From Pseudoalteromonas sp. DL-6 (lineage in GTDB: Bacteria > Pseudomonadota > Gammaproteobacteria > Enterobacterales > Alteromonadaceae), in the NCBI RefSeq assembly GCF_004328665.1, contig NZ_CP019770.1:1426001-1490000 (forward strand): DNA of 64,000 nucleotides. The letters are read 5' to 3'. Positions 1-64,000 of the stretch are shown here, one piece after another. A program made the position numbers and the translations under genes. The notes beneath the pieces were generated by a model, which saw only the letters and a list, made by a program, of their open reading frames with translations, was not told the DNA's origin and ran no database searches. Position 1 is the stretch's first letter, and the number at the start of each line of letters is the position of its first letter.

Positions 1-89
1 TCTTAACTGATCGGCATTACACTGTATTGTGGCTTTTTTTTATTTTAAAGCATGCTAAATTGGCTGAAATTTATAAATGGAGAACACAG

Positions 90-1106
90 TTGGAATTTTT
101 ATACGAGTACGGTTTGTTTTTTGCTAAAACCATTACCTTTGTTATTGCTATCGCTGTCATTTTGACCTTAATTGTAAGCTCGGCTGTTAAGCCAAAAGCA
201 AAAAAAGGTGAGATAGAAATAGATGACTTATCAGAGCAACTTACCAATATAAAAGAAAGCTTTTTAAATAATACGCTAGGTAAAAAAGAGTTAAAAGCCT
301 ACCAAAAGCAACAAAAACTAGAGCAAAAAAAAGCTGAAAAAGAAGCCCCTAAATCACGACTCTACGTTATTGATTTTAATGGTAGTATGGATGCGCATGA
401 AGTAGAAAGTTTACGCGAAGAAGTGACTGCGATTATTTCAATCGCGGACCCTAAAAAAGATAAAGTGCTAGTTCGTCTTGAAAGCGGTGGTGGCGTGGTA
501 CATGGTTATGGGTTAGCTGCATCACAACTACAGCGGTTTAAGTCAGCTGGTATTGAGTTAACAGTATCGATAGACAAAGTCGCCGCCAGTGGTGGTTATA
601 TGATGGCTTGTGTCGCAGATCATATTATTGCCGCACCGTTTGCAATTGTTGGCTCTATCGGTGTGATTGCACAAATTCCAAACTTTAATAAAATTTTAAA
701 GAAGAATGACGTAGATTTTGAACAAATTACGGCGGGCGAATTTAAACGTACACTCACACTCTTTGGTGAAAATACAGATAAAGCCCGCGAAAAATTCCGC
801 GAAGAGATAGAGCAAACCCATGTGTTATTTAAAACCTTTGTTAGCACGCAGCGCCCAAGTTTGAATATGGATTTAGTGGCCACAGGTGAGCACTGGTTTG
901 CAACACAAGCTATTGAGAAAGGGTTAGTTGATACCATTAAAACCAGTGATGATGCCTTATTAGAGCAGCAACATCAGCATCAAATATACAAGGTGCAATA
1001 CAAAATTAAAAAAGGGCTAAGTGATAAGTTTGCAATAGGACTTAGCCATAGCGTGAATAAAGCAGGTGTGAGCTTAATGTCAAAATTCAAGGCGTTAAAC
1101 CCTTAA
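90..1106 (+). CDS. sohB: SohB-like inner-membrane serine protease (peptidase S49)
   Basis: Membrane-anchored S49 peptidase of the signal-peptide-peptidase class, expected to have its catalytic domain in the periplasm. One N-terminal membrane segment (about residues 10-30) is followed by a charged linker rich in Lys and Gln, then the protease domain. The nucleophile is the Ser of AASGGYM (near residue 167) and the partner Lys lies in TAGEFKRT (near 219), a Ser-Lys dyad. I chose the TTG at 90: GGAG sits 7 bases upstream, and the product then begins like other SohB proteins (LEFLYEYGLFFAK). The reading frame is open back to 27, but that extension is hydrophobic and lacks a ribosome site. At 338 residues the length is typical. 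Identity is quite certain, the start fairly so. Confidence 0.93.
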   Translation: MEFLYEYGLFFAKTITFVIAIAVILTLIVSSAVKPKAKKGEIEIDDLSEQLTNIKESFLNNTLGKKELKAYQKQQKLEQKKAEKEAPKSRLYVIDFNGSMDAHEVESLREEVTAIISIADPKKDKVLVRLESGGGVVHGYGLAASQLQRFKSAGIELTVSIDKVAASGGYMMACVADHIIAAPFAIVGSIGVIAQIPNFNKILKKNDVDFEQITAGEFKRTLTLFGENTDKAREKFREEIEQTHVLFKTFVSTQRPSLNMDLVATGEHWFATQAIEKGLVDTIKTSDDALLEQQHQHQIYKVQYKIKKGLSDKFAIGLSHSVNKAGVSLMSKFKALNP

Positions 1107-1130
1107 TACTTTGATAGCTTATAGACAATA

Positions 1131-1171
1131 AAAAAGCCTTGTTACTTAAAAAGTAGCAAGGCTTTTTTTAT
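1131..1171. terminator. bidirectional intrinsic terminator between sohB and the symporter gene
   Basis: A-rich and T-rich tracts flank an inverted repeat (AGCCTTG.TACTT / AAGTA.CAAGGCT) lying between two convergent genes, so it can end transcripts from both sides. Confidence 0.85.
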
Positions 1172-1189
1172 AACTAACGATAGAAGCTG

Positions 1190-2521
1190 TTAGTCAATTG
1201 ACTTGTGATAGTCTTCTAAATCTTTAGCTGCATTTGGGTCGTTAAAGATATTTTCATCTAGTTCACCCTCACTTTTAGCGACAACACAAGTTACCATACA
1301 GTCACCGGTTACATTTACTGCGGTGCGGGTCATATCAAGTAGTCTATCAACACCTATTATAATTGCTATGCCTTCAACAGGTAGGCCTACTTGGTTTAAT
1401 ACCATAGCCAGCATTATCAAGCCAACGCCAGGAACACCTGCTGTGCCAACCGAGGCAAGCGTTGCTGTTAATATCACCATTAAGTAATCAGAAATAGTTA
1501 AATCAACACTAAATACTTGAGCAATAAATACCGTAGCGACACCTTGCATAATTGCAGTGCCATCCATATTAATGGTTGCGCCTAATGGAATAGTAAATGA
1601 GGCCACTGAGTTATTAGCACCGAGCTTCTTAGTCGCAGTTTCAAGTGTGATAGGCATAGTTGCGCTTGAACTTGAGGTGCTAAAAGCAAATAAACAGGTG
1701 TGCTTCATTTTAGCTAAGAAAGTGAGCGGGTTTAGTCCTGTAAGTATTTTTAGCAGTAGGGTGTAGTTTACGAATGCATGCAATAACAGGGCTAAAACAA
1801 CGACGCCAAAGTACTTAGCTAAGCTTACAATTAAGTTAAGCTCGATAGTAGTAAATAACTTAGCCATTAAGAAGAATACGCCGTAAGGGGCAATATTCAT
1901 TAACAAAGTAACTAGTTTTAAGATAACAGTATTTAAGTCTTCAAATACTGTTGCTACACGTTTACCTGCTTTACCGCTAAGTGCCATTGCGATACCAAAT
2001 AATAAAGCAAACACAATAACTTGTAGCATGTTTCCTTTTGCCATTGCTTCAAATGGGTTGGTAGGGAACATATCAATGATAACACGAGCTAAAGTAGGCG
2101 CTTCTTTTGCGTCGTAGCTTGCTTGAGAGGGTAAACCAATACCTTCACCTGGGTTAAATAGTAGCGCTAGTGTAATTGCCACTGTAATAGCAATTGCTGT
2201 GGTCACCAGATATAAACCAATCGACTTTCCACCTAAACGGCCCAATTTTTTAGGATCGCTTAAACTACAAGTACCACACACAAGGGATACAAATACCAAG
2301 GGAACAACTAGCATTTTTAAACTAGCTATAAATATTTGCCCACCTACATGAAATAGGCCATCAACAAAAAAAGCTTTAATTGGCAAAGAGAATAACCCAA
2401 GAGGGATTAGGTAATCGTCTTCACCAGCTAATATAGCCTGAAATATAAAGCCTACTGCAACACCAAGCACCATACCAATCATGATGCGAGTAGTTAAACT
2501 CATTGAACGGATTTTAGACAT
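1190..2521 (-). CDS. dicarboxylate/amino acid:cation symporter (DAACS family, GltP-like)
   Basis: Secondary transporter that would take up glutamate, aspartate or C4-dicarboxylates with Na+ or H+ across the inner membrane. It is 443 residues long with about eight hydrophobic segments. Family hallmarks are visible: the serine-rich re-entrant loop FSTSSSSATMP, the NMDGTA motif and the C-terminal DRLLDMTRTAVNVTGD motif that binds substrate and cation. It stands alone, convergent with sohB. The intergenic stretch before its start codon is very AT-rich and also serves the divergent lipoprotein gene. The exact substrate cannot be read from sequence; GltP, GltT and DctA subgroups look alike at this level. 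Confidence 0.93.
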   Translation of the reverse strand: MSKIRSMSLTTRIMIGMVLGVAVGFIFQAILAGEDDYLIPLGLFSLPIKAFFVDGLFHVGGQIFIASLKMLVVPLVFVSLVCGTCSLSDPKKLGRLGGKSIGLYLVTTAIAITVAITLALLFNPGEGIGLPSQASYDAKEAPTLARVIIDMFPTNPFEAMAKGNMLQVIVFALLFGIAMALSGKAGKRVATVFEDLNTVILKLVTLLMNIAPYGVFFLMAKLFTTIELNLIVSLAKYFGVVVLALLLHAFVNYTLLLKILTGLNPLTFLAKMKHTCLFAFSTSSSSATMPITLETATKKLGANNSVASFTIPLGATINMDGTAIMQGVATVFIAQVFSVDLTISDYLMVILTATLASVGTAGVPGVGLIMLAMVLNQVGLPVEGIAIIIGVDRLLDMTRTAVNVTGDCMVTCVVAKSEGELDENIFNDPNAAKDLEDYHKSID

Positions 2522-2706
2522 ATTTCCAATCTATTTTTTATAAATTTGGCATAGACTAACAGCATGTAATTTTTTTTACAGAAAAAACGTCAACTTTTTA
2601 AAAATTTTTATCGCAAAAAAGAGTAAAAATCTGAGATTTTAGACTAAGTTATAGGTTAACATTAAGTAAATAAGTTTAACTTAGTAACTGTCCAATGGAG
2701 AAACCT

Positions 2707-5418
2707 ATGCCTTTAAACCGTTTGCTCAGCATTATATTGCTCAGCTCATTACTCATCGCTTGTGGCGGTGGGGGCTCACTTGAGAAAGAAAGTGGAACCG
2801 TTGGCGGTGATACTGGAGGCACCGGTGGTGACGTTGTCGAACAAGCTATTCAAGTTGAGCTTAACTTCGAAGATCGTATTGTTACAGCTGACAATCCGTT
2901 AGAGGTAGTTGCAACGGTAACTGGCAGTGATGGAGAGCCAGTTGTTCGTCAAGAGGTAAGTTTTACCACAACACTTGGCTCTTTCATACCAGCTACAGCA
3001 AGCGCATTAACAGATTCGAGTGGTATAGCAACGATTGAACTTAGCGCCGGCAGCGTTGAAGGAGCAGGAACTATCGTTGCCAGTTATGAAGATGCCACAA
3101 GTAAGCTTGGCTTCTACACTGCGGGTGATGAGCCACAATCTAACGACTCTGTTGCAAATATTGATATCAAGATTTTACAAAACTGTCCTGATAGCTGGTT
3201 AAATATTGACAGAGATTCTATTGAACTTAATCCATCAGACTGTTCTCAAAATAGTAATTTGCTTGGGCAACAAGCCATTGTGTACGCAAAAATCACAAAA
3301 CCTGGAAGCAATACGCCAGCAAGTAATGTATTGGTTCAAGCGACAACCACGCTAGGTATTTTATTACCTGAAAGCTTAACGGCGAAAACAGATGCGTTTG
3401 GTGTTGCTATTTTAAACTTATTGCCTGGCAGCAGTTCAGGTGTAGGTCAAGTTGAGTTAACAGCTGAAGGCGGTGTAGGAAGTGCTTTATTTGAAATTAA
3501 TGCTGTTCAGGTAAATGTCAATTTAAGTGCCGGTATTGCAGCTACTGATGTATTGTCAGCAGGCTCTACCACTATTATTACAGCTGAAATTCTAGACGGT
3601 AGTAATAACCTATTTACCACACCGCTGGAAGTGCAATTTACTTCTGCTTGTGCAGAGGAGTCTACTCCTAAAGCCACTATCGATAATGTAGTAACTAGTA
3701 TTGGTGGGACGGCAAACGCAACCTATAAAGCTGATGGCTGTAATGGTATAGATACGATAACAGCGACTGTGGTGACTGGTGGCAATGTAGCAACAAAAAC
3801 TATAAACATAAATGTTGCTGCGGCTCAAACTGGCTCAATTGCCTTTATGGGCGTGACCAATCAAGTATTAGCTATTAAAGGAGCGGGTGGTCAGACCTTG
3901 ACTGAAAACTCAGAGCTTACCTTTAAGCTCTTAGATGTGAATGGAAATCCAGTGGGTCAAAAGCAAATTGATTTTTCACTTTCACAAAACCCAGGTGGCG
4001 TGTTGCTAGATAGTGCATTTCAGTTTACTAATAACGAAGGATTAGTGACTGTAAATGTCCGTTCGGGAAGAGCTGCTGGTGTTTTATCTGTTATTGCTTC
4101 TCACCAAATTGATAGTGGAGATACTTCACAGAATAGTGTGATCTCTATTGTGTCTAATGACATTACTATTACTACAGGTGTACCTGATCAAGACAGTTTT
4201 ACGCTTGCAGTGCAAACGTTTAATACCGAGTCATTAAATGAAGCCGGAGTGACTACAGATTTAACTGTATTTGCAGCTGATCATTTTAATAATTTTGTTC
4301 CTGATAACACGGCAGTTTATATTGCCAGTGAAGGTGGTGCAGTTGGCACTATTGATGGTCAACAATTTACACCTTTATTACTTTGTCGCACCACAGACGG
4401 TGTGTGTAACGCTCAGTGGCGCAGCCAAAACCCTGTCCCATACCATTACAGCATTTATAATAATTCTGTTGCTGATAAGTGTGACCGCTATTTTGGTCAA
4501 GCTGCTCCTTGTTCTTTAGGTATTAGAGAGTCAGAACTGGACGCAAATGGCAATTTAATTAATTATTTAGATAGCAATGGCGATCCAATAACATTAACTG
4601 ATGCGCCTAATAACGCGCCAATTGATTATCCACTTGGTGGGCGTGTTAGTTTGCTTGCTTATTCTGTGGGTGAAGAGTCGTTTAATGATGTATCTGCCAA
4701 CGGTGAATTTAATCAGAACGAGTTTGACTCAACTTTACAAGATTTGCCTGAAGCCTTTATAGATTTTAACGAAAATGGTGTGTTTGATGGGAATTTACCA
4801 GCACCAACAAACCCTGTGGATTCTAATGGTGGTGAGGATGAATGGTACGTGGAACGCTCAGGGCCATTAAATAATGGTCAGTATGACAGTGGTGATGGAA
4901 TTTATAACGGCTTGTTGTGTAGCGATGAAGCTTTAGCTGCAAATGCGTGTACACGTGAAACTGTTAATGTGCGTGCTCGCTCAGAGTTAGTTATGTCAGG
5001 TAGTACACCTTATATTAGAGCTGTGACGGCTTTAAATGACTGTAGTTTAAGTGATGGTATTCGCTTAGAAGCTTCTGATATGGCAGGTATGTGCGACATA
5101 AACCTTATTGATATTAGCAACTCAACACCTTACAGCGCGATTTCAGTAACCATTTTCTTTAGTGATATTCACAACAACCCAATGCCGGCAGGTACTACTG
5201 TTACTGTAACGGCCGATAATGGTGTATTAAGAGGGTTAACAGATTACACCGTGGTTAATACTGCACAAAAAACGCCAATCTCAGTTTCCGTTAACATTAC
5301 TAAAGAGTCAGAGCCAAATGAGGTTGATTCTGGGTTCTTATACATTGAATTTGAAACGCCCGGTGGTGTGAAAACTCAATATACCGTAATGTCGATTTTA
5401 GACGAACCTAAGGTTTAG
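2707..5418 (+). CDS. large lipoprotein with bacterial Ig-like (Big_1/invasin type) domains
   Basis: Predicted outer-membrane or surface lipoprotein of 903 residues. The signal peptide ends in a lipobox (LLIAC) followed by a Gly-rich tether. The body has repeated Ig-like modules with the Big_1 pattern (TVTGSDGEPVVRQEVSFTTTLG, then TDSSGIATIEL), at least four units from about residue 45 to 500. The C-terminal half has acidic Asp/Asn/Gly runs such as DFNENGVFDG and YDSGDGIYNG that resemble calcium-binding loops, plus several Cys pairs. I start at ATG 2707, seven bases after GGAG at 2696; an ATG four codons earlier overlaps that site. Such proteins usually serve adhesion or surface scaffolding, but no partner gene is adjacent and the function is unknown. 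Confidence 0.85.
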   Translation: MPLNRLLSIILLSSLLIACGGGGSLEKESGTVGGDTGGTGGDVVEQAIQVELNFEDRIVTADNPLEVVATVTGSDGEPVVRQEVSFTTTLGSFIPATASALTDSSGIATIELSAGSVEGAGTIVASYEDATSKLGFYTAGDEPQSNDSVANIDIKILQNCPDSWLNIDRDSIELNPSDCSQNSNLLGQQAIVYAKITKPGSNTPASNVLVQATTTLGILLPESLTAKTDAFGVAILNLLPGSSSGVGQVELTAEGGVGSALFEINAVQVNVNLSAGIAATDVLSAGSTTIITAEILDGSNNLFTTPLEVQFTSACAEESTPKATIDNVVTSIGGTANATYKADGCNGIDTITATVVTGGNVATKTININVAAAQTGSIAFMGVTNQVLAIKGAGGQTLTENSELTFKLLDVNGNPVGQKQIDFSLSQNPGGVLLDSAFQFTNNEGLVTVNVRSGRAAGVLSVIASHQIDSGDTSQNSVISIVSNDITITTGVPDQDSFTLAVQTFNTESLNEAGVTTDLTVFAADHFNNFVPDNTAVYIASEGGAVGTIDGQQFTPLLLCRTTDGVCNAQWRSQNPVPYHYSIYNNSVADKCDRYFGQAAPCSLGIRESELDANGNLINYLDSNGDPITLTDAPNNAPIDYPLGGRVSLLAYSVGEESFNDVSANGEFNQNEFDSTLQDLPEAFIDFNENGVFDGNLPAPTNPVDSNGGEDEWYVERSGPLNNGQYDSGDGIYNGLLCSDEALAANACTRETVNVRARSELVMSGSTPYIRAVTALNDCSLSDGIRLEASDMAGMCDINLIDISNSTPYSAISVTIFFSDIHNNPMPAGTTVTVTADNGVLRGLTDYTVVNTAQKTPISVSVNITKESEPNEVDSGFLYIEFETPGGVKTQYTVMSILDEPKV

Positions 5419-5433
5419 AATATGTGAAGTCTA

Positions 5434-5466
5434 AAAAATGCCAACCAATAAGGTTGGCATTTTTGT
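5434..5466 (+). terminator. intrinsic terminator after the Ig-like lipoprotein gene
   Basis: Perfect 9-bp stem ATGCCAACC / GGTTGGCAT (5438-5446 and 5452-5460) with a five-base loop, A tract before and T tract after. Confidence 0.9.
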
Positions 5467-5671
5467 TTCTATTCTATATATTCCACATCAATTATTCAAA
5501 AAACGCTGGTTTGTTTAAATTAACAACAGAAATTGTTTGTTTATTCAGTAAATACTGAAAAGTTTGTATTAAAAGCTTGTAAGAACTAGTGTTTGTAGAT
5601 ATACCTATAAATATTCGCGCCGCATGAGTCGGCTAAACACATTTAAAAAACTAGGTTAGAAATAGGCAACT

Positions 5672-8380
5672 ATGGGCAAATCGCTAGTAATTGTAGAGTC
5701 ACCTGCTAAGGCTAAAACAATTAATAAATACTTAGGTAATGATTTTATCGTTAAGTCCAGTATTGGACACGTACGAGATTTACCTACATCAGGATCGGGC
5801 AAAAACAAAGTACCAGCAAGCAAAACACCTGCTGAGGTTCGTAAAATGCCACCTGATGAGAAAGCAGCGTATAAACAGCAACGTGACTATTCTAACTTAG
5901 TCGCGCGCATGGGCATCGATCCTGAAAAAGGGTGGGAACCACATTACGAAGTATTGCCGGGTAAAGAAAAGGTTGTTCAAGAATTACAAAAGCTTGCCCA
6001 AAATGCTGATCAAATCTATCTCGCAACGGATTTGGATAGAGAAGGGGAAGCAATTGCTTGGCACCTTCAAGAGCTGATAGGCGGTGAGCCTGAAAAGTAT
6101 AAGCGCGTTGTGTTTAACGAAATCACTAAAAATGCAATTCAACAAGCGTTTGAAACTCCGGGTGAATTGAACACCGATATGGTTTATGCACAGCAGACTC
6201 GTCGTTTCCTAGACCGTGTTGTAGGTTTTATGGTTTCGCCTTTATTGTGGGCTAAAGTTGCACGAGGTTTATCGGCAGGACGAGTTCAATCTGTTGCAGT
6301 GCGGTTATTAGTAGAGCGCGAACGTGAAATTAAAGCGTTTATTCCTGAAGAGTTCTGGGATATTCATGCAGATGTTAAAAATAGCGAGTCTGACTTACGT
6401 TTAGAAGTCACTAAACAAGCAGACAAGCCATTTAAGCCTGTAAATGAAGCACAAGCTACAGCAGCAGTTAAAAGCCTTGAGAATGCCGAATATAAAGTTG
6501 TAAGCGTTGAAGAAAAACCAAGTAAGAGTCGCCCAAGTGCGCCATTTATTACTTCAACCATGCAACAAGCAGCCAGCACTCGACTCGGTTATGGCGTTAA
6601 AAAGACCATGATGCTTGCGCAGCGTCTATATGAAGGCGGTTATATTACCTATATGCGAACCGACTCAACTAATCTATCAAAAGATGCGGTTGAGATGTGT
6701 CGTGAGTATGTAACCAATGAGTTTGGTGCAAAATATTTACCAGCAGATCCAATTAACTACAGTTCAAAAGGCAATGCACAAGAAGCGCATGAAGCAATTC
6801 GTCCTTCTAGCGTATCGGTACTTTCAGGACATGTTGAAGGTGTTGATGCCGATGCGAAAAAGCTTTATGAGCTTATTTGGCGTCAGTTCGTGGCTTGTCA
6901 AATGGTGCCTGCTGAATACGACTTAACCACATTAACCGTTGCCGCCAATGATTTCACATTAAAGGCAAAAGGCCGTGTGCTTCGCTTCGATGGTTGGACT
7001 AAAGTACAGCCAGCAGTGCGTAAAAAGAACGAAGAAGATCAATCGCTTCCTGCTGTTAAGCAAGGTGAAGTTCTCACCTTAGTTGAGCTTGATCCTAAGC
7101 AGCATTTTACCAAGCCGCCAGCACGTTTTAGTGAAGCGAGCTTAGTTAAAGAACTTGAAAAACGTGGTATTGGCCGTCCTTCAACTTACGCGTCTATCAT
7201 TTCGACTATTCAAGATCGTGGCTATGTTCGAGTAGAAAATCGTCGCTTTTTCGCTGAAAAAATGGGTGAAATTGTTACCGATCGCCTAGTTGAAAACTTT
7301 ACTGATTTAATGAACTTCGATTTTACCGCTAAAATGGAAGGTCGTTTAGATGATATCGCCGAAGGCGAGCGTGTTTGGACGCAAGTTCTCGATAAATTTT
7401 ATGCTGATTTCTCAACCCAGTTAAACATTGCTAAAGGCGAACCAGATGAAGGCGGCATGCGTCTTAATCAAATGGTAGAAACCGATATTGACTGTCCAAC
7501 CTGTGGCAGAAAAATGGGCATTCGTACTGCTTCAACAGGCGTATTCTTAGGCTGTACAGGTTATAACCTGCCACCTAAAGAGCGCTGTACTACCACTATG
7601 AATTTAGTGTCGGGTGATGAAGCGGTTGCAGCTGATGTTGAAGACGTTGAAACAGAAACATTAATGCAAATGAAGCGCTGTCCAATTTGTGAAACAGCGA
7701 TGGATTCATACCTTATCGACGAAACCCGTAAACTGCATGTGTGTGGTAATAACCCAGCATGTCAGGGGCATGTTGTTGAAGAGGGTACCTTTAAAATTAA
7801 AGGCTACGACGGCCCTATTATCGAGTGTGATAAATGTGGCGCTGATATGGAGTTAAAATCAGGTCGATTTGGTAAGTATTTTGGTTGTAACAACGATGAA
7901 TGTAAAAACACACGCAAGTTGTTAAAAAATGGCGAAGCTGCGCCACCAAAAGAAGATCCAGTTCATATTCCTGAATTAGAATGTGAAAAGTCTGAAGCCT
8001 ACTTTGTATTACGTGATGGCGCGGCCGGTATTTTCTTAGCAGCAAATACGTTCCCTAAATCACGAGAAACACGCGCTCCTAAAGTAGAAGAGTTACAACG
8101 CTTTAGAGATCGTATTTCGCCTAAGTTTTACTACCTAGCTGATGCACCAGCCAAAGATCCTGATGGCAACCTTGCTGTTGTGCGTTACAGTCGTAAAAAC
8201 AAATCTCAATATGTGATGACTGAGGTTGACGGTAAAGCAACAGGTTGGACGGCTCATTACGAGGGTGGTAAATGGGTAGAAGAGGCGAAGAAAAAAGCTG
8301 CGCCTAAAAAGAAAGCCGCCGCGAAAAAAGCCCCCGCTAAAAGTAAAGCAAAACCAAAAGCTAAAAAAGACGGCGAATAA
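5672..8380 (+). CDS. topA: DNA topoisomerase I (type IA)
   Basis: Relaxes negatively supercoiled DNA by single-strand passage. The Toprim domain is at the N terminus (VESPAKAKT with Glu9; the DLDREGEA motif around residues 120-126). The catalytic Tyr is Tyr327 in [10 protein letters not shown]. Conserved RVQSVAVRL and [11 protein letters not shown] motifs follow. C-terminal zinc ribbons are seen as CPTCGRK..., CPICE... and CDKCGAD..., and the last 35 residues are a Lys/Ala/Pro tail ([15 protein letters not shown]). Length 902 is a little above the E. coli enzyme. It stands alone with its own terminator, and the 250 bp upstream hold no gene. Certain identification. Confidence 0.98.
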
Positions 8381-8404
8381 TTAATTATTCACCGCTTTAA
8401 TAAT

Positions 8405-8450
8405 AAAAAAAACCGGAACGCACAGCCTGTGACAGTTCCGGTTTTTTTTT
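8405..8450 (+). terminator. intrinsic terminator of topA
   Basis: Stem AACCGGAAC / GTTCCGGTT (8411-8419 and 8435-8443) followed by a long T run. A-rich on the left, so it may also serve the convergent gene ending at 8547. Confidence 0.9.
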
Positions 8451-8546
8451 GCAAGATTAAACCTATCGCAATGGCGTTTTTAATCTGATTTTTTCTTTCA
8501 GGATTAAAAATGTAACCAATTTAGGTTTGATCCGCTCAATTATTCA

Positions 8547-8789
8547 TTAAATTTTAACAGCAGTGACTTTGTTATAGCCTTCAGATGTTAGTTCATCATT
8601 CACACACTTTAAAACGTAGTTATAAAGCTCTTCATTGCTTACGTCGTCTTCTTTAGCCCAACTAACGCACATTTCTGTGAATTCTTGAATCGTTTCGGCT
8701 GAAGCGTCTGTAGCATCGTTTGCAACAGCATTAGCAGCTGAAAAAACGAAAAAAGGTGCAACGATTAACGCGAGTAATGCTTTATTCAT
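8547..8789 (-). CDS. small exported protein of unknown function
   Basis: 80 residues: a clear signal peptide (MNKALLALIVAPFFVFSAANAVA) and an acidic mature part of about 57 residues with two Cys (EMCVSW and VLKCVN) that could form a disulphide in the periplasm. AGGAA lies 8 bases before the ATG, which supports real translation. It is the only gene between topA and yqhA and is transcribed against both. I do not recognise the family. Small acidic exported proteins of this type are common in Pseudoalteromonas (general recollection, not checked). Confidence 0.75.
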   Translation of the reverse strand: MNKALLALIVAPFFVFSAANAVANDATDASAETIQEFTEMCVSWAKEDDVSNEELYNYVLKCVNDELTSEGYNKVTAVKI

Positions 8790-9032
8790 TTTCTTATTCC
8801 TAAAAATGGAGTAACAATCGAATTATGCATTCAAATAATGTCTGCATAAGACAAGTGTAACCAAGGCAGAACATCTCTGTTGGTAAGTCGATTTTTAATC
8901 ACAATTCACACAAAGGAAAACGAAATATTTTTATCGTCAGGATAAGCGTATTGCGTACCTGTCTCTGGGTTTAAGTTATTGTGTTACAGTTAAATTTAAG
9001 CTAATGTCGCGTTTTAATTTTTAGGTGCCCTT

Positions 9033-9587
9033 ATGTCAGAGCCACACACAAATAATACAAATAAAAAAATACAACCTGTTCATAAAGTAGAGCACGCGCT
9101 TGAGTCGTTTATATTTAAAGGACGCTGGTTACTCGCCCCGTTTTTTGTAGGCCTATTATTTGCAGTGGTTTTACTACTTATAAAGTTTTTTAAACAGCTA
9201 TATTTGATGGGTATCGCGACGTTTACTGCCAGTAATCAGGAGTTATTAGTTGGTATATTAACGTTAGTTGATACTGCTTTGTTAGCAGGTTTGCTGTTGA
9301 TTATTATATTTAGTGGCTACGAAAATTTTGTCTCTAAGCTTAATATTGAAAATCATGAAGACCGCCCTGCATGGATGGGAAAAGTGGGCTTTTCGGGTTT
9401 GAAAATGAAATTGATCAGTGCAATAGTAGCCATTTCAGCCGTTGAGCTACTTAAGGTGTTTATAAGTTCTGCGTCTCATTCTAATGATGAATTACTCTGG
9501 AAAGTGCTGATACACGTTACCTTTGTGGTATCAGGTGTACTATTTGCTTTTACCGATTATTTAAATAGTAAAACAGTTAACCACTAA
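9033..9587 (+). CDS. yqhA: YqhA family inner-membrane protein (UPF0114)
   Basis: 184-residue integral membrane protein with four hydrophobic segments. The opening after a short polar tail, ESFIFKGRWLLAPFFVGL, and the central ENFVSKLNIENHEDRPAWMGKVGFSGLKMK stretch (residues about 107-135) are the hallmarks of the UPF0114/TIGR00645 family. Its biochemical function is unknown. AGGTG lies 6 bases before the ATG. It is a single-gene transcript with a strong terminator immediately after. Family assignment is confident. Confidence 0.9.
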   Translation: MSEPHTNNTNKKIQPVHKVEHALESFIFKGRWLLAPFFVGLLFAVVLLLIKFFKQLYLMGIATFTASNQELLVGILTLVDTALLAGLLLIIIFSGYENFVSKLNIENHEDRPAWMGKVGFSGLKMKLISAIVAISAVELLKVFISSASHSNDELLWKVLIHVTFVVSGVLFAFTDYLNSKTVNH

Positions 9588-9598
9588 AAATTTGCTAT

Positions 9599-9630
9599 AA
9601 AAAACCCGAGCAATGCTCGGGTTTTTTTTA
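9599..9630. terminator. intrinsic terminator between yqhA and the alpha-glucosidase gene
   Basis: Stem AACCCGAGC / GCTCGGGTT (9603-9611 and 9615-9623) with three-base loop, A tract left and T tract right, so it works in both directions between convergent genes. Confidence 0.92.
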
Positions 9631-9647
9631 CGTATAAATGCTAACTA

Positions 9648-11288
9648 TTAACTGCAGCGGGCGTAATAGCAGCCAAAAGGTTCAACAGTCAGTGTTGCAT
9701 TGTTAAGCTGTGCGTTGTGATGAGAAAGCGCGCTATGTTCTTTTTCAACACTTACATCAATATCAAGCTCTGCTTTTGCCCCGATTAAATTAAATACACA
9801 CAACATCTTTTCTTCGTTTAATGTGCGGTAAAACGCCAAAATTGGCTCGGCAGTTTGTAAAAACTCAATATCACCTTCAAGTAATACCGGCTGGTTTTTA
9901 CGCCAGGCCATAAATTCACGGTACGCATTTAATATTGAGTTTGAATCACTTTCTTGTTCAGCAACTGCTTGTAGCCTATGTTGTTGATCAACAGGTAACC
10001 ACGGTTTTACCTCACTAAAGCCCGCATTGTGTGCATTGCTTTGCGAGTTATCGAGGTTTTCCCAAGGCATTGGGGTACGACAGCCATCGCGACCTTTAAA
10101 GTTTGGCCAAAACGTAATGCCGTAGGGGTCTTGCAAATCCTCAAAGGCGACGCTGGCTTCACCGAGTCCGAGTTCTTCACCTTGATACATACACACGCTG
10201 CCACGAAGAGAGGCAAGCAGGGCAGTCAACATTTTACATTGCGCTGGGTTTACCTTTCCTGTTTCGCTCCAACGGCTTGCAACGCGCTCTACGTCATGGT
10301 TACTAAATGCCCAACAAGGCCAGCCTTCAGTCATGCGTTGTTCAAGTGTAGTAACGGTGTTTCGTATATACTCGCTAGAGTAATCATCCGTTAGTAGCTC
10401 AAAGCTATAACCCATGTGCAATTTATCACCGCCTTGGGTGTATTCTGCCATTGTGGCTAATGAATCTTCAGATGAAATTTCACCCAGTGATACGGTACCA
10501 GGGTATTTGTTAAGTAAAGTGCGAATATCACGCATAAACTCTATGTTTTCAGGCTGCGTATTATTGTAGTAATGATACTGAAATGCATACGGGTTATCTT
10601 CGCTAAAGCCACGGCCTTGACGCTTTTCTTTTGGTTTTGCTGGGTTATCACGAAGCAAAGCGTCATGATAGCAAAAGTTAATGGCGTCTAACCTAAAGCC
10701 ATCCACGCCCTTTTTAAGCCAAAACTCAACATTATCGAGTACGGCTTGGCGAACATCGGGGTTATGAAAGTTAAGATCCGGTTGTTCAGTGAAAAAGTTA
10801 TGTAAGTAGTATTGTCCACGACGCGGCTCCCATTGCCATGCACCACCACCAAAAATAGACAACCAATTATTAGGTGCTGTCCCGTCCTCTTTAGCATCGG
10901 CCCATACATACCAGTCAGCTTTATCGTTGGTTAAGTCTTCACGACTATCAATAAACCATTGGTGTTGATCTGAGGTGTGGCTTAGCACTTGGTCAATAAT
11001 AATTTTAATGTCGCGTTGATGTGCTTGTGCAATTAACTCATCAAAATCATCTAAATTACCAAAAAGCGGGTCAATATCACGATAGTCGCTAATATCATAA
11101 CCAAAATCTTTCATCGGCGATTTAAAGAAAGGTGAGATCCAAATAGCATCCACCCCTAAGCTTTTAATGTAATCAATACGATTTATTATCCCTTTTAAAT
11201 CACCAATGCCATCGTTGTTGCTATCTTGAAAGCTACGCGGATAAACCTGATAAATAACCGCACCTTTATACCATTGCTTTTGGGCCAT
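9648..11288 (-). CDS. cytoplasmic alpha-glucosidase, GH13 (GH13_23-like)
   Basis: Exo-acting alpha-glucosidase that would release glucose from imported maltose and short maltodextrins. It has a TIM-barrel GH13 domain: nucleophile Asp in GVDGFRLDAINF, acid/base Glu in SLGEISSE, third Asp in SNHDVERV. The segments GEASVAFEDLQDPYGITFWP and GRDGCRTPMPW are typical of GH13_23 enzymes. No signal peptide, so cytoplasmic. I start at ATG 11288, where GGAGAA precedes by 7 bases; the frame stays open to 11399 but that extension has no family support. 546 residues is the normal length. It diverges from the TonB receptor, and the interval holds a palindromic operator at 11395-11408. Confidence 0.92.
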   Translation of the reverse strand: MAQKQWYKGAVIYQVYPRSFQDSNNDGIGDLKGIINRIDYIKSLGVDAIWISPFFKSPMKDFGYDISDYRDIDPLFGNLDDFDELIAQAHQRDIKIIIDQVLSHTSDQHQWFIDSREDLTNDKADWYVWADAKEDGTAPNNWLSIFGGGAWQWEPRRGQYYLHNFFTEQPDLNFHNPDVRQAVLDNVEFWLKKGVDGFRLDAINFCYHDALLRDNPAKPKEKRQGRGFSEDNPYAFQYHYYNNTQPENIEFMRDIRTLLNKYPGTVSLGEISSEDSLATMAEYTQGGDKLHMGYSFELLTDDYSSEYIRNTVTTLEQRMTEGWPCWAFSNHDVERVASRWSETGKVNPAQCKMLTALLASLRGSVCMYQGEELGLGEASVAFEDLQDPYGITFWPNFKGRDGCRTPMPWENLDNSQSNAHNAGFSEVKPWLPVDQQHRLQAVAEQESDSNSILNAYREFMAWRKNQPVLLEGDIEFLQTAEPILAFYRTLNEEKMLCVFNLIGAKAELDIDVSVEKEHSALSHHNAQLNNATLTVEPFGCYYARCS

Positions 11289-11394
11289 GCTTTTCTCCGT
11301 TTTCACACTGTCTTTGTGTTGTTCTTTTTTTAGAGGTAATAATCCCCGTTTATTTGAAAAAGCATACTTGAAGCCTGTCATACTGTAAAAATCC

Positions 11395-11408
11395 TGCATA
11401 CGTATGCA
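11395..11408. promoter_or_regulatory. palindromic operator, probable LacI-family (MalR-type) site
   Basis: Perfect 14-bp palindrome TGCATACGTATGCA with central CG, the architecture of LacI-family operators. It lies 107 bp before the alpha-glucosidase start codon. Near-identical sites precede the TonB receptor and the amylase operon, so the three form one predicted regulon. Confidence 0.75.
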
Positions 11409-11811
11409 CCGATTTTAAGGTATTAAAACTGGATGAAATAATCGTTCAGGCAATCGATTTGAGTCGTGGATTATTCTTATTTTACTTTACCAATTTTAAT
11501 ATTGAGTTGTTAATTTATTGTTTGCGCCATATGTGTGCGCAAAAACAAAGGTTTGCACTGAGTTGGTGTTTTTTGATATTGGTCTTACCAATTGCATTTG
11601 AATGGAGAGTGTTTTTAATAATAATTTTAAAAATAAAATTATCTTGTTTCACTTTATTATCGTTTTATGAATGGTTTATTTTATAAAAAAATAAATACAG
11701 GCTATCACTAAACTTATAAATTGCGTTTGCACCAAAATAACCCAATGTAAAACAGCTAGTTATATATTGGGTTGTGAATTTAATGTTAACTTTTGACGGG
11801 TGGTGCTATTT

Positions 11812-11825
11812 TGAATACGTATGCA
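11812..11825. promoter_or_regulatory. palindromic operator before the TonB-dependent receptor gene
   Basis: TGAATACGTATGCA, one base off the perfect palindrome at 11395. A TTGACG hexamer at 11793-11798 is 17 bp upstream of TACGTA, so the operator would sit on the -10 region of a plausible promoter and block polymerase when occupied. The promoter itself is a guess. Confidence 0.72.
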
Positions 11826-11947
11826 TAAAGTTGTTAATAAAATAATACGAGCGTTAATATTCATCCTGACAACAAAATAAGCTCGCATGTTTAACTATCA
11901 CTTAAGCAAGTAAGCGGGTATCACATTATGGGTAACGGGAAAACATT

Positions 11948-14770
11948 ATGGCTATGTTCAAACCAAGTATACTAACGCTAGCATTAACTGCTGCCGGACT
12001 ATCTAGCTTTGCCACCACTGCGGCACAAGAAGAAACAATAAAAAATGATGATGTAGAAATCATCGAAGTAAAAGGTTTTCGCGGTAGTGTTGTTGAATCA
12101 ATTAATACTAAGCGCTTTTCAACACAGGTTGTTGAGTCAATTTCTGCAGAAGACATTGGTAAACTTCCTGACTCATCAATTGCAGAGTCAATCGCGCGTT
12201 TACCAGGTTTAACAGCCCAGCGTCTTGATGGTCGTGCTAGCCGCGTTAGTGTTCGTGGTTTTAGCGAAAACGAAAGCGCAACCACCTTTAATGGCCGTGA
12301 GCAAGTTTCTATTGGTGACAACCGTGGTGTTGAGTTTGACCTTTACCCATCAGAAATAATGAGCGGTGTTACTGTATATAAAACGCCAAGTGCTAGCATT
12401 GAAGCTGAAGGCATTGCCGGTGTAATCGACATGCAAACGGTAAAGCCTTTAAGTAAAGGTGAACAAGTGATCATGTTTAATGGTCAGTATGAGCAAACTA
12501 GCTTTGATAAACTAAACCCGGATGGCGATGACAAAGGCTTTCGTGGCACCGTTTCATACATAGACCAGTTTGCAGATGACACTATAGGTGTAGCATTTGC
12601 TTACAACACAATGAGTTCTCCAAACCAAGAAAAACGTTGGAATTCATGGGGCTACCCTGATTACAGTATCTCAGAAAATAAACTTAAAGATGACACTACT
12701 GTGGGGCCATATAATCCTATTTTAGGCGGCGCTAAACCTTTCGTACGCTCATCAACACTTGAACGTGATTCAGCGATGCTTGTTGTAGAAGCTGCACCAA
12801 ATGACCGTTTAAACATGACGTTTGATGCATTATATGTAGATTTCAACGACGAAAAAATCTTACGTGGAATTGAAGTACCATTCGCCTGGGGTCAAGGTAG
12901 CATCGACCCAAATAGTGTTACTGTAGATGAGCAGTCTGGCTTTATTACCAGTGCAGTAACGCAAGGTCAGCGAGTTGTTGTTCGAAACGACTATGAAGAG
13001 CGAAAAGCAGAACTATCACAATTTGGTTTTAACGCTAAATATGATATTAACGATGATTGGTCAGTTGAATTTGATGCCAGCCGCTCAAAAGTAGATCGTA
13101 CTATTTGGAGTATTGAGAGTTATTCAGGTACTGGCCGTGGTGATTCAAATGGTATCGCTGATAACATAGGGTATGCATTTGATGGTGGAAATACGGGGGC
13201 ACAATTTACTCATGAGCTTGATTACAGCGACTACGACTTAATTCAGTTAGGTGGCCCGTTATCATGGGGTGGCAGTGCTGCGCTAAATAATAAGTACGGC
13301 TTAAATGATACGGCTTATCAAAATACCGCACAAGATGGCTTTATTAATGCCCCAGAAATTAGCGATGAGCTTTCAACGCTTAAGTTAGCGGCCAGTAAAG
13401 TACTTGAAAACGAATACTTTAGCCGTATTAACTTTGGTTTATCTTACCGCGACCGTGAGAAAGTAAAACAGTCTGAAGGCTACTTCATGACTTTAAAAGA
13501 TTTTTCTTTAGATAATCCAGGCATGGTATCAGTATCAGAGCAATACCGTTTAGGTTCGGCAAGTTTAGACTTTATTGGCATGGGGGATATGATTGCTTAT
13601 GACACTAACGGCCTAGTAAATGATGGTTATTACGATCTACTGCAAGAAAGCTTAACGGATCAAAAACACTTAACCCGTTCGTGGACAGTTCAAGAAGAAG
13701 TTACCGCTGCATTTATTCAAGCAGATATTAACGCTGAGATTGGTGGCATACCTGTAACAGGTAATGTAGGTATACGTTATGTACGCACTGAGCAGTCATC
13801 ACAAGGCTTTGAAGCATCAAATATTAATGGTTTAGTTGTTGCATCACCTACTGATATTAGCCATGACTATTCAAATGTATTACCAAGCTTAAACTTATCT
13901 TTTGCAATCGACCAAGAGCAAACAATTCGTTTTGGTGCGGCTAAAACAATTTCTCGTGCTCGCCTTGATGAAATGCATGCATCGATTGAAACAAGTTATA
14001 ACAGCGAAAAGCCAGACGAAAATGGTAACTACTGGTCTATTTCTGGTGGTAATGCAGAGCTTGAACCAAAAGAAGCAACAGGCTTTGATTTAACATACGA
14101 AAACTACTTTGATGCAGAAGGTTACTTCTCAGCAGCGTTATTTTATAAAGACATTGACCAATGGATTTTTGATGAGCGTTACGATGTTGATGTAACAGGC
14201 AAAGAAGACCCTGCAACAGGCGAAGTTCCACCTGCGGATAGAAATACGGCTACCCGTTCAAGTAAAGTGAATGGTGGCGACGGAAGTTTATGGGGTTATG
14301 AGCTTTCATTATCATTCCCTTTCAGTGTATTACATGAATCGTTAGAAGGTTTTGGTTTAATTGCCAGCCACACAAGCGTTGAGCAAGACTTGCAAGATCA
14401 AAACGGAAACGATTACGAGCTACCAGGTTTGTCAGATAAAATTGATAGCTTAACTGTGTACTTCGAACGCAATGGTTTCCAAGCACGTACCAGCATGCGT
14501 AAGCGTAGTGACTTTAAAGGTGATATCTACGGTTCAGGTTTTGCAACACAACAAGTTGATATACTTGGCGAGACTATTTGGGATGCGCAAGTAGGCTATG
14601 ACTTTGCTGATTCTGGTATTGCTGGTTTTGAGAACTTATCAATGACGTTCCAAATTCAAAACATTACCGAAGAAGCGTTTACATCATTGCAAGGCGATAA
14701 TGCACTGCAAGTGCGTGACTACCAAGACTATGGCCGCACATACTTACTCGGTGTAAGCTACAAGCTATAA
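11948..14770 (+). CDS. TonB-dependent outer-membrane receptor, probably for maltodextrins (MalA-like)
   Basis: Outer-membrane active-transport barrel energised by TonB. The signal peptide (about 26 residues, ending TTAAQEE) is followed by a TonB-box-like stretch VEIIEVKGFRGSV. The plug domain (about residues 50-165) carries SISAEDIGKLPDSSIAESIARLPGL, SVRGFS and the GIAGVIDMQT region typical of the TIGR01782 group. A 22-strand-type barrel runs to the C-terminal YLLGVSYKL with a terminal aromatic/hydrophobic pattern. Length 940. It is the first gene after an operator and is surrounded by glucan-degrading enzymes, which suggests maltooligosaccharide as substrate, as for Caulobacter MalA. The substrate is inference from context. 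Confidence 0.93.
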   Translation: MAMFKPSILTLALTAAGLSSFATTAAQEETIKNDDVEIIEVKGFRGSVVESINTKRFSTQVVESISAEDIGKLPDSSIAESIARLPGLTAQRLDGRASRVSVRGFSENESATTFNGREQVSIGDNRGVEFDLYPSEIMSGVTVYKTPSASIEAEGIAGVIDMQTVKPLSKGEQVIMFNGQYEQTSFDKLNPDGDDKGFRGTVSYIDQFADDTIGVAFAYNTMSSPNQEKRWNSWGYPDYSISENKLKDDTTVGPYNPILGGAKPFVRSSTLERDSAMLVVEAAPNDRLNMTFDALYVDFNDEKILRGIEVPFAWGQGSIDPNSVTVDEQSGFITSAVTQGQRVVVRNDYEERKAELSQFGFNAKYDINDDWSVEFDASRSKVDRTIWSIESYSGTGRGDSNGIADNIGYAFDGGNTGAQFTHELDYSDYDLIQLGGPLSWGGSAALNNKYGLNDTAYQNTAQDGFINAPEISDELSTLKLAASKVLENEYFSRINFGLSYRDREKVKQSEGYFMTLKDFSLDNPGMVSVSEQYRLGSASLDFIGMGDMIAYDTNGLVNDGYYDLLQESLTDQKHLTRSWTVQEEVTAAFIQADINAEIGGIPVTGNVGIRYVRTEQSSQGFEASNINGLVVASPTDISHDYSNVLPSLNLSFAIDQEQTIRFGAAKTISRARLDEMHASIETSYNSEKPDENGNYWSISGGNAELEPKEATGFDLTYENYFDAEGYFSAALFYKDIDQWIFDERYDVDVTGKEDPATGEVPPADRNTATRSSKVNGGDGSLWGYELSLSFPFSVLHESLEGFGLIASHTSVEQDLQDQNGNDYELPGLSDKIDSLTVYFERNGFQARTSMRKRSDFKGDIYGSGFATQQVDILGETIWDAQVGYDFADSGIAGFENLSMTFQIQNITEEAFTSLQGDNALQVRDYQDYGRTYLLGVSYKL

Positions 14771-14787
14771 TAAGTTTTGTATTAAGA

Positions 14788-14822
14788 AGCCCTTGTAATT
14801 AGTTTTACAAGGGCTTTTTTAT
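14788..14822 (+). terminator. intrinsic terminator after the TonB-dependent receptor gene
   Basis: Perfect 11-bp stem AGCCCTTGTAA / TTACAAGGGCT (14788-14798 and 14805-14815) plus T run. It lies between the receptor and halogenase genes, so the halogenase would be expressed by read-through or from its own weak promoter in the 50 bp that follow. Confidence 0.9.
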
Positions 14823-14884
14823 AACTACTTTACCTAAGTTTTATCAAACTTTTTAAATTCTGATTTAAAAAAGTGAGCAATAAT

Positions 14885-16378
14885 ATGAAGCCAATAAAAC
14901 ATGTCGTCATTGCAGGCGGTGGAACAGCCGGTTGGATAACCGCAGCACTACTTAATAAAGTGTTAGGTAAAGTAATTAATATTACCCTTATTGAATCAAG
15001 TAGCATTGGTACTATAGGTGTGGGAGAGGCCACTATTCCTCCTATTATTAGGCTTAATAATGCGCTCGGTATTAATGAGCAAGATTTTATAAATGCTACT
15101 AATGCGTCTATCAAACTGGGTATAGAGTTTGAAAATTGGAAAACACCAGGGCATAGCTACATGCATGCATTTGGCTCGTTTGGTAAAGATTTTCCCTTTT
15201 GTGACTTTTATAATTTTTGGGTAAAAGGACACATTAATGGCAGCGAGGATTCTTTATGGGATTTTTCTCTTAACTATCAAGCCGCTAAACAGCACAAATT
15301 TACGCTACTAAATACTATTCCTAATACTCAATTACCAGGACTTAGTTATGCTTTTCATTTTGACGCCACTTTATATGCTGAATATTTAAAAAATCTTGCA
15401 TTATCACGCGGCGTTAAACACATTGATGCAAAAATAGAACACGTTGAGCAATGCCCAGACACAGGTAATATCACCAACTTAACACTTGACGATAATAGCC
15501 AAATCCAAGGCGATTTATTTATAGATTGTACTGGCCAGCGCGCACTTTTAATTGAGCAAACTCTCAATACGGGGTTTGTTGATTGGTCATATTATTTACC
15601 ATGCGATAGGGCTGTTGCAGTGCAATCAACAGGCAGCAACGAATTAAAGCCCTATACGCGCTCCATAGCACATGACGCAGGTTGGCAGTGGCAAATTCCG
15701 CTACAAAATCGAACAGGTAATGGCTTAGTGTATTGCAGCCGTTATTTATCGGATGAGTCAGCAACCGCGCTTTTATTAAATAACTTACCGGGTGAGCCAA
15801 CAACAAGCCCGCGTTTAATTAAATTTAAAACAGGTCGACGTTTAAAGCAGTGGCATAAAAATGTAGTCGCAGTAGGGCTCTCTAGTGGATTTTTAGAGCC
15901 CTTAGAGTCTACTAGTATTCACTTAATACAAAGTGCGGTTACACGTTTAATTAAGTTGTTTCCTCATAATGGGGTTAGTGATGCGTTAGTAACTGAATTT
16001 AATAAGCAAAGCATCAGTGAAATCGAGCATATTCGTGACTTCATTATTTTGCACTATAAATTAACTGAGCGAGAAGACACCCCATTTTGGCGTCAATGTA
16101 AGCAAATGGAAATTCCTCAATCGTTAGCGCATAAAATGGATTTATTTAAACATACGGGCAAAGTAGTGCGCGAAAACGACGAGTTATTTGCAGAAGTAGC
16201 TTGGCAGCAAGTATTTATAGGTCAAGGCCTAATACCAGATGACTATAACAGTATTGTTGATTCATTAAGCAGTGAACAACTAACGGATTTATTCGTAACT
16301 TTAAAAACCCTAATAAATTCAACGGTAGATAAACTACCTACTCATAAAGAGTTTTTAGCTAAGTTAAAAACAAACTAA
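14885..16378 (+). CDS. flavin-dependent (tryptophan-type) halogenase
   Basis: FADH2-dependent halogenase of the tryptophan halogenase family. It shows the FAD motif GGGTAGW near the N terminus, the GVGEATIPP loop, the Lys of [10 protein letters not shown] (the family's chloramine-forming Lys, about residue 77-81), the signature WQWQIP, and the [10 protein letters not shown] segment holding the catalytic Glu. About 497 residues, normal for the family. No partner flavin reductase is adjacent. The start is ambiguous: GTG at 14873 or ATG at 14885; I prefer the ATG because GTGAG precedes it by 7 bases. Genes of this type often sit beside TonB receptors, and characterised cases such as BrvH act on indole in vitro. 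The real substrate and its link to sugar uptake are unknown. Confidence 0.93.
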
Positions 16379-16430
16379 GTGACGTGACATGGTGCTTTAG
16401 TTGCGGGTTAATTGTCACTGAATATGGCTG

Positions 16431-16444
16431 TGAATACGTATGCA
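16431..16444. promoter_or_regulatory. palindromic operator before the amylase operon
   Basis: TGAATACGTATGCA, identical over 14 bases to the site before the TonB receptor. It is 73 bp upstream of the amylase start codon. Confidence 0.75.
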
Positions 16445-16516
16445 GCAACTGTAACCAAGCCTTACTTAGCTTTAGTATAAACCTATAACAACACTGAAAT
16501 AAAAATGACACACACA

Positions 16517-18376
16517 ATGAAAAAAAGATTTTACACGCCGTTGCTTATATGTAGCGCATTGCTGGTGCACGGTTGCAGTGATGACAAAGAAACAAAAACA
16601 GATTTGTTAGTTAAGCAAACAGACCCAGTTAAGCCAGTGGTATATCAAGTATTTACTCGTTTATTTGGAAACACCCAAACCGCTAATGTGCCATGGGGAA
16701 CCAAAGAGCAAAATGGAGTTGGTAAGTTTGCTGATTTTAACGACGCGGCATTAAAAGGCATTAAAGAGCTAGGTACCACGCATGTGTGGTACACCGGCGT
16801 TTTGCATCATGCCTTGGTGGGTGATTACACTGAGTACGGTATAAAACAAGACGATCCTGATGTGGTAAAAGGGCGTGCAGGCTCGCCTTACGCAATAAAA
16901 GATTATTACGATGTAAACCCTGATTTGGCAATTAATGTTACCAATAGACTCGAAGAGTTCAGCGCGCTAATTGAGCGTACTCACGAGCATGACATGAAAG
17001 TAATTATTGATATTGTTCCTAATCATGTAGCACGAGATTATCACTCAATAGCAAAGCCTAACGGCGTGAAAGACTTTGGTGAGGACGATGATACCAGTAA
17101 GGCATATGCTAAAAATAATAATTTTTACTATGTACCGGGTGAATCATTTAAAGTACCAACAAGCGACAGTTACCAAGTGTTAGGTGGCAACAAACACCCT
17201 TTAGCCGATGGTCAATTTAGTGAAATCCCAGCAAAATGGACTGGCAATGGTGCACGTGCTCCAAAGCCTGATATAAACGACTGGTACGAAACGGTAAAAG
17301 TTAACTACGGTGTTAAACCCGATGGCAGCCTAGACTTTCCAACTTTACCTAAATCGCTTGAAAACCAAGATTACCGTGCACATTATGAATTTTGGCAAGA
17401 TAAAGAACTGCCAAATAGTTGGTATAAATTTAGAAATATTGCCCTTTATTGGCTAGATAAAGGGGTTGATGGCTTTCGCTATGATATGGCTGAAATGGTA
17501 CCCGTTGAATTTTGGAGCTTTTTAAATTCATCAATAAAAACACATAAACCCGATGCGTTTTTACTCGCCGAAGTATATAACCCATTGATGTACCGCACCT
17601 ATATTCACCAAGGTAAAATGGACTACTTGTATGACAAGGTCGGTTTTTACGACACCCTAAAAGGGATTATGCAAGGTAAGCAACCCGCTAACACGTTATT
17701 TAAAGCACAAGCTGAAGTGGCAGATATTGAACAGCACATGCTGCACTTTTTAGAAAACCATGACGAACAACGTATCGCAAGTCCTGACTTTGCTGGCGAC
17801 GCTGCATGGGGTAAACCGGCTATGGTGGTTTCTAACTTAATTAGTCGTTCGCCAACCTTGCTTTATTTTGGCCAAGACGTAGGTGAAGATGGATCTGAAA
17901 ACGCAGGCTTTGGTTCGCCTACACGCACCAGTATTTTTGATTACATTGGCGTACCAGCGCACCAAGCATGGATGAATAATGGCAAGTTTGATGGCGCAAA
18001 TTTAACTCCTGAGCAAGCACAGTTACGTCAATACTATATCGCAATTATGGAACTTAATGGCTTACCTGCTGTTGTTGCCGGTGATATGGCACCCTTGATG
18101 GTAACAGGCAGTGATAGAGTGGTGGGTTTTGTACGCACCTTAGGCCAGCAATCATTATGGGTGCTGAGCAACTTTAGCCAGCAATCACAAACAGTCACTA
18201 TTACGCTCACGCCGAATCAAGCAACTATGCTCAAACCAAACTCAACGCTATACGACCTACTAGAGTCGCATAGCAGTATTTTGGTGAGCGATGAGAAACA
18301 AAGTACAACCTTTACGCTGACCCTTGATGCACTCAGCAGTGCCGTTTTAACAAATAAGGCTGATCATGAATTATAA
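16517..18376 (+). CDS. lipoprotein alpha-amylase, GH13
   Basis: Predicted endo-acting glycosidase on alpha-1,4-glucans at the outer membrane or in the periplasm. A lipoprotein signal (MKKRFY...LLVHGC) places Cys about 20 residues after the start. GH13 catalytic residues are visible: Asp in GVDGFRYDMAE, Glu in FLLAEVYNP and Asp in FLENHDEQRI. It is the first gene of the four-gene set amylase / symporter / glucoamylase / GH13, with an operator 73 bp upstream. The frame also allows ATG 16505; I chose 16517 because it opens the signal peptide directly, but neither has a good ribosome site. The 3' end overlaps the symporter gene by 11 bases, implying translational coupling. Whether it acts as amylase or cyclomaltodextrinase cannot be settled here. 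Confidence 0.9.
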   Translation: MKKRFYTPLLICSALLVHGCSDDKETKTDLLVKQTDPVKPVVYQVFTRLFGNTQTANVPWGTKEQNGVGKFADFNDAALKGIKELGTTHVWYTGVLHHALVGDYTEYGIKQDDPDVVKGRAGSPYAIKDYYDVNPDLAINVTNRLEEFSALIERTHEHDMKVIIDIVPNHVARDYHSIAKPNGVKDFGEDDDTSKAYAKNNNFYYVPGESFKVPTSDSYQVLGGNKHPLADGQFSEIPAKWTGNGARAPKPDINDWYETVKVNYGVKPDGSLDFPTLPKSLENQDYRAHYEFWQDKELPNSWYKFRNIALYWLDKGVDGFRYDMAEMVPVEFWSFLNSSIKTHKPDAFLLAEVYNPLMYRTYIHQGKMDYLYDKVGFYDTLKGIMQGKQPANTLFKAQAEVADIEQHMLHFLENHDEQRIASPDFAGDAAWGKPAMVVSNLISRSPTLLYFGQDVGEDGSENAGFGSPTRTSIFDYIGVPAHQAWMNNGKFDGANLTPEQAQLRQYYIAIMELNGLPAVVAGDMAPLMVTGSDRVVGFVRTLGQQSLWVLSNFSQQSQTVTITLTPNQATMLKPNSTLYDLLESHSSILVSDEKQSTTFTLTLDALSSAVLTNKADHEL

Positions 18377-19856
18377 CAACAAACCAACCTTAAGCTTTTG
18401 GCAAATATGGAACATGTGCTTCGGCTTTTTAGGCATTCAATTTGGCTTTGCACTGCAAAACGGTAACGTAAGCCGTATATTTCAAACACTCGGCGCTAAT
18501 GTCGACGATATTCCTATTTTATGGGTTGCAGCGCCGCTCACGGGCTTAATTGTGCAACCAATTATTGGTTATTGGAGTGATAAAACTTGGGGCAAATTAG
18601 GCCGCCGTCGTCCTTTCTTTTTATACGGCGCTATATTAACCACGTTATCGCTTTTTATTATGCCAAATTCTTCCACGCTTTGGATTGCTGCGGGTATGCT
18701 GTGGATTATGGATGCCTCAATTAACGTTACCATGGAACCGTTTCGTGCATTAGTAGGCGACAACTTGCCAAACAAGCAGCGCGCCACAGGCTATGCCATG
18801 CAAAGCTTTTTTATAGGTGTGGGAGCGGTGGTTGCATCAGCACTGCCTTGGATGATGACCAACTGGTTTGATATTGCTAATACCGCACCGATTGGTCAAA
18901 TTCCTGACTCTGTAAAGTATTCGTTTTACTTTGGTGGGGTTATTTTATTTATTGCAGTTGGCTGGACTATTGTCACCACAAAAGAGTACTCACCTGAGCA
19001 GCTCGCACAATTTAATCAACAAGAATCACAAACAACACAAACCAATATTACTAATAGCGTTAATTTTACCAAAGGCGGCGTTATTTTTAGCGGCTTAGGT
19101 TTGCTTGTTTTAGCCACAGTATTAGGGCTGGATCTGGAAAAAGAACTTTACTTGCTGGCTGCTGGGTTAGTTAGTTTTGGTGTTATTCAATTTATTGCAG
19201 CGGCATTAAAAGCTAAACAGCACACTAGCGGCGGTTTTTATAATGTAGTGAATGATGTATTTACTATGCCTGAGGCGATGAAGCAATTGGCATGGGTACA
19301 ATTTTTTAGTTGGTTTGCGTTATTTGCTATGTGGATTTATAGCACCTCAGCGGTTACTAGCTTTCATTACGGTAGTACCGACACCAGCTCGTTAGCGTAC
19401 AACAACGGTGCAGATTGGGTGGGTATATTATTCGCTGCATACAACGGCTTTGCCGCGATTGCTGCTTTATGTATCCCGATCATCGTTAAACGCGTGGGAT
19501 TAAAAGTAGCACATGCACTTAACCTTATTTTAGGTGCGTTGGGCCTAGCGAGCTTTATGTTTATAAAAGATCCCAGTTTACTTATTTGGCCAATGATAGG
19601 CGTAGGTTTTGCGTGGGCGTCTATTTTATCACTGCCTTATGCAATGTTAAGTACTTCGGTACCGAGTCATAAAATGGGTGTTTACATGGGTATTTTCAAC
19701 TTTTTCATTGTGATCCCACAATTATTAGCCGCCAGTGTGCTGGGGTTAATATTACGCCACTTTTTTGAAAACCAACCTATTTACGCATTAGTACTGGGCG
19801 CTGTGTCGTTTGTACTTGCAGCGGTTGCGGTATTGCGTGTTAAGCACACTCAGTAA
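18366..19856 (+). CDS. inner-membrane sugar:cation symporter (MFS/GPH type, maltose-transporter-like)
   Basis: Twelve-segment secondary transporter of 496 residues that would carry maltose or short maltodextrins from periplasm to cytoplasm. The loop GYWSDKTWGKLGRRRPFFLYG (about residues 64-84) is the conserved MFS/GPH cytoplasmic loop, and NVTMEPFRALVGDNLP resembles the sucrose/maltose symporter group. The start codon lies inside the end of the amylase gene (11-base overlap) with AAGG upstream. It sits between secreted glucan hydrolases, consistent with maltose import after the TonB step. The exact sugar is inferred from context. Confidence 0.9.
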   Translation: MNYNNKPTLSFWQIWNMCFGFLGIQFGFALQNGNVSRIFQTLGANVDDIPILWVAAPLTGLIVQPIIGYWSDKTWGKLGRRRPFFLYGAILTTLSLFIMPNSSTLWIAAGMLWIMDASINVTMEPFRALVGDNLPNKQRATGYAMQSFFIGVGAVVASALPWMMTNWFDIANTAPIGQIPDSVKYSFYFGGVILFIAVGWTIVTTKEYSPEQLAQFNQQESQTTQTNITNSVNFTKGGVIFSGLGLLVLATVLGLDLEKELYLLAAGLVSFGVIQFIAAALKAKQHTSGGFYNVVNDVFTMPEAMKQLAWVQFFSWFALFAMWIYSTSAVTSFHYGSTDTSSLAYNNGADWVGILFAAYNGFAAIAALCIPIIVKRVGLKVAHALNLILGALGLASFMFIKDPSLLIWPMIGVGFAWASILSLPYAMLSTSVPSHKMGVYMGIFNFFIVIPQLLAASVLGLILRHFFENQPIYALVLGAVSFVLAAVAVLRVKHTQ

Positions 19857-19892
19857 CGTAACGAGTAAACTGAAATTAATTAAGGCTTTAAA

Positions 19893-22295
19893 ATGAAAAA
19901 ATTAAATACAATTACCACCAGTTTATTAATGCTTGGTTTAACAGCTTGTGGCGCGCAGCAAGAGCCATCAAACAGCGCTGTAATGCAGGTATCGTCACCA
20001 GGTGCCCCTGGGGCAGAGCCATTTTGGGCTTATGCAGGTAAAACTGGTATTGGCACATCTTTTGAGCAATATCAAAATGGCCATTACAGTGATGAGGCCC
20101 CCACAGGAGCGGTTTCAAAAGTATGGTTTTCAATTGCCAAAGGGATGATCACCGAAACGATGTTTGGGCTTATTCATCAAGCGCAAATTAAAGACATGCA
20201 ATTTGTGGTAGTAGGAAAGGATTTTACAGTTACCGAAGCTGATGACTTAGACGTTACCATTGACTACTTATACAAAGACGATAAAGGCCGCCCGTTATCA
20301 TTAGCTTACAAAGTAGTAAGCAAAGATAAACAAGGCCGCTTTAGCCTCGAAAAACACATATTTACCGATCCTGATGGGCAAAGCTTATTTGTACGCAGTA
20401 TTTTTAATACCCAGCTTGAAGGCGTTAAGGCCTACGTAAGCGTTAACCCGTATGTTGATAATAACGGCCTTGATGATTTTGCTAAAACTACAGAACAAGG
20501 GCTGCTGGCATGGCAAGACAACAGCTACCTTTCATTACAAGGTGCGCAGCCATTTAAACAAACGAGTGTTGGTTTTACAGGTGTAAGCGATGGTTTAAGC
20601 CAGCTTAAAACAACTCAGCAGCTTACACAGGTTTATAAAAATACCGGTGAACAATCGGGTAATGTTAGCCTACTTGCAGAGCTGGGTGAAATTGGTGAAA
20701 ACAGCCAGTTCGATTTAACCCTAAGCTTTGGTAATAGCGAACAAATCAGTTTTAAACAAGGCCAAGCTACGTTAGCCAAAGGTTACCAAGCGGTGCTTGA
20801 TAATTACAACGGTAAAGGCGAAGCGCTTGGTTGGCAAGACTACCTACAAAGCCTTGCACCGCTAAATAACATGATCGAACAAACCGTAGATAACGGCAAG
20901 TTACTTTACACCAGTGCCATGGTACTTAAAGCGCAAGAAGATAAAACTCATGCAGGTGCGCTTATTGCCTCACTATCTAACCCATGGGGCGAAACCGTAT
21001 CGGCTAAAACAGGCTCTACTGGTTACAAAGCGGTATGGGTGCGCGACTTTTATCAAGTTGCCATGGCGTTTATGGCCATGGGCGATAATGCGACCGCTAA
21101 AACCGCATTCGAATACCTTGAAAAAGTTCAAGTAAACAGCAAAACCCCAGGCAATAAAGGCGATACAGGGTGGTTTTTACAAAAAACACATGTTGATGGT
21201 GAACTAGAATGGGTAGGTGTACAGCTTGACCAAACAGCAATGCCACTCATGCTTGCTTGGAAACTCCATCAGGCAGGTGTATTAAGTGATGCAGAGCTGA
21301 GCGATTGGTATAGCCGTATGTTAAAACCTGCGGCAGACTTTTTAGTTGAGGGTGGTCGTGCAAACATTCTATGGAACGATACACAAATAACGCCGCCAGC
21401 CACTCAGCAAGAACGCTGGGAAGAGCAAGAAGGGTATTCGCCATCAACCACCGCCGGTGTTGTTACTGGTTTAATTACTGCAGCCGATATCGCTAAACTA
21501 GCAGGTGATGAAGCCAATGCAACACGTTACCTAAATACAGCTAAGCGTTATAACAATGATATTGAAAAATTAATGTTTACAACAGCTGGTAATTTAGAGT
21601 CGAGCGCTTCTGATGGTGAATATTTCATTCGCATTGGCCAAGACAAAGACGCCAATTCAAATACTAAAATTAACGCTAATAATGGCCGTGAAGGCTTTAA
21701 TAAAAAGCAAATACTTGATGGTGGCTTTTTAGAACTCGTTCGCTATGGCGTACGCGATGCACTATCGCCTAGCATAGTAAAAACACTGCCAGAATATGAT
21801 GACGAAACCCTAACAGATAACCTACAAGTTAAATACAGCTTTGAGTTTACTGACGGCAGCGGCACTTTTGCAGGCTACCGCCGCTATGGTAACGACGGAT
21901 ACGGTGAAGACGAAGTAACTGGCGCTAATTATGCGCAAGGTGGAAAAAACAGCTCAGGGCAACGTGGGCGAGTTTGGCCATTTTTTACCGGTGAACGAGG
22001 TCATTACGAAATTGCCGCCGCAAATGCCAATAATAGTTTAGATGCAACAAAACAGCAGGCTATTAAAAATAGCTATGTAAAAGGGCTAGAGCAATTTGCT
22101 AACCAAGGGATGATGCTACCTGAACAAGTATGGGATGGTGTAGGCATTAATAAAGCGGGTTACACGTTAGGCGAGGGTACAAACTCGGCCACACCACTGG
22201 CGTGGACACATGCGGAATACGTTAAGCTAGTGCGATCACTAAGCGACAAGCAGGTATGGGATCATTACCCGGTGGTAACTAAAGCACTAAAATAA
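19893..22295 (+). CDS. cga: lipoprotein glucan 1,4-alpha-glucosidase (glucoamylase, GH15)
   Basis: Exo-acting enzyme releasing beta-glucose from the non-reducing ends of alpha-glucans. The signal peptide ends in a lipobox (LMLGLTAC). The N-terminal beta-sandwich domain covers about residues 35-290 (GAPGAEPFWAYAGKTGIGTSFE). The (alpha/alpha)6 catalytic domain follows, with YKAVWVRDFYQVAMAF, the catalytic-base region WEEQEGYSPSTTAGVVTGL and the C-terminal TPLAWTHAEYVKL. Length 800 matches bacterial GH15 glucoamylases. Third gene of the operon, 36 bp after the symporter. Confident family call; the gene symbol follows usage for this enzyme. Confidence 0.92.
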   Translation: MKKLNTITTSLLMLGLTACGAQQEPSNSAVMQVSSPGAPGAEPFWAYAGKTGIGTSFEQYQNGHYSDEAPTGAVSKVWFSIAKGMITETMFGLIHQAQIKDMQFVVVGKDFTVTEADDLDVTIDYLYKDDKGRPLSLAYKVVSKDKQGRFSLEKHIFTDPDGQSLFVRSIFNTQLEGVKAYVSVNPYVDNNGLDDFAKTTEQGLLAWQDNSYLSLQGAQPFKQTSVGFTGVSDGLSQLKTTQQLTQVYKNTGEQSGNVSLLAELGEIGENSQFDLTLSFGNSEQISFKQGQATLAKGYQAVLDNYNGKGEALGWQDYLQSLAPLNNMIEQTVDNGKLLYTSAMVLKAQEDKTHAGALIASLSNPWGETVSAKTGSTGYKAVWVRDFYQVAMAFMAMGDNATAKTAFEYLEKVQVNSKTPGNKGDTGWFLQKTHVDGELEWVGVQLDQTAMPLMLAWKLHQAGVLSDAELSDWYSRMLKPAADFLVEGGRANILWNDTQITPPATQQERWEEQEGYSPSTTAGVVTGLITAADIAKLAGDEANATRYLNTAKRYNNDIEKLMFTTAGNLESSASDGEYFIRIGQDKDANSNTKINANNGREGFNKKQILDGGFLELVRYGVRDALSPSIVKTLPEYDDETLTDNLQVKYSFEFTDGSGTFAGYRRYGNDGYGEDEVTGANYAQGGKNSSGQRGRVWPFFTGERGHYEIAAANANNSLDATKQQAIKNSYVKGLEQFANQGMMLPEQVWDGVGINKAGYTLGEGTNSATPLAWTHAEYVKLVRSLSDKQVWDHYPVVTKALK

Positions 22296-22311
22296 CCGCA
22301 AACTAATTAAC

Positions 22312-22341
22312 ATAGCCGTAGTAAAATACGGCTATGTTATT
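22312..22341 (+). terminator. stem-loop between the glucoamylase and the last GH13 gene
   Basis: ACATAGCCGTA / TACGGCTATGT inverted repeat (about 22311-22338) in a 70-bp gap. The T tract is poor (TATTTGTT), so it may only reduce read-through or protect the upstream message. Confidence 0.5.
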
Positions 22342-22365
22342 TGTTACAATAATAACGAGGCTGAA

Positions 22366-24078
22366 ATGAAAACATTTACCTTGAGCGCATTAGCATTAGC
22401 AATCATGCTAACAGGCTGCGAAAGCGCACCATCATTAAATAACATCACTAATAACACCGAAACATCGCCACTAAACACTGAACAACAAGCAAGCCCTTGG
22501 TGGGAAAGCGCCATTTTTTACCAAATTTGGCCCCGCAGTTTTTACGACAGCGATGCTGATGGCCATGGTGATTTTAATGGTATGACCCAAAAGCTCCCGT
22601 ATCTACAAGAGCTTGGCGTTAACGCATTGTGGTTAACCCCGATGTTTGAAGCACCTTCTTATCATGGCTATGATTTTACTGAATTTTATCAAGTAGAAAA
22701 CGACTACGGCAGCATGGCCGAGTTTGAAGCCTTTATAAAAGCTGCTGACGACAAAGGCATGAAAGTCATACTTGATTTAGTTATAAACCATATATCAAGT
22801 AACCATGAATGGTTTCAGCGTTCAGCAAAACAACAAGCCCCTTATGCAGATTACTTTATTTGGCGCGACGATATGCCAAAAACCGGAAGAGGCTGGGGAC
22901 ATGCTTGGAGTAATAACGACCAACCCGATGCCGTATGGCATTGGAATGAAACACGCCAGCAGTATTACTATGGTGCGTTTGGAGCAAGCCAACCTGATTT
23001 GAATTTACGCCACCCTGATGTTGTTGCCGAAATGGAAAAAATGGCTAAGTTTTGGCTTGATAAAGGTGTTGCAGGGTTTAGATTAGACGCAGTACGTTTT
23101 GCAATGGAAGGTGGCGCAGATGCGCAAGCCGATACCGACGAAACCATTGCATATTGGCAGCATTTTAACCAATACGTAAAAAGCGTTGATCCAGACGCGT
23201 ACTTAGTAGGTGAAGCATGGGCTGACATTCCCGTTGCGGCAAAATACTTTGGCGAAGGTAAAGGCCTCGATCAAGGCTTTGATTTTGAAGTAGGCTATAA
23301 AATATTGGGCTTATTAAAACCCGATGCCAGTGGTGAAGCGCAATTTGGCACCATGCAATCTAATCAACAAGTCAGTAAAGTTGATGCCAATGTGCTCAAA
23401 CAAAATTTACAACAGCGTATTGATTCAATTGCACCGCTTGATTTTTTTGCACCGTTTTTAACTAATCACGACCAAGAACGAGTGGCTTATCAACTTGCTG
23501 AACACGACGATAAAGCAAAACTTGCCGCCGCCATGTTATTTAGCTCTCCTGGCACGCCGTATATTTATTACGGTGAAGAAATTGGCTTAACACAAGGTGG
23601 CACAGGTCACGATGTGTATAAACGCGCGCCAATGCAGTGGGATAACAGCAATCAAGCTGGCTTTACTCAAGCTCAAACAAGTTGGGTTGAGCAGGCTGAA
23701 CTGTTTGGTAATAACTACACCCAGTGGTGGCCTGAATATTTAGCACAGCAAATTAATGCTGCTGATCGCAATGTAAAAACGCAACAAGCACAATCTAATT
23801 CACTGTGGCGTTTATATCAGCACTTAATCGCACTAAAAAAACAGCGCCCAGAGCTGGGCATTAAAGGCAGTTATGAATTAACACAGCATAGCAATGGCCT
23901 AGTTGAAATAACCCGCGAGTTAAACGGCAGTAAAAGTATGTTTGTGCTTAACTTAACCGCTAACCCGCAAAGCGTCAGCAGCATCAAACGCGATGATTTA
24001 ACGCCAAACTGGCAACACGACCTCAATGGCGAGCAACTCGCTGGTTACGGTTTGTTGTTACTAAATAACACACTGTAA
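22366..24078 (+). CDS. lipoprotein GH13 alpha-amylase / alpha-glucosidase
   Basis: Second secreted GH13 enzyme of the operon, 570 residues. Lipobox LTGC follows a 17-residue signal; a Ser/Asn/Thr linker leads to the barrel. Motifs: YQIWPRSFYDSDADGHGDFNG with the calcium-type DADGHGD loop, Asp nucleophile in GVAGFRLDAVRF, Glu in YLVGEAW and Asp in TNHDQERVAY. The long C-terminal beta domain ends the protein. It differs from the amylase at 16517 in almost every loop, so it is not a recent duplicate. GAGG precedes the ATG. It probably trims maltooligosaccharides outside the inner membrane; precise specificity is not visible. Confidence 0.9.
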   Translation: MKTFTLSALALAIMLTGCESAPSLNNITNNTETSPLNTEQQASPWWESAIFYQIWPRSFYDSDADGHGDFNGMTQKLPYLQELGVNALWLTPMFEAPSYHGYDFTEFYQVENDYGSMAEFEAFIKAADDKGMKVILDLVINHISSNHEWFQRSAKQQAPYADYFIWRDDMPKTGRGWGHAWSNNDQPDAVWHWNETRQQYYYGAFGASQPDLNLRHPDVVAEMEKMAKFWLDKGVAGFRLDAVRFAMEGGADAQADTDETIAYWQHFNQYVKSVDPDAYLVGEAWADIPVAAKYFGEGKGLDQGFDFEVGYKILGLLKPDASGEAQFGTMQSNQQVSKVDANVLKQNLQQRIDSIAPLDFFAPFLTNHDQERVAYQLAEHDDKAKLAAAMLFSSPGTPYIYYGEEIGLTQGGTGHDVYKRAPMQWDNSNQAGFTQAQTSWVEQAELFGNNYTQWWPEYLAQQINAADRNVKTQQAQSNSLWRLYQHLIALKKQRPELGIKGSYELTQHSNGLVEITRELNGSKSMFVLNLTANPQSVSSIKRDDLTPNWQHDLNGEQLAGYGLLLLNNTL

Positions 24079-24091
24079 ATAAAACACACAC

Positions 24092-24122
24092 AAAAGGGGC
24101 CAACATACGTTAGCCCCTTTTG
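24092..24122. terminator. intrinsic terminator at the end of the maltodextrin operon
   Basis: AAAAGGGGC / GCCCCTTTT (24092-24100 and 24113-24121) with inner AAC/GTT pairing. The T run is short, but no gene continues rightwards. Confidence 0.75.
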
Positions 24123-24208
24123 GTAAAAGTGCTTTTATTGCATTCCCCCAAGTTATAGCGCATTTTTAAAGCTTATTAGATTAGATAAAAGTCTTTTAAA
24201 TTCAAACT

Positions 24209-25174
24209 TTATAATATTTTACTTAGTGGGCTAATTACCCCGTTCGCGCCTTGTTGTAAAACATGCGTATATATTTGCGTAGTGCGAACATCGCTATGGC
24301 CGAGTTGTTCTTGCACAGTGCGTATATCTGCACCAGATTCAAGTAAGTGGGTAGCGAACGAGTGCCGTAGTGTATGGCAGGTAACATTTTTTTGAATTTT
24401 TGCCAGCTTTGCTGCCTGTTTAATTGCTTTACGAACCGTTGTTTCATCAATATGGTGGCGACGCAGCTTTTTACTTTCTGGGTCCATGCTTAACTGGGCA
24501 GAAGGAAACAAATATTGCCAGCTCATTTCATAAGGAGCCGCTGGGTATTTTCTAGCTAATGCATTCGCAAGCCAGACACCTGCACAGTCTGTTGCTTGTT
24601 TGTCTCGATGCCAGTAGTCATTTACCAAGTGACTTTGGCTGCGCAACAACGGCAGTAGTTCGAGTGCTAATGTTACTCTGCGGTTTTTATTGCCTTTGCC
24701 CTGCCAAATCATTAATGAGACATAGTCATAATCGACATCTTTTACCCGTAGCCTTACAGCTTCCATTAAACGTAGACCACTACCGTAAAGTATCTGAGCG
24801 ATAAGTTTATACTTTGGAGCCATTGCCAATAATAAACGCTGTATTTCTTCACGGGTCAGTACTATAGGTAATTTAGGTGACACGAGTGATTTATTAAAAT
24901 TCATTTCAAGTGATAACGGTCGACTAATAATATGACGGTATAAAAATACCAAAGCATTTAAAGCCGTTGCCTGAGTTTTCATTGCAACATTACGCTGATT
25001 GCTTAAATAAGATAAGAATTGCTCAACCTCCGACTCTGCCAATTGCGCCGGATGTTTTTTACCATGGTATAAAATGTAAAATTTTATCCAATATTGATAA
25101 GTGTCTATAGTACGCTTTGCATAACGACGCGTTATCATAAAGTCACGGATTGATTCTAAAAATATAGAAGCCAT
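24209..25174 (-). CDS. intI: integron integrase (tyrosine recombinase IntI)
   Basis: Site-specific recombinase that inserts and excises gene cassettes at attI and attC sites. The N-terminal SAM-like DNA-binding domain covers about residues 1-90. The catalytic domain holds Arg in GSGLRLMEAVRLRVKD, HTLRHSFATHLLESG with the His/Arg pair, LGH and the nucleophile Tyr in TTQIYTHV. An insert around AAPYEMSWQYLFPSAQLSMDPESKKLRRHHIDETTV is the extra helix region that separates IntI from XerC/D and is needed for attC recognition. I start at ATG 25174 (321 residues); an upstream start at 25204 would overlap the LexA box. The gene faces away from the cassettes, as in all integrons. It looks intact. Confidence 0.95.
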   Translation of the reverse strand: MASIFLESIRDFMITRRYAKRTIDTYQYWIKFYILYHGKKHPAQLAESEVEQFLSYLSNQRNVAMKTQATALNALVFLYRHIISRPLSLEMNFNKSLVSPKLPIVLTREEIQRLLLAMAPKYKLIAQILYGSGLRLMEAVRLRVKDVDYDYVSLMIWQGKGNKNRRVTLALELLPLLRSQSHLVNDYWHRDKQATDCAGVWLANALARKYPAAPYEMSWQYLFPSAQLSMDPESKKLRRHHIDETTVRKAIKQAAKLAKIQKNVTCHTLRHSFATHLLESGADIRTVQEQLGHSDVRTTQIYTHVLQQGANGVISPLSKIL

Positions 25175-25190
25175 AATCTGCTCTAGCTGG

Positions 25191-25210
25191 TACTGTATAT
25201 ACAAACAGTA
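25191..25210. promoter_or_regulatory. LexA box of the integrase gene
   Basis: TACTGTATATACAAACAGTA contains CTGT-N8-ACAG (25193-25208), a full match to the gammaproteobacterial SOS box, beginning 17 bp upstream of the integrase ATG. SOS control of intI is known for mobile and Vibrio integrons. Here it is predicted from the site alone. Confidence 0.88.
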
Positions 25211-25337
25211 GTTGTATTTAGTTTTTTTTCAACAACTCGCGGGATTATTTCTTGTATTTTACAACAACAAAAAAACAACAAATATAAATCCCTTGATTTA
25301 CATTTAGATACAGAGTTAAACTTAAAGTATTAAAAAA

Positions 25338-25398
25338 TCAAAGGATTTTATGTCTACAACTTGCGGGTTTAGATCCTTTGAATAAGCTGTTATAAGCC
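25338..25398 (+). other. attI region and cassette insertion point
   Basis: Recombination core GTTATAAGCC at 25389-25398. These ten bases are the exact reverse complement of GGCTTATAAC (28635-28644), the R'' core of the first attC, as expected when TTATAAGCC is the 5' end of cassette 1 joined to attI after G25389. To the left lies a perfect 9-bp inverted repeat TCAAAGGAT / ATCCTTTGA (25338-25346 and 25373-25381) that could be an integrase-binding element. The left limit of attI is not visible. Confidence 0.75.
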
Positions 25399-25512
25399 CA
25401 AGAAGGTTTTCCGACAATACAGTATCTAGATGAGAAAACACTACTTCAACAAAGTGTATTTATAAAAGTGTTTGGTTGAATTGTTACATTAGAAATTTTA
25501 AAGGGAAAAGAA

Positions 25513-25674
25513 ATGGATAACTTAATGGTAATTGGCTTAATAGCTGTCGCTATTCTAGCAGTGTTAGGGCTTGGTATAAAGGTAGTAATGCACTTTAAAG
25601 GTGGTAGTAAAACCAGCTTCAAAAATATTGAAGCGGGTGGGGATGTTGTTGGTAGAGACAAGGTTCAAAAGTAG
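25513..25674 (+). CDS. 53-residue single-span membrane peptide with GGDVVGRDKV tag
   Basis: Short gene: one transmembrane segment at residues 5-27 (MVIGLIAVAILAVLGLGIKVVM), a basic turn, then the tag EAGGDVVGRDKV at 40-51 and the end. AAGGG lies 7-11 bases before the ATG. The stop codon is followed at once by the next ATG (TAGATG), so the two genes are translationally linked. The same tag occurs near the N terminus of the next protein. I infer a membrane effector or anchor tethered to the CTD protein through the shared tag. ABC-3C systems normally fuse effectors to the CTD; here the effector may be split off. No known family is recognised for the whole peptide. Confidence 0.8.
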   Translation: MDNLMVIGLIAVAILAVLGLGIKVVMHFKGGSKTSFKNIEAGGDVVGRDKVQK

Positions 25675-25734
25675 ATGTTAAGTTGGATCAGAAATATCAC
25701 TGCGGGCGGGGATGTCGTTGGGAGAGACAAGGTT
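25633..25734 (+). repeat. direct DNA repeat encoding the GGDVVGRDKV tag in two adjacent genes
   Basis: 33 bases at 25633-25665 and 33 bases at 25702-25734 match except for four third-position differences, and both encode AGGDVVGRDKV. One copy ends the membrane peptide, the other starts the CTD protein. All differences are synonymous, which suggests an old duplication kept by selection on the peptide. Confidence 0.85.
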
Positions 25735-26214
25735 ACAAATATTTTACCGAGCCCTACTCAAATGGATTTATTATCTCAGAAGTATGTTGAGGAAAAATCC
25801 AACCATCAAATGACTAATGTGGTTATTGATGAACTAACGCACTACAGTAATGAAAACTACGATATTAGGGATTTGAACGAGAAACTAGAAGATGCCGGTT
25901 TTGGTTATTTAATTGAGATCGGAGAAGAGCTAAAGGAAGAAGTAAGCAAGCTAATTATTCGTAATCAGCATTATAAATCTGCTCAGAAAATAATTACCTA
26001 CTTACTAGCAGAAGTAGAGTCAACCTTTAACGCCAACATAAAAGGAAAGTTACTTACAACTAAAGAAGAGTCTGCTCTTAAACTGCTATTTAGAACTCAC
26101 TTAGAAAAAGAAATTCAAACCCACCTAGGTGAAAATGTTCTTGAAATATTTAATCGTCAAATAAATGGAATGGTTTATTTCTTAACAGGCAATTGCCATC
26201 TGGAGTGGAAATAA
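25675..26214 (+). CDS. ABC-3C system C-terminal-domain-like protein
   Basis: 179 residues. The N terminus carries the tag TAGGDVVGRDKV (residues 9-20). The rest is mostly helical and acidic (about 45-150) and ends in NGMVYFLTGNCHLEWK. That closing pattern, a hydrophobic strand followed by TGNC and an aromatic, is what I associate with CTD modules of ABC-three-component systems, where it links the effector to the other two parts. Usually a toxic domain is fused in front; here only the short tag is present. The stop codon TAA shares its last base with the next ATG. Assignment rests on memory of the family and on the gene order. Confidence 0.65.
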   Translation: MLSWIRNITAGGDVVGRDKVTNILPSPTQMDLLSQKYVEEKSNHQMTNVVIDELTHYSNENYDIRDLNEKLEDAGFGYLIEIGEELKEEVSKLIIRNQHYKSAQKIITYLLAEVESTFNANIKGKLLTTKEESALKLLFRTHLEKEIQTHLGENVLEIFNRQINGMVYFLTGNCHLEWK

Positions 26215-26717
26215 TGCTCCTATATAATAAAGCTTTAGATGCAAATCACACACTGCTTCGCATGACAGCATTATTAGCCGCTTGGAAAGCAGTAACAGTA
26301 GAGGGTGAAGCCCTAAGATTATTTGACTTTTTAATAGCAAATCCGGCTCATATACATAAGTTGTCAGTGCCAAGAGGTAAGTTTGCTGCAAAGAATGATT
26401 TTAAAAGTTATAAAAACCGATATCAGAGCTTTGAGCCAAAGAGCCTCTTCAATGCAATGAAAGAAACGCATTGTGTGGTTATTGAACGGTTTGTGGATCT
26501 AGGTATTCTACAACCGCATAACAATCACTCGGAATATAAGGTACAGCTTGAAAATATCCCTGAGGAATTAAAAAAATTAGCTGAATCAAGCGAGAATAGT
26601 ATATCAAGCCAGGCTATCCACTTTATTATAGAAAACTTAATTTCTATCCCTATTACTGGCTCTGATGGGTTAAAAAAAATAACAAATTTAATGGAATATA
26701 AGTACGATGTTAATTAA
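26214..26717 (+). CDS. ABC-3C system middle-component-like protein
   Basis: 167 residues, helical, with the opening LLYNKALDANHTLLRMTALLAAWK and a likely winged-helix core (DFLIANPAHIH...LFNAMKETHCVVIERFVDLGIL). Size, opening and place between a CTD protein and an ABC ATPase fit the middle component of ABC-3C systems, thought to bridge sensor ATPase and effector. The start ATG overlaps the preceding stop (TAATG) with TGGAG 9 bases upstream; a TTG at 26193 is possible but unneeded. The 3' end overlaps the ATPase gene by 11 bases. The molecular role is inferred. Confidence 0.65.
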   Translation: MLLYNKALDANHTLLRMTALLAAWKAVTVEGEALRLFDFLIANPAHIHKLSVPRGKFAAKNDFKSYKNRYQSFEPKSLFNAMKETHCVVIERFVDLGILQPHNNHSEYKVQLENIPEELKKLAESSENSISSQAIHFIIENLISIPITGSDGLKKITNLMEYKYDVN

Positions 26718-28605
26718 CCCTACTTTGAATATAAAGAGGCTTTATGTAAAAAAAGGCTCTCAAGTTGCTTTTGACGAAACTTTTCATCAAGGGGTCAATG
26801 TTTTATTTGGAAAGAATGGTTCAGGAAAAACTTCTGTAATTCAATTGTTAATGTACGGGCTAGGATATGAAGTTCCTAACTGGAAAGATGAAGCTGGATT
26901 ATGTGACAATATTTATGTGGAATTAATAGTTAATGGCAACCCAGTTACGATTAGACGAAAAAACAATGGTTCAGATAAACAATCGATGGACTTTTGTTTT
27001 TCGGAACTGGATGTTGCATTAGCCTCACCTCTCACAAGCTGGTTTAATCATCCTTATGCAATAGGTAGTAAACCTAGTTTTTCCCAACAAATGTTTGATT
27101 TACTTGGTTTGCCTGAAGCAAAGGCAGATGCAAATAGTAATAACGTAACCCTACATCAAATATACCGCCTTATTTACGCGGATCAATCAAACGCCTCTAG
27201 CGCTTTGTTTAATAATGAGCCTTTTGATTCTGCATTTAAACGTGAGTCAATAGGTAAATACTTATTAGGCCTATACGATAACGAACTTTACGATGCAAAG
27301 ATTAAACTCGTTGAAGAAGAAAAAAATTTACAAAAAGTTATATCAAAACTTCAAGCAATTCATTCAGTCATTGGTAAGACTTCTTTTAGCGAAGGCCTCG
27401 AAACCATTGAAGAGCAGAAGACTGGTATTTTAAACAAAATAGCCTTAATAAATGTGGAAATTGTAAAGGCTAAAGAAGAGTCTTTGGTTTCATATAGTGC
27501 CGAAAAAAAGGAAACTGAATCTTCGGCTAAAAGTAGTGTTGCAATTCGAAGTAAGTTATTGGAGGTTGAAACTGATATTCAACAGCTGAATTACAACATA
27601 CTTGATTCTGAAGACTTTGTGTCTGAGCTTTTAGATAAACAGTGCGCATTAAGAGATTCGATAAAGGTTGGCGGAGTAATTGACGGATTTGAGTTTTCTT
27701 CATGTCCAAGTTGCCATAAGCCCCTCAAGAAAAAAAGCAAGGATTGCTGTGGTCTATGTGGTGAGCCGAGAGAATCAAAAGATAATTCAAATAGTCTTCT
27801 CAGAATGAAGAATGAAATCGAAATCCAACTTCGTGAATCAGAGAAACTATTGGAAAAGAAAAAACAAAAACTAACGGAACTTACAGCTAAACGAAAGGAA
27901 TTAAGAACATCTTTCAGAAGGCAGGTTAGTAAAGTAACAGCGACTATGAGTTCGGTTGACGCAAACAAAGAAAAGCAGATATATGAGCTTTACCGACAAA
28001 CAGGAGAGTTAGAAGAAAAGCTTCAGACATTAGATAAAATTGCGGAACTACATAGGTCTTTACTTGAATTACGAGGCGACAGGGACTCTGCTCAAACTGA
28101 AGTTAATAACCTCAAAGATAAAATTGATTTAATTGGTAAACAAAGACTTAAGCGCGAGCCTGAAATTAATGAACTAATATCGAATAAGCTTTGTGAATTG
28201 CTTAGAAAAGACAATGGCGCAGAAAAAGAGTTTAAAAATGCAAGTTATGCAGAGTTTGACTTCGCAGCCAACAGCGTCTCAGTAAATGGTAAAACAGCAT
28301 TTTCTGAAAGTGGAACAGTGTTATTAAATAATGCTTTTCATGTTGCCCTTTTAATGGCTGCACTTGATAAAAAGTACGTGCGACTACCCAGATTATTAGT
28401 TCTTGATGGAATTGAAAATGGTGGGATGGAAGATGACCGTTCGAAGAATTTTCAGAAGGTTGTAGTTGAAGCACTGGCCAATTATGAGATAGATTTTCAA
28501 TTGATTTTCGCGACAAAAAATATAGATGAAAGTTTAAAGTCAGAAACCTATATGGTTGGTGAGGAATATAGTGAGTCAAACAAAAGCCTAAAATCTTTTA
28601 GTTAA
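26707..28605 (+). CDS. ABC-3C system ABC ATPase (Rad50/SMC-like, with zinc-binding Cys cluster)
   Basis: 632 residues laid out like Rad50: Walker A GKNGSGKT (35-42), a coiled coil from about 195 to 310, a four-Cys zinc-type cluster CPSC...CCGLC (333-351), a second coil to about 480, then the second ATPase half with a degenerate signature (SESG in place of LSGG) and Walker B LLVLDG around 562-568. The final DFQLIFATKN strand is typical of the fold. In ABC-3C systems this protein is the predicted sensor that licenses the effector. The weak signature and the short coils set it apart from true Rad50 or RecN, and no nuclease partner lies nearby. Confidence 0.78.
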   Translation: MLINPTLNIKRLYVKKGSQVAFDETFHQGVNVLFGKNGSGKTSVIQLLMYGLGYEVPNWKDEAGLCDNIYVELIVNGNPVTIRRKNNGSDKQSMDFCFSELDVALASPLTSWFNHPYAIGSKPSFSQQMFDLLGLPEAKADANSNNVTLHQIYRLIYADQSNASSALFNNEPFDSAFKRESIGKYLLGLYDNELYDAKIKLVEEEKNLQKVISKLQAIHSVIGKTSFSEGLETIEEQKTGILNKIALINVEIVKAKEESLVSYSAEKKETESSAKSSVAIRSKLLEVETDIQQLNYNILDSEDFVSELLDKQCALRDSIKVGGVIDGFEFSSCPSCHKPLKKKSKDCCGLCGEPRESKDNSNSLLRMKNEIEIQLRESEKLLEKKKQKLTELTAKRKELRTSFRRQVSKVTATMSSVDANKEKQIYELYRQTGELEEKLQTLDKIAELHRSLLELRGDRDSAQTEVNNLKDKIDLIGKQRLKREPEINELISNKLCELLRKDNGAEKEFKNASYAEFDFAANSVSVNGKTAFSESGTVLLNNAFHVALLMAALDKKYVRLPRLLVLDGIENGGMEDDRSKNFQKVVVEALANYEIDFQLIFATKNIDESLKSETYMVGEEYSESNKSLKSFS

Positions 28606-28637
28606 ATTTAACAAATATGACCTTGGCGAAAAAAGGC

Positions 28638-28737
28638 TTATAACAAAGCCTTAAAGTCGGATTCGTAACAGTTGGCTCGGTCCGCTTCGCTTCACATTTT
28701 AGCCAACTGTTACTCGCCGCTTAAGGCGGCGTTATGC
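28638..28737 (+). repeat. attC site of cassette 1
   Basis: Bounded by R'' TTATAAC and R' GTTATGC. The centre holds a perfect 13-bp stem GTAACAGTTGGCT / AGCCAACTGTTAC (28665-28677 and 28701-28713), and the outer arms AAAGCCTTAA / TTAAGGCGGC pair imperfectly, giving the usual folded attC hairpin. The R' bases GTTATGCT belong to the next cassette and match that cassette's own R'' AGCATAAC. Confidence 0.88.
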
Positions 28738-30066
28738 TCACCAAAACCAAAAAGATATATTTAAAGCATGAGTGACGAAGATAAAATTAACAAAGATGTT
28801 GATTATTACATCAAGACAAAGGACGGCAAAACCCTCCTTGTCGAGCCTAAGACGCGCCCTCAATCCGAGTATACGAAAAGAATCTGGAGGAACCTCAGCG
28901 AGGATAAATCTGCAGATGATTTTAGCGATATCTTTGCATCTGTCTTTGATGATGTATTCAAAAGCATAAAGGATAAAACTGCTGATTTTGTTGAAAAAAC
29001 TCTTGAGGATTGGGATGCAGAAAGACGTAAAAGTATTCGAGAGTTAAAGGGCCATTATGAAAACGAGACTCTAACATTGATATTAGGTGCTGGCGTATCA
29101 ATGGATTTTGGTTTGCCTTCGTGGGATGAACTATTAAAAAGGCTCTTGGCAAAAACTCTCGAAGAGGATGACTCAGAAAGCCAATTAATGGCTGGAATGT
29201 TTAATTCTGTTTTTGGCCCAAGCAGCCTTATTGCAGCAAGGTACCTAAAATTACATTTTGAACAAGAAAAGCAAAAAGGGACTAGAAAATACCCTTTTGA
29301 AACTGAAGTAAGAAAAGCCCTTTATGAAAATATTACCGATGTCGACAGCCCAATTTATAAAGCTGTTGTCCAACTTTGCGTATCTCCAGGAAAGAACCCA
29401 AGTCTAGACTCAGTAATAACCTACAACTACGATGATATCCTTGAGCAAAAGTTAAAGGAGCTTGATTTAGGTATCAAATTCAAGAGTATCTACACTCTTG
29501 GTATGAATCCAAGAAAGGATGAACTACCTATTTATCATGTACACGGGTTTCTTCCTAGAACTGGTAATGTAACAGATAAGCATGCTGTCATATTGTCAGA
29601 TGATAGCTACCATAAGCAATATATGGATTTATACCACTGGAGCAATCTAGTTCAAATTAACAAATTTAAAGATTCAAACTGCTTATTTATTGGCCACTCT
29701 TTTTCTGACCCTAATTTAAGACGACTGTTAGATATCGCTAAATCTCAAAGAGGTCACGATAAAACTCAGCATTATTTAATTAAACGCAAATACAAAGTAG
29801 AGAAGGTTACTGAAATCCTGACAGAGCTTCTTGCAAAAGATGGATTCTTTGACAAAGAAGGTGCGGATGAAAAACTTGAGACGATAGCTAAAGGACTTGT
29901 TAGAACTGTGCATACATTCGAAAACAATGACGCAAAGTCGTTTGGTGTAGATATTATCTGGGTTGACGAGTTTTCTGATATTGCTAACATCGTAAATGAA
30001 ATATCAAAATAGCATAACAAACGCGTTAGTTAGGACTCTCGCAAGCTCTTGCCTATAACGCGGGCG
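28732..30066 (+). mobile_element. integron gene cassette 2: SIR2-like gene
   Basis: 1335-bp cassette from TTATGCT at 28732 to the attC core G30066. One gene fills it, with 36 bp upstream and the attC immediately after the stop codon, the compact form typical of cassettes. Its first bases are the reverse complement of its own R'' (AGCATAAC, 30011-30018), which fixes both ends. Confidence 0.85.
28768..30012 (+). CDS. SIR2-like domain protein, predicted NAD-degrading defence effector
   Basis: 414 residues. A charged 100-residue N-terminal part (unknown fold) precedes a SIR2_2-type domain: nucleotide loop [16 protein letters not shown] (105-119), VITYNYDD (216-223) with the conserved Asn, YHVHGF (256-261) with the catalytic His, and [17 protein letters not shown] (305-321). 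The Asn and His needed for NAD hydrolysis are present. Proteins of this type act in phage defence by emptying the cell of NAD (established for Thoeris ThsA, DSR and others). No partner gene shares the cassette, so it may be self-sufficient. A role in defence is inference from family and setting. Confidence 0.85.
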
Positions 30067-30072
30067 TTATGT
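30012..30072 (+). repeat. attC site of cassette 2
   Basis: 61-bp site with R'' GCATAAC (30012-30018), R' GTTATGT (30066-30072) and inner pairing of CGCGTTA with TAACGCG. The SIR2 stop codon touches the left end. The R' bases GTTATGTGC belong to cassette 3 and match its R'' GCACATAAC. Confidence 0.88.
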
Positions 30073-30969
30073 GCTAAAAGTTTCGGTATCGGAATAAATT
30101 ATATGTCAAAAATAAATCGAAGCATAAGTACGAAAGATACATCTATTTTGATTGCAAATGCGGGTGGTCGATGTAGTTATAATTTTAATAATGATATCTG
30201 TAACAAAGTTCTAGCAGATGGACGAGTCAACTTAGGAGAGAGAGCACATATCATAGGTGTGAATGGTCCAAGATCTGAATTTAAAACAAATGATTTAGAG
30301 TTGAATGGTTATGAAAATTTAATTTGGCTTTGTAAAGACCATCACGCAATTATTGACCATCCTACCAATCTAAACGTTTTTACAGTATTTGAGCTTCACA
30401 ATATGAAGTCTCGTCATGAACAAAGAGTAAGAACTGGTAGGCTTCCTTATTTTGGCACTGAAACATCAGTTCAGGACTATGCTTCTTTATGTACCTTGTT
30501 TTTATTTCTTGATATCCATGCTTTGTATGGAAATGTAGCTTCATTCCCTCGAATTCATATTAATTTTTATGATGTGGAAGATATGTATGAAGCCTACTGT
30601 ATGGATAATCCTCCTAGTTTGAGTTTGTTTGAACCTCTACTGAGGGATAGATTCGATCGTTTTATAAATTGTTATTTTGATCTTGCCAACCATCTCAGAG
30701 GCTTGCCTAATATTAAAGAGGATCAGTTTAGCGGCTGGATGGAAAAACAATTTGATCAAGTATCCTATCAAAAAGTCGTCATATACTTGGAATCTGTTGA
30801 ATCTCTTATTTCTATAATAGATCAGCGATTCCCGCAAATCTTACAACAAGACGTATACAATGCATTTGACTAAATGCACATAACAAGGCAATGCAATCTG
30901 ACTCTGAATCTGTCACGTTTTTTGCTGCGCAAAAAGACGTGACAGATTGCTACGCAGTTGATTGCGGCG
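30067..30969 (+). mobile_element. integron gene cassette 3: HNH-type gene
   Basis: 903-bp cassette from TTATGTGC at 30067 to the attC core G30969. It holds one gene. Both ends are fixed by the 9-base match between its start and its own R''. It is the last cassette: the R' after it (GTTAAAGTGT) has no matching R'' further right, so it should be the original attI flank. Confidence 0.85.
30103..30873 (+). CDS. HNH-type endonuclease-like protein
   Basis: 256 residues. The N-terminal 90 residues have an HNH-like zinc fold: GGRCSYN with Cys24, Cys33, ERAHI with His49, then ENLIWLCKDHHAIID with Asn72, Cys77 and His80/81. The spacing matches the HNH family that cuts DNA or RNA. The remaining 165 residues are helical with no motif I know and may sense a trigger or bind a partner. 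I start at ATG 30103; a frame open from 30049 would run through the attC. Standing alone in a cassette between SIR2 and the chromosome, it could be a defence nuclease. That role is inference. Confidence 0.75.
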   Translation: MSKINRSISTKDTSILIANAGGRCSYNFNNDICNKVLADGRVNLGERAHIIGVNGPRSEFKTNDLELNGYENLIWLCKDHHAIIDHPTNLNVFTVFELHNMKSRHEQRVRTGRLPYFGTETSVQDYASLCTLFLFLDIHALYGNVASFPRIHINFYDVEDMYEAYCMDNPPSLSLFEPLLRDRFDRFINCYFDLANHLRGLPNIKEDQFSGWMEKQFDQVSYQKVVIYLESVESLISIIDQRFPQILQQDVYNAFD

Positions 30970-30975
30970 TTAAAG
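30878..30975 (+). repeat. attC site of cassette 3 (last in the array)
   Basis: R'' ACATAAC (30878-30884) and R' GTTAAAG (30969-30975). The centre has a perfect 12-bp stem AATCTGTCACGT / ACGTGACAGATT (30907-30918 and 30937-30948) capped by a TTTTTGCTGCGCAAAAA hairpin. Outer arms GGCAATGCAATC and GATTGCGGC pair partly. Confidence 0.82.
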
Positions 30976-31086
30976 TGTAGTGGTCTAACGTTGTTGTAAT
31001 ATCCGTTGATATAATCACTCACACTATGTTTAGCCATCTAATATTGTACGCCGTTATTGCGGCTTTTTTATAGCAAGGAGGTTGCT

Positions 31087-31503
31087 TTGAGATATTTAAG
31101 CATGTTGCTATTCGCACCTTTAATAATATTTCCGGCATTAGGCGTTGTATTTTTATTCGCTAGTATTTTCTCTGTACAACTAGGTGTCACCCAAAGTGGA
31201 CTCTGGGAAGCTTACAAGATGATCAGTTTTTTTGGGGGGGTGATTGCATATATGGGTAATACAGTAATTGGTATTCCTATCATTTTCATTCTTGATAAAC
31301 TTAACCGTTTAACTTATTTAAATATAATGGGTTGTTTACTTTTTCTGGCCTTAGTCTTTGTTATAAAGGACGGCCGCTTATTTTCTTTTAATATTGCATC
31401 ACCCGATAGTACAAAGTACTTATTGTGGAAATACCTTGGCGTACTTTACTTTTCTATATGTGTTGCAACTATTGACTATCTTATGGTTAAAAATAAGCAA
31501 TAG
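31087..31503 (+). CDS. four-span membrane protein of unknown function
   Basis: About 138 residues with four hydrophobic segments (roughly residues 3-30, 45-70, 80-100, 113-130) and almost no soluble part. I take TTG 31087 as start because AAGGAGG stands 5 bases upstream. A TTG at 31057 would include that ribosome site in the coding sequence. It begins 112 bp beyond the last attC, so it belongs to the chromosome flank rather than to a cassette. No family recognised. Confidence 0.7.
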   Translation: MRYLSMLLFAPLIIFPALGVVFLFASIFSVQLGVTQSGLWEAYKMISFFGGVIAYMGNTVIGIPIIFILDKLNRLTYLNIMGCLLFLALVFVIKDGRLFSFNIASPDSTKYLLWKYLGVLYFSICVATIDYLMVKNKQ

Positions 31504-31719
31504 TAAGACATGTTTCTGTCGTGCTTCTTAAATTTTTTTGATAAGTGTGATTGTTTGTGAATTGAATATTAGGTTTACTGTGTACATTGTTGGTTCAATA
31601 AAAATAAAGCTTACAACCATCTTAATTTCTTTGTGATGAATGTCATGTTAGAGTTTCTGGGTTTGAATTAAGCTAACACCGTATGTGAGTTATTATGTCT
31701 AGTGTTTCATGGAGGATGT

Positions 31720-32064
31720 ATGTTTTCAAAAAGTGATGTGGAAAAACTTGAAAAAGACTATAGGCAGGCTAAGGAGGCGTTACCAGATATAGAATACTTA
31801 GGTGGTTACCCTAAATATCCTGAAGTTATTTCTAAATTTATGAATGCTCTATGTGCTCCCCCATGGTTTAAAATTGATTATGACCCACGTGAAGTAAAAA
31901 AGATCATGTCCAATATAGATATTGCTTCCCATGATAATTTACGTAATGTACTAACAAATGCGAATCGTATTGAACGTTTTGGTGATGGACAATGGGCTGT
32001 ACTGTTAAAAGAAGATTTTTTTCCTTTAGTTATATCCCGTGCATACGTACTTACGAAAACCTAA
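31720..32064 (+). CDS. DUF6508-like small protein
   Basis: 114 residues, soluble. The region DNLRNVLTNANRIERFGDGQWAVLLKEDFFPLVISR (about 74-109) resembles the C-terminal helix pair of DUF6508 proteins (L..LLT...R.ERF.DG.....). The function of that family is unknown. GGAGG at 31711-31715 sets ATG 31720 as start, dropping six residues of a longer frame. The family call is moderate. Confidence 0.65.
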   Translation: MFSKSDVEKLEKDYRQAKEALPDIEYLGGYPKYPEVISKFMNALCAPPWFKIDYDPREVKKIMSNIDIASHDNLRNVLTNANRIERFGDGQWAVLLKEDFFPLVISRAYVLTKT

Positions 32065-32147
32065 AAAACAATTTTAATAAGGACGCGTATAGCTCGGCAC
32101 GCGCTCGTTCCTTGCTAATTTAGTTAGCAAAAGCTTTAAGAGAGAAC

Positions 32148-32528
32148 ATGGAAGTATTCAAGTACGTATTTTGGATTTTGACGACTTACTTATTCTTTAC
32201 TCTTTGTCTAAGAGTTTTTTGGTTTGTTAGAAGTCGTTATTATCAGTTAAGTTGGTTTGCAGAGTGGTTCTTAGCCCTTACTTGTTGTGTAGGAATTTAC
32301 GGAGTTGCTTACAATACCCAAATAATAAATCAGGGCTTTTGGTGGTTTGTGTTAGTTTTAATTATCGTAAGTTCTATTTTAAGGTTACGTAGTTTAGTCC
32401 TACAATCTCAACTTAAACAGCTCACAAATTGGCAATTGCTATTTGTTCGTTGCCTAATGGCATCGTTTACATTACCACTAGTAACTGGCGTGTTTTTCAA
32501 TGCGGCGAACTTAAGTGGTATTTGGTAA
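32148..32528 (+). CDS. small inner-membrane protein, unknown
   Basis: 126 residues with about four hydrophobic segments separated by short basic loops (RSRYY, RLRSL). Ribosome site AAGAGAG precedes the ATG. Between the previous gene and this one lies a TTGCTAA / TTAGCAA stem-loop. I do not recognise it and see no motif beyond the membrane pattern. Confidence 0.65.
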   Translation: MEVFKYVFWILTTYLFFTLCLRVFWFVRSRYYQLSWFAEWFLALTCCVGIYGVAYNTQIINQGFWWFVLVLIIVSSILRLRSLVLQSQLKQLTNWQLLFVRCLMASFTLPLVTGVFFNAANLSGIW

Positions 32529-32681
32529 GATTGCTAATAAAGTTTTAGAGTCGATTTTTGCTCTTTTCCCCGTTTAAGTGGACTCTCGAACACAGCAAAT
32601 CTCTTTTAGTTTAAAATAAATCATTGACATAATATGTCGTGGTGGTTACTTTTAATGCATAATATTAAAAGGAAAACTAAA

Positions 32682-33332
32682 ATGGAAATTTGGAATTTAT
32701 TTACTGATTTTATTGTGCAATCAATCACCTTTTTTACTCAAGAAGTGGGCGTAAGCCAAGCGGCTGCTATTATTTTGTTTACCGTTATTGGGCGATTAGC
32801 TTTAATGCCGATTAACCTTGTAGCTATGGCTAATATGGTTAGAAATAAAAAAGCAATTGCCGCACTAAAACCTGAGCTAGATAGCATAAAAAGCAACCAT
32901 AAAGACCAGCCCAGTGAAATCGCAAAATTAACTATGGCGCTGTATAAAAAGCACAATATTAAGTTTATCGATAAAAAAAGTGTGATTAATATGGCAAGCC
33001 AAGGGGTATTTGGCCTTGGAACTTTTCAGGCTTTGCAACAAATTGTATTTAATAGTAAGTTTGCTTGGATTGCCAGTATTGCAAAGCCTGATATTGCGCT
33101 TTCGTTACTAGTGGGGGCTATTACATATTTATCTATAATGATGATGCCAGGTAGCGCAGAACAAACCAGCACCTTATTGTTCCTAATTCCCGCAATTATT
33201 TGTGTGGTTACTCTCGTTAATTTTCCTTCTGCAATTGCTTTGTACTGGGCTACATCCAGTAGTACTAGCTTGTTGCAGTCATTATTAGTAAATAAATATT
33301 TTAAAAACCAGCAAACACAACAAGTTTTGTAA
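32682..33332 (+). CDS. short YidC/Oxa1-like membrane insertase paralogue
   Basis: 216 residues, only the conserved insertase core: first core segment ending GRLALMPINLVAMANMVR, where the Arg matches the groove Arg of YidC, a coiled cytoplasmic hairpin KKAIAALKPELDSIKSNHKDQPSEIAKLTMALYKKHNI, then four further membrane segments with FPSAIALYWATSSSTSLLQSLL, the family's closing motif. It lacks the large periplasmic domain of the main gammaproteobacterial YidC (about 540 residues), so it is an extra paralogue. ATG 32682 has AAAGGAAA upstream. Its substrates are unknown. Confidence 0.85.
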   Translation: MEIWNLFTDFIVQSITFFTQEVGVSQAAAIILFTVIGRLALMPINLVAMANMVRNKKAIAALKPELDSIKSNHKDQPSEIAKLTMALYKKHNIKFIDKKSVINMASQGVFGLGTFQALQQIVFNSKFAWIASIAKPDIALSLLVGAITYLSIMMMPGSAEQTSTLLFLIPAIICVVTLVNFPSAIALYWATSSSTSLLQSLLVNKYFKNQQTQQVL

Positions 33333-33359
33333 AGGTCGCTAAACAAAGGAATGACAATA

Positions 33360-33785
33360 ATGAATATGTGTTATCAACCCACAGCTGATTTAATGGCATC
33401 GGCACTGTTAACCTACACCAATATGCGTGGATATTATGAGCATTATGGTGTTGATTGGCAGCAACTTAAAATATGTGAGCAAATTTCAGACCTTGAAAAT
33501 TGGGATGTTTTGTTAAATGGCGATGTAGTGGGTGCAATGCGCTTGGCTTTTGATGATGAGGGTTGCTATATACGTGACCTACAAGTAGATGCTGCGTTTC
33601 AAAATATGGGTATTGGTGCAGCAGTAATTAATGAGGGGGCTCGTTTAGCTGTGCTCCAAGGTGCTATGCAACTTAGGCTTCGCGTTTTTAAAATAAGTCC
33701 TGCGCACAAGCTTTACACACGTTCAGGTTTCAACATAGATAAAGCAGACGACAGGTTTTATTATATGTCTAAAAGCTTAGTTTAA
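33360..33785 (+). CDS. GNAT family N-acetyltransferase
   Basis: 141 residues with the GNAT fold: motif A IRDLQVDAAFQNMGIGAAVINEGARLA (acetyl-CoA pyrophosphate loop Q-x-x-G-I-G), strand LRLRVFKISPAHKLYTRSGF as motif B. ATG 33360 is chosen because AAAGGA lies 9 bases before it; ATG 33351 directly touches that site. It follows the YidC-like gene by 27 bp and may share its transcript. The acyl acceptor is unknown. Confidence 0.88.
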   Translation: MNMCYQPTADLMASALLTYTNMRGYYEHYGVDWQQLKICEQISDLENWDVLLNGDVVGAMRLAFDDEGCYIRDLQVDAAFQNMGIGAAVINEGARLAVLQGAMQLRLRVFKISPAHKLYTRSGFNIDKADDRFYYMSKSLV

Positions 33786-33894
33786 TGAGCGTGACTTTTA
33801 TTTAAAAAATTAATGTTGCTCAGTCACTGTAGATTAATATTCGCTCATTCACACTGCTATCCCGACAATTTAATAAAATATTTACGGATAGATT

Positions 33895-34134
33895 ATGCGC
33901 TTTTTTACAAACAAAACAGCCACATTAAGTGTTTGCTTTTTATTGCTTGGCACGAGTTTTATGCTGATAGAAAACAGTGTGTATCAATATGTTGATCATA
34001 ATGGTGTTCTACATGAAAGCTTGTTTATGCCTTTGAGCATACTGTGTTTTGCTTTGGGAGTTCTTTTTGTGGTTAGTTCGTTAGCCCGAAAAGTATTCGG
34101 GCTATTTAAAAGTGCTAGGGCTGGTGGGCATTAA
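33895..34134 (+). CDS. DUF3955 small membrane protein
   Basis: 79 residues with two membrane segments around the loop YQYVDHNGVLHESLFMPLS, which is the DUF3955 signature (E..yY..vD.nGvLhEsfFlPlg). The C terminus is short and basic. Function unknown. It is the last rightward gene before the convergent channel gene, with 9 bp between the two stop codons. Confidence 0.8.
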   Translation: MRFFTNKTATLSVCFLLLGTSFMLIENSVYQYVDHNGVLHESLFMPLSILCFALGVLFVVSSLARKVFGLFKSARAGGH

Positions 34135-34143
34135 CCACTGCTG

Positions 34144-34776
34144 TTATTGCTCATTGTTTAAATTAGCGGGCTCTAATAAATTAAATGTCGGTAAGCGCCA
34201 CTTAAAGCGCACCGACGCCATACGAATTAAATAGCCTACCACTAAACTTGCAACCACACTGATATTGTCATCAATGTTGTAGTGGTGCAGTGCTAAGTAT
34301 AAACACGCAACAATAAGCGCTACGCTTGCGTAAAGTTCATGATGAAGCACCAATGGCGCTTGGCGACAAATTAAATCACGCAATAATCCACCAAATACAC
34401 CTGTTACTATAGCTGCGACCACACAAATTCCATAGTGCAAACCCATATTTAACCCAACTTGGCAGCCAATTATACTGAACGCTGCAAGCCCTAAGGCATC
34501 TAGGCGCATAAATATGCCTTTAAATTTAACCACCCATTTGGCCAACCAAGTGGTAACAATACCGGCTAGGCAAGTGATCAGTAAATATTCTGGGTGTTTT
34601 ACCCAAGTCAGAGGGTAGTTACCTAATAAAATGTCTCGCACGCTACCACCACCAATGGCTGTGGCACTGGCTACCAACATAACACCAAACCAATCCATAT
34701 TTCTGCGTCCAGCGCTAAGAGCCCCAGTCATGGCTTCTGCTGTAATACCTATAATATAAACGATGGTTAATAGCAT
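34144..34776 (-). CDS. TRIC-type cation channel family protein (YicG/YadS, UPF0126)
   Basis: 210 residues, seven hydrophobic segments arranged as two repeats of three plus one. Each repeat holds the family's glycine-rich kink: GGGSVRDILLGNYP (about residues 42-55) and GVFGGLLRDLICRQAPLVL. These are the hallmarks of the bacterial TRIC channels, trimeric monovalent-cation pores; their role in bacteria is unclear. Stands alone. The 290 bp upstream, shared with the end of the LacI gene, hold no visible gene. Confidence 0.9.
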   Translation of the reverse strand: MLLTIVYIIGITAEAMTGALSAGRRNMDWFGVMLVASATAIGGGSVRDILLGNYPLTWVKHPEYLLITCLAGIVTTWLAKWVVKFKGIFMRLDALGLAAFSIIGCQVGLNMGLHYGICVVAAIVTGVFGGLLRDLICRQAPLVLHHELYASVALIVACLYLALHHYNIDDNISVVASLVVGYLIRMASVRFKWRLPTFNLLEPANLNNEQ

Positions 34777-35066
34777 GAGATGATCACTTGAAAATTTAAC
34801 ATGAAAATAAAAGCAGGATTGTAGTGATAAAAGCGTGCATTGACGAGTGAAAAATTACATCAAAAACAGCCAGTTTCAGATTAAAAAAACTAATGTGATA
34901 GCGAGGTGTGAATAGCCTGTTAATGCAACGAAAGCACCAGCTTTAGTATTGAAAGCAAAAAGGACAAATGACCGTAAAAATGCAATAAAGCCTGAATTAA
35001 TATAAGGTAAAAGAGCGCTGTCGTCTTTAATTTTGTTGCTTCTTAAAAGTGGTTTTACTGAATGAA

Positions 35067-36086
35067 TTAGCTTGAGCCACGTGCAATTAAACGCGGTGGT
35101 AGTAGGGTACTTTGCACTTGCTCGCCACGGATGAGTTTTAGTAAGTTCTCAACCAACATTTGCCCAGCAATAGTGGTATTTTGTTCTATGGTTGTTAGCG
35201 GCGGATTAATGTAACTGGCAATAGATATATTATCAAAGCCTATCACGGCTACATCTTTTGGTACGTTAATATTGGCTTCTTTTAATGCCCGTATTGCGCC
35301 AATTGCTATAAGGTCGCTGGCTGCAAAAAGTGCATTAAAGGTAATGTTATTAGCAATTAACGAACGCGTGGCGTGATAGCCAGACTCTTCGGTAGAAATA
35401 GCATTGGCAATCTTACGCTCATTAAGTGTAATGCCGTTTTGTTGTAACGCGTCTTTAAAGCCATTAAAGCGGGCAAAAAATTCGGGGCTATGATCAGAGG
35501 CATCGCCTATAAACGCGCAGTCTTTTCGGCTATGTGCCAATAAATGCTCAGCGGCGAGTTTACCGCCGCCATAATTATCGCAACTTATGGTTAAATCAGG
35601 GCGGTTATCAACACTTGCTCCCCAGCAAACAAATTTGGTGTTTTGTTCAAGTAAGGTGTTAAATTTAGGCTGAAAATCTATATAGTCGCCATAACCTAAT
35701 AAAATGATGCCATCTGCACGGTGACTGTCTTCGTAATCTGCCTGCCAATCAGCACTGGCAGATTGAAATGACACGAGTAAATCGTAACCCTCTTTAGCGC
35801 AAGCGCGAGTAATACTGCCCAGCATGGCTAAAAAAAACGGATTGATTTGCGATTCATCTGAGGTCGGATCTTCAAACAACAATAAAGCTAGGGTGCTACT
35901 TTGTTGAGTGCGCAGGTTACTGGCGTTTTTATCAACTTTGTAATTAAGCTTTTTGGCAATGTCATGAACCCGCCTTCGGGTTTCATCATTTACCAAGGGA
36001 CTATTTCGTAAAGCACGAGAAACTGTAGATTGAGACACCCCAGCATAGTGGGCTATATCAAATGAGGTGGCTTTACCTTTCATCAC
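35067..36086 (-). CDS. LacI family transcriptional repressor
   Basis: 339 residues: N-terminal helix-turn-helix with recognition helix GVSQSTVSRALRNSP, hinge helix ending KNASNLRTQ, then the periplasmic-binding-protein-like sensor domain (FDNISIASYINPPLTTIEQ near the end). It diverges from glk; the 287-bp interval holds one TGACACCGGTGTCA palindrome 101 bp from its start. It could regulate itself and glk, or be the repressor of the maltodextrin locus. The sequence does not decide between this protein and the LacI protein at 37402. ATG 36086 or 36083 are both possible and no good ribosome site is visible. Confidence 0.92.
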   Translation of the reverse strand: MMKGKATSFDIAHYAGVSQSTVSRALRNSPLVNDETRRRVHDIAKKLNYKVDKNASNLRTQQSSTLALLLFEDPTSDESQINPFFLAMLGSITRACAKEGYDLLVSFQSASADWQADYEDSHRADGIILLGYGDYIDFQPKFNTLLEQNTKFVCWGASVDNRPDLTISCDNYGGGKLAAEHLLAHSRKDCAFIGDASDHSPEFFARFNGFKDALQQNGITLNERKIANAISTEESGYHATRSLIANNITFNALFAASDLIAIGAIRALKEANINVPKDVAVIGFDNISIASYINPPLTTIEQNTTIAGQMLVENLLKLIRGEQVQSTLLPPRLIARGSS

Positions 36087-36186
36087 GATTACTTATTTAA
36101 GAGGACAATAAGGGGCTATTCTCGTTTATTAGTGATTTTTTTCAAGCTTATTTGTCAATAAAGGCATTTTTTTATTGATTTTTTCA

Positions 36187-36200
36187 TGACACCGGTGTCA
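36187..36200. promoter_or_regulatory. palindromic LacI-type operator in the lacI-glk interval
   Basis: Perfect 14-bp palindrome TGACACCGGTGTCA with central CG, the same as the two copies before edd. Confidence 0.8.
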
Positions 36201-36240
36201 CAATAAGGACGTTTTATCATTTTGTTGTCAAAACGTATTA

Positions 36241-36271
36241 GCTACCTTTATTATTAAAGGTAGCCTTTTTT
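36241..36271 (+). terminator. intrinsic terminator or attenuator in the glk leader
   Basis: Perfect 10-bp stem GCTACCTTTA / TAAAGGTAGC with TTAT tetraloop (36241-36264) and a run of six T (36266-36271). It lies between the operator and the glk start, 103 bp before the ATG, and only the plus strand has the T run. Confidence 0.82.
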
Positions 36272-36373
36272 ACAGTGATAGCTGCTTTGAGGTGATAGCT
36301 CAAAGTAAATAAGTATCAATGATACCCCATTAAAATAATAAGTACTCATTACTTAAACAAAAGAGATAACACT

Positions 36374-37372
36374 ATGGGTTTACACTCTAGCACACACTTT
36401 GATCCAATTCTGGTTGCCGATATTGGCGGTACAAACGCCCGTTTTGCATTGATAACTGGGTTCGACGAATCAAGTAATCAATTTACCATTGAACATAACC
36501 ATACGTTTCCAAGTGCTAGTTATGGATCACTCGAGAGTGCCACTGAGTATTATTTATCAACAGTGTCTCATATAAATCCTAAACGCGCATGTCTTGCCGT
36601 AGCAGGTCCAATTAACGCAGGCCAAGTTCACTTAACTAACTTAGGTTGGCACTTTAGCGTTAATGATTTCAAACACCACTTTGACCTAGAACAATTAAGC
36701 GTTATAAACGACTTTGCAGCTTTTGCGTACGCCGCGCCGTATCTAGACCCTTCACAAAACGTGACCGTTAAACCAGGCCAAGCAGACGACGCTGCTAATA
36801 TTGGTGTAATGGGTCCTGGTACAGGCTTTGGTGCAGCGTGTTTAGTGCGTACTGCACATTCATGCGCGGTAATGAGTTCAGAAGGTGGTCATATTTCATT
36901 AGCGGCTGTAAACGAACTTGACGCTCAACTTATTCAAGAGCTTAAAAAAGACCACCCACATGTATCGGTAGAAACAGTGTTTTCTGGCCCAGGCATTGCT
37001 CATTTGTACAAAGCTATGGCAGCAGTTAAAGGGGTGGCTGCAAAAAATTTAGATGCGGCACAAATTAGTAGCTTAGCCAATAGCGGTGAGTGTGAAGTGT
37101 GTGAGGCAACCCTTAATCAATTTTGTGATTGGATTGGCAGTGTTGCTGGCGATTTAGCGCTTGCTTATGGCGCTCTTGGTGGCCTTTACATTGGTGGTGG
37201 CATATTACCAAGAATGCAGGCTCGTTTACTGGAAAGTCGCTTTATTGAGCGCTTTTCGCAAAAGGGCATTATGTCGCAATATACAGGCCAAATCCCGGTC
37301 ACATTAGTAACACAAGACAACATTCCTTTAATTGGTGCTGCCGCGTGTTTGCATACGAGTCAACAGGTTTAA
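36374..37372 (+). CDS. glk: glucokinase (Glk)
   Basis: Phosphorylates glucose to glucose-6-phosphate with ATP, the entry step for glucose freed by the alpha-glucosidase. E. coli-type Glk of 332 residues: phosphate-1 loop VADIGGTNARFAL at the N terminus, LAVAGPI, NDFAAFAYA with the catalytic Asp, the adenosine-side GPGTGFGAACLV, EGGH near residue 175 and GGGILPRM in the C domain. AAGAGATAA precedes the ATG. A terminator-like hairpin and a LacI-type operator lie upstream, and a LacI gene follows 29 bp downstream, probably on the same transcript. Confidence 0.95.
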   Translation: MGLHSSTHFDPILVADIGGTNARFALITGFDESSNQFTIEHNHTFPSASYGSLESATEYYLSTVSHINPKRACLAVAGPINAGQVHLTNLGWHFSVNDFKHHFDLEQLSVINDFAAFAYAAPYLDPSQNVTVKPGQADDAANIGVMGPGTGFGAACLVRTAHSCAVMSSEGGHISLAAVNELDAQLIQELKKDHPHVSVETVFSGPGIAHLYKAMAAVKGVAAKNLDAAQISSLANSGECEVCEATLNQFCDWIGSVAGDLALAYGALGGLYIGGGILPRMQARLLESRFIERFSQKGIMSQYTGQIPVTLVTQDNIPLIGAAACLHTSQQV

Positions 37373-37401
37373 TTACGTTGCATACATTTGGAAATAAATA
37401 G

Positions 37402-38415
37402 ATGAAAAAAGTCACTATAAATAGCGTCGCCAGTTATGCAGGTGTATCTAAAAAAACGGTATCGCGCGTACTAAATAACGAACCAAATGTGAGTGCGGCT
37501 ACACGCGAGAAAGTATTAGCGGTATTTAAAGAGCTTGATTACACACCCAACCCCATTGCTCGAGGACTTGCACAAAACCGTAGTTTTATTATTGGTTGCT
37601 TATACGACAATCCAAGTAAAAGTTATATTACTCGTGTGCAAACAGGCGCATTGGCTGCATGCCAAGAAAACAACTATAACTTGTTGATTCACCCTTGTGA
37701 GCTCAGAGGTGAGGCACTCATTAATAACATAGAGCAGCTATTACAGTCATCACGCCTTGATGGTTTAGTGCTTACGCCGCCATTTTGTGACTTTTCAGAA
37801 CTGGTTGATTTTTTAAAGTCGAAAAAAATTCCTTATGCTCGAGTGGCTTCTGCTATTTTAGAAGATGACTCTATTTCTGTTACCAGTAATGACGAGCAGG
37901 GCGCATTTGAGATTACCGAACATTTAATAAACCTAGGGCATACCTCTATCGCGTTTATTAAAGGTCATCCTGATCACAGTGCTACACAGCAGCGTTTTAA
38001 AGGCTACAGACGCGCACTGGCAAGCCATGGTATTGAATTTAACGAACGCTTAGTTGAAGAGGGTAACTTTAGTTACCATTCAGGGGTAGACAGTGCTCGG
38101 AGTATTTTGGATTTATCGCCACGTCCTACTGCTGTATTTGCATCGAATGATTACATGGCAGCCGCTGTGCTTAAATTAGCCACGCAGCGCAACTTACGCG
38201 TTCCAGACGATATTTCTATTGCAGGCTTTGATAATGCGCCCATAGCGCGTCATATATGGCCAGGCCTAACGACCATAGCGCAACCTGTGGAAGAAATGAC
38301 TAAACAAGCGGTTACCCAATTAATTACCCACATTATTGAACCGCAAGAGTCACCATATAAAGTGATTTTAGAAGCCAAATTAATCACGCGTGAGTCTACC
38401 GCAGCCGTAAAATAA
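37402..38415 (+). CDS. LacI family transcriptional repressor, downstream of glk
   Basis: 337 residues. DNA-binding domain TINSVASYAGVSKKTVSRVLNNEPNV, hinge NPIARGLAQN, then the sugar-sensing domain (LHPC near 96, FASNDYMAAAV, ISIAGFDNAPIARHIWPGLTTI). The GVSKKTVSRVLNNEPNV type is common among sugar-catabolism repressors of TonB-rich Proteobacteria. It shares a likely transcript with glk and is followed by a strong terminator. It is a candidate for the TGACACCGGTGTCA sites before edd and near glk, or for the TACGTATGCA sites of the maltodextrin locus. Confidence 0.92.
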   Translation: MKKVTINSVASYAGVSKKTVSRVLNNEPNVSAATREKVLAVFKELDYTPNPIARGLAQNRSFIIGCLYDNPSKSYITRVQTGALAACQENNYNLLIHPCELRGEALINNIEQLLQSSRLDGLVLTPPFCDFSELVDFLKSKKIPYARVASAILEDDSISVTSNDEQGAFEITEHLINLGHTSIAFIKGHPDHSATQQRFKGYRRALASHGIEFNERLVEEGNFSYHSGVDSARSILDLSPRPTAVFASNDYMAAAVLKLATQRNLRVPDDISIAGFDNAPIARHIWPGLTTIAQPVEEMTKQAVTQLITHIIEPQESPYKVILEAKLITRESTAAVK

Positions 38416-38432
38416 CATCGATTTTTCACAGT

Positions 38433-38470
38433 AGCCCGAGTATGAGTGACGCTTACTCGGGCTTTTTTTT
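38433..38470 (+). terminator. intrinsic terminator after the glk-lacI transcript
   Basis: Perfect 10-bp stem AGCCCGAGTA / TACTCGGGCT (38433-38442 and 38454-38463) and eight T. It separates glk-lacI from the edd operon. Confidence 0.92.
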
Positions 38471-38572
38471 ATCTGCATTTTTAATCTTCATTATTTGCCG
38501 CTGATATTTCATTAAAAATTCACGTTTATTTATTGTACATGTTAAAAAAATGACTATTTTTATTACTCAGGG

Positions 38573-38623
38573 TTGACACCGGTGTCAGTGTCATGCGTTA
38601 ATACCCTGACACCGGTGTCAGGG
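38573..38623 (+). promoter_or_regulatory. edd promoter region with two tandem LacI-type operators
   Basis: Two perfect copies of TGACACCGGTGTCA at 38574-38587 and 38607-38620, centres 33 bp apart, about three helical turns. The second extends to a 20-bp palindrome (38604-38623). A TTGACA hexamer (38573-38578) overlaps the first copy and could be the -35 box, with an AT-rich -10 near 38597-38602. The rest of the 326-bp gap holds only the upstream terminator and an AT-rich leader. Confidence 0.8.
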
Positions 38624-38741
38624 TTGTTGTGAGAGGCTCCCTGGTAGCGTACCTTTGAACGGGTAAGTCAAAGATGCTCAGTACAGTTATTTTCGTGGAG
38701 TCTATAATTGTTACTGAGCCTTTATCCTCTAACGAATAGAG

Positions 38742-40604
38742 ATGAGTAAAATTATGTTGCACCCTCGAATTCAAGAAGTCACAGAACGCGTTATTGAGCG
38801 CAGTAAACAAACCCGTCAAGCCTATTTAGATCGTATTTCGCACGCAAAAAAACAAACAAGAGTTCGTGCTGGTTTAGGCTGTGGCAATATCGCCCATGTT
38901 ATGGCTGCGTGCAGCAGCGACGACAAAGCGCGTTTAAAAGCAGATGAGGTGCCAAACCTTGCAATTATTAATTCATACAATGACATGTTATCTGCACATG
39001 TGCCTTACAAAGAATACCCAGATTTAATTAAAAGCATTGCCACTAAATTTGACGCGACCGCGCAAGTTGCTGGCGGTGTACCTGCGATGTGTGATGGCGT
39101 TACCCAAGGGCGTGACGGCATGGAGCTATCGCTGTTTTCTCGTGACGTGATTGCTATGTCTACTGCGGTATCGTTATCGCATGACGTGTTTGATGGTGTG
39201 TTTTGTTTAGGTGTATGTGACAAAATTGTCCCAGGCCTATTAATTGGTGCTTTATCATTTGGCCACTTACCTGTGTACTTTTTACCAGCAGGGCCAATGC
39301 AGTCAGGTATTCCAAATAAAGACAAAGCACGTATTCGTCAAAAGTTTGCACAAGGCTTAGTGTCTCGTGAAGAGCTATTAGAGGCAGAAAGTGCATCTTA
39401 CCATAGCGCTGGTACCTGTACCTTTTATGGCACTGCAAATTCAAACCAAATGCTAATGGAAATTATGGGCTTACACCTTCCAGGTAGCTCGTTTATCAAT
39501 CCATACACAGAATTGCGCGATGGCTTAACCGGTAATGCTGTTGAAACCATGCTTAAGCAGCTTACAGAAAACAAAGATGGCCCGTGTTTAGCGGATGTGA
39601 TCAGCGAAAAAACCATTATTAATGGTCTCGTTGGTTTGCTATCAACTGGTGGCTCAACTAATCATGCAATCCATATTGTGGCAATTGCAAAAGCAGCTGG
39701 TATTCAGGTTACGTGGAAAGACATGTCTGATTTATCAGCAGTTGTACCATTACTGACGCGTATTTACCCTAATGGCTCAGCTGATGTGAACCATTTCCAA
39801 GCAGCCGGTGGTATGGGCTTTTTAATGCGTGAATTAGCAGGTGCTGGTTACCTACATACAGATGTGATGACTATTTTAGGCGAAGGTCTTGCACCTTACA
39901 TGTGTGAGCCGCTACTCGATAAAGACGATAACCTAATTATGAGTGATGCCAATGGCCCAAGCAAAGTTAAATGGGTTGCGTGTCCAGAAAACTCACATGA
40001 TGAAGAAGTACTTCGCCCTGTGAGTAATCCATTTAGTAAGCAAGGGGGTTTACAGCTATTAACGGGCAACTTAGGTAAAGCCGTTATTAAAGTCTCTGCT
40101 GTTGCAGAGTCTCATCAAGTGGTGTCGGCACCGGCTAAAGTATTTAGCTCACAAGGTGAGTTACAAGATGCTTATAGCCGTGGCGAACTTAACCAAGATT
40201 TTATTGCTGTACTTAAAGAGCAAGGGCCAAAAGCCAAAGGCATGCCTGAGCTTCATAAGCTCACACCGGTAATGGCCACATTACAAGATCAGGGCTATAA
40301 AGTGGCTATTGTTACCGACGGTCGTATGTCGGGCGCATCAGGTAAAGTACCTGCAGCAATTCACTTAGCACCTGAAGCGGTTGAAGGCGGTATTATTGCT
40401 AAAATTCATGAAGGCGATGTGGTGACACTAGATGCACCTAATGGCATTTTGAAACTACACGTAAGCGATGAAGAGCTTGCACAGCGTGAGCTACAAATTA
40501 GCCAAGCAAGCCAAACATTTGGTACAGGCCGTGAATTATTTACTGGATTTAGAAATATCGTAAGCAGTGCCGATTTAGGTGCAAGTGCTTTTGGACTTGA
40601 ATAA
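38742..40604 (+). CDS. edd: phosphogluconate dehydratase (Entner-Doudoroff pathway)
   Basis: Converts 6-phosphogluconate to 2-keto-3-deoxy-6-phosphogluconate. IlvD/Edd family enzyme with an iron-sulphur cluster. 620 residues align along their length with E. coli Edd as I remember it: [74 protein letters not shown] and [18 protein letters not shown]. The Cys residues expected to hold the cluster are present. The ATG at 38754 ([17 protein letters not shown]) matches the family start equally well; neither has a strong ribosome site. First gene of edd-eda-gap. Confidence 0.96.
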
Positions 40605-40637
40605 TAATTAGCCATATTGGGTAATGAGGAACAAGTA

Positions 40638-41270
40638 ATGAGTATTGAAAAAATCTTAGCATCGGCACCGGTTGTGCCAGTGGTGGTAATCGAAAAACTA
40701 GAAGATGCCGCACCACTTGCAAGAGCGTTGTACAACGGTGGCTTAAAAGCACTTGAAATTACACTACGTACACCAATTGCTGCACAAGCTGTAAAGTTAA
40801 TGAAAGCTGAAGTACCAGAGGCCTATGTAGGTACTGGCACTGTGGTTGATAAAGCAAGCTTTAACGCGTCAGTAGAAGCGGGCGCTGACTTTATGGTGAG
40901 CCCAGGCGTAAGCGATGAACTATTAGCATTGGCAAAAGAGTCAAGTATTCCTTTTTTACCCGGTGCAGCAACCCCAAGCGAAGTGATGAACTTAGCAGCG
41001 CACGGCTTTAAATTTTTAAAGTTTTTTCCTGCAGAAGCCGCAGGCGGAACTGCGATGATTAAGTCGATTGGCGGCCCATTACCTGATATTACTTTTTGTC
41101 CAACCGGTGGCATTAGTTTAGCTACTGCGCCTAATTACTTAGCACTTAACAATGTTATTTGTGTAGGTGGTACGTGGATGTTAGACAAACAACTTATTGA
41201 AAATAAAGACTGGCAAGCTATTGAAACGCTTGCTCGCCAAGCATGTGAAGTTAATAGGAGTCAAAAATGA
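40638..41270 (+). CDS. eda: KDPG aldolase (2-keto-3-deoxy-6-phosphogluconate aldolase)
   Basis: Cleaves KDPG into pyruvate and glyceraldehyde-3-phosphate. 210 residues, class I aldolase: Glu in [19 protein letters not shown], and the Schiff-base Lys in [14 protein letters not shown], followed by FCPTGGI. ATG 40638 has GAGGAA 7 bases upstream, so the longer frame from 40617 is not needed. It lies 33 bp after edd, and its stop overlaps the gap start (ATGA), an obvious operon. Confidence 0.96.
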
Positions 41271-42271
41271 TTAATGTAGCAATTAATGGCTACGGCCGTA
41301 TCGGTCGTAATGTATTGCGTGCACTGTATGAATCAGCGCAAAATAATGAAATTAAAATTGTAGCTATTAACGATTTAGCGCCAGCCAATGTAAATGCTCA
41401 TCTGACTCAGTTTGACTCAGTGCATGGTCGTTTTTCACAGCAAGTAACGCTAAAAGACAACACCATGCTAATTGGCGATGATGTGATCACGCTAACGCAA
41501 GAACGTGACCCTGCTAATTTACCGTGGAAAGCACTAAACGTTGATATCGTGCTTGAATGTACGGGTTTATTTACTTCTCGCGAAGCAGCTAATAAACATA
41601 TTGAAGCGGGTGCCAAAAAAGTAGTGGTATCGGCTCCTGGTACTGATATGGATGCAACGGTAGTACACGGTGTAAATAGCGATGTAATTAATGCCGATAG
41701 CAACATTATTTCTAATGCTTCATGTACAACCAATTGTTTAGCGCCTGTTGCTAAAGCGATTAACGATACAGTAGGAATTGAACAAGGTAGCATGACCACC
41801 ATTCATGCTTACACTAACGACCAAAATTTATCTGATGTATACCACCCAGATTTATACCGTGCGCGTAGTGCAACTCAATCTATGATCCCAACTAAAACGG
41901 GCGCTGCAAAAGCGGTTGGTTTAGTACTGCCTGAGCTGGCAGGTAAATTAGATGGTATGGCGGTACGTGTACCTACAATTAATGTTTCTTTAGTTGATTT
42001 AACGTTTATTGCTAAACGTGACACAACCATTGAAGAAATTAACCAAGTGGTTAAAGCAGCCTCAGAAGGGCCAATGAAAGGTATTTTAGAGTACAACGAG
42101 CTGCCGCTTGTTTCTATCGACTTTAACCATAACCCAGCCTCATCTATTTTTGATGCAACGCAAACACGTGCTGATGGTAAATTAGTTAAAGTAATGGCGT
42201 GGTACGACAACGAATGGGGTTTCTCAAACCGCATGTTAGATCAAGTTAAAGCGCTGGGTGCCTATTTATAA
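41267..42271 (+). CDS. gap: glyceraldehyde-3-phosphate dehydrogenase, type I
   Basis: Oxidises the glyceraldehyde-3-phosphate made by Eda. 334 residues: Rossmann start [18 protein letters not shown] at the NAD-binding edge, catalytic Cys in [29 protein letters not shown], and closing [12 protein letters not shown]. The four-base overlap with eda ties it to Entner-Doudoroff flux, so it is probably a pathway-specific copy rather than the main glycolytic one. Relatives called GapB or erythrose-4-phosphate dehydrogenase look similar. AGGAG stands 8 bases before the ATG. Confidence 0.93.
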
Positions 42272-42304
42272 ATTTTCCGTGTAGTTAATTTAGCTTTATC
42301 CAGC

Positions 42305-42332
42305 CAAGCCACGCATTGCGTGGCTTTTTTTG
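42305..42332 (+). terminator. intrinsic terminator of the edd-eda-gap operon
   Basis: Stem AGCCACGC / GCGTGGCT (42307-42314 and 42318-42325) with ATT loop and seven T. Confidence 0.92.
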
Positions 42333-42397
42333 TTGTCGTGAACCTAAATATAAGCTGAGAGGAATAAATGCTAAAACCTAAAAAGAAATATATAAGG

Positions 42398-42562
42398 CTA
42401 TTTTTTCCATATCTTAAAAAGAATTCGACATACTAAAATTGGAAATACACTTACGAGTCCATAAAACATAGCTTGCCTAGTATCAGCTGAAGATGAAAAC
42501 CAGTGATAAGTCATTGCAATAAATATAAATAGATAAATGAGTAAATTAAGTAGTTTATTCAT
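42398..42562 (-). CDS. 54-residue membrane peptide, last gene of an unknown operon
   Basis: Two hydrophobic segments (LLNLLIYLFIFIAMTYHWF and AMFYGLVSVFPILVCRILF) joined by a short polar loop SSADTRQ, with a basic end KIWKK. The start ATG at 42562 lies inside the end of the preceding gene (8-base overlap), which argues for coupled translation and against the longer frame from 42580. Not recognised. Confidence 0.6.
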   Translation of the reverse strand: MNKLLNLLIYLFIFIAMTYHWFSSSADTRQAMFYGLVSVFPILVCRILFKIWKK

Positions 42563-43064
42563 TTTTATAATCGCAAACATTTTTAATTTGAGCTGAGATT
42601 TTGGTTAACTCATTCATAACTTTTGATATATTCGCAGATTTGATATTTGTCGATATAATTGTTTTCAAAAAATAATTATTCAAGTTGCTATTGATTTGAA
42701 TTAAAAATAAATCGAAAGTATCGCTTTGCTGAAATACCGCTTTAATTATCCTTTGGTGTCCATGTAATATTTTTATATCAGTCATAACTTCAGTCTCATA
42801 AAAAAGCATATCTTCTAAAGTGTTTTTTTGATATGAATTTAAAATGCTTTTGTAGATTGATACTGGTTTATTACTAAGATCAATATCACTTTCCAAAAGC
42901 CTATTTTCTCTTAATGGCCAAATACTCAAATTATATGATGTTTTTTCTGAAGTTATTTGTTCAGAATATAAAGGTACTTTGTGAGAGTTATAGTTACATT
43001 TAGCGTATGCATTATCGAGATAAAAAATGCTAAGAAATAAAGCTATTAGGATTCTTACACTCAT
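42555..43064 (-). CDS. exported protein of unknown function in a four-gene operon
   Basis: 169 residues: signal peptide (MSVRILIALFLSIFYLDNAYA, cleavage before KCNY) and a soluble, helix-rich mature part with two Cys, one at each end (KCNY and NVCDY), possibly a disulphide. Stretches such as YKSILNSYQKNTLEDMLFYETEVMTDIKILHG and IIKAVFQQSDTFDLFLIQINSN look like an alpha/beta fold of the type found in secreted lipoprotein-like stress proteins, but I cannot name a family. It overlaps its neighbours by 4 and 8 bases. Confidence 0.7.
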   Translation of the reverse strand: MSVRILIALFLSIFYLDNAYAKCNYNSHKVPLYSEQITSEKTSYNLSIWPLRENRLLESDIDLSNKPVSIYKSILNSYQKNTLEDMLFYETEVMTDIKILHGHQRIIKAVFQQSDTFDLFLIQINSNLNNYFLKTIISTNIKSANISKVMNELTKISAQIKNVCDYKNE

Positions 43065-43246
43065 TTTATTGGCTTATTCTCTTCTGTCTTTAAACAAGAC
43101 AGATAATTTAAGTAAATAAAAATAACCACTAACGAACTAAAAAATACAATGTCTTCTTGGAGATTATTCATTGTAAAATTCCACGCTAGAAGCATCAACA
43201 TGGTCATACAAAATGTTAATAGTATGTGAGCAGTAAAAGTTTTCAT
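43061..43246 (-). CDS. 61-residue two-span membrane protein in the same operon
   Basis: Two membrane segments (residues 6-26 and 33-51) with a short loop and a polar C terminus KTEENKPIK. The start is 2 bp after the preceding stop and the end overlaps the next start by 4 bases. Unknown family; it is supported mainly by this packing. Confidence 0.62.
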   Translation of the reverse strand: MKTFTAHILLTFCMTMLMLLAWNFTMNNLQEDIVFFSSLVVIFIYLNYLSCLKTEENKPIK

Positions 43247-43248
43247 GA

Positions 43249-43803
43249 TTAAGGTTGAATATTTATTGTTCTAATTGAGCTTCGACGTTGAATTTCATTA
43301 TTTACTTTTGATAGCTCTGATTTATTAAATAATACAGTACCCCAAATGACGAGAGTAACGACTCCACCTTTGGTCACTTTTCTATTACTCCAAAGCTTTA
43401 CTAATAAATCCTTTCCACTTAAAGCCGAGGCTCCAACACCAATATATGATGCAAAGTTATCAACTTGACTATGAAAATACTGATCAGCTATAAGTTCTTC
43501 CGTTGTAAAAGACCATATGCCCCAATCCTTATTAACGAATGTAGGCTCAACAGCTATTGATATAAGCTTCGCTTTTAACGCCCCATTTGGTACGGATCTA
43601 ATTAAGGTCATTGCTTCTATTTTTTGATGACGGTCTAAGTGCCTATAAAGAATTGCACCACATATAGCCTCCACTTCATTTTGACCACCATCTTTGACTA
43701 AGGAGAAAGGTATTTTAACTATATTTGAAAGTATTCTGAGTTGCTCATTTAAGTTGTTTGGTAAATCGTATGGAAGATTACTAATAGAAAATGATGATGA
43801 CAT
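43249..43803 (-). CDS. first gene of the unknown four-gene operon
   Basis: 184 residues. The N-terminal 110 residues are soluble and helical (NEVEAICGAILYRHLDRHQKIEAMTLIRSVPNGALKAKLISIAV). Then comes a Gly/Ala-rich patch (YIGVGASALSGKDLL), one hydrophobic segment GGVVTLVIWGTVLF (about 148-161) and a basic tail. Ribosome site AAAGGA precedes the ATG. With three small membrane or exported partners behind it, an envelope function or a toxin-immunity role is conceivable. Nothing in the sequence proves either. Codon use is AT-rich like the rest of the operon. Confidence 0.72.
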   Translation of the reverse strand: MSSSFSISNLPYDLPNNLNEQLRILSNIVKIPFSLVKDGGQNEVEAICGAILYRHLDRHQKIEAMTLIRSVPNGALKAKLISIAVEPTFVNKDWGIWSFTTEELIADQYFHSQVDNFASYIGVGASALSGKDLLVKLWSNRKVTKGGVVTLVIWGTVLFNKSELSKVNNEIQRRSSIRTINIQP

Positions 43804-44008
43804 TTTTATTCCTTTAAAAATATAATATAAAGAAATGTTACTTAATAATACATGTTAGGTCAACAGCCAAAATCAAATTAAAACAACTACTCTACTTTTT
43901 TGTACAAAATATCCGAATGGTAGTAATTAATGAGTAGTTTCTATTTGTAAGGGAAAATAATCTTAGGATTTTAGCATTTAGTAGCGAATATTCTATTCTA
44001 GCGAAAAA

Positions 44009-45151
44009 TTGAAAAAGTATAATTCAATACTTAGTCATATACTCCGCCGCTTATTTCGTACCAGCCTCCTGCAAATTGGTGATGGTAATATCAGCGGTTA
44101 TATTGCTTGCTTTTTAGCAATATTAAGTTGCTTAGGAGTGCTTGCATTCCACTTCCCTGAATATTTAACGACTCCAGAATTGCGTAAAAGTTATAGCGTC
44201 GAGTTTTTACGTCAACTTATGTTTGTTGCCCTTATTATTTCAGGAAGCCTGGATTTACTTAATTTTGTACGAAATACCAATAAGCGCTTGGGGGCGACTG
44301 CGTGGTTTTTTATTGTACTAGCAATTGGCTTTGGCGGCCCGAATGTTGAAGTGAATGACTTTGCAGATAACACCCCTTATATTGGCTTAGATTGGTTTAT
44401 ATTAGACTTATTAGGCTCAACCTTAATTTTTATTTTAATTGAAAAACTGCTTCCGCATCGAAAAGAGCAAAAAATACTGCGTAGTGAATGGCGCGGGGAT
44501 TTAAACCACTTCTTTGTTAATCACTTAATAGTGGGCTTTGTATTACTGGTTACTAATCATTTTGTTCATTATGGTTTTGGTTGGGCGGTTTCGAGCACAC
44601 TGCAAGCTTACATAGCGCAAATGCCGTTTATACTACAGCTATTTTTAATTATTTTGGTGGCTGATTTAATGCAGTATTGGACGCATCGTGCGTATCACGA
44701 AGTGCCATTTATGTGGCGATTTCATGGTGTGCATCACAGTGCCAAAGAAATGGATTGGCTCGCAGGCTCTCGTCAGCATATTTTAGAAATACTGATCACT
44801 CGTAGTTTAGTGTTAACCCCTATATTTGTGCTGGGGTTTTCACAGCAAATAATTAGCTTATATGTAATTATTGTTGGTTTTCAAGCCGTATTTAATCATG
44901 CTAACGTGAATGTAAAATTTGGGTGGTTAAAATATTTTATGGTTACTCCGCAGTTTCACCATTGGCATCACGCATTCGATAAAGCTGCCATTGATCGAAA
45001 TTATGCAGCCCATTTCTCGTTTTTAGATTATTTATTTGGTACTGCGGTAAAAGGCCAAGCAGAGTGGCCTAAAGAATATGGTGTTGTCGGGGACTACATG
45101 CCTGTAGGTATGCTAAAGCAACAAGTTTACCCGTTTAAAAAACAAAAATAG
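44009..45151 (+). CDS. sterol desaturase / fatty acid hydroxylase family protein
   Basis: Integral membrane di-iron enzyme of about 380 residues, expected to hydroxylate or desaturate a lipid. Five to six membrane segments, with the histidine boxes HRAYHEVPF (HX3H), HGVHHSAKEMDWLAGSRQH and TPQFHHWHH near residues 231, 244 and 313-318. All eight or more metal-binding His are present. The start is uncertain: TTG 44009 is the only start-like codon near the upstream end and lacks a ribosome site; no ATG follows for about 70 codons. The substrate is unknown. Confidence 0.88.
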   Translation: MKKYNSILSHILRRLFRTSLLQIGDGNISGYIACFLAILSCLGVLAFHFPEYLTTPELRKSYSVEFLRQLMFVALIISGSLDLLNFVRNTNKRLGATAWFFIVLAIGFGGPNVEVNDFADNTPYIGLDWFILDLLGSTLIFILIEKLLPHRKEQKILRSEWRGDLNHFFVNHLIVGFVLLVTNHFVHYGFGWAVSSTLQAYIAQMPFILQLFLIILVADLMQYWTHRAYHEVPFMWRFHGVHHSAKEMDWLAGSRQHILEILITRSLVLTPIFVLGFSQQIISLYVIIVGFQAVFNHANVNVKFGWLKYFMVTPQFHHWHHAFDKAAIDRNYAAHFSFLDYLFGTAVKGQAEWPKEYGVVGDYMPVGMLKQQVYPFKKQK

Positions 45152-45165
45152 TCTGTAGTTTTAGA

Positions 45166-45192
45166 TTGCGGCCATAAGATCCATGGCCGCAG
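45166..45192. terminator. stem-loop between convergent genes
   Basis: GCGGCCAT / ATGGCCGC (45168-45175 and 45183-45190) in a 44-bp gap between two convergent stop codons. No proper T run on either side, so its efficiency is doubtful. Confidence 0.5.
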
Positions 45193-45195
45193 CAA

Positions 45196-46473
45196 TCATA
45201 AAAAGTCAGCTAATACTCTAAGCGTTGGCCGCTGTGCAACATTTTCGCTCATGCATAGCTGCGAAATATGTTGTAAGTGCATTACTTCAGCACTTTGCTC
45301 GTGGCAGGTGGTAAGTAAATCCTCAATTAAACACCCTAAAGCGCGCACTTCTATTAATTGCATTTGTTGACGTTGATAATCACTCAGCATAGTAAGATCA
45401 GTAGCTGCGCCAAAATCACCAAACAGAACCCTTGCTTGCGGGTTTACCATAGTATTGTGCGCATAAATGTCACCATGGCTTATATTGTGTTGGTGCAAGT
45501 GTGCCACAGTACTAACCATTTGCTTTGTAATGCTATAAATTGTATCGGCAGAGTAATGGCAATCGCTTTCAAATGTATCACGAGTACAGGTATCAAGGCT
45601 GGGAGGTAAGCCTAGATTCGTAAAGCTTGAATCAATTAACTCCATCACTAAACCAAGCTGCTGCTGTTGTTCAATGTAAGCCAGTACTTTAATTAAGTTT
45701 GGATGCTCAAGCGCTTGCAAGCAGCAATTAACTTCATCCAGCGGATAACCATCGCTTGTAATACTCCCTTTAAATAACTTAACAGCAACCGGCTCTTTAT
45801 TTGTTGAATAAGCAAGATGAATAATTCCTGATGCGCCTTGGCCTATTACTTTACTGAGCGAGTAGTCACTCAGTGGTTTATTGGTTAAATTTGATTGGGT
45901 AAGGCACTGTGATTTATTAAAGCAATTACCTGCAAATGCAAGCCAAGTAAGCTTAGGAAGTTCAAATAGCCAATCATCAACATGAGTTAATTGATTTGCA
46001 GAGAGCCTAATTAGTTCTAAGTTATGGCAGTTTGCCATGCTTGTTGGTAGAGCACTGAGTTGGTTACCTGCCAAAGCCAGCTTTTTAAGCGCAGTGTATT
46101 GGCCAAATGTTGCAGGCAGTTTGGCTATTTTATTATCTGTAAGAATAAGCCATTCAATCGCTTTAGGCAGGCTGTTATCTGCAAACTCAGTTATTTGGTT
46201 ACCTTTAAAGGCAACCATGATAAGAGCGGGGCACTTAGCGAGTATTTTAGGTATATGGTTAAACTGATTAAACGACAAAAACAGTCGTTTTAATTTTGTT
46301 AAGCAAGCAAATTCATCAGGTAAATCAGATAAATTGTTATTTGATAAATCCAAGACTTCAAGGGTATCGGCAAGAGTGAAAATTTCTTCTGGAAAGTCAG
46401 TGAGGTTTTCAGCCAATTGTAAGTGACTAACACCAGTTAAGGCACCGGTACGCAGCTTTGTCAGGGTATTCAA
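45196..46473 (-). CDS. leucine-rich-repeat protein kinase
   Basis: 425 residues joining two parts. Residues 15-190 hold about seven LRR units (LEVLDLSNNNLSDLPDEFACLTKLKRLFLSFNQF and so on). Residues about 205-420 form a Ser/Thr/Tyr-kinase-like domain: Gly loop IGQGASGIIHLAY, Lys in VAVKLF, catalytic loop SHGDIYAHN (HGD instead of HRD) and the metal loop FGDFGAA. The catalytic Asp, Asn and DFG Asp are present, so it should be active. No membrane segment. The LRR part should recognise a protein partner. Single gene, convergent with the hydroxylase. Confidence 0.88.
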   Translation of the reverse strand: MNTLTKLRTGALTGVSHLQLAENLTDFPEEIFTLADTLEVLDLSNNNLSDLPDEFACLTKLKRLFLSFNQFNHIPKILAKCPALIMVAFKGNQITEFADNSLPKAIEWLILTDNKIAKLPATFGQYTALKKLALAGNQLSALPTSMANCHNLELIRLSANQLTHVDDWLFELPKLTWLAFAGNCFNKSQCLTQSNLTNKPLSDYSLSKVIGQGASGIIHLAYSTNKEPVAVKLFKGSITSDGYPLDEVNCCLQALEHPNLIKVLAYIEQQQQLGLVMELIDSSFTNLGLPPSLDTCTRDTFESDCHYSADTIYSITKQMVSTVAHLHQHNISHGDIYAHNTMVNPQARVLFGDFGAATDLTMLSDYQRQQMQLIEVRALGCLIEDLLTTCHEQSAEVMHLQHISQLCMSENVAQRPTLRVLADFL

Positions 46474-46500
46474 AATTAACTAATCCATTTTACATAAAAC

Positions 46501-46526
46501 AAAAAGGCCAACTAAGTTGACCTTTA
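46501..46526 (-). terminator. intrinsic terminator after yeeN
   Basis: On the minus strand AAAGGTCAAC / GTTGGCCTTT with one mismatch, followed by TTTTTG. It lies between the yeeN stop and the LRR-kinase start. Confidence 0.7.
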
Positions 46527-46595
46527 AACATTATTTGATCTGAACTCTGCTTGAAACAGATTTATTATTCGAAGTTCAGGTTGTTCGCTTAACGA

Positions 46596-47309
46596 TTAAA
46601 ATTGAGCGTTATGGTACACGTTTTGTACGTCATCACAATCTTCAAGCATGGCTAAAAAGCGCTCCATAACTTCAACGTCTTCGCCTTCAATAGGGGCTTC
46701 AACTTGAGGTACAAAGGCAATTAAGTCTTCGTCAAATTCTGTAACACCTATTTCTTCAAGTGCTGTGCGGGTATTGTTGTATTCAGTGTGCGGTGCAAAT
46801 ACGGTCACTTTGCCGTCTTCTACTTCAACGTCGGTAACATCAACATCTGCCATCATCAGTGCTTCAAGTACGGTTTCATCGTCGTCACCGTCAAACACAA
46901 AAATAGCAAGGTGATCAAATAAGTGTGAAACTGAGTTTTGTGCGCCAATTTTAGCGTTTGCTTTGGTAAAACATACACGTACATCAGCAAAAGTACGTTT
47001 GTTGTTGTCGGTTAAACAGTCAACAATAATCATACAGTTACCTGGCCCGTAGCCTTCGTAACGCGTGGCTGCATAGTCTTCACCGCCGCCACCTTTGGCT
47101 TTATCAATAGCACGTTCAATTACGTGAGCCGGTACTTGGTCTTTTTTAGCGCGTTCAATTAAACGACGTAGTGCTAGATTGCCGTCTGGATCAACACCGC
47201 CATTTTTAGCACAAATATAAATTTCTTTACCGTATTTAGAATAAACTTTAGTTTTAGCACCCGCAGTTTTAGCCATTGAATCTTTTTTGTTTTGGTAAGC
47301 TCTTCCCAT
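46596..47309 (-). CDS. yeeN: YebC family protein, YeeN subtype
   Basis: 237 residues. The start [32 protein letters not shown] marks the YeeN branch; YebC proper starts MAGHSKW. Body: [56 protein letters not shown] and a C-terminal acidic domain. The family includes translation factors helping ribosomes through proline-rich stretches and was earlier called transcriptional regulators. For YeeN itself the role is unclear. Stands alone. Confidence 0.93.
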
Positions 47310-47412
47310 CTGCGTTTCGCCTTAATATGTATAAATAATTGAAAAAATTTGCAAGCCCATATTCTAAAGGTAAATACGGGGTAGGGCTAGTAAGTATTGT
47401 TAGTAGCCAAAA

Positions 47413-47445
47413 ATAAAACAACCCGCATAAGCGGGCTGTTTATTC
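47413..47445 (-). terminator. intrinsic terminator after pepO
   Basis: Stem CCCGC / GCGGG with four-base loop and AAACA.../...TGTTT arms (about 47415-47442). On the minus strand it is followed by TTTTATTTTT. Confidence 0.8.
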
Positions 47446-47473
47446 GTTACAAACGATGAACGTTTGTCAGGTA

Positions 47474-49552
47474 TTACCAAATACGAACGCGTTCTTCTTC
47501 TGGTAGGTATAACTCATCGCCTGGTTTTACATCAAATGCTTTATACCAAGCATCATGGTTACGAGGCGCTTGTGCTCTAAAGCGACCTGGTGCGTGTGTA
47601 CCACCACGTAATTGGTTTAACATACTTTGCTCAGTACGTTTTTCTTTCCATACTTGTGCCCATGCTAAGAAGAAACGTTGATCGCCGGTTACACCGTCAA
47701 TTACCGGTGCTTCTTTACCATTTAAGCTTAGTTTGTAAGCATGATAAGCCATGGCTAAACCACCCACATCACCAATATTTTCACCTAAACTGTTGCGGCC
47801 ATTTACAAAGTTACCTGGAATTGGCTCATATTTGCTGTACTGAGCCGCCAGTTTGTCAGCTTTAGCATCAAAAGCAGCACGATCTTCATCAGTCCACCAG
47901 TTACGTTGAATGCCGTTAGCGTCAGATTTTGAGCCTTGATCATCAAAGCCATGGCCCATCTCATGGCCAATTACAGCGCCAATGCCACCGTAGTTTACTG
48001 CTGGATCTGCATTTGGATCGAAAAACGGCGGTTGTAGTATAGCGGCAGGGAATACAATTTCGTTAAACGAACTATTGTAGTAAGCATTAACACGTTGTGG
48101 TGTCATGCCCCAACGATTACGGTCGGTCTTTTTCAGCTCTTTTTCTACACTTTCAGCTTGGAAAAACTCACGCATATTTTTTACATTAGCCATTAAGTCA
48201 TTTTTGCTAATGCTTAAGCCTTCATACGATTGCCATTCATCTGGGTAACCAATTTTTGGCACAAACGCCGCTAATTTTGCACGCGCATTTACTTTTGTTT
48301 CTGCGCCCATCCAATCTAAGTTATCAATACGCTCACCAAGTGCTGTGCGTAAGTTTTCAACAAGCTCTGACATTTGTTGCTTAGATGACTCAGGGAAATA
48401 ACGATCTACGTAAATTTTGCCAATTGCAAAGCCCAATGAGCTAGTGCCAGACATTTGGCTGATAGCGCGTTTCCAGCGTGGACGTGGCTCTTGTTGACCA
48501 TTTAACTCTTTTCCATAAAAGGCAAAGCTAGTGTTAAATATTTCTTCAGATAATAGTCGTGAGTTACCATTAATCGCATGATATGTAAGGTAGTCTTTCC
48601 ATACGCTTAAATCTTCGTTATTGATTAAGTCAATCATGGCTTTAACAGGTTCAGGCTGCGATACATTTAATTGTGGTACTTTATAACCTGTTTGTGCAAA
48701 GTATAAATCCCAGTTAAATCCTGGGTATTGCGCACTTAACTCATCGCGTTTTACTTGGTTTAGGGTTAAATCACGATTACGGCGTTTTTCACGTGGCCAA
48801 TGACCTTCTGCAATTTTGGTTTCAAGCGCTAAAATCGCTTGTGCACGCTCTGTGGTATTATCAACCCCTGCAAATTTAAGCATATCGGCAATATGTGCAA
48901 CATACGCTTCACGGGTTTTTACAAAACGTTCTGCATCTTCAAGGTAGTAAGAACGATCAGGTAAGCCTAAGCCACCTGCACCTAATGACATTTCGTATTT
49001 ATTGGGATCTAAACGGTTAAACCACATACCGCCACCAAGTGGTGCACTTACACCCGTAAGCCAAGATTGGCCAAATACTTTTGCCAAATCATCAGTAGAG
49101 GCAACCGAATTGATGTCGTTAAGCAACGGCTTAATTGGCGTGATACCAAGCTTGTTAAGCGTCTCAGTATCCATGTACGAGTTATAAAAGTCAGCGACCA
49201 GTTGCTCTTCGGCGTTTAAGTTTTCACGTGCTGCAATTTCTTCAATAATTTCTTTAACGCGATCTTCACTGCGCTCAGCTAGCGCAGAGAATGCACCATA
49301 GCGGGTTTTATCTGCTGGCATTTCATAGTTGTCGTACCATGAACCACTGGCGTACATGAAGAAATCGTCGCCTGGCTTTACAGCTTCGTTACGCGCAGTT
49401 AAATCAACCCCAAACGTGCCTAATTCGGCTTGCTCTGTTACTTGTGGTTTTTCTGCAACTGCTGCTACTTGCTCAGTTTTTGTTGTTTGTGGCTCAGAAC
49501 AGCCAGTAATAAATGTGGCAGCGAGCGCCGCTGCAATTAAACTCTTTTTCAT
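47474..49552 (-). CDS. pepO: M13 family metallo-endopeptidase (PepO/neprilysin-like), lipoprotein
   Basis: 692 residues. Lipobox ITGC follows an 17-residue signal, so the enzyme is probably anchored in the periplasm or at the outer membrane. The zinc site is complete: VIGHEMGHGFDDQG gives the two His and the catalytic Glu, and SLGENIGDVGG gives the third Glu ligand. NAYYNSSFNEIVFPAAILQPPFF and the C-terminal CxxW-like end (RVRIW here, without Cys) are as in bacterial M13 enzymes. It cuts oligopeptides. Single gene with its own terminator. Confidence 0.95.
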   Translation of the reverse strand: MKKSLIAAALAATFITGCSEPQTTKTEQVAAVAEKPQVTEQAELGTFGVDLTARNEAVKPGDDFFMYASGSWYDNYEMPADKTRYGAFSALAERSEDRVKEIIEEIAARENLNAEEQLVADFYNSYMDTETLNKLGITPIKPLLNDINSVASTDDLAKVFGQSWLTGVSAPLGGGMWFNRLDPNKYEMSLGAGGLGLPDRSYYLEDAERFVKTREAYVAHIADMLKFAGVDNTTERAQAILALETKIAEGHWPREKRRNRDLTLNQVKRDELSAQYPGFNWDLYFAQTGYKVPQLNVSQPEPVKAMIDLINNEDLSVWKDYLTYHAINGNSRLLSEEIFNTSFAFYGKELNGQQEPRPRWKRAISQMSGTSSLGFAIGKIYVDRYFPESSKQQMSELVENLRTALGERIDNLDWMGAETKVNARAKLAAFVPKIGYPDEWQSYEGLSISKNDLMANVKNMREFFQAESVEKELKKTDRNRWGMTPQRVNAYYNSSFNEIVFPAAILQPPFFDPNADPAVNYGGIGAVIGHEMGHGFDDQGSKSDANGIQRNWWTDEDRAAFDAKADKLAAQYSKYEPIPGNFVNGRNSLGENIGDVGGLAMAYHAYKLSLNGKEAPVIDGVTGDQRFFLAWAQVWKEKRTEQSMLNQLRGGTHAPGRFRAQAPRNHDAWYKAFDVKPGDELYLPEEERVRIW

Positions 49553-49739
49553 TATTTTCCCCTATGAATTCACGTTATTTAATTCGTTATATTTTTGTTA
49601 TAAAAATAGCTACTTGATTGTATTGATAACTTCACTGCAAACAAACCTTTTGAGGTGAATAACCGTACCGGTCGATAAGATGAATGAAATACTAGTAAAA
49701 TAGCACTCAGATACTTAAATTGTACCCGAGTGGCTTAGT

Positions 49740-51530
49740 TTATTGCGCTTTGGACTGTTTTTGTTGCAAGGTCCACATATGAGCATATTCACCATTTTGC
49801 ATGAGTAATTCATCATGTTTACCTTGCTCTACCACTTCTCCGGCCTTAAGCACTATAATAGTATCGGCATCGGTAATTGTTGATAAGCGGTGCGCAATAA
49901 CAATACTGGTGTGGTTAGAGGCTACTTCTCGCATAGCGTTTAATATGGCCTGCTCAGATTGTGAGTCGAGCGCGGAAGTGGCTTCGTCAAAAATTAAAAT
50001 CGGCGATTGCTTTAAAATAGCGCGAGCAATAGCAATACGTTGTTTTTCGCCGCCAGAGACTTTTAGTCCGCGTTCACCGACTAAGGTTTTATCGCCTTTA
50101 TCTAGGCTATTAATAAAGTCTGTTAGATGCGCCATGTTTATGGCTTTGTTTACTTCATCTTCACTGGCGCTAGGTCTGCCATAGTGAATATTTTCGCGTA
50201 TGCTGGTATTAAATAACACAGTATCTTGCGGCACTATGGCAATAGTTTTACGCAAACTTGCCAAGGTGACTGTGTTTATGGCTTGATTATCAATTTTTAT
50301 AGCGCCTGATGAAAGTTCATAAAAACGATATAACAAGCGGGCTAACGAACTTTTACCTGCGCCACTAGCACCTACAACCGCTACCTTAGCACCAGGGTTT
50401 ACATGAAAACTGACGTTCTTAAGAATAGGGCGTTTACTATCGTAGCTAAAGCTGACATTTTCAAAGCTAATTGCCCCATTTTTGAGTGCTAATGGTTGCG
50501 CGGTTTCGCTATCTGCTACTTTGGGTGAGGTATTTAATAACCCAAGCATGTTTTCAAGGTCGGTAAGGGCACGGCGTATTTCACGGTACACAAATCCCAA
50601 AAAGTTAAGCGGTAAAAAGAGTTGAATCATATACGCATTGATCATTACCAGCTCACCAATGGTTAACTCGCCGGTAACAACTTCATTAGCGCCAAGCCAC
50701 ATTAATGCGGTTATGGCACACGCAATGATCAGCGCTTGCCCTGAATTAAGCGCCAATAACGAGAGTCTATTTTTTAATCGAGCTTGTTCCCAGGTTGCTA
50801 AAAATGTGTCGTAAGTTTTGGCTTCATACTGTTCATTATTAAAGTACTTTACGGTTTCGTAATTTAATAGGCTGTCGATGGCGCGGGTATTACTTTGGTT
50901 GTCGGCAGCGTTTGACTCACGAATAAAGCGGTTTCGCCATTGGGTAACCGTCACGGTAAAAAAGATATAAATAGCAACAGCAAGTAGGGTGATTAACGCG
51001 AACCAAATAGAAAACAAGGTGCCAAAAATAATCGCTACGGTCATTATTTCAAACAACGTGGGCACAATATTAAACATTAAAAAACGCATTAAAAAGCTTA
51101 AGCCACTGGTGCCGCGCTCTATGTCTCGACTTATACCGCCAGTTTGTCTGTCTAAATGAAAGGCTAAATCTAGCGAGTGCAAATGTTTAAACACTTTAAG
51201 GCCAATATCTCGCATGGCATGCTCGGTGACTCGCGAAAATACTGCATCGCGTACTTCACCCAAAAATACGCTAGCAAATCGCAATGCGCCGTACATAACG
51301 AGTAATAAAGTAGGAACGAGTAGTAGTGGGTTAATTGATTTATCAACCGCATCAATTATTTCCTTTAAAGCCCATGGCATGAGTAATGTCGCCCCTTTAG
51401 CACCGACTAGCGCTAATATGGCAATCAGCACACGGCCTTTAAATTTAGTGATATAAGGCCAAAGAGTTTGAATGCTTTGTTTTAAATTCATGGCGTCGGG
51501 GCGTTTTACTGAACTTTGTCTGGAGCGCAT
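49740..51530 (-). CDS. ABC exporter of the Atm1/HMT type
   Basis: 596 residues, a half-transporter forming a homodimer in the inner membrane. Six membrane helices run from about residue 30 to 320, then the nucleotide-binding domain: Walker A VVGASGAGKSSLARLLYR, Q loop VPQDTVLFNTSIREN, signature LKVSGGEKQRIAIARAIL, Walker B PILIFDEATSALD and switch IVIAHRLST. The membrane part (DLAFHLDRQTGGISRDIERGTSGLSFLMRF) matches the Atm1 group that moves glutathione-bound metals or persulphide. The start could also be ATG 51491 (MNLKQSIQ). Substrate inferred from the family only. Confidence 0.93.
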   Translation of the reverse strand: MRSRQSSVKRPDAMNLKQSIQTLWPYITKFKGRVLIAILALVGAKGATLLMPWALKEIIDAVDKSINPLLLVPTLLLVMYGALRFASVFLGEVRDAVFSRVTEHAMRDIGLKVFKHLHSLDLAFHLDRQTGGISRDIERGTSGLSFLMRFLMFNIVPTLFEIMTVAIIFGTLFSIWFALITLLAVAIYIFFTVTVTQWRNRFIRESNAADNQSNTRAIDSLLNYETVKYFNNEQYEAKTYDTFLATWEQARLKNRLSLLALNSGQALIIACAITALMWLGANEVVTGELTIGELVMINAYMIQLFLPLNFLGFVYREIRRALTDLENMLGLLNTSPKVADSETAQPLALKNGAISFENVSFSYDSKRPILKNVSFHVNPGAKVAVVGASGAGKSSLARLLYRFYELSSGAIKIDNQAINTVTLASLRKTIAIVPQDTVLFNTSIRENIHYGRPSASEDEVNKAINMAHLTDFINSLDKGDKTLVGERGLKVSGGEKQRIAIARAILKQSPILIFDEATSALDSQSEQAILNAMREVASNHTSIVIAHRLSTITDADTIIVLKAGEVVEQGKHDELLMQNGEYAHMWTLQQKQSKAQ

Positions 51531-51643
51531 CGAGGATCTCAGTATTTGTTTTTATATAAATTAATTAGCTTAAGAACTGCTATTGTATTTTAATTAGCTG
51601 CCCTTATATACTAGCTATCCTTTATTTTAGTTTTAAATGACCA

Positions 51644-52105
51644 ATGTTTAAATTTCGCGTTTTTTTAGCTACTTGCTTGTTTTTTGCTGCACTCTTTAGT
51701 GTGCAAAGCCATGCTATGGGCGTAAAGCACGAATTAAACAGTAACCAAAGCAGTTATAGCGATGTTATTAATGTTGACCATTTAACTAACATTTCCGTAC
51801 CTACAAAATCGCTTGGCGATTTACAGCATAAAAACTCAAAGCATTCTGATTTTGATGCGCATCAACCTAGGCTAACAGCCAATAACTCATTTTTATTTTT
51901 ACATAGTGCGCAGGGCGATCCTGAATACGATGTAGTGCATGAGTTTTTTGCCCTAAATGGGTGTAGGCATATTTTTTTGCGACCGCAAGCAATCACTATA
52001 AATCAGCCTTGGTATACCTGGGTATTTAAAAGTAAAAAGTCGCGCTTGAGCGGCTGGAAAGACGCTAACCTGTTATACACCGCTGTAACTACCTACCACG
52101 CTTAA
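51644..52105 (+). CDS. exported protein of unknown function
   Basis: 153 residues with a signal peptide of about 24 residues (FLATCLFFAALFSVQSHA). The mature part is polar at first (Ser, Asn, His-rich) and then has a more ordered region, FFALNGCRHIFLRPQAITINQPWYTWVFKSKKSRLSGW. One Cys. It starts 113 bp from the divergent ABC exporter and 108 bp before secD. No family recognised, and no link to secD visible beyond adjacency. Confidence 0.65.
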   Translation: MFKFRVFLATCLFFAALFSVQSHAMGVKHELNSNQSSYSDVINVDHLTNISVPTKSLGDLQHKNSKHSDFDAHQPRLTANNSFLFLHSAQGDPEYDVVHEFFALNGCRHIFLRPQAITINQPWYTWVFKSKKSRLSGWKDANLLYTAVTTYHA

Positions 52106-52213
52106 AGTTTCTTATTTAATGTTAATTGGTTTTAACGCATCGCGTTTTGACCTGCAGATTAATTGTGCCTAATAGGTACGTTACTGGGCTATGCCGAGTA
52201 ATAAGGAATAACT

Positions 52214-54052
52214 ATGTTAAGTCTAAAAAAAGAGAAAAAGCCATTTAAGGCTAAGTTTAAATTGAGCTATGTAGCCATGCTGATTGTATTAGTGTTACTA
52301 GCAATAAGCGCCTTACCTAATTTATATCCCAATAAGTCATGGTTGCATATTAGTGCAGCTTCTGATGTTAAAACGCAAGTAATGCCAAGTACTGAGAACC
52401 TAGTTAGCTTTTTAAATAGCCAAGGTTTCGAAGTGAGTGAAAGTTTAAAAGACCCAGCACATATTAATGTACTTTTAAATACGCCTACACAAAGTGCGCA
52501 GGCTCAAGCGGCTTTAAAATCAAACTTTCCAAATGCACAGGTTAAAATTGTTGAACATGCAACCAGCCCTATTTGGTTACAAGAGTTTGGCTTATCGCCT
52601 ATAAAACTGGGTCTTGATTTAAACGGCGGGGTATTGTTTGTACTTGATGTTGATTTAGATAAAGCCATTGATGAGCAATTGCTCAGTGCATATCAACAAA
52701 CAAAAGCCATTATTGTTAAACAAAAAGCCTATGGCGTTAAAGCGCAGCAGACTAATCAGGGCTTTGAAATAAGTGCGCTTGAGAATGCTGGCGATAAGCT
52801 AACAGTTGTCATAAAAGAGCTTAAAAGCCGTTTTGAAAACCTCACTACAACCACATCAACTAATGGCAACTTACAGGTCGTTAAAATTAGCTATTCTGAG
52901 CAAGGGCGCAGCGCATTTGATAAAGAAGTGATGAGCCAAACACTCACCACACTTCGCTCACGTATTGAAGAGCTCGGTATAACTGAGGCCGTTACACAGC
53001 GCCAAGGTAAGCAGCGCATTCGTATTGAGCTACCTGGCGTGCAAGATCCAGCTGAAGCAAAACGCATAATTGGTGCAACCGCGTCATTGGGGTTTTATCA
53101 ACTTAAAGAGAGAGGCGGGCAAACGTTTAATTTGCAATCGGGAGGGACTATTAAGCTCGACCCTGTACCTATATTTACCGGTGAGCATATTAATAACGCT
53201 AATATAGGCCGTGATGACTGGGGTAAACCTTTGGTACAACTGAGCTTAGATGGCCAAGGTGGCGATGCTATGTCGGCTTTTTCAAAGGCGAATATAGGCA
53301 AACCGATGGCAACGCTTTATTCAGAGTATTCACAAAATGCTAAAGGTGAAGTGGTTAAAAAAAGCGAAGTCATTAATGTGGCGAACATTGCCCAGCATTT
53401 AAGCTCGCGGTTTAGTATAACCAATATGCAAAGCCAGCAAGCGGCTGCCGATTTAGCGCTGTTACTGCGTGCGGGATCGCTTACTGCGCCCGTAACTATA
53501 GTGCATGAGCAAACTATTGGTCCAAGCCTTGGCCAAGACAATATTAATAATGGATTAGCAGCGTTAATGTTAGGTATGGGTTTAACACTTGCGTTTATGG
53601 CGCTGTGGTACCGCCGTTTAGGGCTTATTGCAAATGTTGCGTTAATTTTAAACTTAACCTCTTTAGTGGGGTTAATGTCGTTATTACCGGGAGTGGTTTT
53701 AACCCTTCCTGGCATTGCAGGCTTAGTGTTAACCATAGGGATGGCGGTTGATACTAACGTGATTATATTTGAGCGTATAAAAGAAGAGCGCCGCAAAGGA
53801 CGTCCTCCATATCAAGCGATACAAGAGGGCTATAAACAGGCAGCGAATACTATTTTAGATGCCAATATTACCACGATGATCACCGCGATTATTTTATATG
53901 GCATAGGTTATGGCCCGGTAAAAGGCTTTGCTATAACGCTGGCGCTAGGACTTATTACATCGGTATTTACTGGTGTGTATGTATCGAAGTATTTAAGCCA
54001 AAGCTTATATTTAAAGCTGGGTAAAAAAGCAGGAGTAAACGCGCATGCTTAA
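52214..54052 (+). CDS. secD: SecD, protein-export membrane protein (accessory copy likely)
   Basis: 612 residues. One N-terminal membrane segment, a large periplasmic domain with LGLDLNGGVLFVLDVD and RIEELGITEAVTQRQGKQRIRIELPGVQDPAEA, then five membrane segments with TIGPSLGQDNI, VLTIGMAVDTNVIIFERIKEE and DANITTMITAIILYGIGYGPVKGFAITLALGLITSVFTGVYVS. All conserved SecD motifs are present; it uses the proton gradient to complete Sec export. yajC and tgt are missing nearby, unlike the usual yajC-secD-secF set, so this is probably a second copy. Confidence 0.92.
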   Translation: MLSLKKEKKPFKAKFKLSYVAMLIVLVLLAISALPNLYPNKSWLHISAASDVKTQVMPSTENLVSFLNSQGFEVSESLKDPAHINVLLNTPTQSAQAQAALKSNFPNAQVKIVEHATSPIWLQEFGLSPIKLGLDLNGGVLFVLDVDLDKAIDEQLLSAYQQTKAIIVKQKAYGVKAQQTNQGFEISALENAGDKLTVVIKELKSRFENLTTTTSTNGNLQVVKISYSEQGRSAFDKEVMSQTLTTLRSRIEELGITEAVTQRQGKQRIRIELPGVQDPAEAKRIIGATASLGFYQLKERGGQTFNLQSGGTIKLDPVPIFTGEHINNANIGRDDWGKPLVQLSLDGQGGDAMSAFSKANIGKPMATLYSEYSQNAKGEVVKKSEVINVANIAQHLSSRFSITNMQSQQAAADLALLLRAGSLTAPVTIVHEQTIGPSLGQDNINNGLAALMLGMGLTLAFMALWYRRLGLIANVALILNLTSLVGLMSLLPGVVLTLPGIAGLVLTIGMAVDTNVIIFERIKEERRKGRPPYQAIQEGYKQAANTILDANITTMITAIILYGIGYGPVKGFAITLALGLITSVFTGVYVSKYLSQSLYLKLGKKAGVNAHA

Positions 54053-54974
54053 CACTTTTTTAGAATGTGAGGCAGGGTCTCGTATACGTTATACAGGCAT
54101 GCTGATCAGTGCTATGTTTGTGTTGTTATCGGTATTCACCATTGCACAAAAAGGGCTCAACTTTGGCCTTGATTTTACGGGTGGATATTTAACAGAGTTC
54201 ACCACCAGCCAAGGTGTTGAACTAAAACAGCTTGAGCAATTTATTGCTAAAAACCACCAAGGTGAATTTGAACTAACAGCACAGGGCAATAATCATTTTC
54301 AATTAACACAAGGCCCCATTAATACAGGCAATAACGATGACTGGAAAACGGCCATTAGCCAAAACCCTGCTATAAATGCTGAAGTTTTATCATCGGCTTA
54401 TATTGGCTCTCAAGTGGGTGATGAACTATTTGAACAAGGCTGCTTAGCATTATTTGCTGCTATGGTTGCGGTAATGATTTATTTAGCTGTTCGTTTTGAA
54501 TGGCGTTTGGCATTAGGCTCTGTGGTGGCTTTATTACATGACTTGGTGCTAGTGGTTGGCTTATTTGCATGGTTACAAATAGAGTTTAACCTAACCGTTT
54601 TAGCCAGTTTGTTGGCGATTATTGGCTACTCACTAAATGACTCAATAATAGTGGGTGACAGGGTGCGCGAGCTGTTGCGCATACCAACAAACATCACACT
54701 CAAACCAAGCAGTATTATCAACAGTGCTATCAAAAGCACCTTAACTCGTACGCTTATTACCTCCGGGACTACGCTCGCAACGGTGGCCAGTGTTTGGCTG
54801 TTAGCAGGTGCGCCGCTTCAGGGATTTGCAATTGCTCTGTTTGCAGGAATAGTCGTAGGCACGTTATCGTCCATTTGTATTGCTGCAACATTACCCGAGC
54901 TACTTGGGTTAAGTGTTAAAAACTACGATAAGCAAGTGGATCAGCAAACGCAGGCATTAATGGATATGCCATAG
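54045..54974 (+). CDS. secF: SecF, protein-export membrane protein
   Basis: 309 residues overlapping secD by 8 bases. Six membrane segments: the first carries GLNFGLDFTGGYLTEF, the periplasmic loop ends SAYIGSQVGDEL, then VAVMIYLAVRFEWRLALGSVVALLHDLVLVVGLFA, LLAIIGYSLNDSIIVGDRVREL and TLTRTLITSGTTLATVASVWLLAG, all SecF hallmarks. It forms a complex with SecD. The loop is shorter than in the E. coli protein. Confidence 0.92.
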   Translation: MLNTFLECEAGSRIRYTGMLISAMFVLLSVFTIAQKGLNFGLDFTGGYLTEFTTSQGVELKQLEQFIAKNHQGEFELTAQGNNHFQLTQGPINTGNNDDWKTAISQNPAINAEVLSSAYIGSQVGDELFEQGCLALFAAMVAVMIYLAVRFEWRLALGSVVALLHDLVLVVGLFAWLQIEFNLTVLASLLAIIGYSLNDSIIVGDRVRELLRIPTNITLKPSSIINSAIKSTLTRTLITSGTTLATVASVWLLAGAPLQGFAIALFAGIVVGTLSSICIAATLPELLGLSVKNYDKQVDQQTQALMDMP

Positions 54975-55033
54975 GCTTAAATTAGCATTGTTGTTACTCA
55001 GCAAAGGGATAGTGTTCGATGTAGCAACAATGC

Positions 55034-55199
55034 TAATACCAACCTGCATAAATATTTGAACAATTTAACGAATTAAATTCCCCTATAACGTTGTTAAAAT
55101 TTTTTCATTTAGAACAACTAGATGTCAAAAATTTTGCCTAGTTATAGAGCAATTTTCTTATCGTTAAAATAGGTCCCATATCCAAGTAGATTGGTATAA
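55034..55199. repeat. palindrome-ended non-coding element, MITE-like
   Basis: About 165 bp with inverted ends ATACCAACCTGC (55036-55047) and GTAGATTGGTAT (55186-55197) and a nested inverted pair CTATAAC / GTTATAG (55083-55089 and 55141-55147). It holds no gene and fills the gap before the GreA-like gene. Sequences with TAATACCAA...TTGGTAT ends are dispersed in Alteromonadales genomes as I recall, but only one copy lies in this window. Confidence 0.6.
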
Positions 55200-55239
55200 A
55201 ATAGCAAATTATTTTTACCGAATTGAGTGAATTCTCCAA

Positions 55240-55716
55240 ATGAATAAAGCCCATGTTACTGAGCACCTGCGTTTTGCATTAGATGAGCAACTAAACACTG
55301 CAAAAATTGCAGCTCAAACAGCCCACGATACCGCTACTCATGAAGAAAGTATTGCAGAAACCCAATACGACACCCTCGGGCTTGAAGCTGCCTATTTAGC
55401 ACAAGGTCACGCAGAGCGAGTTAATGAGTGCTATAAAGAAATACAACTATTTGAAGCCATATACAACGAACCCGTTACAGGCACCATCGCTATAAGCTCA
55501 TTAGTATGTTTAGAAGACGATGCCGGCACACAAAAATGGTTTTATTTAGGCCCAGCAGCTGGTGGATTAACCGTTGATATTAAAGGCACAACTATTCAAG
55601 TACTTACCTCTGGTGCCCCTTTAGGGCAACAGTTATTAGGTAAACAAGTCGATGATGAAGTTAACTTAACTATCGGCGATGTAAAACATAGTTACGATGT
55701 GGTTAAAGTGCTTTGA
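55240..55716 (+). CDS. GreA/GreB-like transcript cleavage factor family protein
   Basis: 158 residues. An N-terminal coiled hairpin (about 1-75) contains AETQYDTLGLEAAYLAQG, where Gre factors have their acidic tip. The C-terminal FKBP-like domain carries TSGAPLGQQLLGKQVDDEVNLTIG, the GreA/GreB signature (SP.G.ALLGK..GD.V). The hairpin tip differs from classic GreA (no LSENAEY), so cleavage activity on RNA polymerase is not assured; it may be a pore-binding regulator. The gene begins 40 bp after the MITE-like element. Confidence 0.8.
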   Translation: MNKAHVTEHLRFALDEQLNTAKIAAQTAHDTATHEESIAETQYDTLGLEAAYLAQGHAERVNECYKEIQLFEAIYNEPVTGTIAISSLVCLEDDAGTQKWFYLGPAAGGLTVDIKGTTIQVLTSGAPLGQQLLGKQVDDEVNLTIGDVKHSYDVVKVL

Positions 55717-55820
55717 ATGTAGTATTTATTTGTCTCTTACTCTGAGGCGCAGCATCTCGTAGGCCTCTTTGTTAAATTATTGCCTAAAACTTATAGAATA
55801 AAATTAAAGATGAGCCGTTT

Positions 55821-56372
55821 ATGAACTTAGTATTGGTCAGTGATATTTTTGGTAATACAGCGGCTTTAAAAGCATTAGCTGAAAAACTAAACGCTCAGTC
55901 TATTGTCGATCCCTATGGCGGGGTTGATATGGCGTTTAACTGTGAACAGCAGGCCTATGAGTATTTTAGCCAGCATATTGGCCTTGATGAGTATGTAGCT
56001 ATTTTACAAAAAGCGATTAAACCACTCGCTGGCAACACTATATTGATAGGTTTTAGTGTTGGCGCATCGGCAATTTGGTCAATGTCTGCACACCCGGCGA
56101 TTAAAACGATAGCTAAGGGCATTTGTTTTTACAGCTCACAAATTAGGCACCATACAGATATACAACCACAATTTGAGATTGAACTCATATTTCCGTATTA
56201 TGAGCCGCACTTTGATGTTAAATCACTACAGGTGGAGCTTGCAACAAAGGCTAATGTTAACGTAAAGCATGTTGATTACTTACATGGTTTTATGAACCCA
56301 CACTCAAGTGATTTTAATCAGAATGCCTACGATCAAACATTAGCTGCGCTATCTAAAGAACTAAAAAATTAG
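55821..56372 (+). CDS. dienelactone-hydrolase-like alpha/beta hydrolase
   Basis: 183 residues. Nucleophile elbow GFSVGAS (about residues 78-84), a short strand set, and the His of YLHGFMNPHS near the C terminus are those of small DLH family enzymes; the third residue is probably Asp or Glu in ELIFPYYEPHFD. It has no signal peptide. The usual Cys nucleophile of true dienelactone hydrolase is a Ser here. Substrate unknown. Confidence 0.82.
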   Translation: MNLVLVSDIFGNTAALKALAEKLNAQSIVDPYGGVDMAFNCEQQAYEYFSQHIGLDEYVAILQKAIKPLAGNTILIGFSVGASAIWSMSAHPAIKTIAKGICFYSSQIRHHTDIQPQFEIELIFPYYEPHFDVKSLQVELATKANVNVKHVDYLHGFMNPHSSDFNQNAYDQTLAALSKELKN

Positions 56373-56400
56373 CAGTTAAGCGTTATTACTTTCTGTAATT

Positions 56401-56736
56401 TCATGCTTTTTTCACAAACTTGGCCGTTACCATCATTTCGCCAATACCATCGACTTTACAATCTAGCTGGTGATCTTTTTTATCAAGCACACGTCTAACT
56501 ACCGCTTTCGTGCCAATTTTTATAACCTGAGAACTGCCTTTAATTTTTAAATCTTTGGCTACGGTTACTTTGTCACCATCGGCTAGTAAAGTGCCGTTTG
56601 CATCTTTTACCAAAATAGCGTCTTCATCGCTTGTATTATTTGGGTTCCATTCATAAGCACATTCTGGGCATATAAGCAGCTGTTGGTCTTCGTAAACGTA
56701 TTCACATTGGCATTTAGGACAAGCGGGAAGAGACAT
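56401..56736 (-). CDS. yjdM: zinc-ribbon protein YjdM (PhnA family)
   Basis: 111 residues: N-terminal zinc ribbon [25 protein letters not shown], followed by the PhnA-like beta barrel [41 protein letters not shown]. The name phnA comes from a phosphonate locus, but the E. coli protein is not a phosphonoacetate hydrolase; its role is unknown. I start at MSLPACPKC (56736) as in homologues; a longer frame begins at 56745. Confidence 0.92.
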
Positions 56737-56921
56737 AATGATCACTTTTAGTATTAAATTTTGGCTATTTTAAAACACAAATTAGCAATAAAAAAGTTCA
56801 TCAAAAATTTTTATCTTTACGCTAAAAATATCTCGTTTGTGCGTATCTAAAAAAGGGCTTATAAAGCAAGTGTCGCTTAAGCAATTTAAGCGCTAACGTT
56901 TATAGTAGATATTCGTTAAAG

Positions 56922-56972
56922 CACCTATCGTATTAAGTGATTTGCTAAATGCTGCACTTAGTGCGATAGGTG
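56922..56972. other. isolated stem-loop, possible small RNA or terminator
   Basis: Perfect 9-bp arms CACCTATCG / CGATAGGTG with an inner AAGTG / CACTT pair. The right side has GTTTCTATTTG, a weak T-rich tail. No adjacent gene explains it as a terminator for either strand. Confidence 0.4.
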
Positions 56973-57032
56973 TTTCTATTTGCTGTTTAACTACCTGAGC
57001 TAACTAGCCAGGGATTTTTATATTTTGACTCA

Positions 57033-57298
57033 GGGCCTGTTGACCTTTGCGGATTAAAATTTGTTCAAACTAGGGGCGGTTTAATCGCGGCGTGAGGCTT
57101 GTAACCTAGTGGACTAAGTCAAAGCCGAGCAACAAAGAGTAAATCGCCTCTAGGCAGAACCCTACGGGCAGCGCCTGTTTGGCATTGATGCTGCGTTATC
57201 GCCTATTTATGTGGAGAAAACCACACCACATAGGCTCCGCCTTGCCTAAATACCAAACAGACTGCTGCAAATTTAACCTTTAAAGGTCAGCAGACCCC
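57033..57298. repeat. 266-bp palindrome-ended dispersed repeat abutting the ATP-grasp gene
   Basis: Ends GGGCCTGTTGACCTTT (57033-57048) and AAAGGTCAGCAGACCC (57282-57297) are inverted copies with two mismatches in 16. Inside, the arms CCTATTTATGTGG and CCACATAGG also pair. It holds no gene. Its base composition (GC-richer than the surroundings) is unlike the flanks. The right end supplies part of the ribosome site for the next gene. Confidence 0.65.
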
Positions 57299-57308
57299 AG
57301 GAAAAGTC

Positions 57309-58703
57309 GTGTTTAAAACCTTAATTGTGGTTGATAACAATGAGCAAGCACTTGCTCTTTCATTTGAAAATGTAATTACATTTGACACCTATTTACGAGA
57401 TTACCCCAAACGTAACGAACCTAAAACCCGCATTATTAATTTATGCGACTCAAGCCAATACTTGAGTAAGGGTTATTATTGTTCTTTGCTTGCAGAAGCC
57501 CGCAAACACCAAGTATTACCAAGCGTTAAAACAATAAACGCGCTTAGAAGTGGACAAGCACCTATTTTAAATACTGGGCATATTGATGGCGCAGTATATT
57601 TTGGTAATGCTCTAAACGAATTACAAGGTAAAGCGGCTAAATCGGTATTTAAACAATACCCAGCGCCTATTTTATTTGTCGATCAGCAAGGTTTATTGCA
57701 ACAAGGCTCTTTAACCTCATTAAGTGAGCAACAATATGCTGCGTTTATTGAAAAGCTCAATGAGTTTACCCAAACGCAATGGCGTATTGGTAAAGTAGAG
57801 CGCCGTTTTCGTTGGGATATGGCGATATTGGTTGATCATAACGAAAAAGTACCGCCAAGTGATAAAGATGCAATAGCCCGTTTTATAAAAGCAGCAGCGA
57901 AACATGGTATTAACGCAAAAGCACTCAGCTTTGATGAAATAGACAATATTGCCCAGTTTGATGCATTATTTATTCGCCAAACTACAGCAATTGACCACCC
58001 AACCTACCGGCTTGCAAGTAAAGCGCAAAGCCTCGGGTTAGTGGTAATTGACGATGCTGAATCTATTTTACGTTGTTGTAATAAAGTGTACTTACATGAT
58101 GCATTCAATTATCAAAAAGTACCGAGTTTAAAAACAGTAGTAGTGGCTGATAAATCAAGCGATACCATTGAGCAATTAGAAGCTGCATTTACTTATCCGC
58201 TGGTATTAAAAATGCCAGAAGGGTCGTTTTCAAAAGGCGTTTATAAAGTTGCTAATCGTGATGAATTAGAAGCTAAGCTTAGTGAATTATTCGCACTGAG
58301 TGCGCTGGTATTGGCACAAGAGTACATGTACACCGAATACGATTGGCGCGTAGGGGTACTTAATGGTCGTGCTATTTATGCATGTCGTTATTTAATGGCG
58401 CGTAACCATTGGCAAATATACAACCATGACGCTAAGCGGTTTTTTTCCGGTGGCTTTGAAACGTTACCTACCTTTGAGTTACCAAAAGCCGTGTTAGACG
58501 CTGCTTTAAAGGCCTGCAAAACAGTGGGTAAAGGTTTATACGGTGTAGACGTAAAAGAGCACCAAGGTCGTGCGTATGTATTGGAAGTAAACGACAATCC
58601 AAGCATTGATCACAAAGTAGAAGATGGTTACTTAGGTGACGAGCTATACATGATCATTATGGATGAGTTTAAACAGCGTTTAGAAGCACGAGGCCGCGGC
58701 TAA
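57309..58703 (+). CDS. RimK-like ATP-grasp ligase with N-terminal RLAN domain
   Basis: 464 residues. The first about 150 residues (RIINLCDSSQYLSKGYYCSLLAEARKHQVLPS) form the RLAN module found before RimK-like enzymes. The ATP-grasp domain follows: FIRQTTAIDHPTYRLA, Lys in YPLVLKMPEGSFSKGV, VLAQEYMYTEYDWRVGVLNG, and the metal site GVDVKEHQGRAYVLEVNDNPSID. It should join an amino acid to a peptide or small molecule through an acyl phosphate. GTG 57309 is the start, with AGGAAA formed at the junction of the upstream repeat. It overlaps the next gene by one base, so the two act together. Confidence 0.9.
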   Translation: MFKTLIVVDNNEQALALSFENVITFDTYLRDYPKRNEPKTRIINLCDSSQYLSKGYYCSLLAEARKHQVLPSVKTINALRSGQAPILNTGHIDGAVYFGNALNELQGKAAKSVFKQYPAPILFVDQQGLLQQGSLTSLSEQQYAAFIEKLNEFTQTQWRIGKVERRFRWDMAILVDHNEKVPPSDKDAIARFIKAAAKHGINAKALSFDEIDNIAQFDALFIRQTTAIDHPTYRLASKAQSLGLVVIDDAESILRCCNKVYLHDAFNYQKVPSLKTVVVADKSSDTIEQLEAAFTYPLVLKMPEGSFSKGVYKVANRDELEAKLSELFALSALVLAQEYMYTEYDWRVGVLNGRAIYACRYLMARNHWQIYNHDAKRFFSGGFETLPTFELPKAVLDAALKACKTVGKGLYGVDVKEHQGRAYVLEVNDNPSIDHKVEDGYLGDELYMIIMDEFKQRLEARGRG

Positions 58704-59854
58704 TGCCTATTGCTCTGGCTGAAAAAGTAATAATGGCAGAGGCGACTAAGCTAGTTATTCGCCCTGCAATAACCTCTGACTTAAAGGCGTTGGTGGCGCT
58801 TGAAAATACTTGCTTTAGTAACGATAAGCTAAGTGCGCGAAGTTTAAAGCGCTGGCTTGGGGCTAAACATGGGATTTTATTAGTTGCTGAGCAAAATGCG
58901 CAACTATGTGGCTATGGTTTAGTGTGGTGCCATAAAGGCACGCGTTTAGCGCGTTTGTATTCGTTAGCCGTATTACCAACGATGCAGGGCAAGGGGATAG
59001 CCAAAAAATTACTCAATGCGCTTGAAAAAGCGACCAGTGAGCGTGGACGTATTTATTTACGCCTAGAAGTTGCAGTAAATAACGACAGCGCCATTGGGCT
59101 TTATAAAAGTGTGGGGTATCGCGTATTTGGTCAATACAGTGATTATTATGACGATCACAGTGATGCCTTACGCATGCAAAAAAATATTCGCCAAACCAGT
59201 GAGTTGCAGGTTGAGCGTTTAACGCCATGGTATCAGCAAACCACCGAGTTTACCTGTGGTCCTGCTGCGTTATTAATGGCAATGGCTGCTCTTGACTCAA
59301 ACACAGAGCTGAGTCAGTCACATGAATTAGCTTTGTGGCGTGAAGGCACCACTATTTTTATGACCTCTGGACATGGCGGGTGTCACCCGTTTGGTTTAGC
59401 ACTGGCTGCAAATAAACGCGGTTTTACAAGTGAGGTAATTGTTAATACATCTGAACCATTATTTTTAGATGGGGTTCGCAGTGATAACAAAAAAACAGTA
59501 TTGGCCACGGTTCATCAACAGTTTGTTGAAGGTATTGCAGCGGCAAATATTTCAGTTACACAAAAAGATGTTGAATTAACTGACATAGAAAACTGGTTGA
59601 GTCAGGGATTTAGTGTGTTGCTGTTAATTAGTACCTATCGGTTTGATGGTAAAAAATCACCGCACTGGGTGTGTGTAACCCATTTAGATGCACATTGTGT
59701 TTACGTACATGACCCATTTTGCGAGCCTGGTAATGACAACCAGCTAGCAATAGATTGTCAGTATGTACCAATTGCACGCAGCGACTTTAGTAAAATGTCG
59801 GTATTTGGTAGCCAAAGGCTCAGAACGGCAGTTGCTATTGGAAAAGTAAAATAG
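58703..59854 (+). CDS. fused GNAT acetyltransferase and C39-like peptidase
   Basis: 383 residues in two domains. GNAT domain at about 15-155: LVIRPAITSDLKALVALENTCF, then LYSLAVLPTMQGKGIAKKLLNALE with the acetyl-CoA loop. Papain-like C39-type domain at about 175-375: Cys in TEFTCGPAALLMAM, His in SPHWVCVTHLD and Asp in VYVHDPFCEP, a full triad. ABC-transporter bacteriocin peptidases have the same fold, but no transporter is here. The TAATG overlap with the ATP-grasp gene implies a ligase-acetylase-peptidase module, as proposed for peptide-modifying gene neighbourhoods by Iyer, Aravind and colleagues. The substrate is unknown. Confidence 0.88.
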   Translation: MPIALAEKVIMAEATKLVIRPAITSDLKALVALENTCFSNDKLSARSLKRWLGAKHGILLVAEQNAQLCGYGLVWCHKGTRLARLYSLAVLPTMQGKGIAKKLLNALEKATSERGRIYLRLEVAVNNDSAIGLYKSVGYRVFGQYSDYYDDHSDALRMQKNIRQTSELQVERLTPWYQQTTEFTCGPAALLMAMAALDSNTELSQSHELALWREGTTIFMTSGHGGCHPFGLALAANKRGFTSEVIVNTSEPLFLDGVRSDNKKTVLATVHQQFVEGIAAANISVTQKDVELTDIENWLSQGFSVLLLISTYRFDGKKSPHWVCVTHLDAHCVYVHDPFCEPGNDNQLAIDCQYVPIARSDFSKMSVFGSQRLRTAVAIGKVK

Positions 59855-59867
59855 ATTAGGATATTAA

Positions 59868-60380
59868 GTGACATTTTTAGATTTTATCGATGTAGCGCCA
59901 TATTCATGGGCAGCCATCGGCACCGCTGCTTTTTGTGGCGCTATTATTGGTATAGAACGCCAATTGCGCGGCAAACCCGTAGGTATTCGCACATCTGCGT
60001 TAATAACCTTAGGTACATATTTGTTTTTATCAACGGCATTTAACTTACAGGGAGATGTGATTGATCATTCTCGAGTAGTGGGGCAAATAATCACGGGTAT
60101 TGGCTTTTTAGGCGCAGGCGTTATGCTGGCAAAAGATGGTGCCGTGGTAGGGGTTACATCCGCTGCCACTATTTGGGTGCTCGCGTCTATTGGGGTGATG
60201 ATAGCAACCGAAAACCTAGGTGCTGCAATTAAGCTTTCTATACTGGTGGTTGGTATTTTATATGGTGTTGATGTGCTCGAAGCTAAGTTTAAAAGTCTCA
60301 GCAAAGGTGTGCACGCTAAAGTAAAAAGTTATCATAAACGTTATTATCGAAAAGACAGTATAGATACCGAACGCCACTAA
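59868..60380 (+). CDS. MgtC/SapB family membrane protein
   Basis: 170 residues with four to five membrane segments and the family motifs GAIIGIERQLRGKPVGIRTSALITLGTYLF and GQIITGIGFLGAGVMLAKDGAVVGVTSAATIWVLASIGV. The C terminus is short and basic, without the soluble domain of Salmonella MgtC. Members affect Mg2+ limitation and membrane potential; the function here is unknown. GTG 59868 has TAGGA upstream, 13 bp after the peptidase gene, so it may share that transcript. Confidence 0.9.
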   Translation: MTFLDFIDVAPYSWAAIGTAAFCGAIIGIERQLRGKPVGIRTSALITLGTYLFLSTAFNLQGDVIDHSRVVGQIITGIGFLGAGVMLAKDGAVVGVTSAATIWVLASIGVMIATENLGAAIKLSILVVGILYGVDVLEAKFKSLSKGVHAKVKSYHKRYYRKDSIDTERH

Positions 60381-60397
60381 ATAGTGGCGTTTTTTAT
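60371..60397 (+). terminator. intrinsic terminator overlapping the end of the MgtC-like gene
   Basis: Stem ACGCCACT / AGTGGCGT (60371-60378 and 60383-60390) and T run. The stop codon lies inside the hairpin, and the T run overlaps the stop of the convergent EAL gene. Confidence 0.88.
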
Positions 60398-61623
60398 GCT
60401 GGTAGAGTTGCGTTTAGTAAACTAAGTGCATCGTTAATTGCTGCGGGGCGGCCAATAAAATAACCTTGCACACTATCTACATTGAGCTTTCTTAACGAGT
60501 TGAGTTCTTCTTCGGTTTCAATTCCTTCGGCAACGATGGTGCAGTCGATTGCTTTTGCAAACCCGCACAGTGCTTTGGCCAGCAAAAATTTTCGATCGTC
60601 AGTGTTTATGTTTTGAGTGAGGCTGATATCTAATTTAATAATGTCGGCTTCAAGCTCTAATATGTGCTGAAACGATGAAAAGCCTGCGCCTACATCATCA
60701 ATAGCTAAGCGAAGCCCTCTGTTTCTAAGCGGCGTAAGTGCAGCTCGCATTTTTTCGTAGTCTGAGATTGGCGAATGCTCGGTGATCTCTAACACCAGCC
60801 TGGTGCAGTCACTTTGTTGTAATGTATGTTCAAGTGCACCGCTTAGAATATGCGAAGGTGAGCAATTAATGGCAATGTAAATTGTATCATTTAATTGTGC
60901 CATGTCTTTGACTGCATTTTTAATGGCTAGCATTTCTAATGCTTCATTTAAGCCAACCTTACTTGCTTCTTTAAACCATATATCAGGGGTTTTATAAGGA
61001 GTGGTAAAAAACCGAGCAAGTGATTCAAAACCCGCAATTTTATTATGGCGTAGACTATAAATAGGCTGGAAATACATACTAATATCATTATCGCTAATAA
61101 TTTGCTGAATAACTGATTTGGTATGAGTGTGCGATACACTTTTGGATAAGTTTTTTTCAATTAAGTCCGTCGCTATTTCAGAAATAATATTTAAAAACGA
61201 TAAATCGCGATCGTTTAAACTCTCATCATGATGTGATTTATAACAACAAAACGTGCCATACAGTTTGCCGTTCGACAGGTTGATAGGAACACCTATATAA
61301 GCGCCTATACCTAACTTTTTGGTCACCGGCATAGCCTTGGTTATAGGGTTAGCTTTGGTATTAGTAATAATTGGACTGAGCTTTTCATCGGTGATTTTTT
61401 GGCAATACGTTTCATTAATTGGATCGGCATTGCCCACTTTAACAATTTGGTTTTCAGAGGGGTTATCAACCACTTTAAAAACCCGCTCATCGTTAATAAA
61501 TTCAGATATAAAAGCAACATCCATATCTAAATGTTTGCGTACCAACGCGAGTAAGTTAGTTAGTTTAGCCTCAATGGATGTGTTGTTTTGTTGATCGACA
61601 AGTAGATTGGTAAATTTATCCAT
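60394..61623 (-). CDS. GAF-EAL cyclic-di-GMP phosphodiesterase
   Basis: 409 residues. GAF sensor at about 15-160 (MDVAFISEFINDERVFKVVD...GIGAYIGVPINLSNGKLYGTFCCYKS). EAL domain at about 175-405: FESLARF (E-x-L-x-R), INCSPSHIL, LEITEHSP, the DDVGAGFSSF metal loop, KLDISL and EGIETEEELN with QGYFIGRPA. The metal and catalytic residues are in place, so it should cleave c-di-GMP. No membrane segment. ATG 61623 is set by AGGGAGAT 8 bases upstream. It diverges from the GGDEF gene. Confidence 0.92.
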   Translation of the reverse strand: MDKFTNLLVDQQNNTSIEAKLTNLLALVRKHLDMDVAFISEFINDERVFKVVDNPSENQIVKVGNADPINETYCQKITDEKLSPIITNTKANPITKAMPVTKKLGIGAYIGVPINLSNGKLYGTFCCYKSHHDESLNDRDLSFLNIISEIATDLIEKNLSKSVSHTHTKSVIQQIISDNDISMYFQPIYSLRHNKIAGFESLARFFTTPYKTPDIWFKEASKVGLNEALEMLAIKNAVKDMAQLNDTIYIAINCSPSHILSGALEHTLQQSDCTRLVLEITEHSPISDYEKMRAALTPLRNRGLRLAIDDVGAGFSSFQHILELEADIIKLDISLTQNINTDDRKFLLAKALCGFAKAIDCTIVAEGIETEEELNSLRKLNVDSVQGYFIGRPAAINDALSLLNATLPA

Positions 61624-61851
61624 TGTGCTATCTCCCTGTTGTAATTTCACCACGCCTAATAGCTAATACTATAATTTATATGTATAAAAATATCTAATTA
61701 ATAACTGCATCAATCTGTGTTCACTCATATTTAAACTCAAGCTAGCTGTATATAAGTAGGCTCAGCTATAAGTTGTAGTTATTATCTATTTTGTTAATGC
61801 TAGGTTAATATGCGTGAGATTTATGGAAAGTAATAATTTAGAGGGATATTA

Positions 61852-62898
61852 ATGCATCAGCATTCATTTGATAAAACAGACGAAGTGAGACTCATTGTAT
61901 TTAAAAATATGAGTCTAATTATCTCAGTGGTTGCACTGATAGTGGCTTATATCAATATTTTTATAAATAAAAACATTGCTTTAGGTTTTATTGAACTGGC
62001 ATTGGCTATTTTTTGTATTTTTACCTATCAACAAATACTAACAAAGCGTTCTAAGTTGTGGCATCGTTACGCTGTTATCTATACTTACTTTGTGGTGGTG
62101 CTGCTTGCAATCGCAGTCATTAAATTAGACACAGGTATATCACATTGGCTGTGTACCTTTCCTGTATTGGTTTATTTATTATTTGGAAAGAAACAAGGCT
62201 TAATCAGCAGTTTTAGTTTATTGCTTGCCGTGTTACTCATTTTTTATATTATTGATAAAACGGTAACTCAGGTAAATTTCAAACTCATTACCAATGTATC
62301 TCTTACTTATATTATTGTATGGGGTATTTCTCACGTATTTGAATCAATGCGGGCCTCTAATCAAGAGGAAATTATTAATCTGGCACTTCGTGATACGTTA
62401 ACTCAAGCTTACAACCGCCGTGCTTTTAAAAGTCATTTTGATAAGCATATCGACTTTTCAAAGCCCTATTGTTTTGCTTTAGGGGATCTCGATTTTTTTA
62501 AAAAAGTAAATGATGAGTATGGCCACGACGCTGGTGATGCAGTACTAGTGCAATTAACCCAGTTATTTAAAACACATTTGGGTGATGAGCATGTTTACCG
62601 CTTTGGTGGTGAAGAATTTACATTAGTAGTAAATAATGATCTAGAGACGGCGATCACCGTAATGAATAAATTAAGAATTGATATAGAAAATCATCAATTT
62701 ACTTATTTGCAAAGCACATTAAATATCACCATTAGTCTAGGCTTGGTCGACATTGAAGCACGTGAGCATACTAACCTAAGTGATATTTTAAGGTTAGCCG
62801 ACAACTATCTGTATTTAGCAAAACAGAATGGTCGAAACTGTATAGTGAACGGCCGAACTAAAATATCAAACGAGTGTAGAGAAGTATTAACCAAATAA
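61852..62898 (+). CDS. membrane-bound GGDEF diguanylate cyclase
   Basis: 348 residues. Five to six hydrophobic segments fill residues 18-165, then a GGDEF domain: LRDTLTQAYNRRAFKSHF, LGDLDFFKKVNDEYGHDAGD and the active-site motif RFGGEEFTLVV. It should make c-di-GMP in response to a membrane-sensed signal. GAGGGATATTA precedes the ATG. The RxxD inhibitory site is not evident. Its last 12 bases overlap the convergent AraC gene. Confidence 0.93.
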   Translation: MHQHSFDKTDEVRLIVFKNMSLIISVVALIVAYINIFINKNIALGFIELALAIFCIFTYQQILTKRSKLWHRYAVIYTYFVVVLLAIAVIKLDTGISHWLCTFPVLVYLLFGKKQGLISSFSLLLAVLLIFYIIDKTVTQVNFKLITNVSLTYIIVWGISHVFESMRASNQEEIINLALRDTLTQAYNRRAFKSHFDKHIDFSKPYCFALGDLDFFKKVNDEYGHDAGDAVLVQLTQLFKTHLGDEHVYRFGGEEFTLVVNNDLETAITVMNKLRIDIENHQFTYLQSTLNITISLGLVDIEAREHTNLSDILRLADNYLYLAKQNGRNCIVNGRTKISNECREVLTK

Positions 62899-63897
62899 CT
62901 TTCGTCTGACTACTTTTCTGTATTCACTGGGTGTTTGGCGTAATACTTTTTTAAATACTCGGGTTAAATGCCCTTGGTCGTTGTAACCAACCTCTAGTGC
63001 AACCTCTTGAATTGACAAGTTAGAAGAAGCCAATAAATCTTTAGCGCCTTCTACTCGTAGCTGTTGCCAATACTCGATGGGGCTTTGGTTGGTGGCACTT
63101 CTAAATCGACGGGTAAAGGTGCGATAACTTAAACTAAATTGAGCTGCCACTTGTTGTAAATTAAGTTCACTGGCTAAATTTGTTTTTAACCAAAATTGTA
63201 TTTGTGCAATCAGTTCATCAGGGTGCCTATCTACTGCTCCCTCTAAATAACGTTGATCTTCGTAGGGTTTACGAATTTCATGGGAAAAGTTGCGCTCTAC
63301 ATGTTGCGCCGCTTCTTTACCGTAATATTGACTAATAATATGCACGATAACATCAGCAAGTGCATTTAAACTGGCTACGGTATACATACGCTCTGACTGA
63401 GTGATAAAAAAATCCGGTTTTAAACTTACATTAGGGTAGTCATGCTTAAACTGCTTAGCATAATGCCAATGCGTAGTTGCGGGGTGGCCGTCAAGTAAAC
63501 TAGCCTCTGCGACAAAGCAATTACCTGTGCCTACTCCAATTATATGACTTCCTACAGTAAAGCTCTCGCTCAACCAAGTGACTAATTGTTGATTAGTGCG
63601 AATCACTGGGCGTGGGTTACGCCAAATGCCTGGCACAATCACTAAATCGCAATAAGGTGAATTTTCGCTAGTACAATCAGGAATAATCGATAGTCCAGTT
63701 CGCGTCTTAATGGCATCACTATTTTTAGCCACTAAATGAATAGCCAGAGGTTTAAAGCTGTTTTTATCACTATGGCCTTTAGCAAATGCTTCGCCGGCAC
63801 TTAGCATTTCAATCGGTAGTGTAAGACTGGTTACCAGCAAGTGTTCAAACACCGCAATACCAATATTAATGGGAGGGGGTAATGGGTTATTGCTCAT
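62887..63897 (-). CDS. GlxA-type regulator: DJ-1/PfpI-like domain plus AraC helix-turn-helix
   Basis: 336 residues. N-terminal DJ-1-like sensor at about 8-190 with the pocket Cys in GVGTGNCFVAEASLLDGHPATTHW. C-terminal AraC domain: FSLSYRTFTRRFRSATNQSPIEYWQQLRVEGAKDLL and IQEVALEVGYNDQGHLTRVFKKVLRQTPSEYRKVV. ATG 63897 is preferred because GGAGC precedes it; the frame reads back to 63960. Members regulate amine or amino-acid catabolism. The target is unknown, and the 100 bp to the window end hold no gene. Confidence 0.92.
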   Translation of the reverse strand: MSNNPLPPPINIGIAVFEHLLVTSLTLPIEMLSAGEAFAKGHSDKNSFKPLAIHLVAKNSDAIKTRTGLSIIPDCTSENSPYCDLVIVPGIWRNPRPVIRTNQQLVTWLSESFTVGSHIIGVGTGNCFVAEASLLDGHPATTHWHYAKQFKHDYPNVSLKPDFFITQSERMYTVASLNALADVIVHIISQYYGKEAAQHVERNFSHEIRKPYEDQRYLEGAVDRHPDELIAQIQFWLKTNLASELNLQQVAAQFSLSYRTFTRRFRSATNQSPIEYWQQLRVEGAKDLLASSNLSIQEVALEVGYNDQGHLTRVFKKVLRQTPSEYRKVVRRKLFG

Positions 63898-64000
63898 TAT
63901 GAATGCTCCGACCAGTTGTTTTTGGCCTTTTATGCCGCTTATTTGGCTATTAAAGCACAAAGGTGTATCTGTAATCCAATTAAACTAATGTCATATTCTT

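Follow-up and report, generated by a model that had tools for sequence, protein, structure and literature searches.

A four-gene Lamassu-type operon in a single integron cassette, with a membrane peptide and a CTD9 protein that share a partner-specific motif

The first cassette of an integron in Pseudoalteromonas sp. DL-6 was found to hold a Lamassu-type ABC-3C operon of four genes, in which a small membrane peptide carries on its tail the same short motif, NIxAGGDVVGRDK, as the start of the adjacent CTD9 protein. We consider it probable that this is a four-part immune operon in which the motif-bearing CTD9 protein serves as an adaptor that recruits the separate membrane peptide, instead of an effector enzyme, in order to damage the membrane. 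Within the window (i.e. the whole stretch of 64,000 bp that was analysed), the genes and the two DNA copies of the motif were located as follows:

25513..25674 (+): ORF1, 53-aa single-pass membrane peptide and proposed effector, with a tail (KNIEAGGDVVGRDKVQK) predicted to be cytosolic; hydropathy 2.88
25619..25670 (+): motif DNA in the peptide tail; direct repeat D4, 81% identical to 25688-25739
25675..26214 (+): ORF2, CTD9 protein of 179 aa, with an N-terminal motif (RNITAGGDVVGRDKV) followed by the CTD9 domain (residues 66-178; Pfam CTD9)
25688..25739 (+): DNA of the matching motif in the N-terminal part of ORF2; direct repeat D4
26214..26717 (+): ORF3, MC5 middle component (LmuC-like; Pfam MC5), 167 aa, ATG start
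26707..28605 (+): ORF4, Rad50/LmuB-like ABC ATPase with a Cys4 cluster, 632 aa

The initial annotation described these four genes as overlapping, which is correct for ORF2 and ORF3 (sharing 1 nt) and for ORF3 and ORF4 (sharing 11 nt), whereas ORF1 and ORF2 abut. It also listed the membrane peptide as one of the four genes; the peptide is indeed present, and proved to be more than one extra gene, namely a conserved partner that shares its motif with the CTD9 protein.

Identification of the operon rested on profile searches and predicted folds. ORF2 matched Pfam PF20285 (CTD9; 2.2e-32, 112.4 bits vs. a cut-off of 27.9) and ORF3 matched PF20291 (MC5; 5.1e-46, 157 bits vs. a cut-off of 25), so that neither fell into an unrelated family, while ORF4 matched AAA_23 above its cut-off (1.5e-9) and the PADLOC profile of LmuB (2e-42). 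The ABC-3C identity proposed in the initial annotation was thereby borne out, as was the Cys cluster of the Rad50-like ATPase, with C333, C336, C348 and C351, along with the Walker A Lys, being invariant among 14 aligned homologues. ORF3 in addition matched the PADLOC LmuC profile (6.5e-5). The predicted CTD9 fold resembled the C-terminal end of LmuA and that of MC5 resembled LmuC. With Foldseek alone, the CTD9 model had no match at E 0.001 or better, and LmuA ranked seventh, with the highest TM-score by query (0.32); the VIA second look alone placed it first. In the structure comparison of MC5, the third Lamassu row (7.7) and the one following it (7.0) counted as a tie under the rule of the tool. 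In sequence searches of the PDB, the ATPase had no match with E up to 0.01, and CTD9 gave only rows at E 0.3-0.7. Residues 1-65 of ORF2, where the motif stands, matched no family above a cut-off in the profile searches, no PADLOC LmuA match to ORF2 was obtained at E up to 0.1, and no enzymatic domain other than the ATPase was detected at cut-off in the four window proteins. The earlier label of conflict system is one of family membership.

The cassette that carries this operon is delimited by the following elements:

24209..25204 (-): integron integrase gene (TIGR02249 integrase_gron, E 8.7e-137, above cut-off)
25389..25398 (+): attI/cassette junction, G^TTATAAGCC; exact inverse of the R'' ending at 28644
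25390..28731 (+): gene cassette of 3342 bp with the four-gene operon
28635..28737 (+): cassette attC, with R'' at 28635-28644 and R' from 28731

Its position is the first after attI, and it has a single attC. The attI junction (GTTATAAGCC at 25389-25398) recurs as its exact reverse complement (GGCTTATAAC, ending at 28644), the sole such match in the 64-kb window, confirming the ten-base correspondence from which the boundaries had originally been drawn. Moreover, the bottom strand of the attC stretch (28632-28738) folded with a z of –6.34, equalled by none of 200 shuffles; the predicted fold contains a long central stem, with R'' and R' each pairing locally and not with one another. Together, the attI junction, the matching R'' and the folding attC bear out a single 3342-bp cassette in which four genes precede an attC. 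A crude R''/R' scan for a second attC within the cassette yielded nine pairs, none of which, as judged by eye, had the form of an attC, including between 25513 and 28605. The final ~90 nt of the cassette were found again elsewhere in genomes of the order (71-95% identity). Within this order, cassette DNA had a match somewhere in 93 of 295 genomes, and among the matches listed nearly all spanned only cassette positions ~3234-3342; a relative with an attC on both sides was found at locus L003. Since sigma-70 sites between 25200 and 28800 were not in excess of shuffles (8 vs. a mean of 10.9), no promoter is claimed. A regulatory RNA was rejected, with no Rfam family found at gathering scores in the 64-kb window.

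The ORF1 peptide itself had no PADLOC match, and none to a Pfam family above cut-off. Among the 50 CTD9 loci, from various phyla, that lent themselves to analysis, 48 carry a hydrophobic ORF immediately upstream of the CTD9 gene, and in all of these 48 the C flank of the peptide is more positive than the N flank, in line with the predicted topology. The two exceptions are related genomes that have an HNH-type domain (carried e.g. by L021) fused to CTD9 instead, amounting to a swap in one lineage, that of L021 and L023. In these HNH-CTD9 fusions the peptide and the motif are both missing, as expected if both stand in for an effector. At locus L097, a 120-aa protein occupies the place of the peptide, and its tail fits its own partner (3 of 2000 shuffles were as good). 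A Bell-type identity for this protein, suggested by eye only, was not adopted, as Pfam (E up to 5) returned nothing over cut-off and PADLOC nothing at all. An RHIM-like core in the tail at L094 found no Pfam support and was likewise not adopted.

A model of the peptide matched in 3 of 398 Pseudomonadota genomes, every time beside CTD9, and in 5 of 395 genomes of one Bacteroidota class, where two of the matches were at CTD9 loci. As a side observation, the other matches in this class were L101 at an MC6 locus, L102, and L103 near an ExbB-like protein, the last of which is probably due to chance. L101 and L105 showed MC6 (5.4e-19) and a CTD10 match below cut-off, and their motif match was not above chance.

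Some form of the CTD9 head motif was present in 36 of 37 aligned homologues, the exception (P0120) beginning after it. On average, the peptide tails fitted their own CTD9 partner far better than those of others (none of 50,000 permutations did as well, 47 loci), and the amino acids of tail and head co-varied by partner, so that the pairing of both motifs is partner-specific. At identical residues, codons were shared in 246 of 562 cases across 48 loci, vs. 235.9 expected from codon usage. Over all loci, codon agreement thus does not exceed the level expected from codon usage, indicating that the likeness is kept at the protein level.

These data suggest the following mode of action. The ATPase and MC5 would form the sensor, presumably binding foreign or aberrant DNA, on which the CTD9 protein would dock via its C-terminal domain as LmuA does, with the short and probably unstructured motif at its N-terminus taking the place of the enzyme, and with the single-pass peptide presenting the same motif on its putatively cytosolic tail. 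Upon activation, release or clustering of the CTD9 proteins would allow their motifs to stack, most likely in an amyloid- or beta-arch-like manner, and thereby to recruit the peptides by their tails. Once gathered, these peptides would compromise the inner membrane, killing the cell and stopping the phage infection. Being packed in one cassette, the four genes would be able to enter the first position of an integron jointly.

A membrane anchor in place of an effector would accord just as well with the paired motifs, the topology and the single membrane pass, the motif then tethering CTD9, MC5 and the ATPase at the inner membrane where DNA enters and the ATPase complex itself acting on that DNA. 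This seems unlikely given the lack of an enzymatic domain besides the ATPase, the loss of both peptide and motif from the HNH-CTD9 fusions, where a tether would not have lost its use, and the L097 protein with its matching tail. Distinctly less probable is that the motifs are bound together at rest, with the peptide as an inhibitor or storage form that is freed on activation in a toxin-antitoxin-like manner. The pairing statistics fit either direction of control, but MC5 and the ATPase are conserved across CTD9 loci in a fixed gene order, and the solved Lamassu complex 9hqu, by its title ('LmuACB in nuclease sequestration state'), points to LmuB/LmuC as the holding part.

A role in housekeeping or DNA repair instead of immunity would accord with the Rad50-like ATPase, and no phage test of the CTD9/MC5 family was found; its distribution makes such a role very improbable. 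CTD9 occurred sporadically, in 2 of 369 genomes (its own included) and in 8 of 395 genomes of a second set (the centre included, one being below cut-off), with relatives in integron, plasmid and viral-contig settings, and the window operon has defence-like neighbours. Phage records gave no CTD9 match, and in E. coli only a 216-nt ATPase match of ~68% was found, in 11 of 5426 genomes. Finally, it is scarcely credible that the shared motif is a functionless remnant, made by a brief duplication event and homogenised since by gene conversion, as the 81% DNA identity and the codon sharing of the window pair alone might suggest (9 of 13 identical residues vs. 5.2 expected). The amino acids co-vary by partner, and on the 48-locus codon control both processes were rejected as a general origin of the motif.

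The recruitment of a membrane peptide by a CTD9 adaptor would set the operon apart from the systems it resembles. With the ABC-3C CTD9/MC5 class (PF20285, PF20291) it shares CTD9, MC5, the Rad50-like ATPase with its Cys cluster, and their order; it differs by the fourth gene and by a CTD9 protein in which no effector domain is recognised, such domains being fused to the CTD in ABC-3C. With Lamassu (LmuA-LmuC-LmuB, with DdmABC as type II) it shares the LmuB and LmuC components, whereas the LmuA enzyme with its catalytic N-terminal domain is replaced by the motif and the separate membrane peptide, only the C-terminal part of ORF2 resembling LmuA. What appears to be new is the membrane peptide paired by a shared motif with the CTD9 protein, the ABC-3C/Lamassu kind itself being known. 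At the level of titles and abstract openings, we found no membrane peptide or amyloid-like motif described in ABC-3C or Lamassu; an earlier description may exist in ABC-3C classification, BASS or Lamassu structure work.

With a short matching motif on sensor and membrane partner, the design recalls the amyloid signalling known from cell death in fungi and animals. Bacterial amyloid signalling (BASS) motifs comprise ten families. The window operon resembles BASS, which joins Bell-domain effectors and NLRs, in that two adjacent genes encode proteins with one short motif at opposite ends, C-terminally in the membrane-directed one and N-terminally in the one on the receptor side; it differs in that the receptor side consists of CTD9, MC5 and an SMC/Rad50-type ABC ATPase instead of an NLR, that the effector is a single-pass peptide, and that the amyloid nature is putative. 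Many hosts of CTD9 loci also differ in being non-filamentous, such as Shewanella, Pseudomonas and Flavobacterium (hosts according to record titles). The corresponding arrangement in BASS, with one short motif on the effector and receptor proteins of adjacent genes, is described in a 2021 review (PMC7889193), which lists NLR-independent signalling amyloids in fungi and bacteria as an open question.

It is quite possible, as a tentative reading, that the CTD9 loci represent such a case, in which an SMC/Rad50-type sensor leads to membrane damage via amyloid-type CTD9-peptide templating, independently of NLRs, in several phyla including unicellular bacteria, and mobile as one cassette. They offer dozens of natural motif pairs, several of them in named isolates, for a direct test of NLR-independent amyloid signalling. 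PADLOC profiles matched only two of the four cassette proteins, suggesting that short unannotated peptide effectors escape defence finders. Like the defence cassettes of mobile and chromosomal integrons, this one holds a defence-type system bounded by attC; it differs by packing four genes into 3.3 kb, which widens the integron cargo reported in PMC12409362. More generally, the loci suggest that a motif of 15-25 residues can rewire a Lamassu-type sensor to a membrane effector.

The four genes in question lie directly beyond an integron integrase, and the following features were identified in this part of the window:

24209–25204, minus strand: integron integrase (TIGR02249, 8.7e-137)
25390–28731, divergent from the integrase: gene cassette of 3342 bp with four genes, an attI junction and an attC
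28732–30065: second cassette, a SIR2-domain protein with its own attC (R'' 30012–30018, next junction 30066)
30067–30969: third cassette, an HNH-type protein with an attC-like end (R'' 30876–30884, next junction 30969)

The initial annotation had read all four genes as belonging to one 3342-bp cassette whose attI junction matches its own R'', and the attI junction, the R'' inverse, a folding attC and the gene calls all bore this out. Specifically, GGCTTATAAC, ending at 28644, matches the cassette start at 25389 (GTTATAAGCC) in exact inverse form, and the 64 kb contain no other such match. The bottom strand of the attC folds far better than its shuffles (z –6.34) through a long central stem, and R'' and R' are not paired with each other in the predicted fold. 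Cassette DNA was matched in 93 of 295 genomes of the order; nearly all rows among the matches listed (71–95% identity) span the attC end only, so that the last ~90 nt of the cassette recur apart from its genes in other genomes. Besides the genome itself, the only long gene match among those listed was in G486, another genome of the order (75% DNA identity, 109–3209).

Among five genome-contig relatives with a CTD9 identity of at least 83%, in which attC sites were judged by eye, the Shewanella locus L003 has the system flanked by attC on both sides (z –4.32 and –2.05, the latter equalled by 6 of 200 shuffles). Partial attC remains were seen in two others (L004, L007) and no attC in the last two (L005, L006), indicating that the system occurs both in and out of integrons among close relatives. 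The four-gene cassette would be an exception to what PMC12409362 reports of integron cassettes; when full texts were searched for ABC-3C and integrons jointly, this review was the sole match, and it mentions the two at different places.

The two further cassettes were judged by their R''/R' words, and the attC of the first of them folds with z –3.23. Its SIR2-domain protein (28768–30012) matched SIR2_2 (9.7e-20) and the PADLOC profiles ThsA (1e-21) and LmuA (1e-18), while the HNH-type protein (30106–30873) matched PADLOC SAVED-HNH (3.4e-22) and PDC-M68A (1.2e-17), with Pfam HNH_2 under cut-off. All three cassettes look like carriers of defence genes.

Within the four-gene cassette, the 53-aa membrane peptide ends in SFKNIEAGGDVVGRDKVQK (tail) and the adjacent CTD9 protein begins with MLSWIRNITAGGDVVGRDKVTN (head), the corresponding DNA forming a direct repeat (25619–25670 and 25688–25739) of 81% identity; the initial annotation had passed over this likeness. 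A survey of 52 CTD9 loci from genome contigs plus the window gave 53 loci, in which tblastn placed MC5 after CTD9 in 50 (absent from the matches in L024, L041 and L043) and the ATPase in 52 (not found in L043). After exclusion of L043, L044 and L052, where the CTD9 frame is broken or truncated at a contig end, a hydrophobic ORF picked by hydropathy alone lay directly upstream of CTD9 in 48 of 50 loci (including L025, with an interrupted CTD9 frame), ending between 53 nt inside and 50 nt before the chosen CTD9 start; L021 and L023 had none. Four viral-contig loci share this layout, as does the one plasmid record opened of six. In that record the peptide bears the annotation 'hypothetical protein', and the match of its tail to its own partner was equalled by 0 of 2000 shuffles.

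The motif letters differ among loci, yet tail and head co-vary. Both read GPYAGRD in L011 (Pseudomonas), GDIAGGD in L036 and GGHIAGGN in L054, and in L041 a tail SGGDMTINK faces a head SVGSMHINK. When every tail was scored against every head over 47 loci, own pairs averaged 61.2 and other pairs 36.2, the own-pair average being reached by 0 of 50,000 permutations. The own head ranked first in only 18 of 47 loci because relatives have motifs in common, but was among the top three in 33. In the 13 loci whose CTD9 domains are less than 50% identical, own pairs scored 62.2 and others 32.7 (0/50,000), the own head came first in 12 of 13, and in each locus 0 of 1000 residue-shuffled tails equalled the real score. 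Below 40% identity it was first in 7 of 7, with 16 of 50,000 permutations reaching the score, near the floor for seven items. In a fresh set of eight loci unused before (the CTD9-only finds L001 and L092–L097, and the peptide-model find L077; L098 was left out, being under the CTD9 cut-off and without a match to our own CTD9 model), 2 of 50,000 permutations reached the score and the own head was best within the set for six. Among 56 heads, it ranked first for L092, L093, L094 and L097, second for L096 and L001, fourth for L095 and fifth for L077; of 2000 shuffled tails, 1 (L095), 3 (L097), 3 (L077) and 0 (the other five) equalled the score.

Recent DNA copies would have codons in common at identical residues. 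Over 48 loci this held for 246 of 562 residues, against 235.9 expected from each locus's codon usage (slightly more in truth, as the expectation for L013 was not computable and was entered as 0), and for 72 of 160 against 67.3 in the 13-locus set. We therefore reject recent DNA copying as the family-wide cause of the likeness; recent copying may have occurred in the window (9/13 against 5.2) and in L010 (11/12 against 6.1). The family-wide likeness is maintained by selection on the proteins. In 48 of 48 peptides, the flank C-terminal of the hydrophobic segment has a more positive charge than the N-terminal flank, and since the more positive flank is the cytosolic side under the positive-inside rule, the tail is predicted to be cytosolic. 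Residues 1–20 of the CTD9 protein have pLDDT <50 in a predicted model; a motif that acquires its fold upon assembly would be expected to look like this, conserved yet unfolded alone, though this is no proof by itself.

A model of the peptide found 344 proteins at E ≤0.001; no Pfam domain was present among the 120 listed, and those named were hypothetical or uncharacterised, save one apparently mis-annotated label. It matched in 3 of 398 Pseudomonadota genomes, with CTD9 adjoining in all three, and in 5 of 395 genomes from a class of Bacteroidota. Of the four Bacteroidota matches opened, two stand at CTD9 loci, one is probably due to chance, and one precedes an MC6-type ABC-3C system whose neighbouring protein shares the motif no more than by chance. 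The peptide is thus mainly, not exclusively, a CTD9 partner. At locus L105 (210–2907, minus strand), a like membrane peptide stands ahead of another ABC-3C class (CTD10 match under cut-off, MC6 at 5.4e-19, and an ATPase that by eye looks SMC-like), its tail matching the neighbour no better than chance.

In L021 and L023 (about 5515–6465), the CTD9 protein is 316 aa long from the first ATG, and a regular expression found no motif in it. The N-terminal part in L021, the locus used for the effector-profile scan, matched HNH-type (PDC-M68A, 8.2e-32) and CBASS effector profiles; L023 resembles it by sequence, and Pfam HNH_2 was under cut-off in both. This HNH-type fusion without motif or peptide suggests that motif and peptide occupy the place of an effector domain, although the fusion is known from two related genomes and may be a single event. 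Another apparent swap is L097, where a gene for a 120-aa protein (2061–2423, minus strand) takes the upstream position usually held by the peptide; the tail of this protein matches its CTD9 partner, and its start looks by eye like Bell/HeLo-type membrane effectors. The L094 peptide (1094–1288) has a tail core that we take to be RHIM-like by consensus, with no Pfam match, and the CTD9 protein with which it is paired has a similar head.

The ABC-3C identity initially proposed for the system held up by profile, which also places it close to Lamassu, but the window system lacks the fused enzyme. Its logic of adjacent genes with matching end and start motifs is like that of amyloid signalling in bacteria and fungi, where, according to PMC7889193, PMC8086366 and PMC12261475, the motif ending a membrane-directed protein matches one with which the receptor from the neighbouring gene begins. 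By this analogy the motif may form amyloid; unlike those systems, however, the window system has no NLR, and many of the bacteria with systems of its type are not known to be filamentous.

Release of CTD9 on activation would be analogous to solved Lamassu complexes, one of which (9hqu) bears the structure title 'nuclease sequestration state'. Together, the HNH-type swap, the L097 swap and the peptide-model results favour a mechanism in which sensor activation would free or cluster CTD9, its heads would stack and be joined by the peptide tails, and the peptides thus clustered would harm the membrane.
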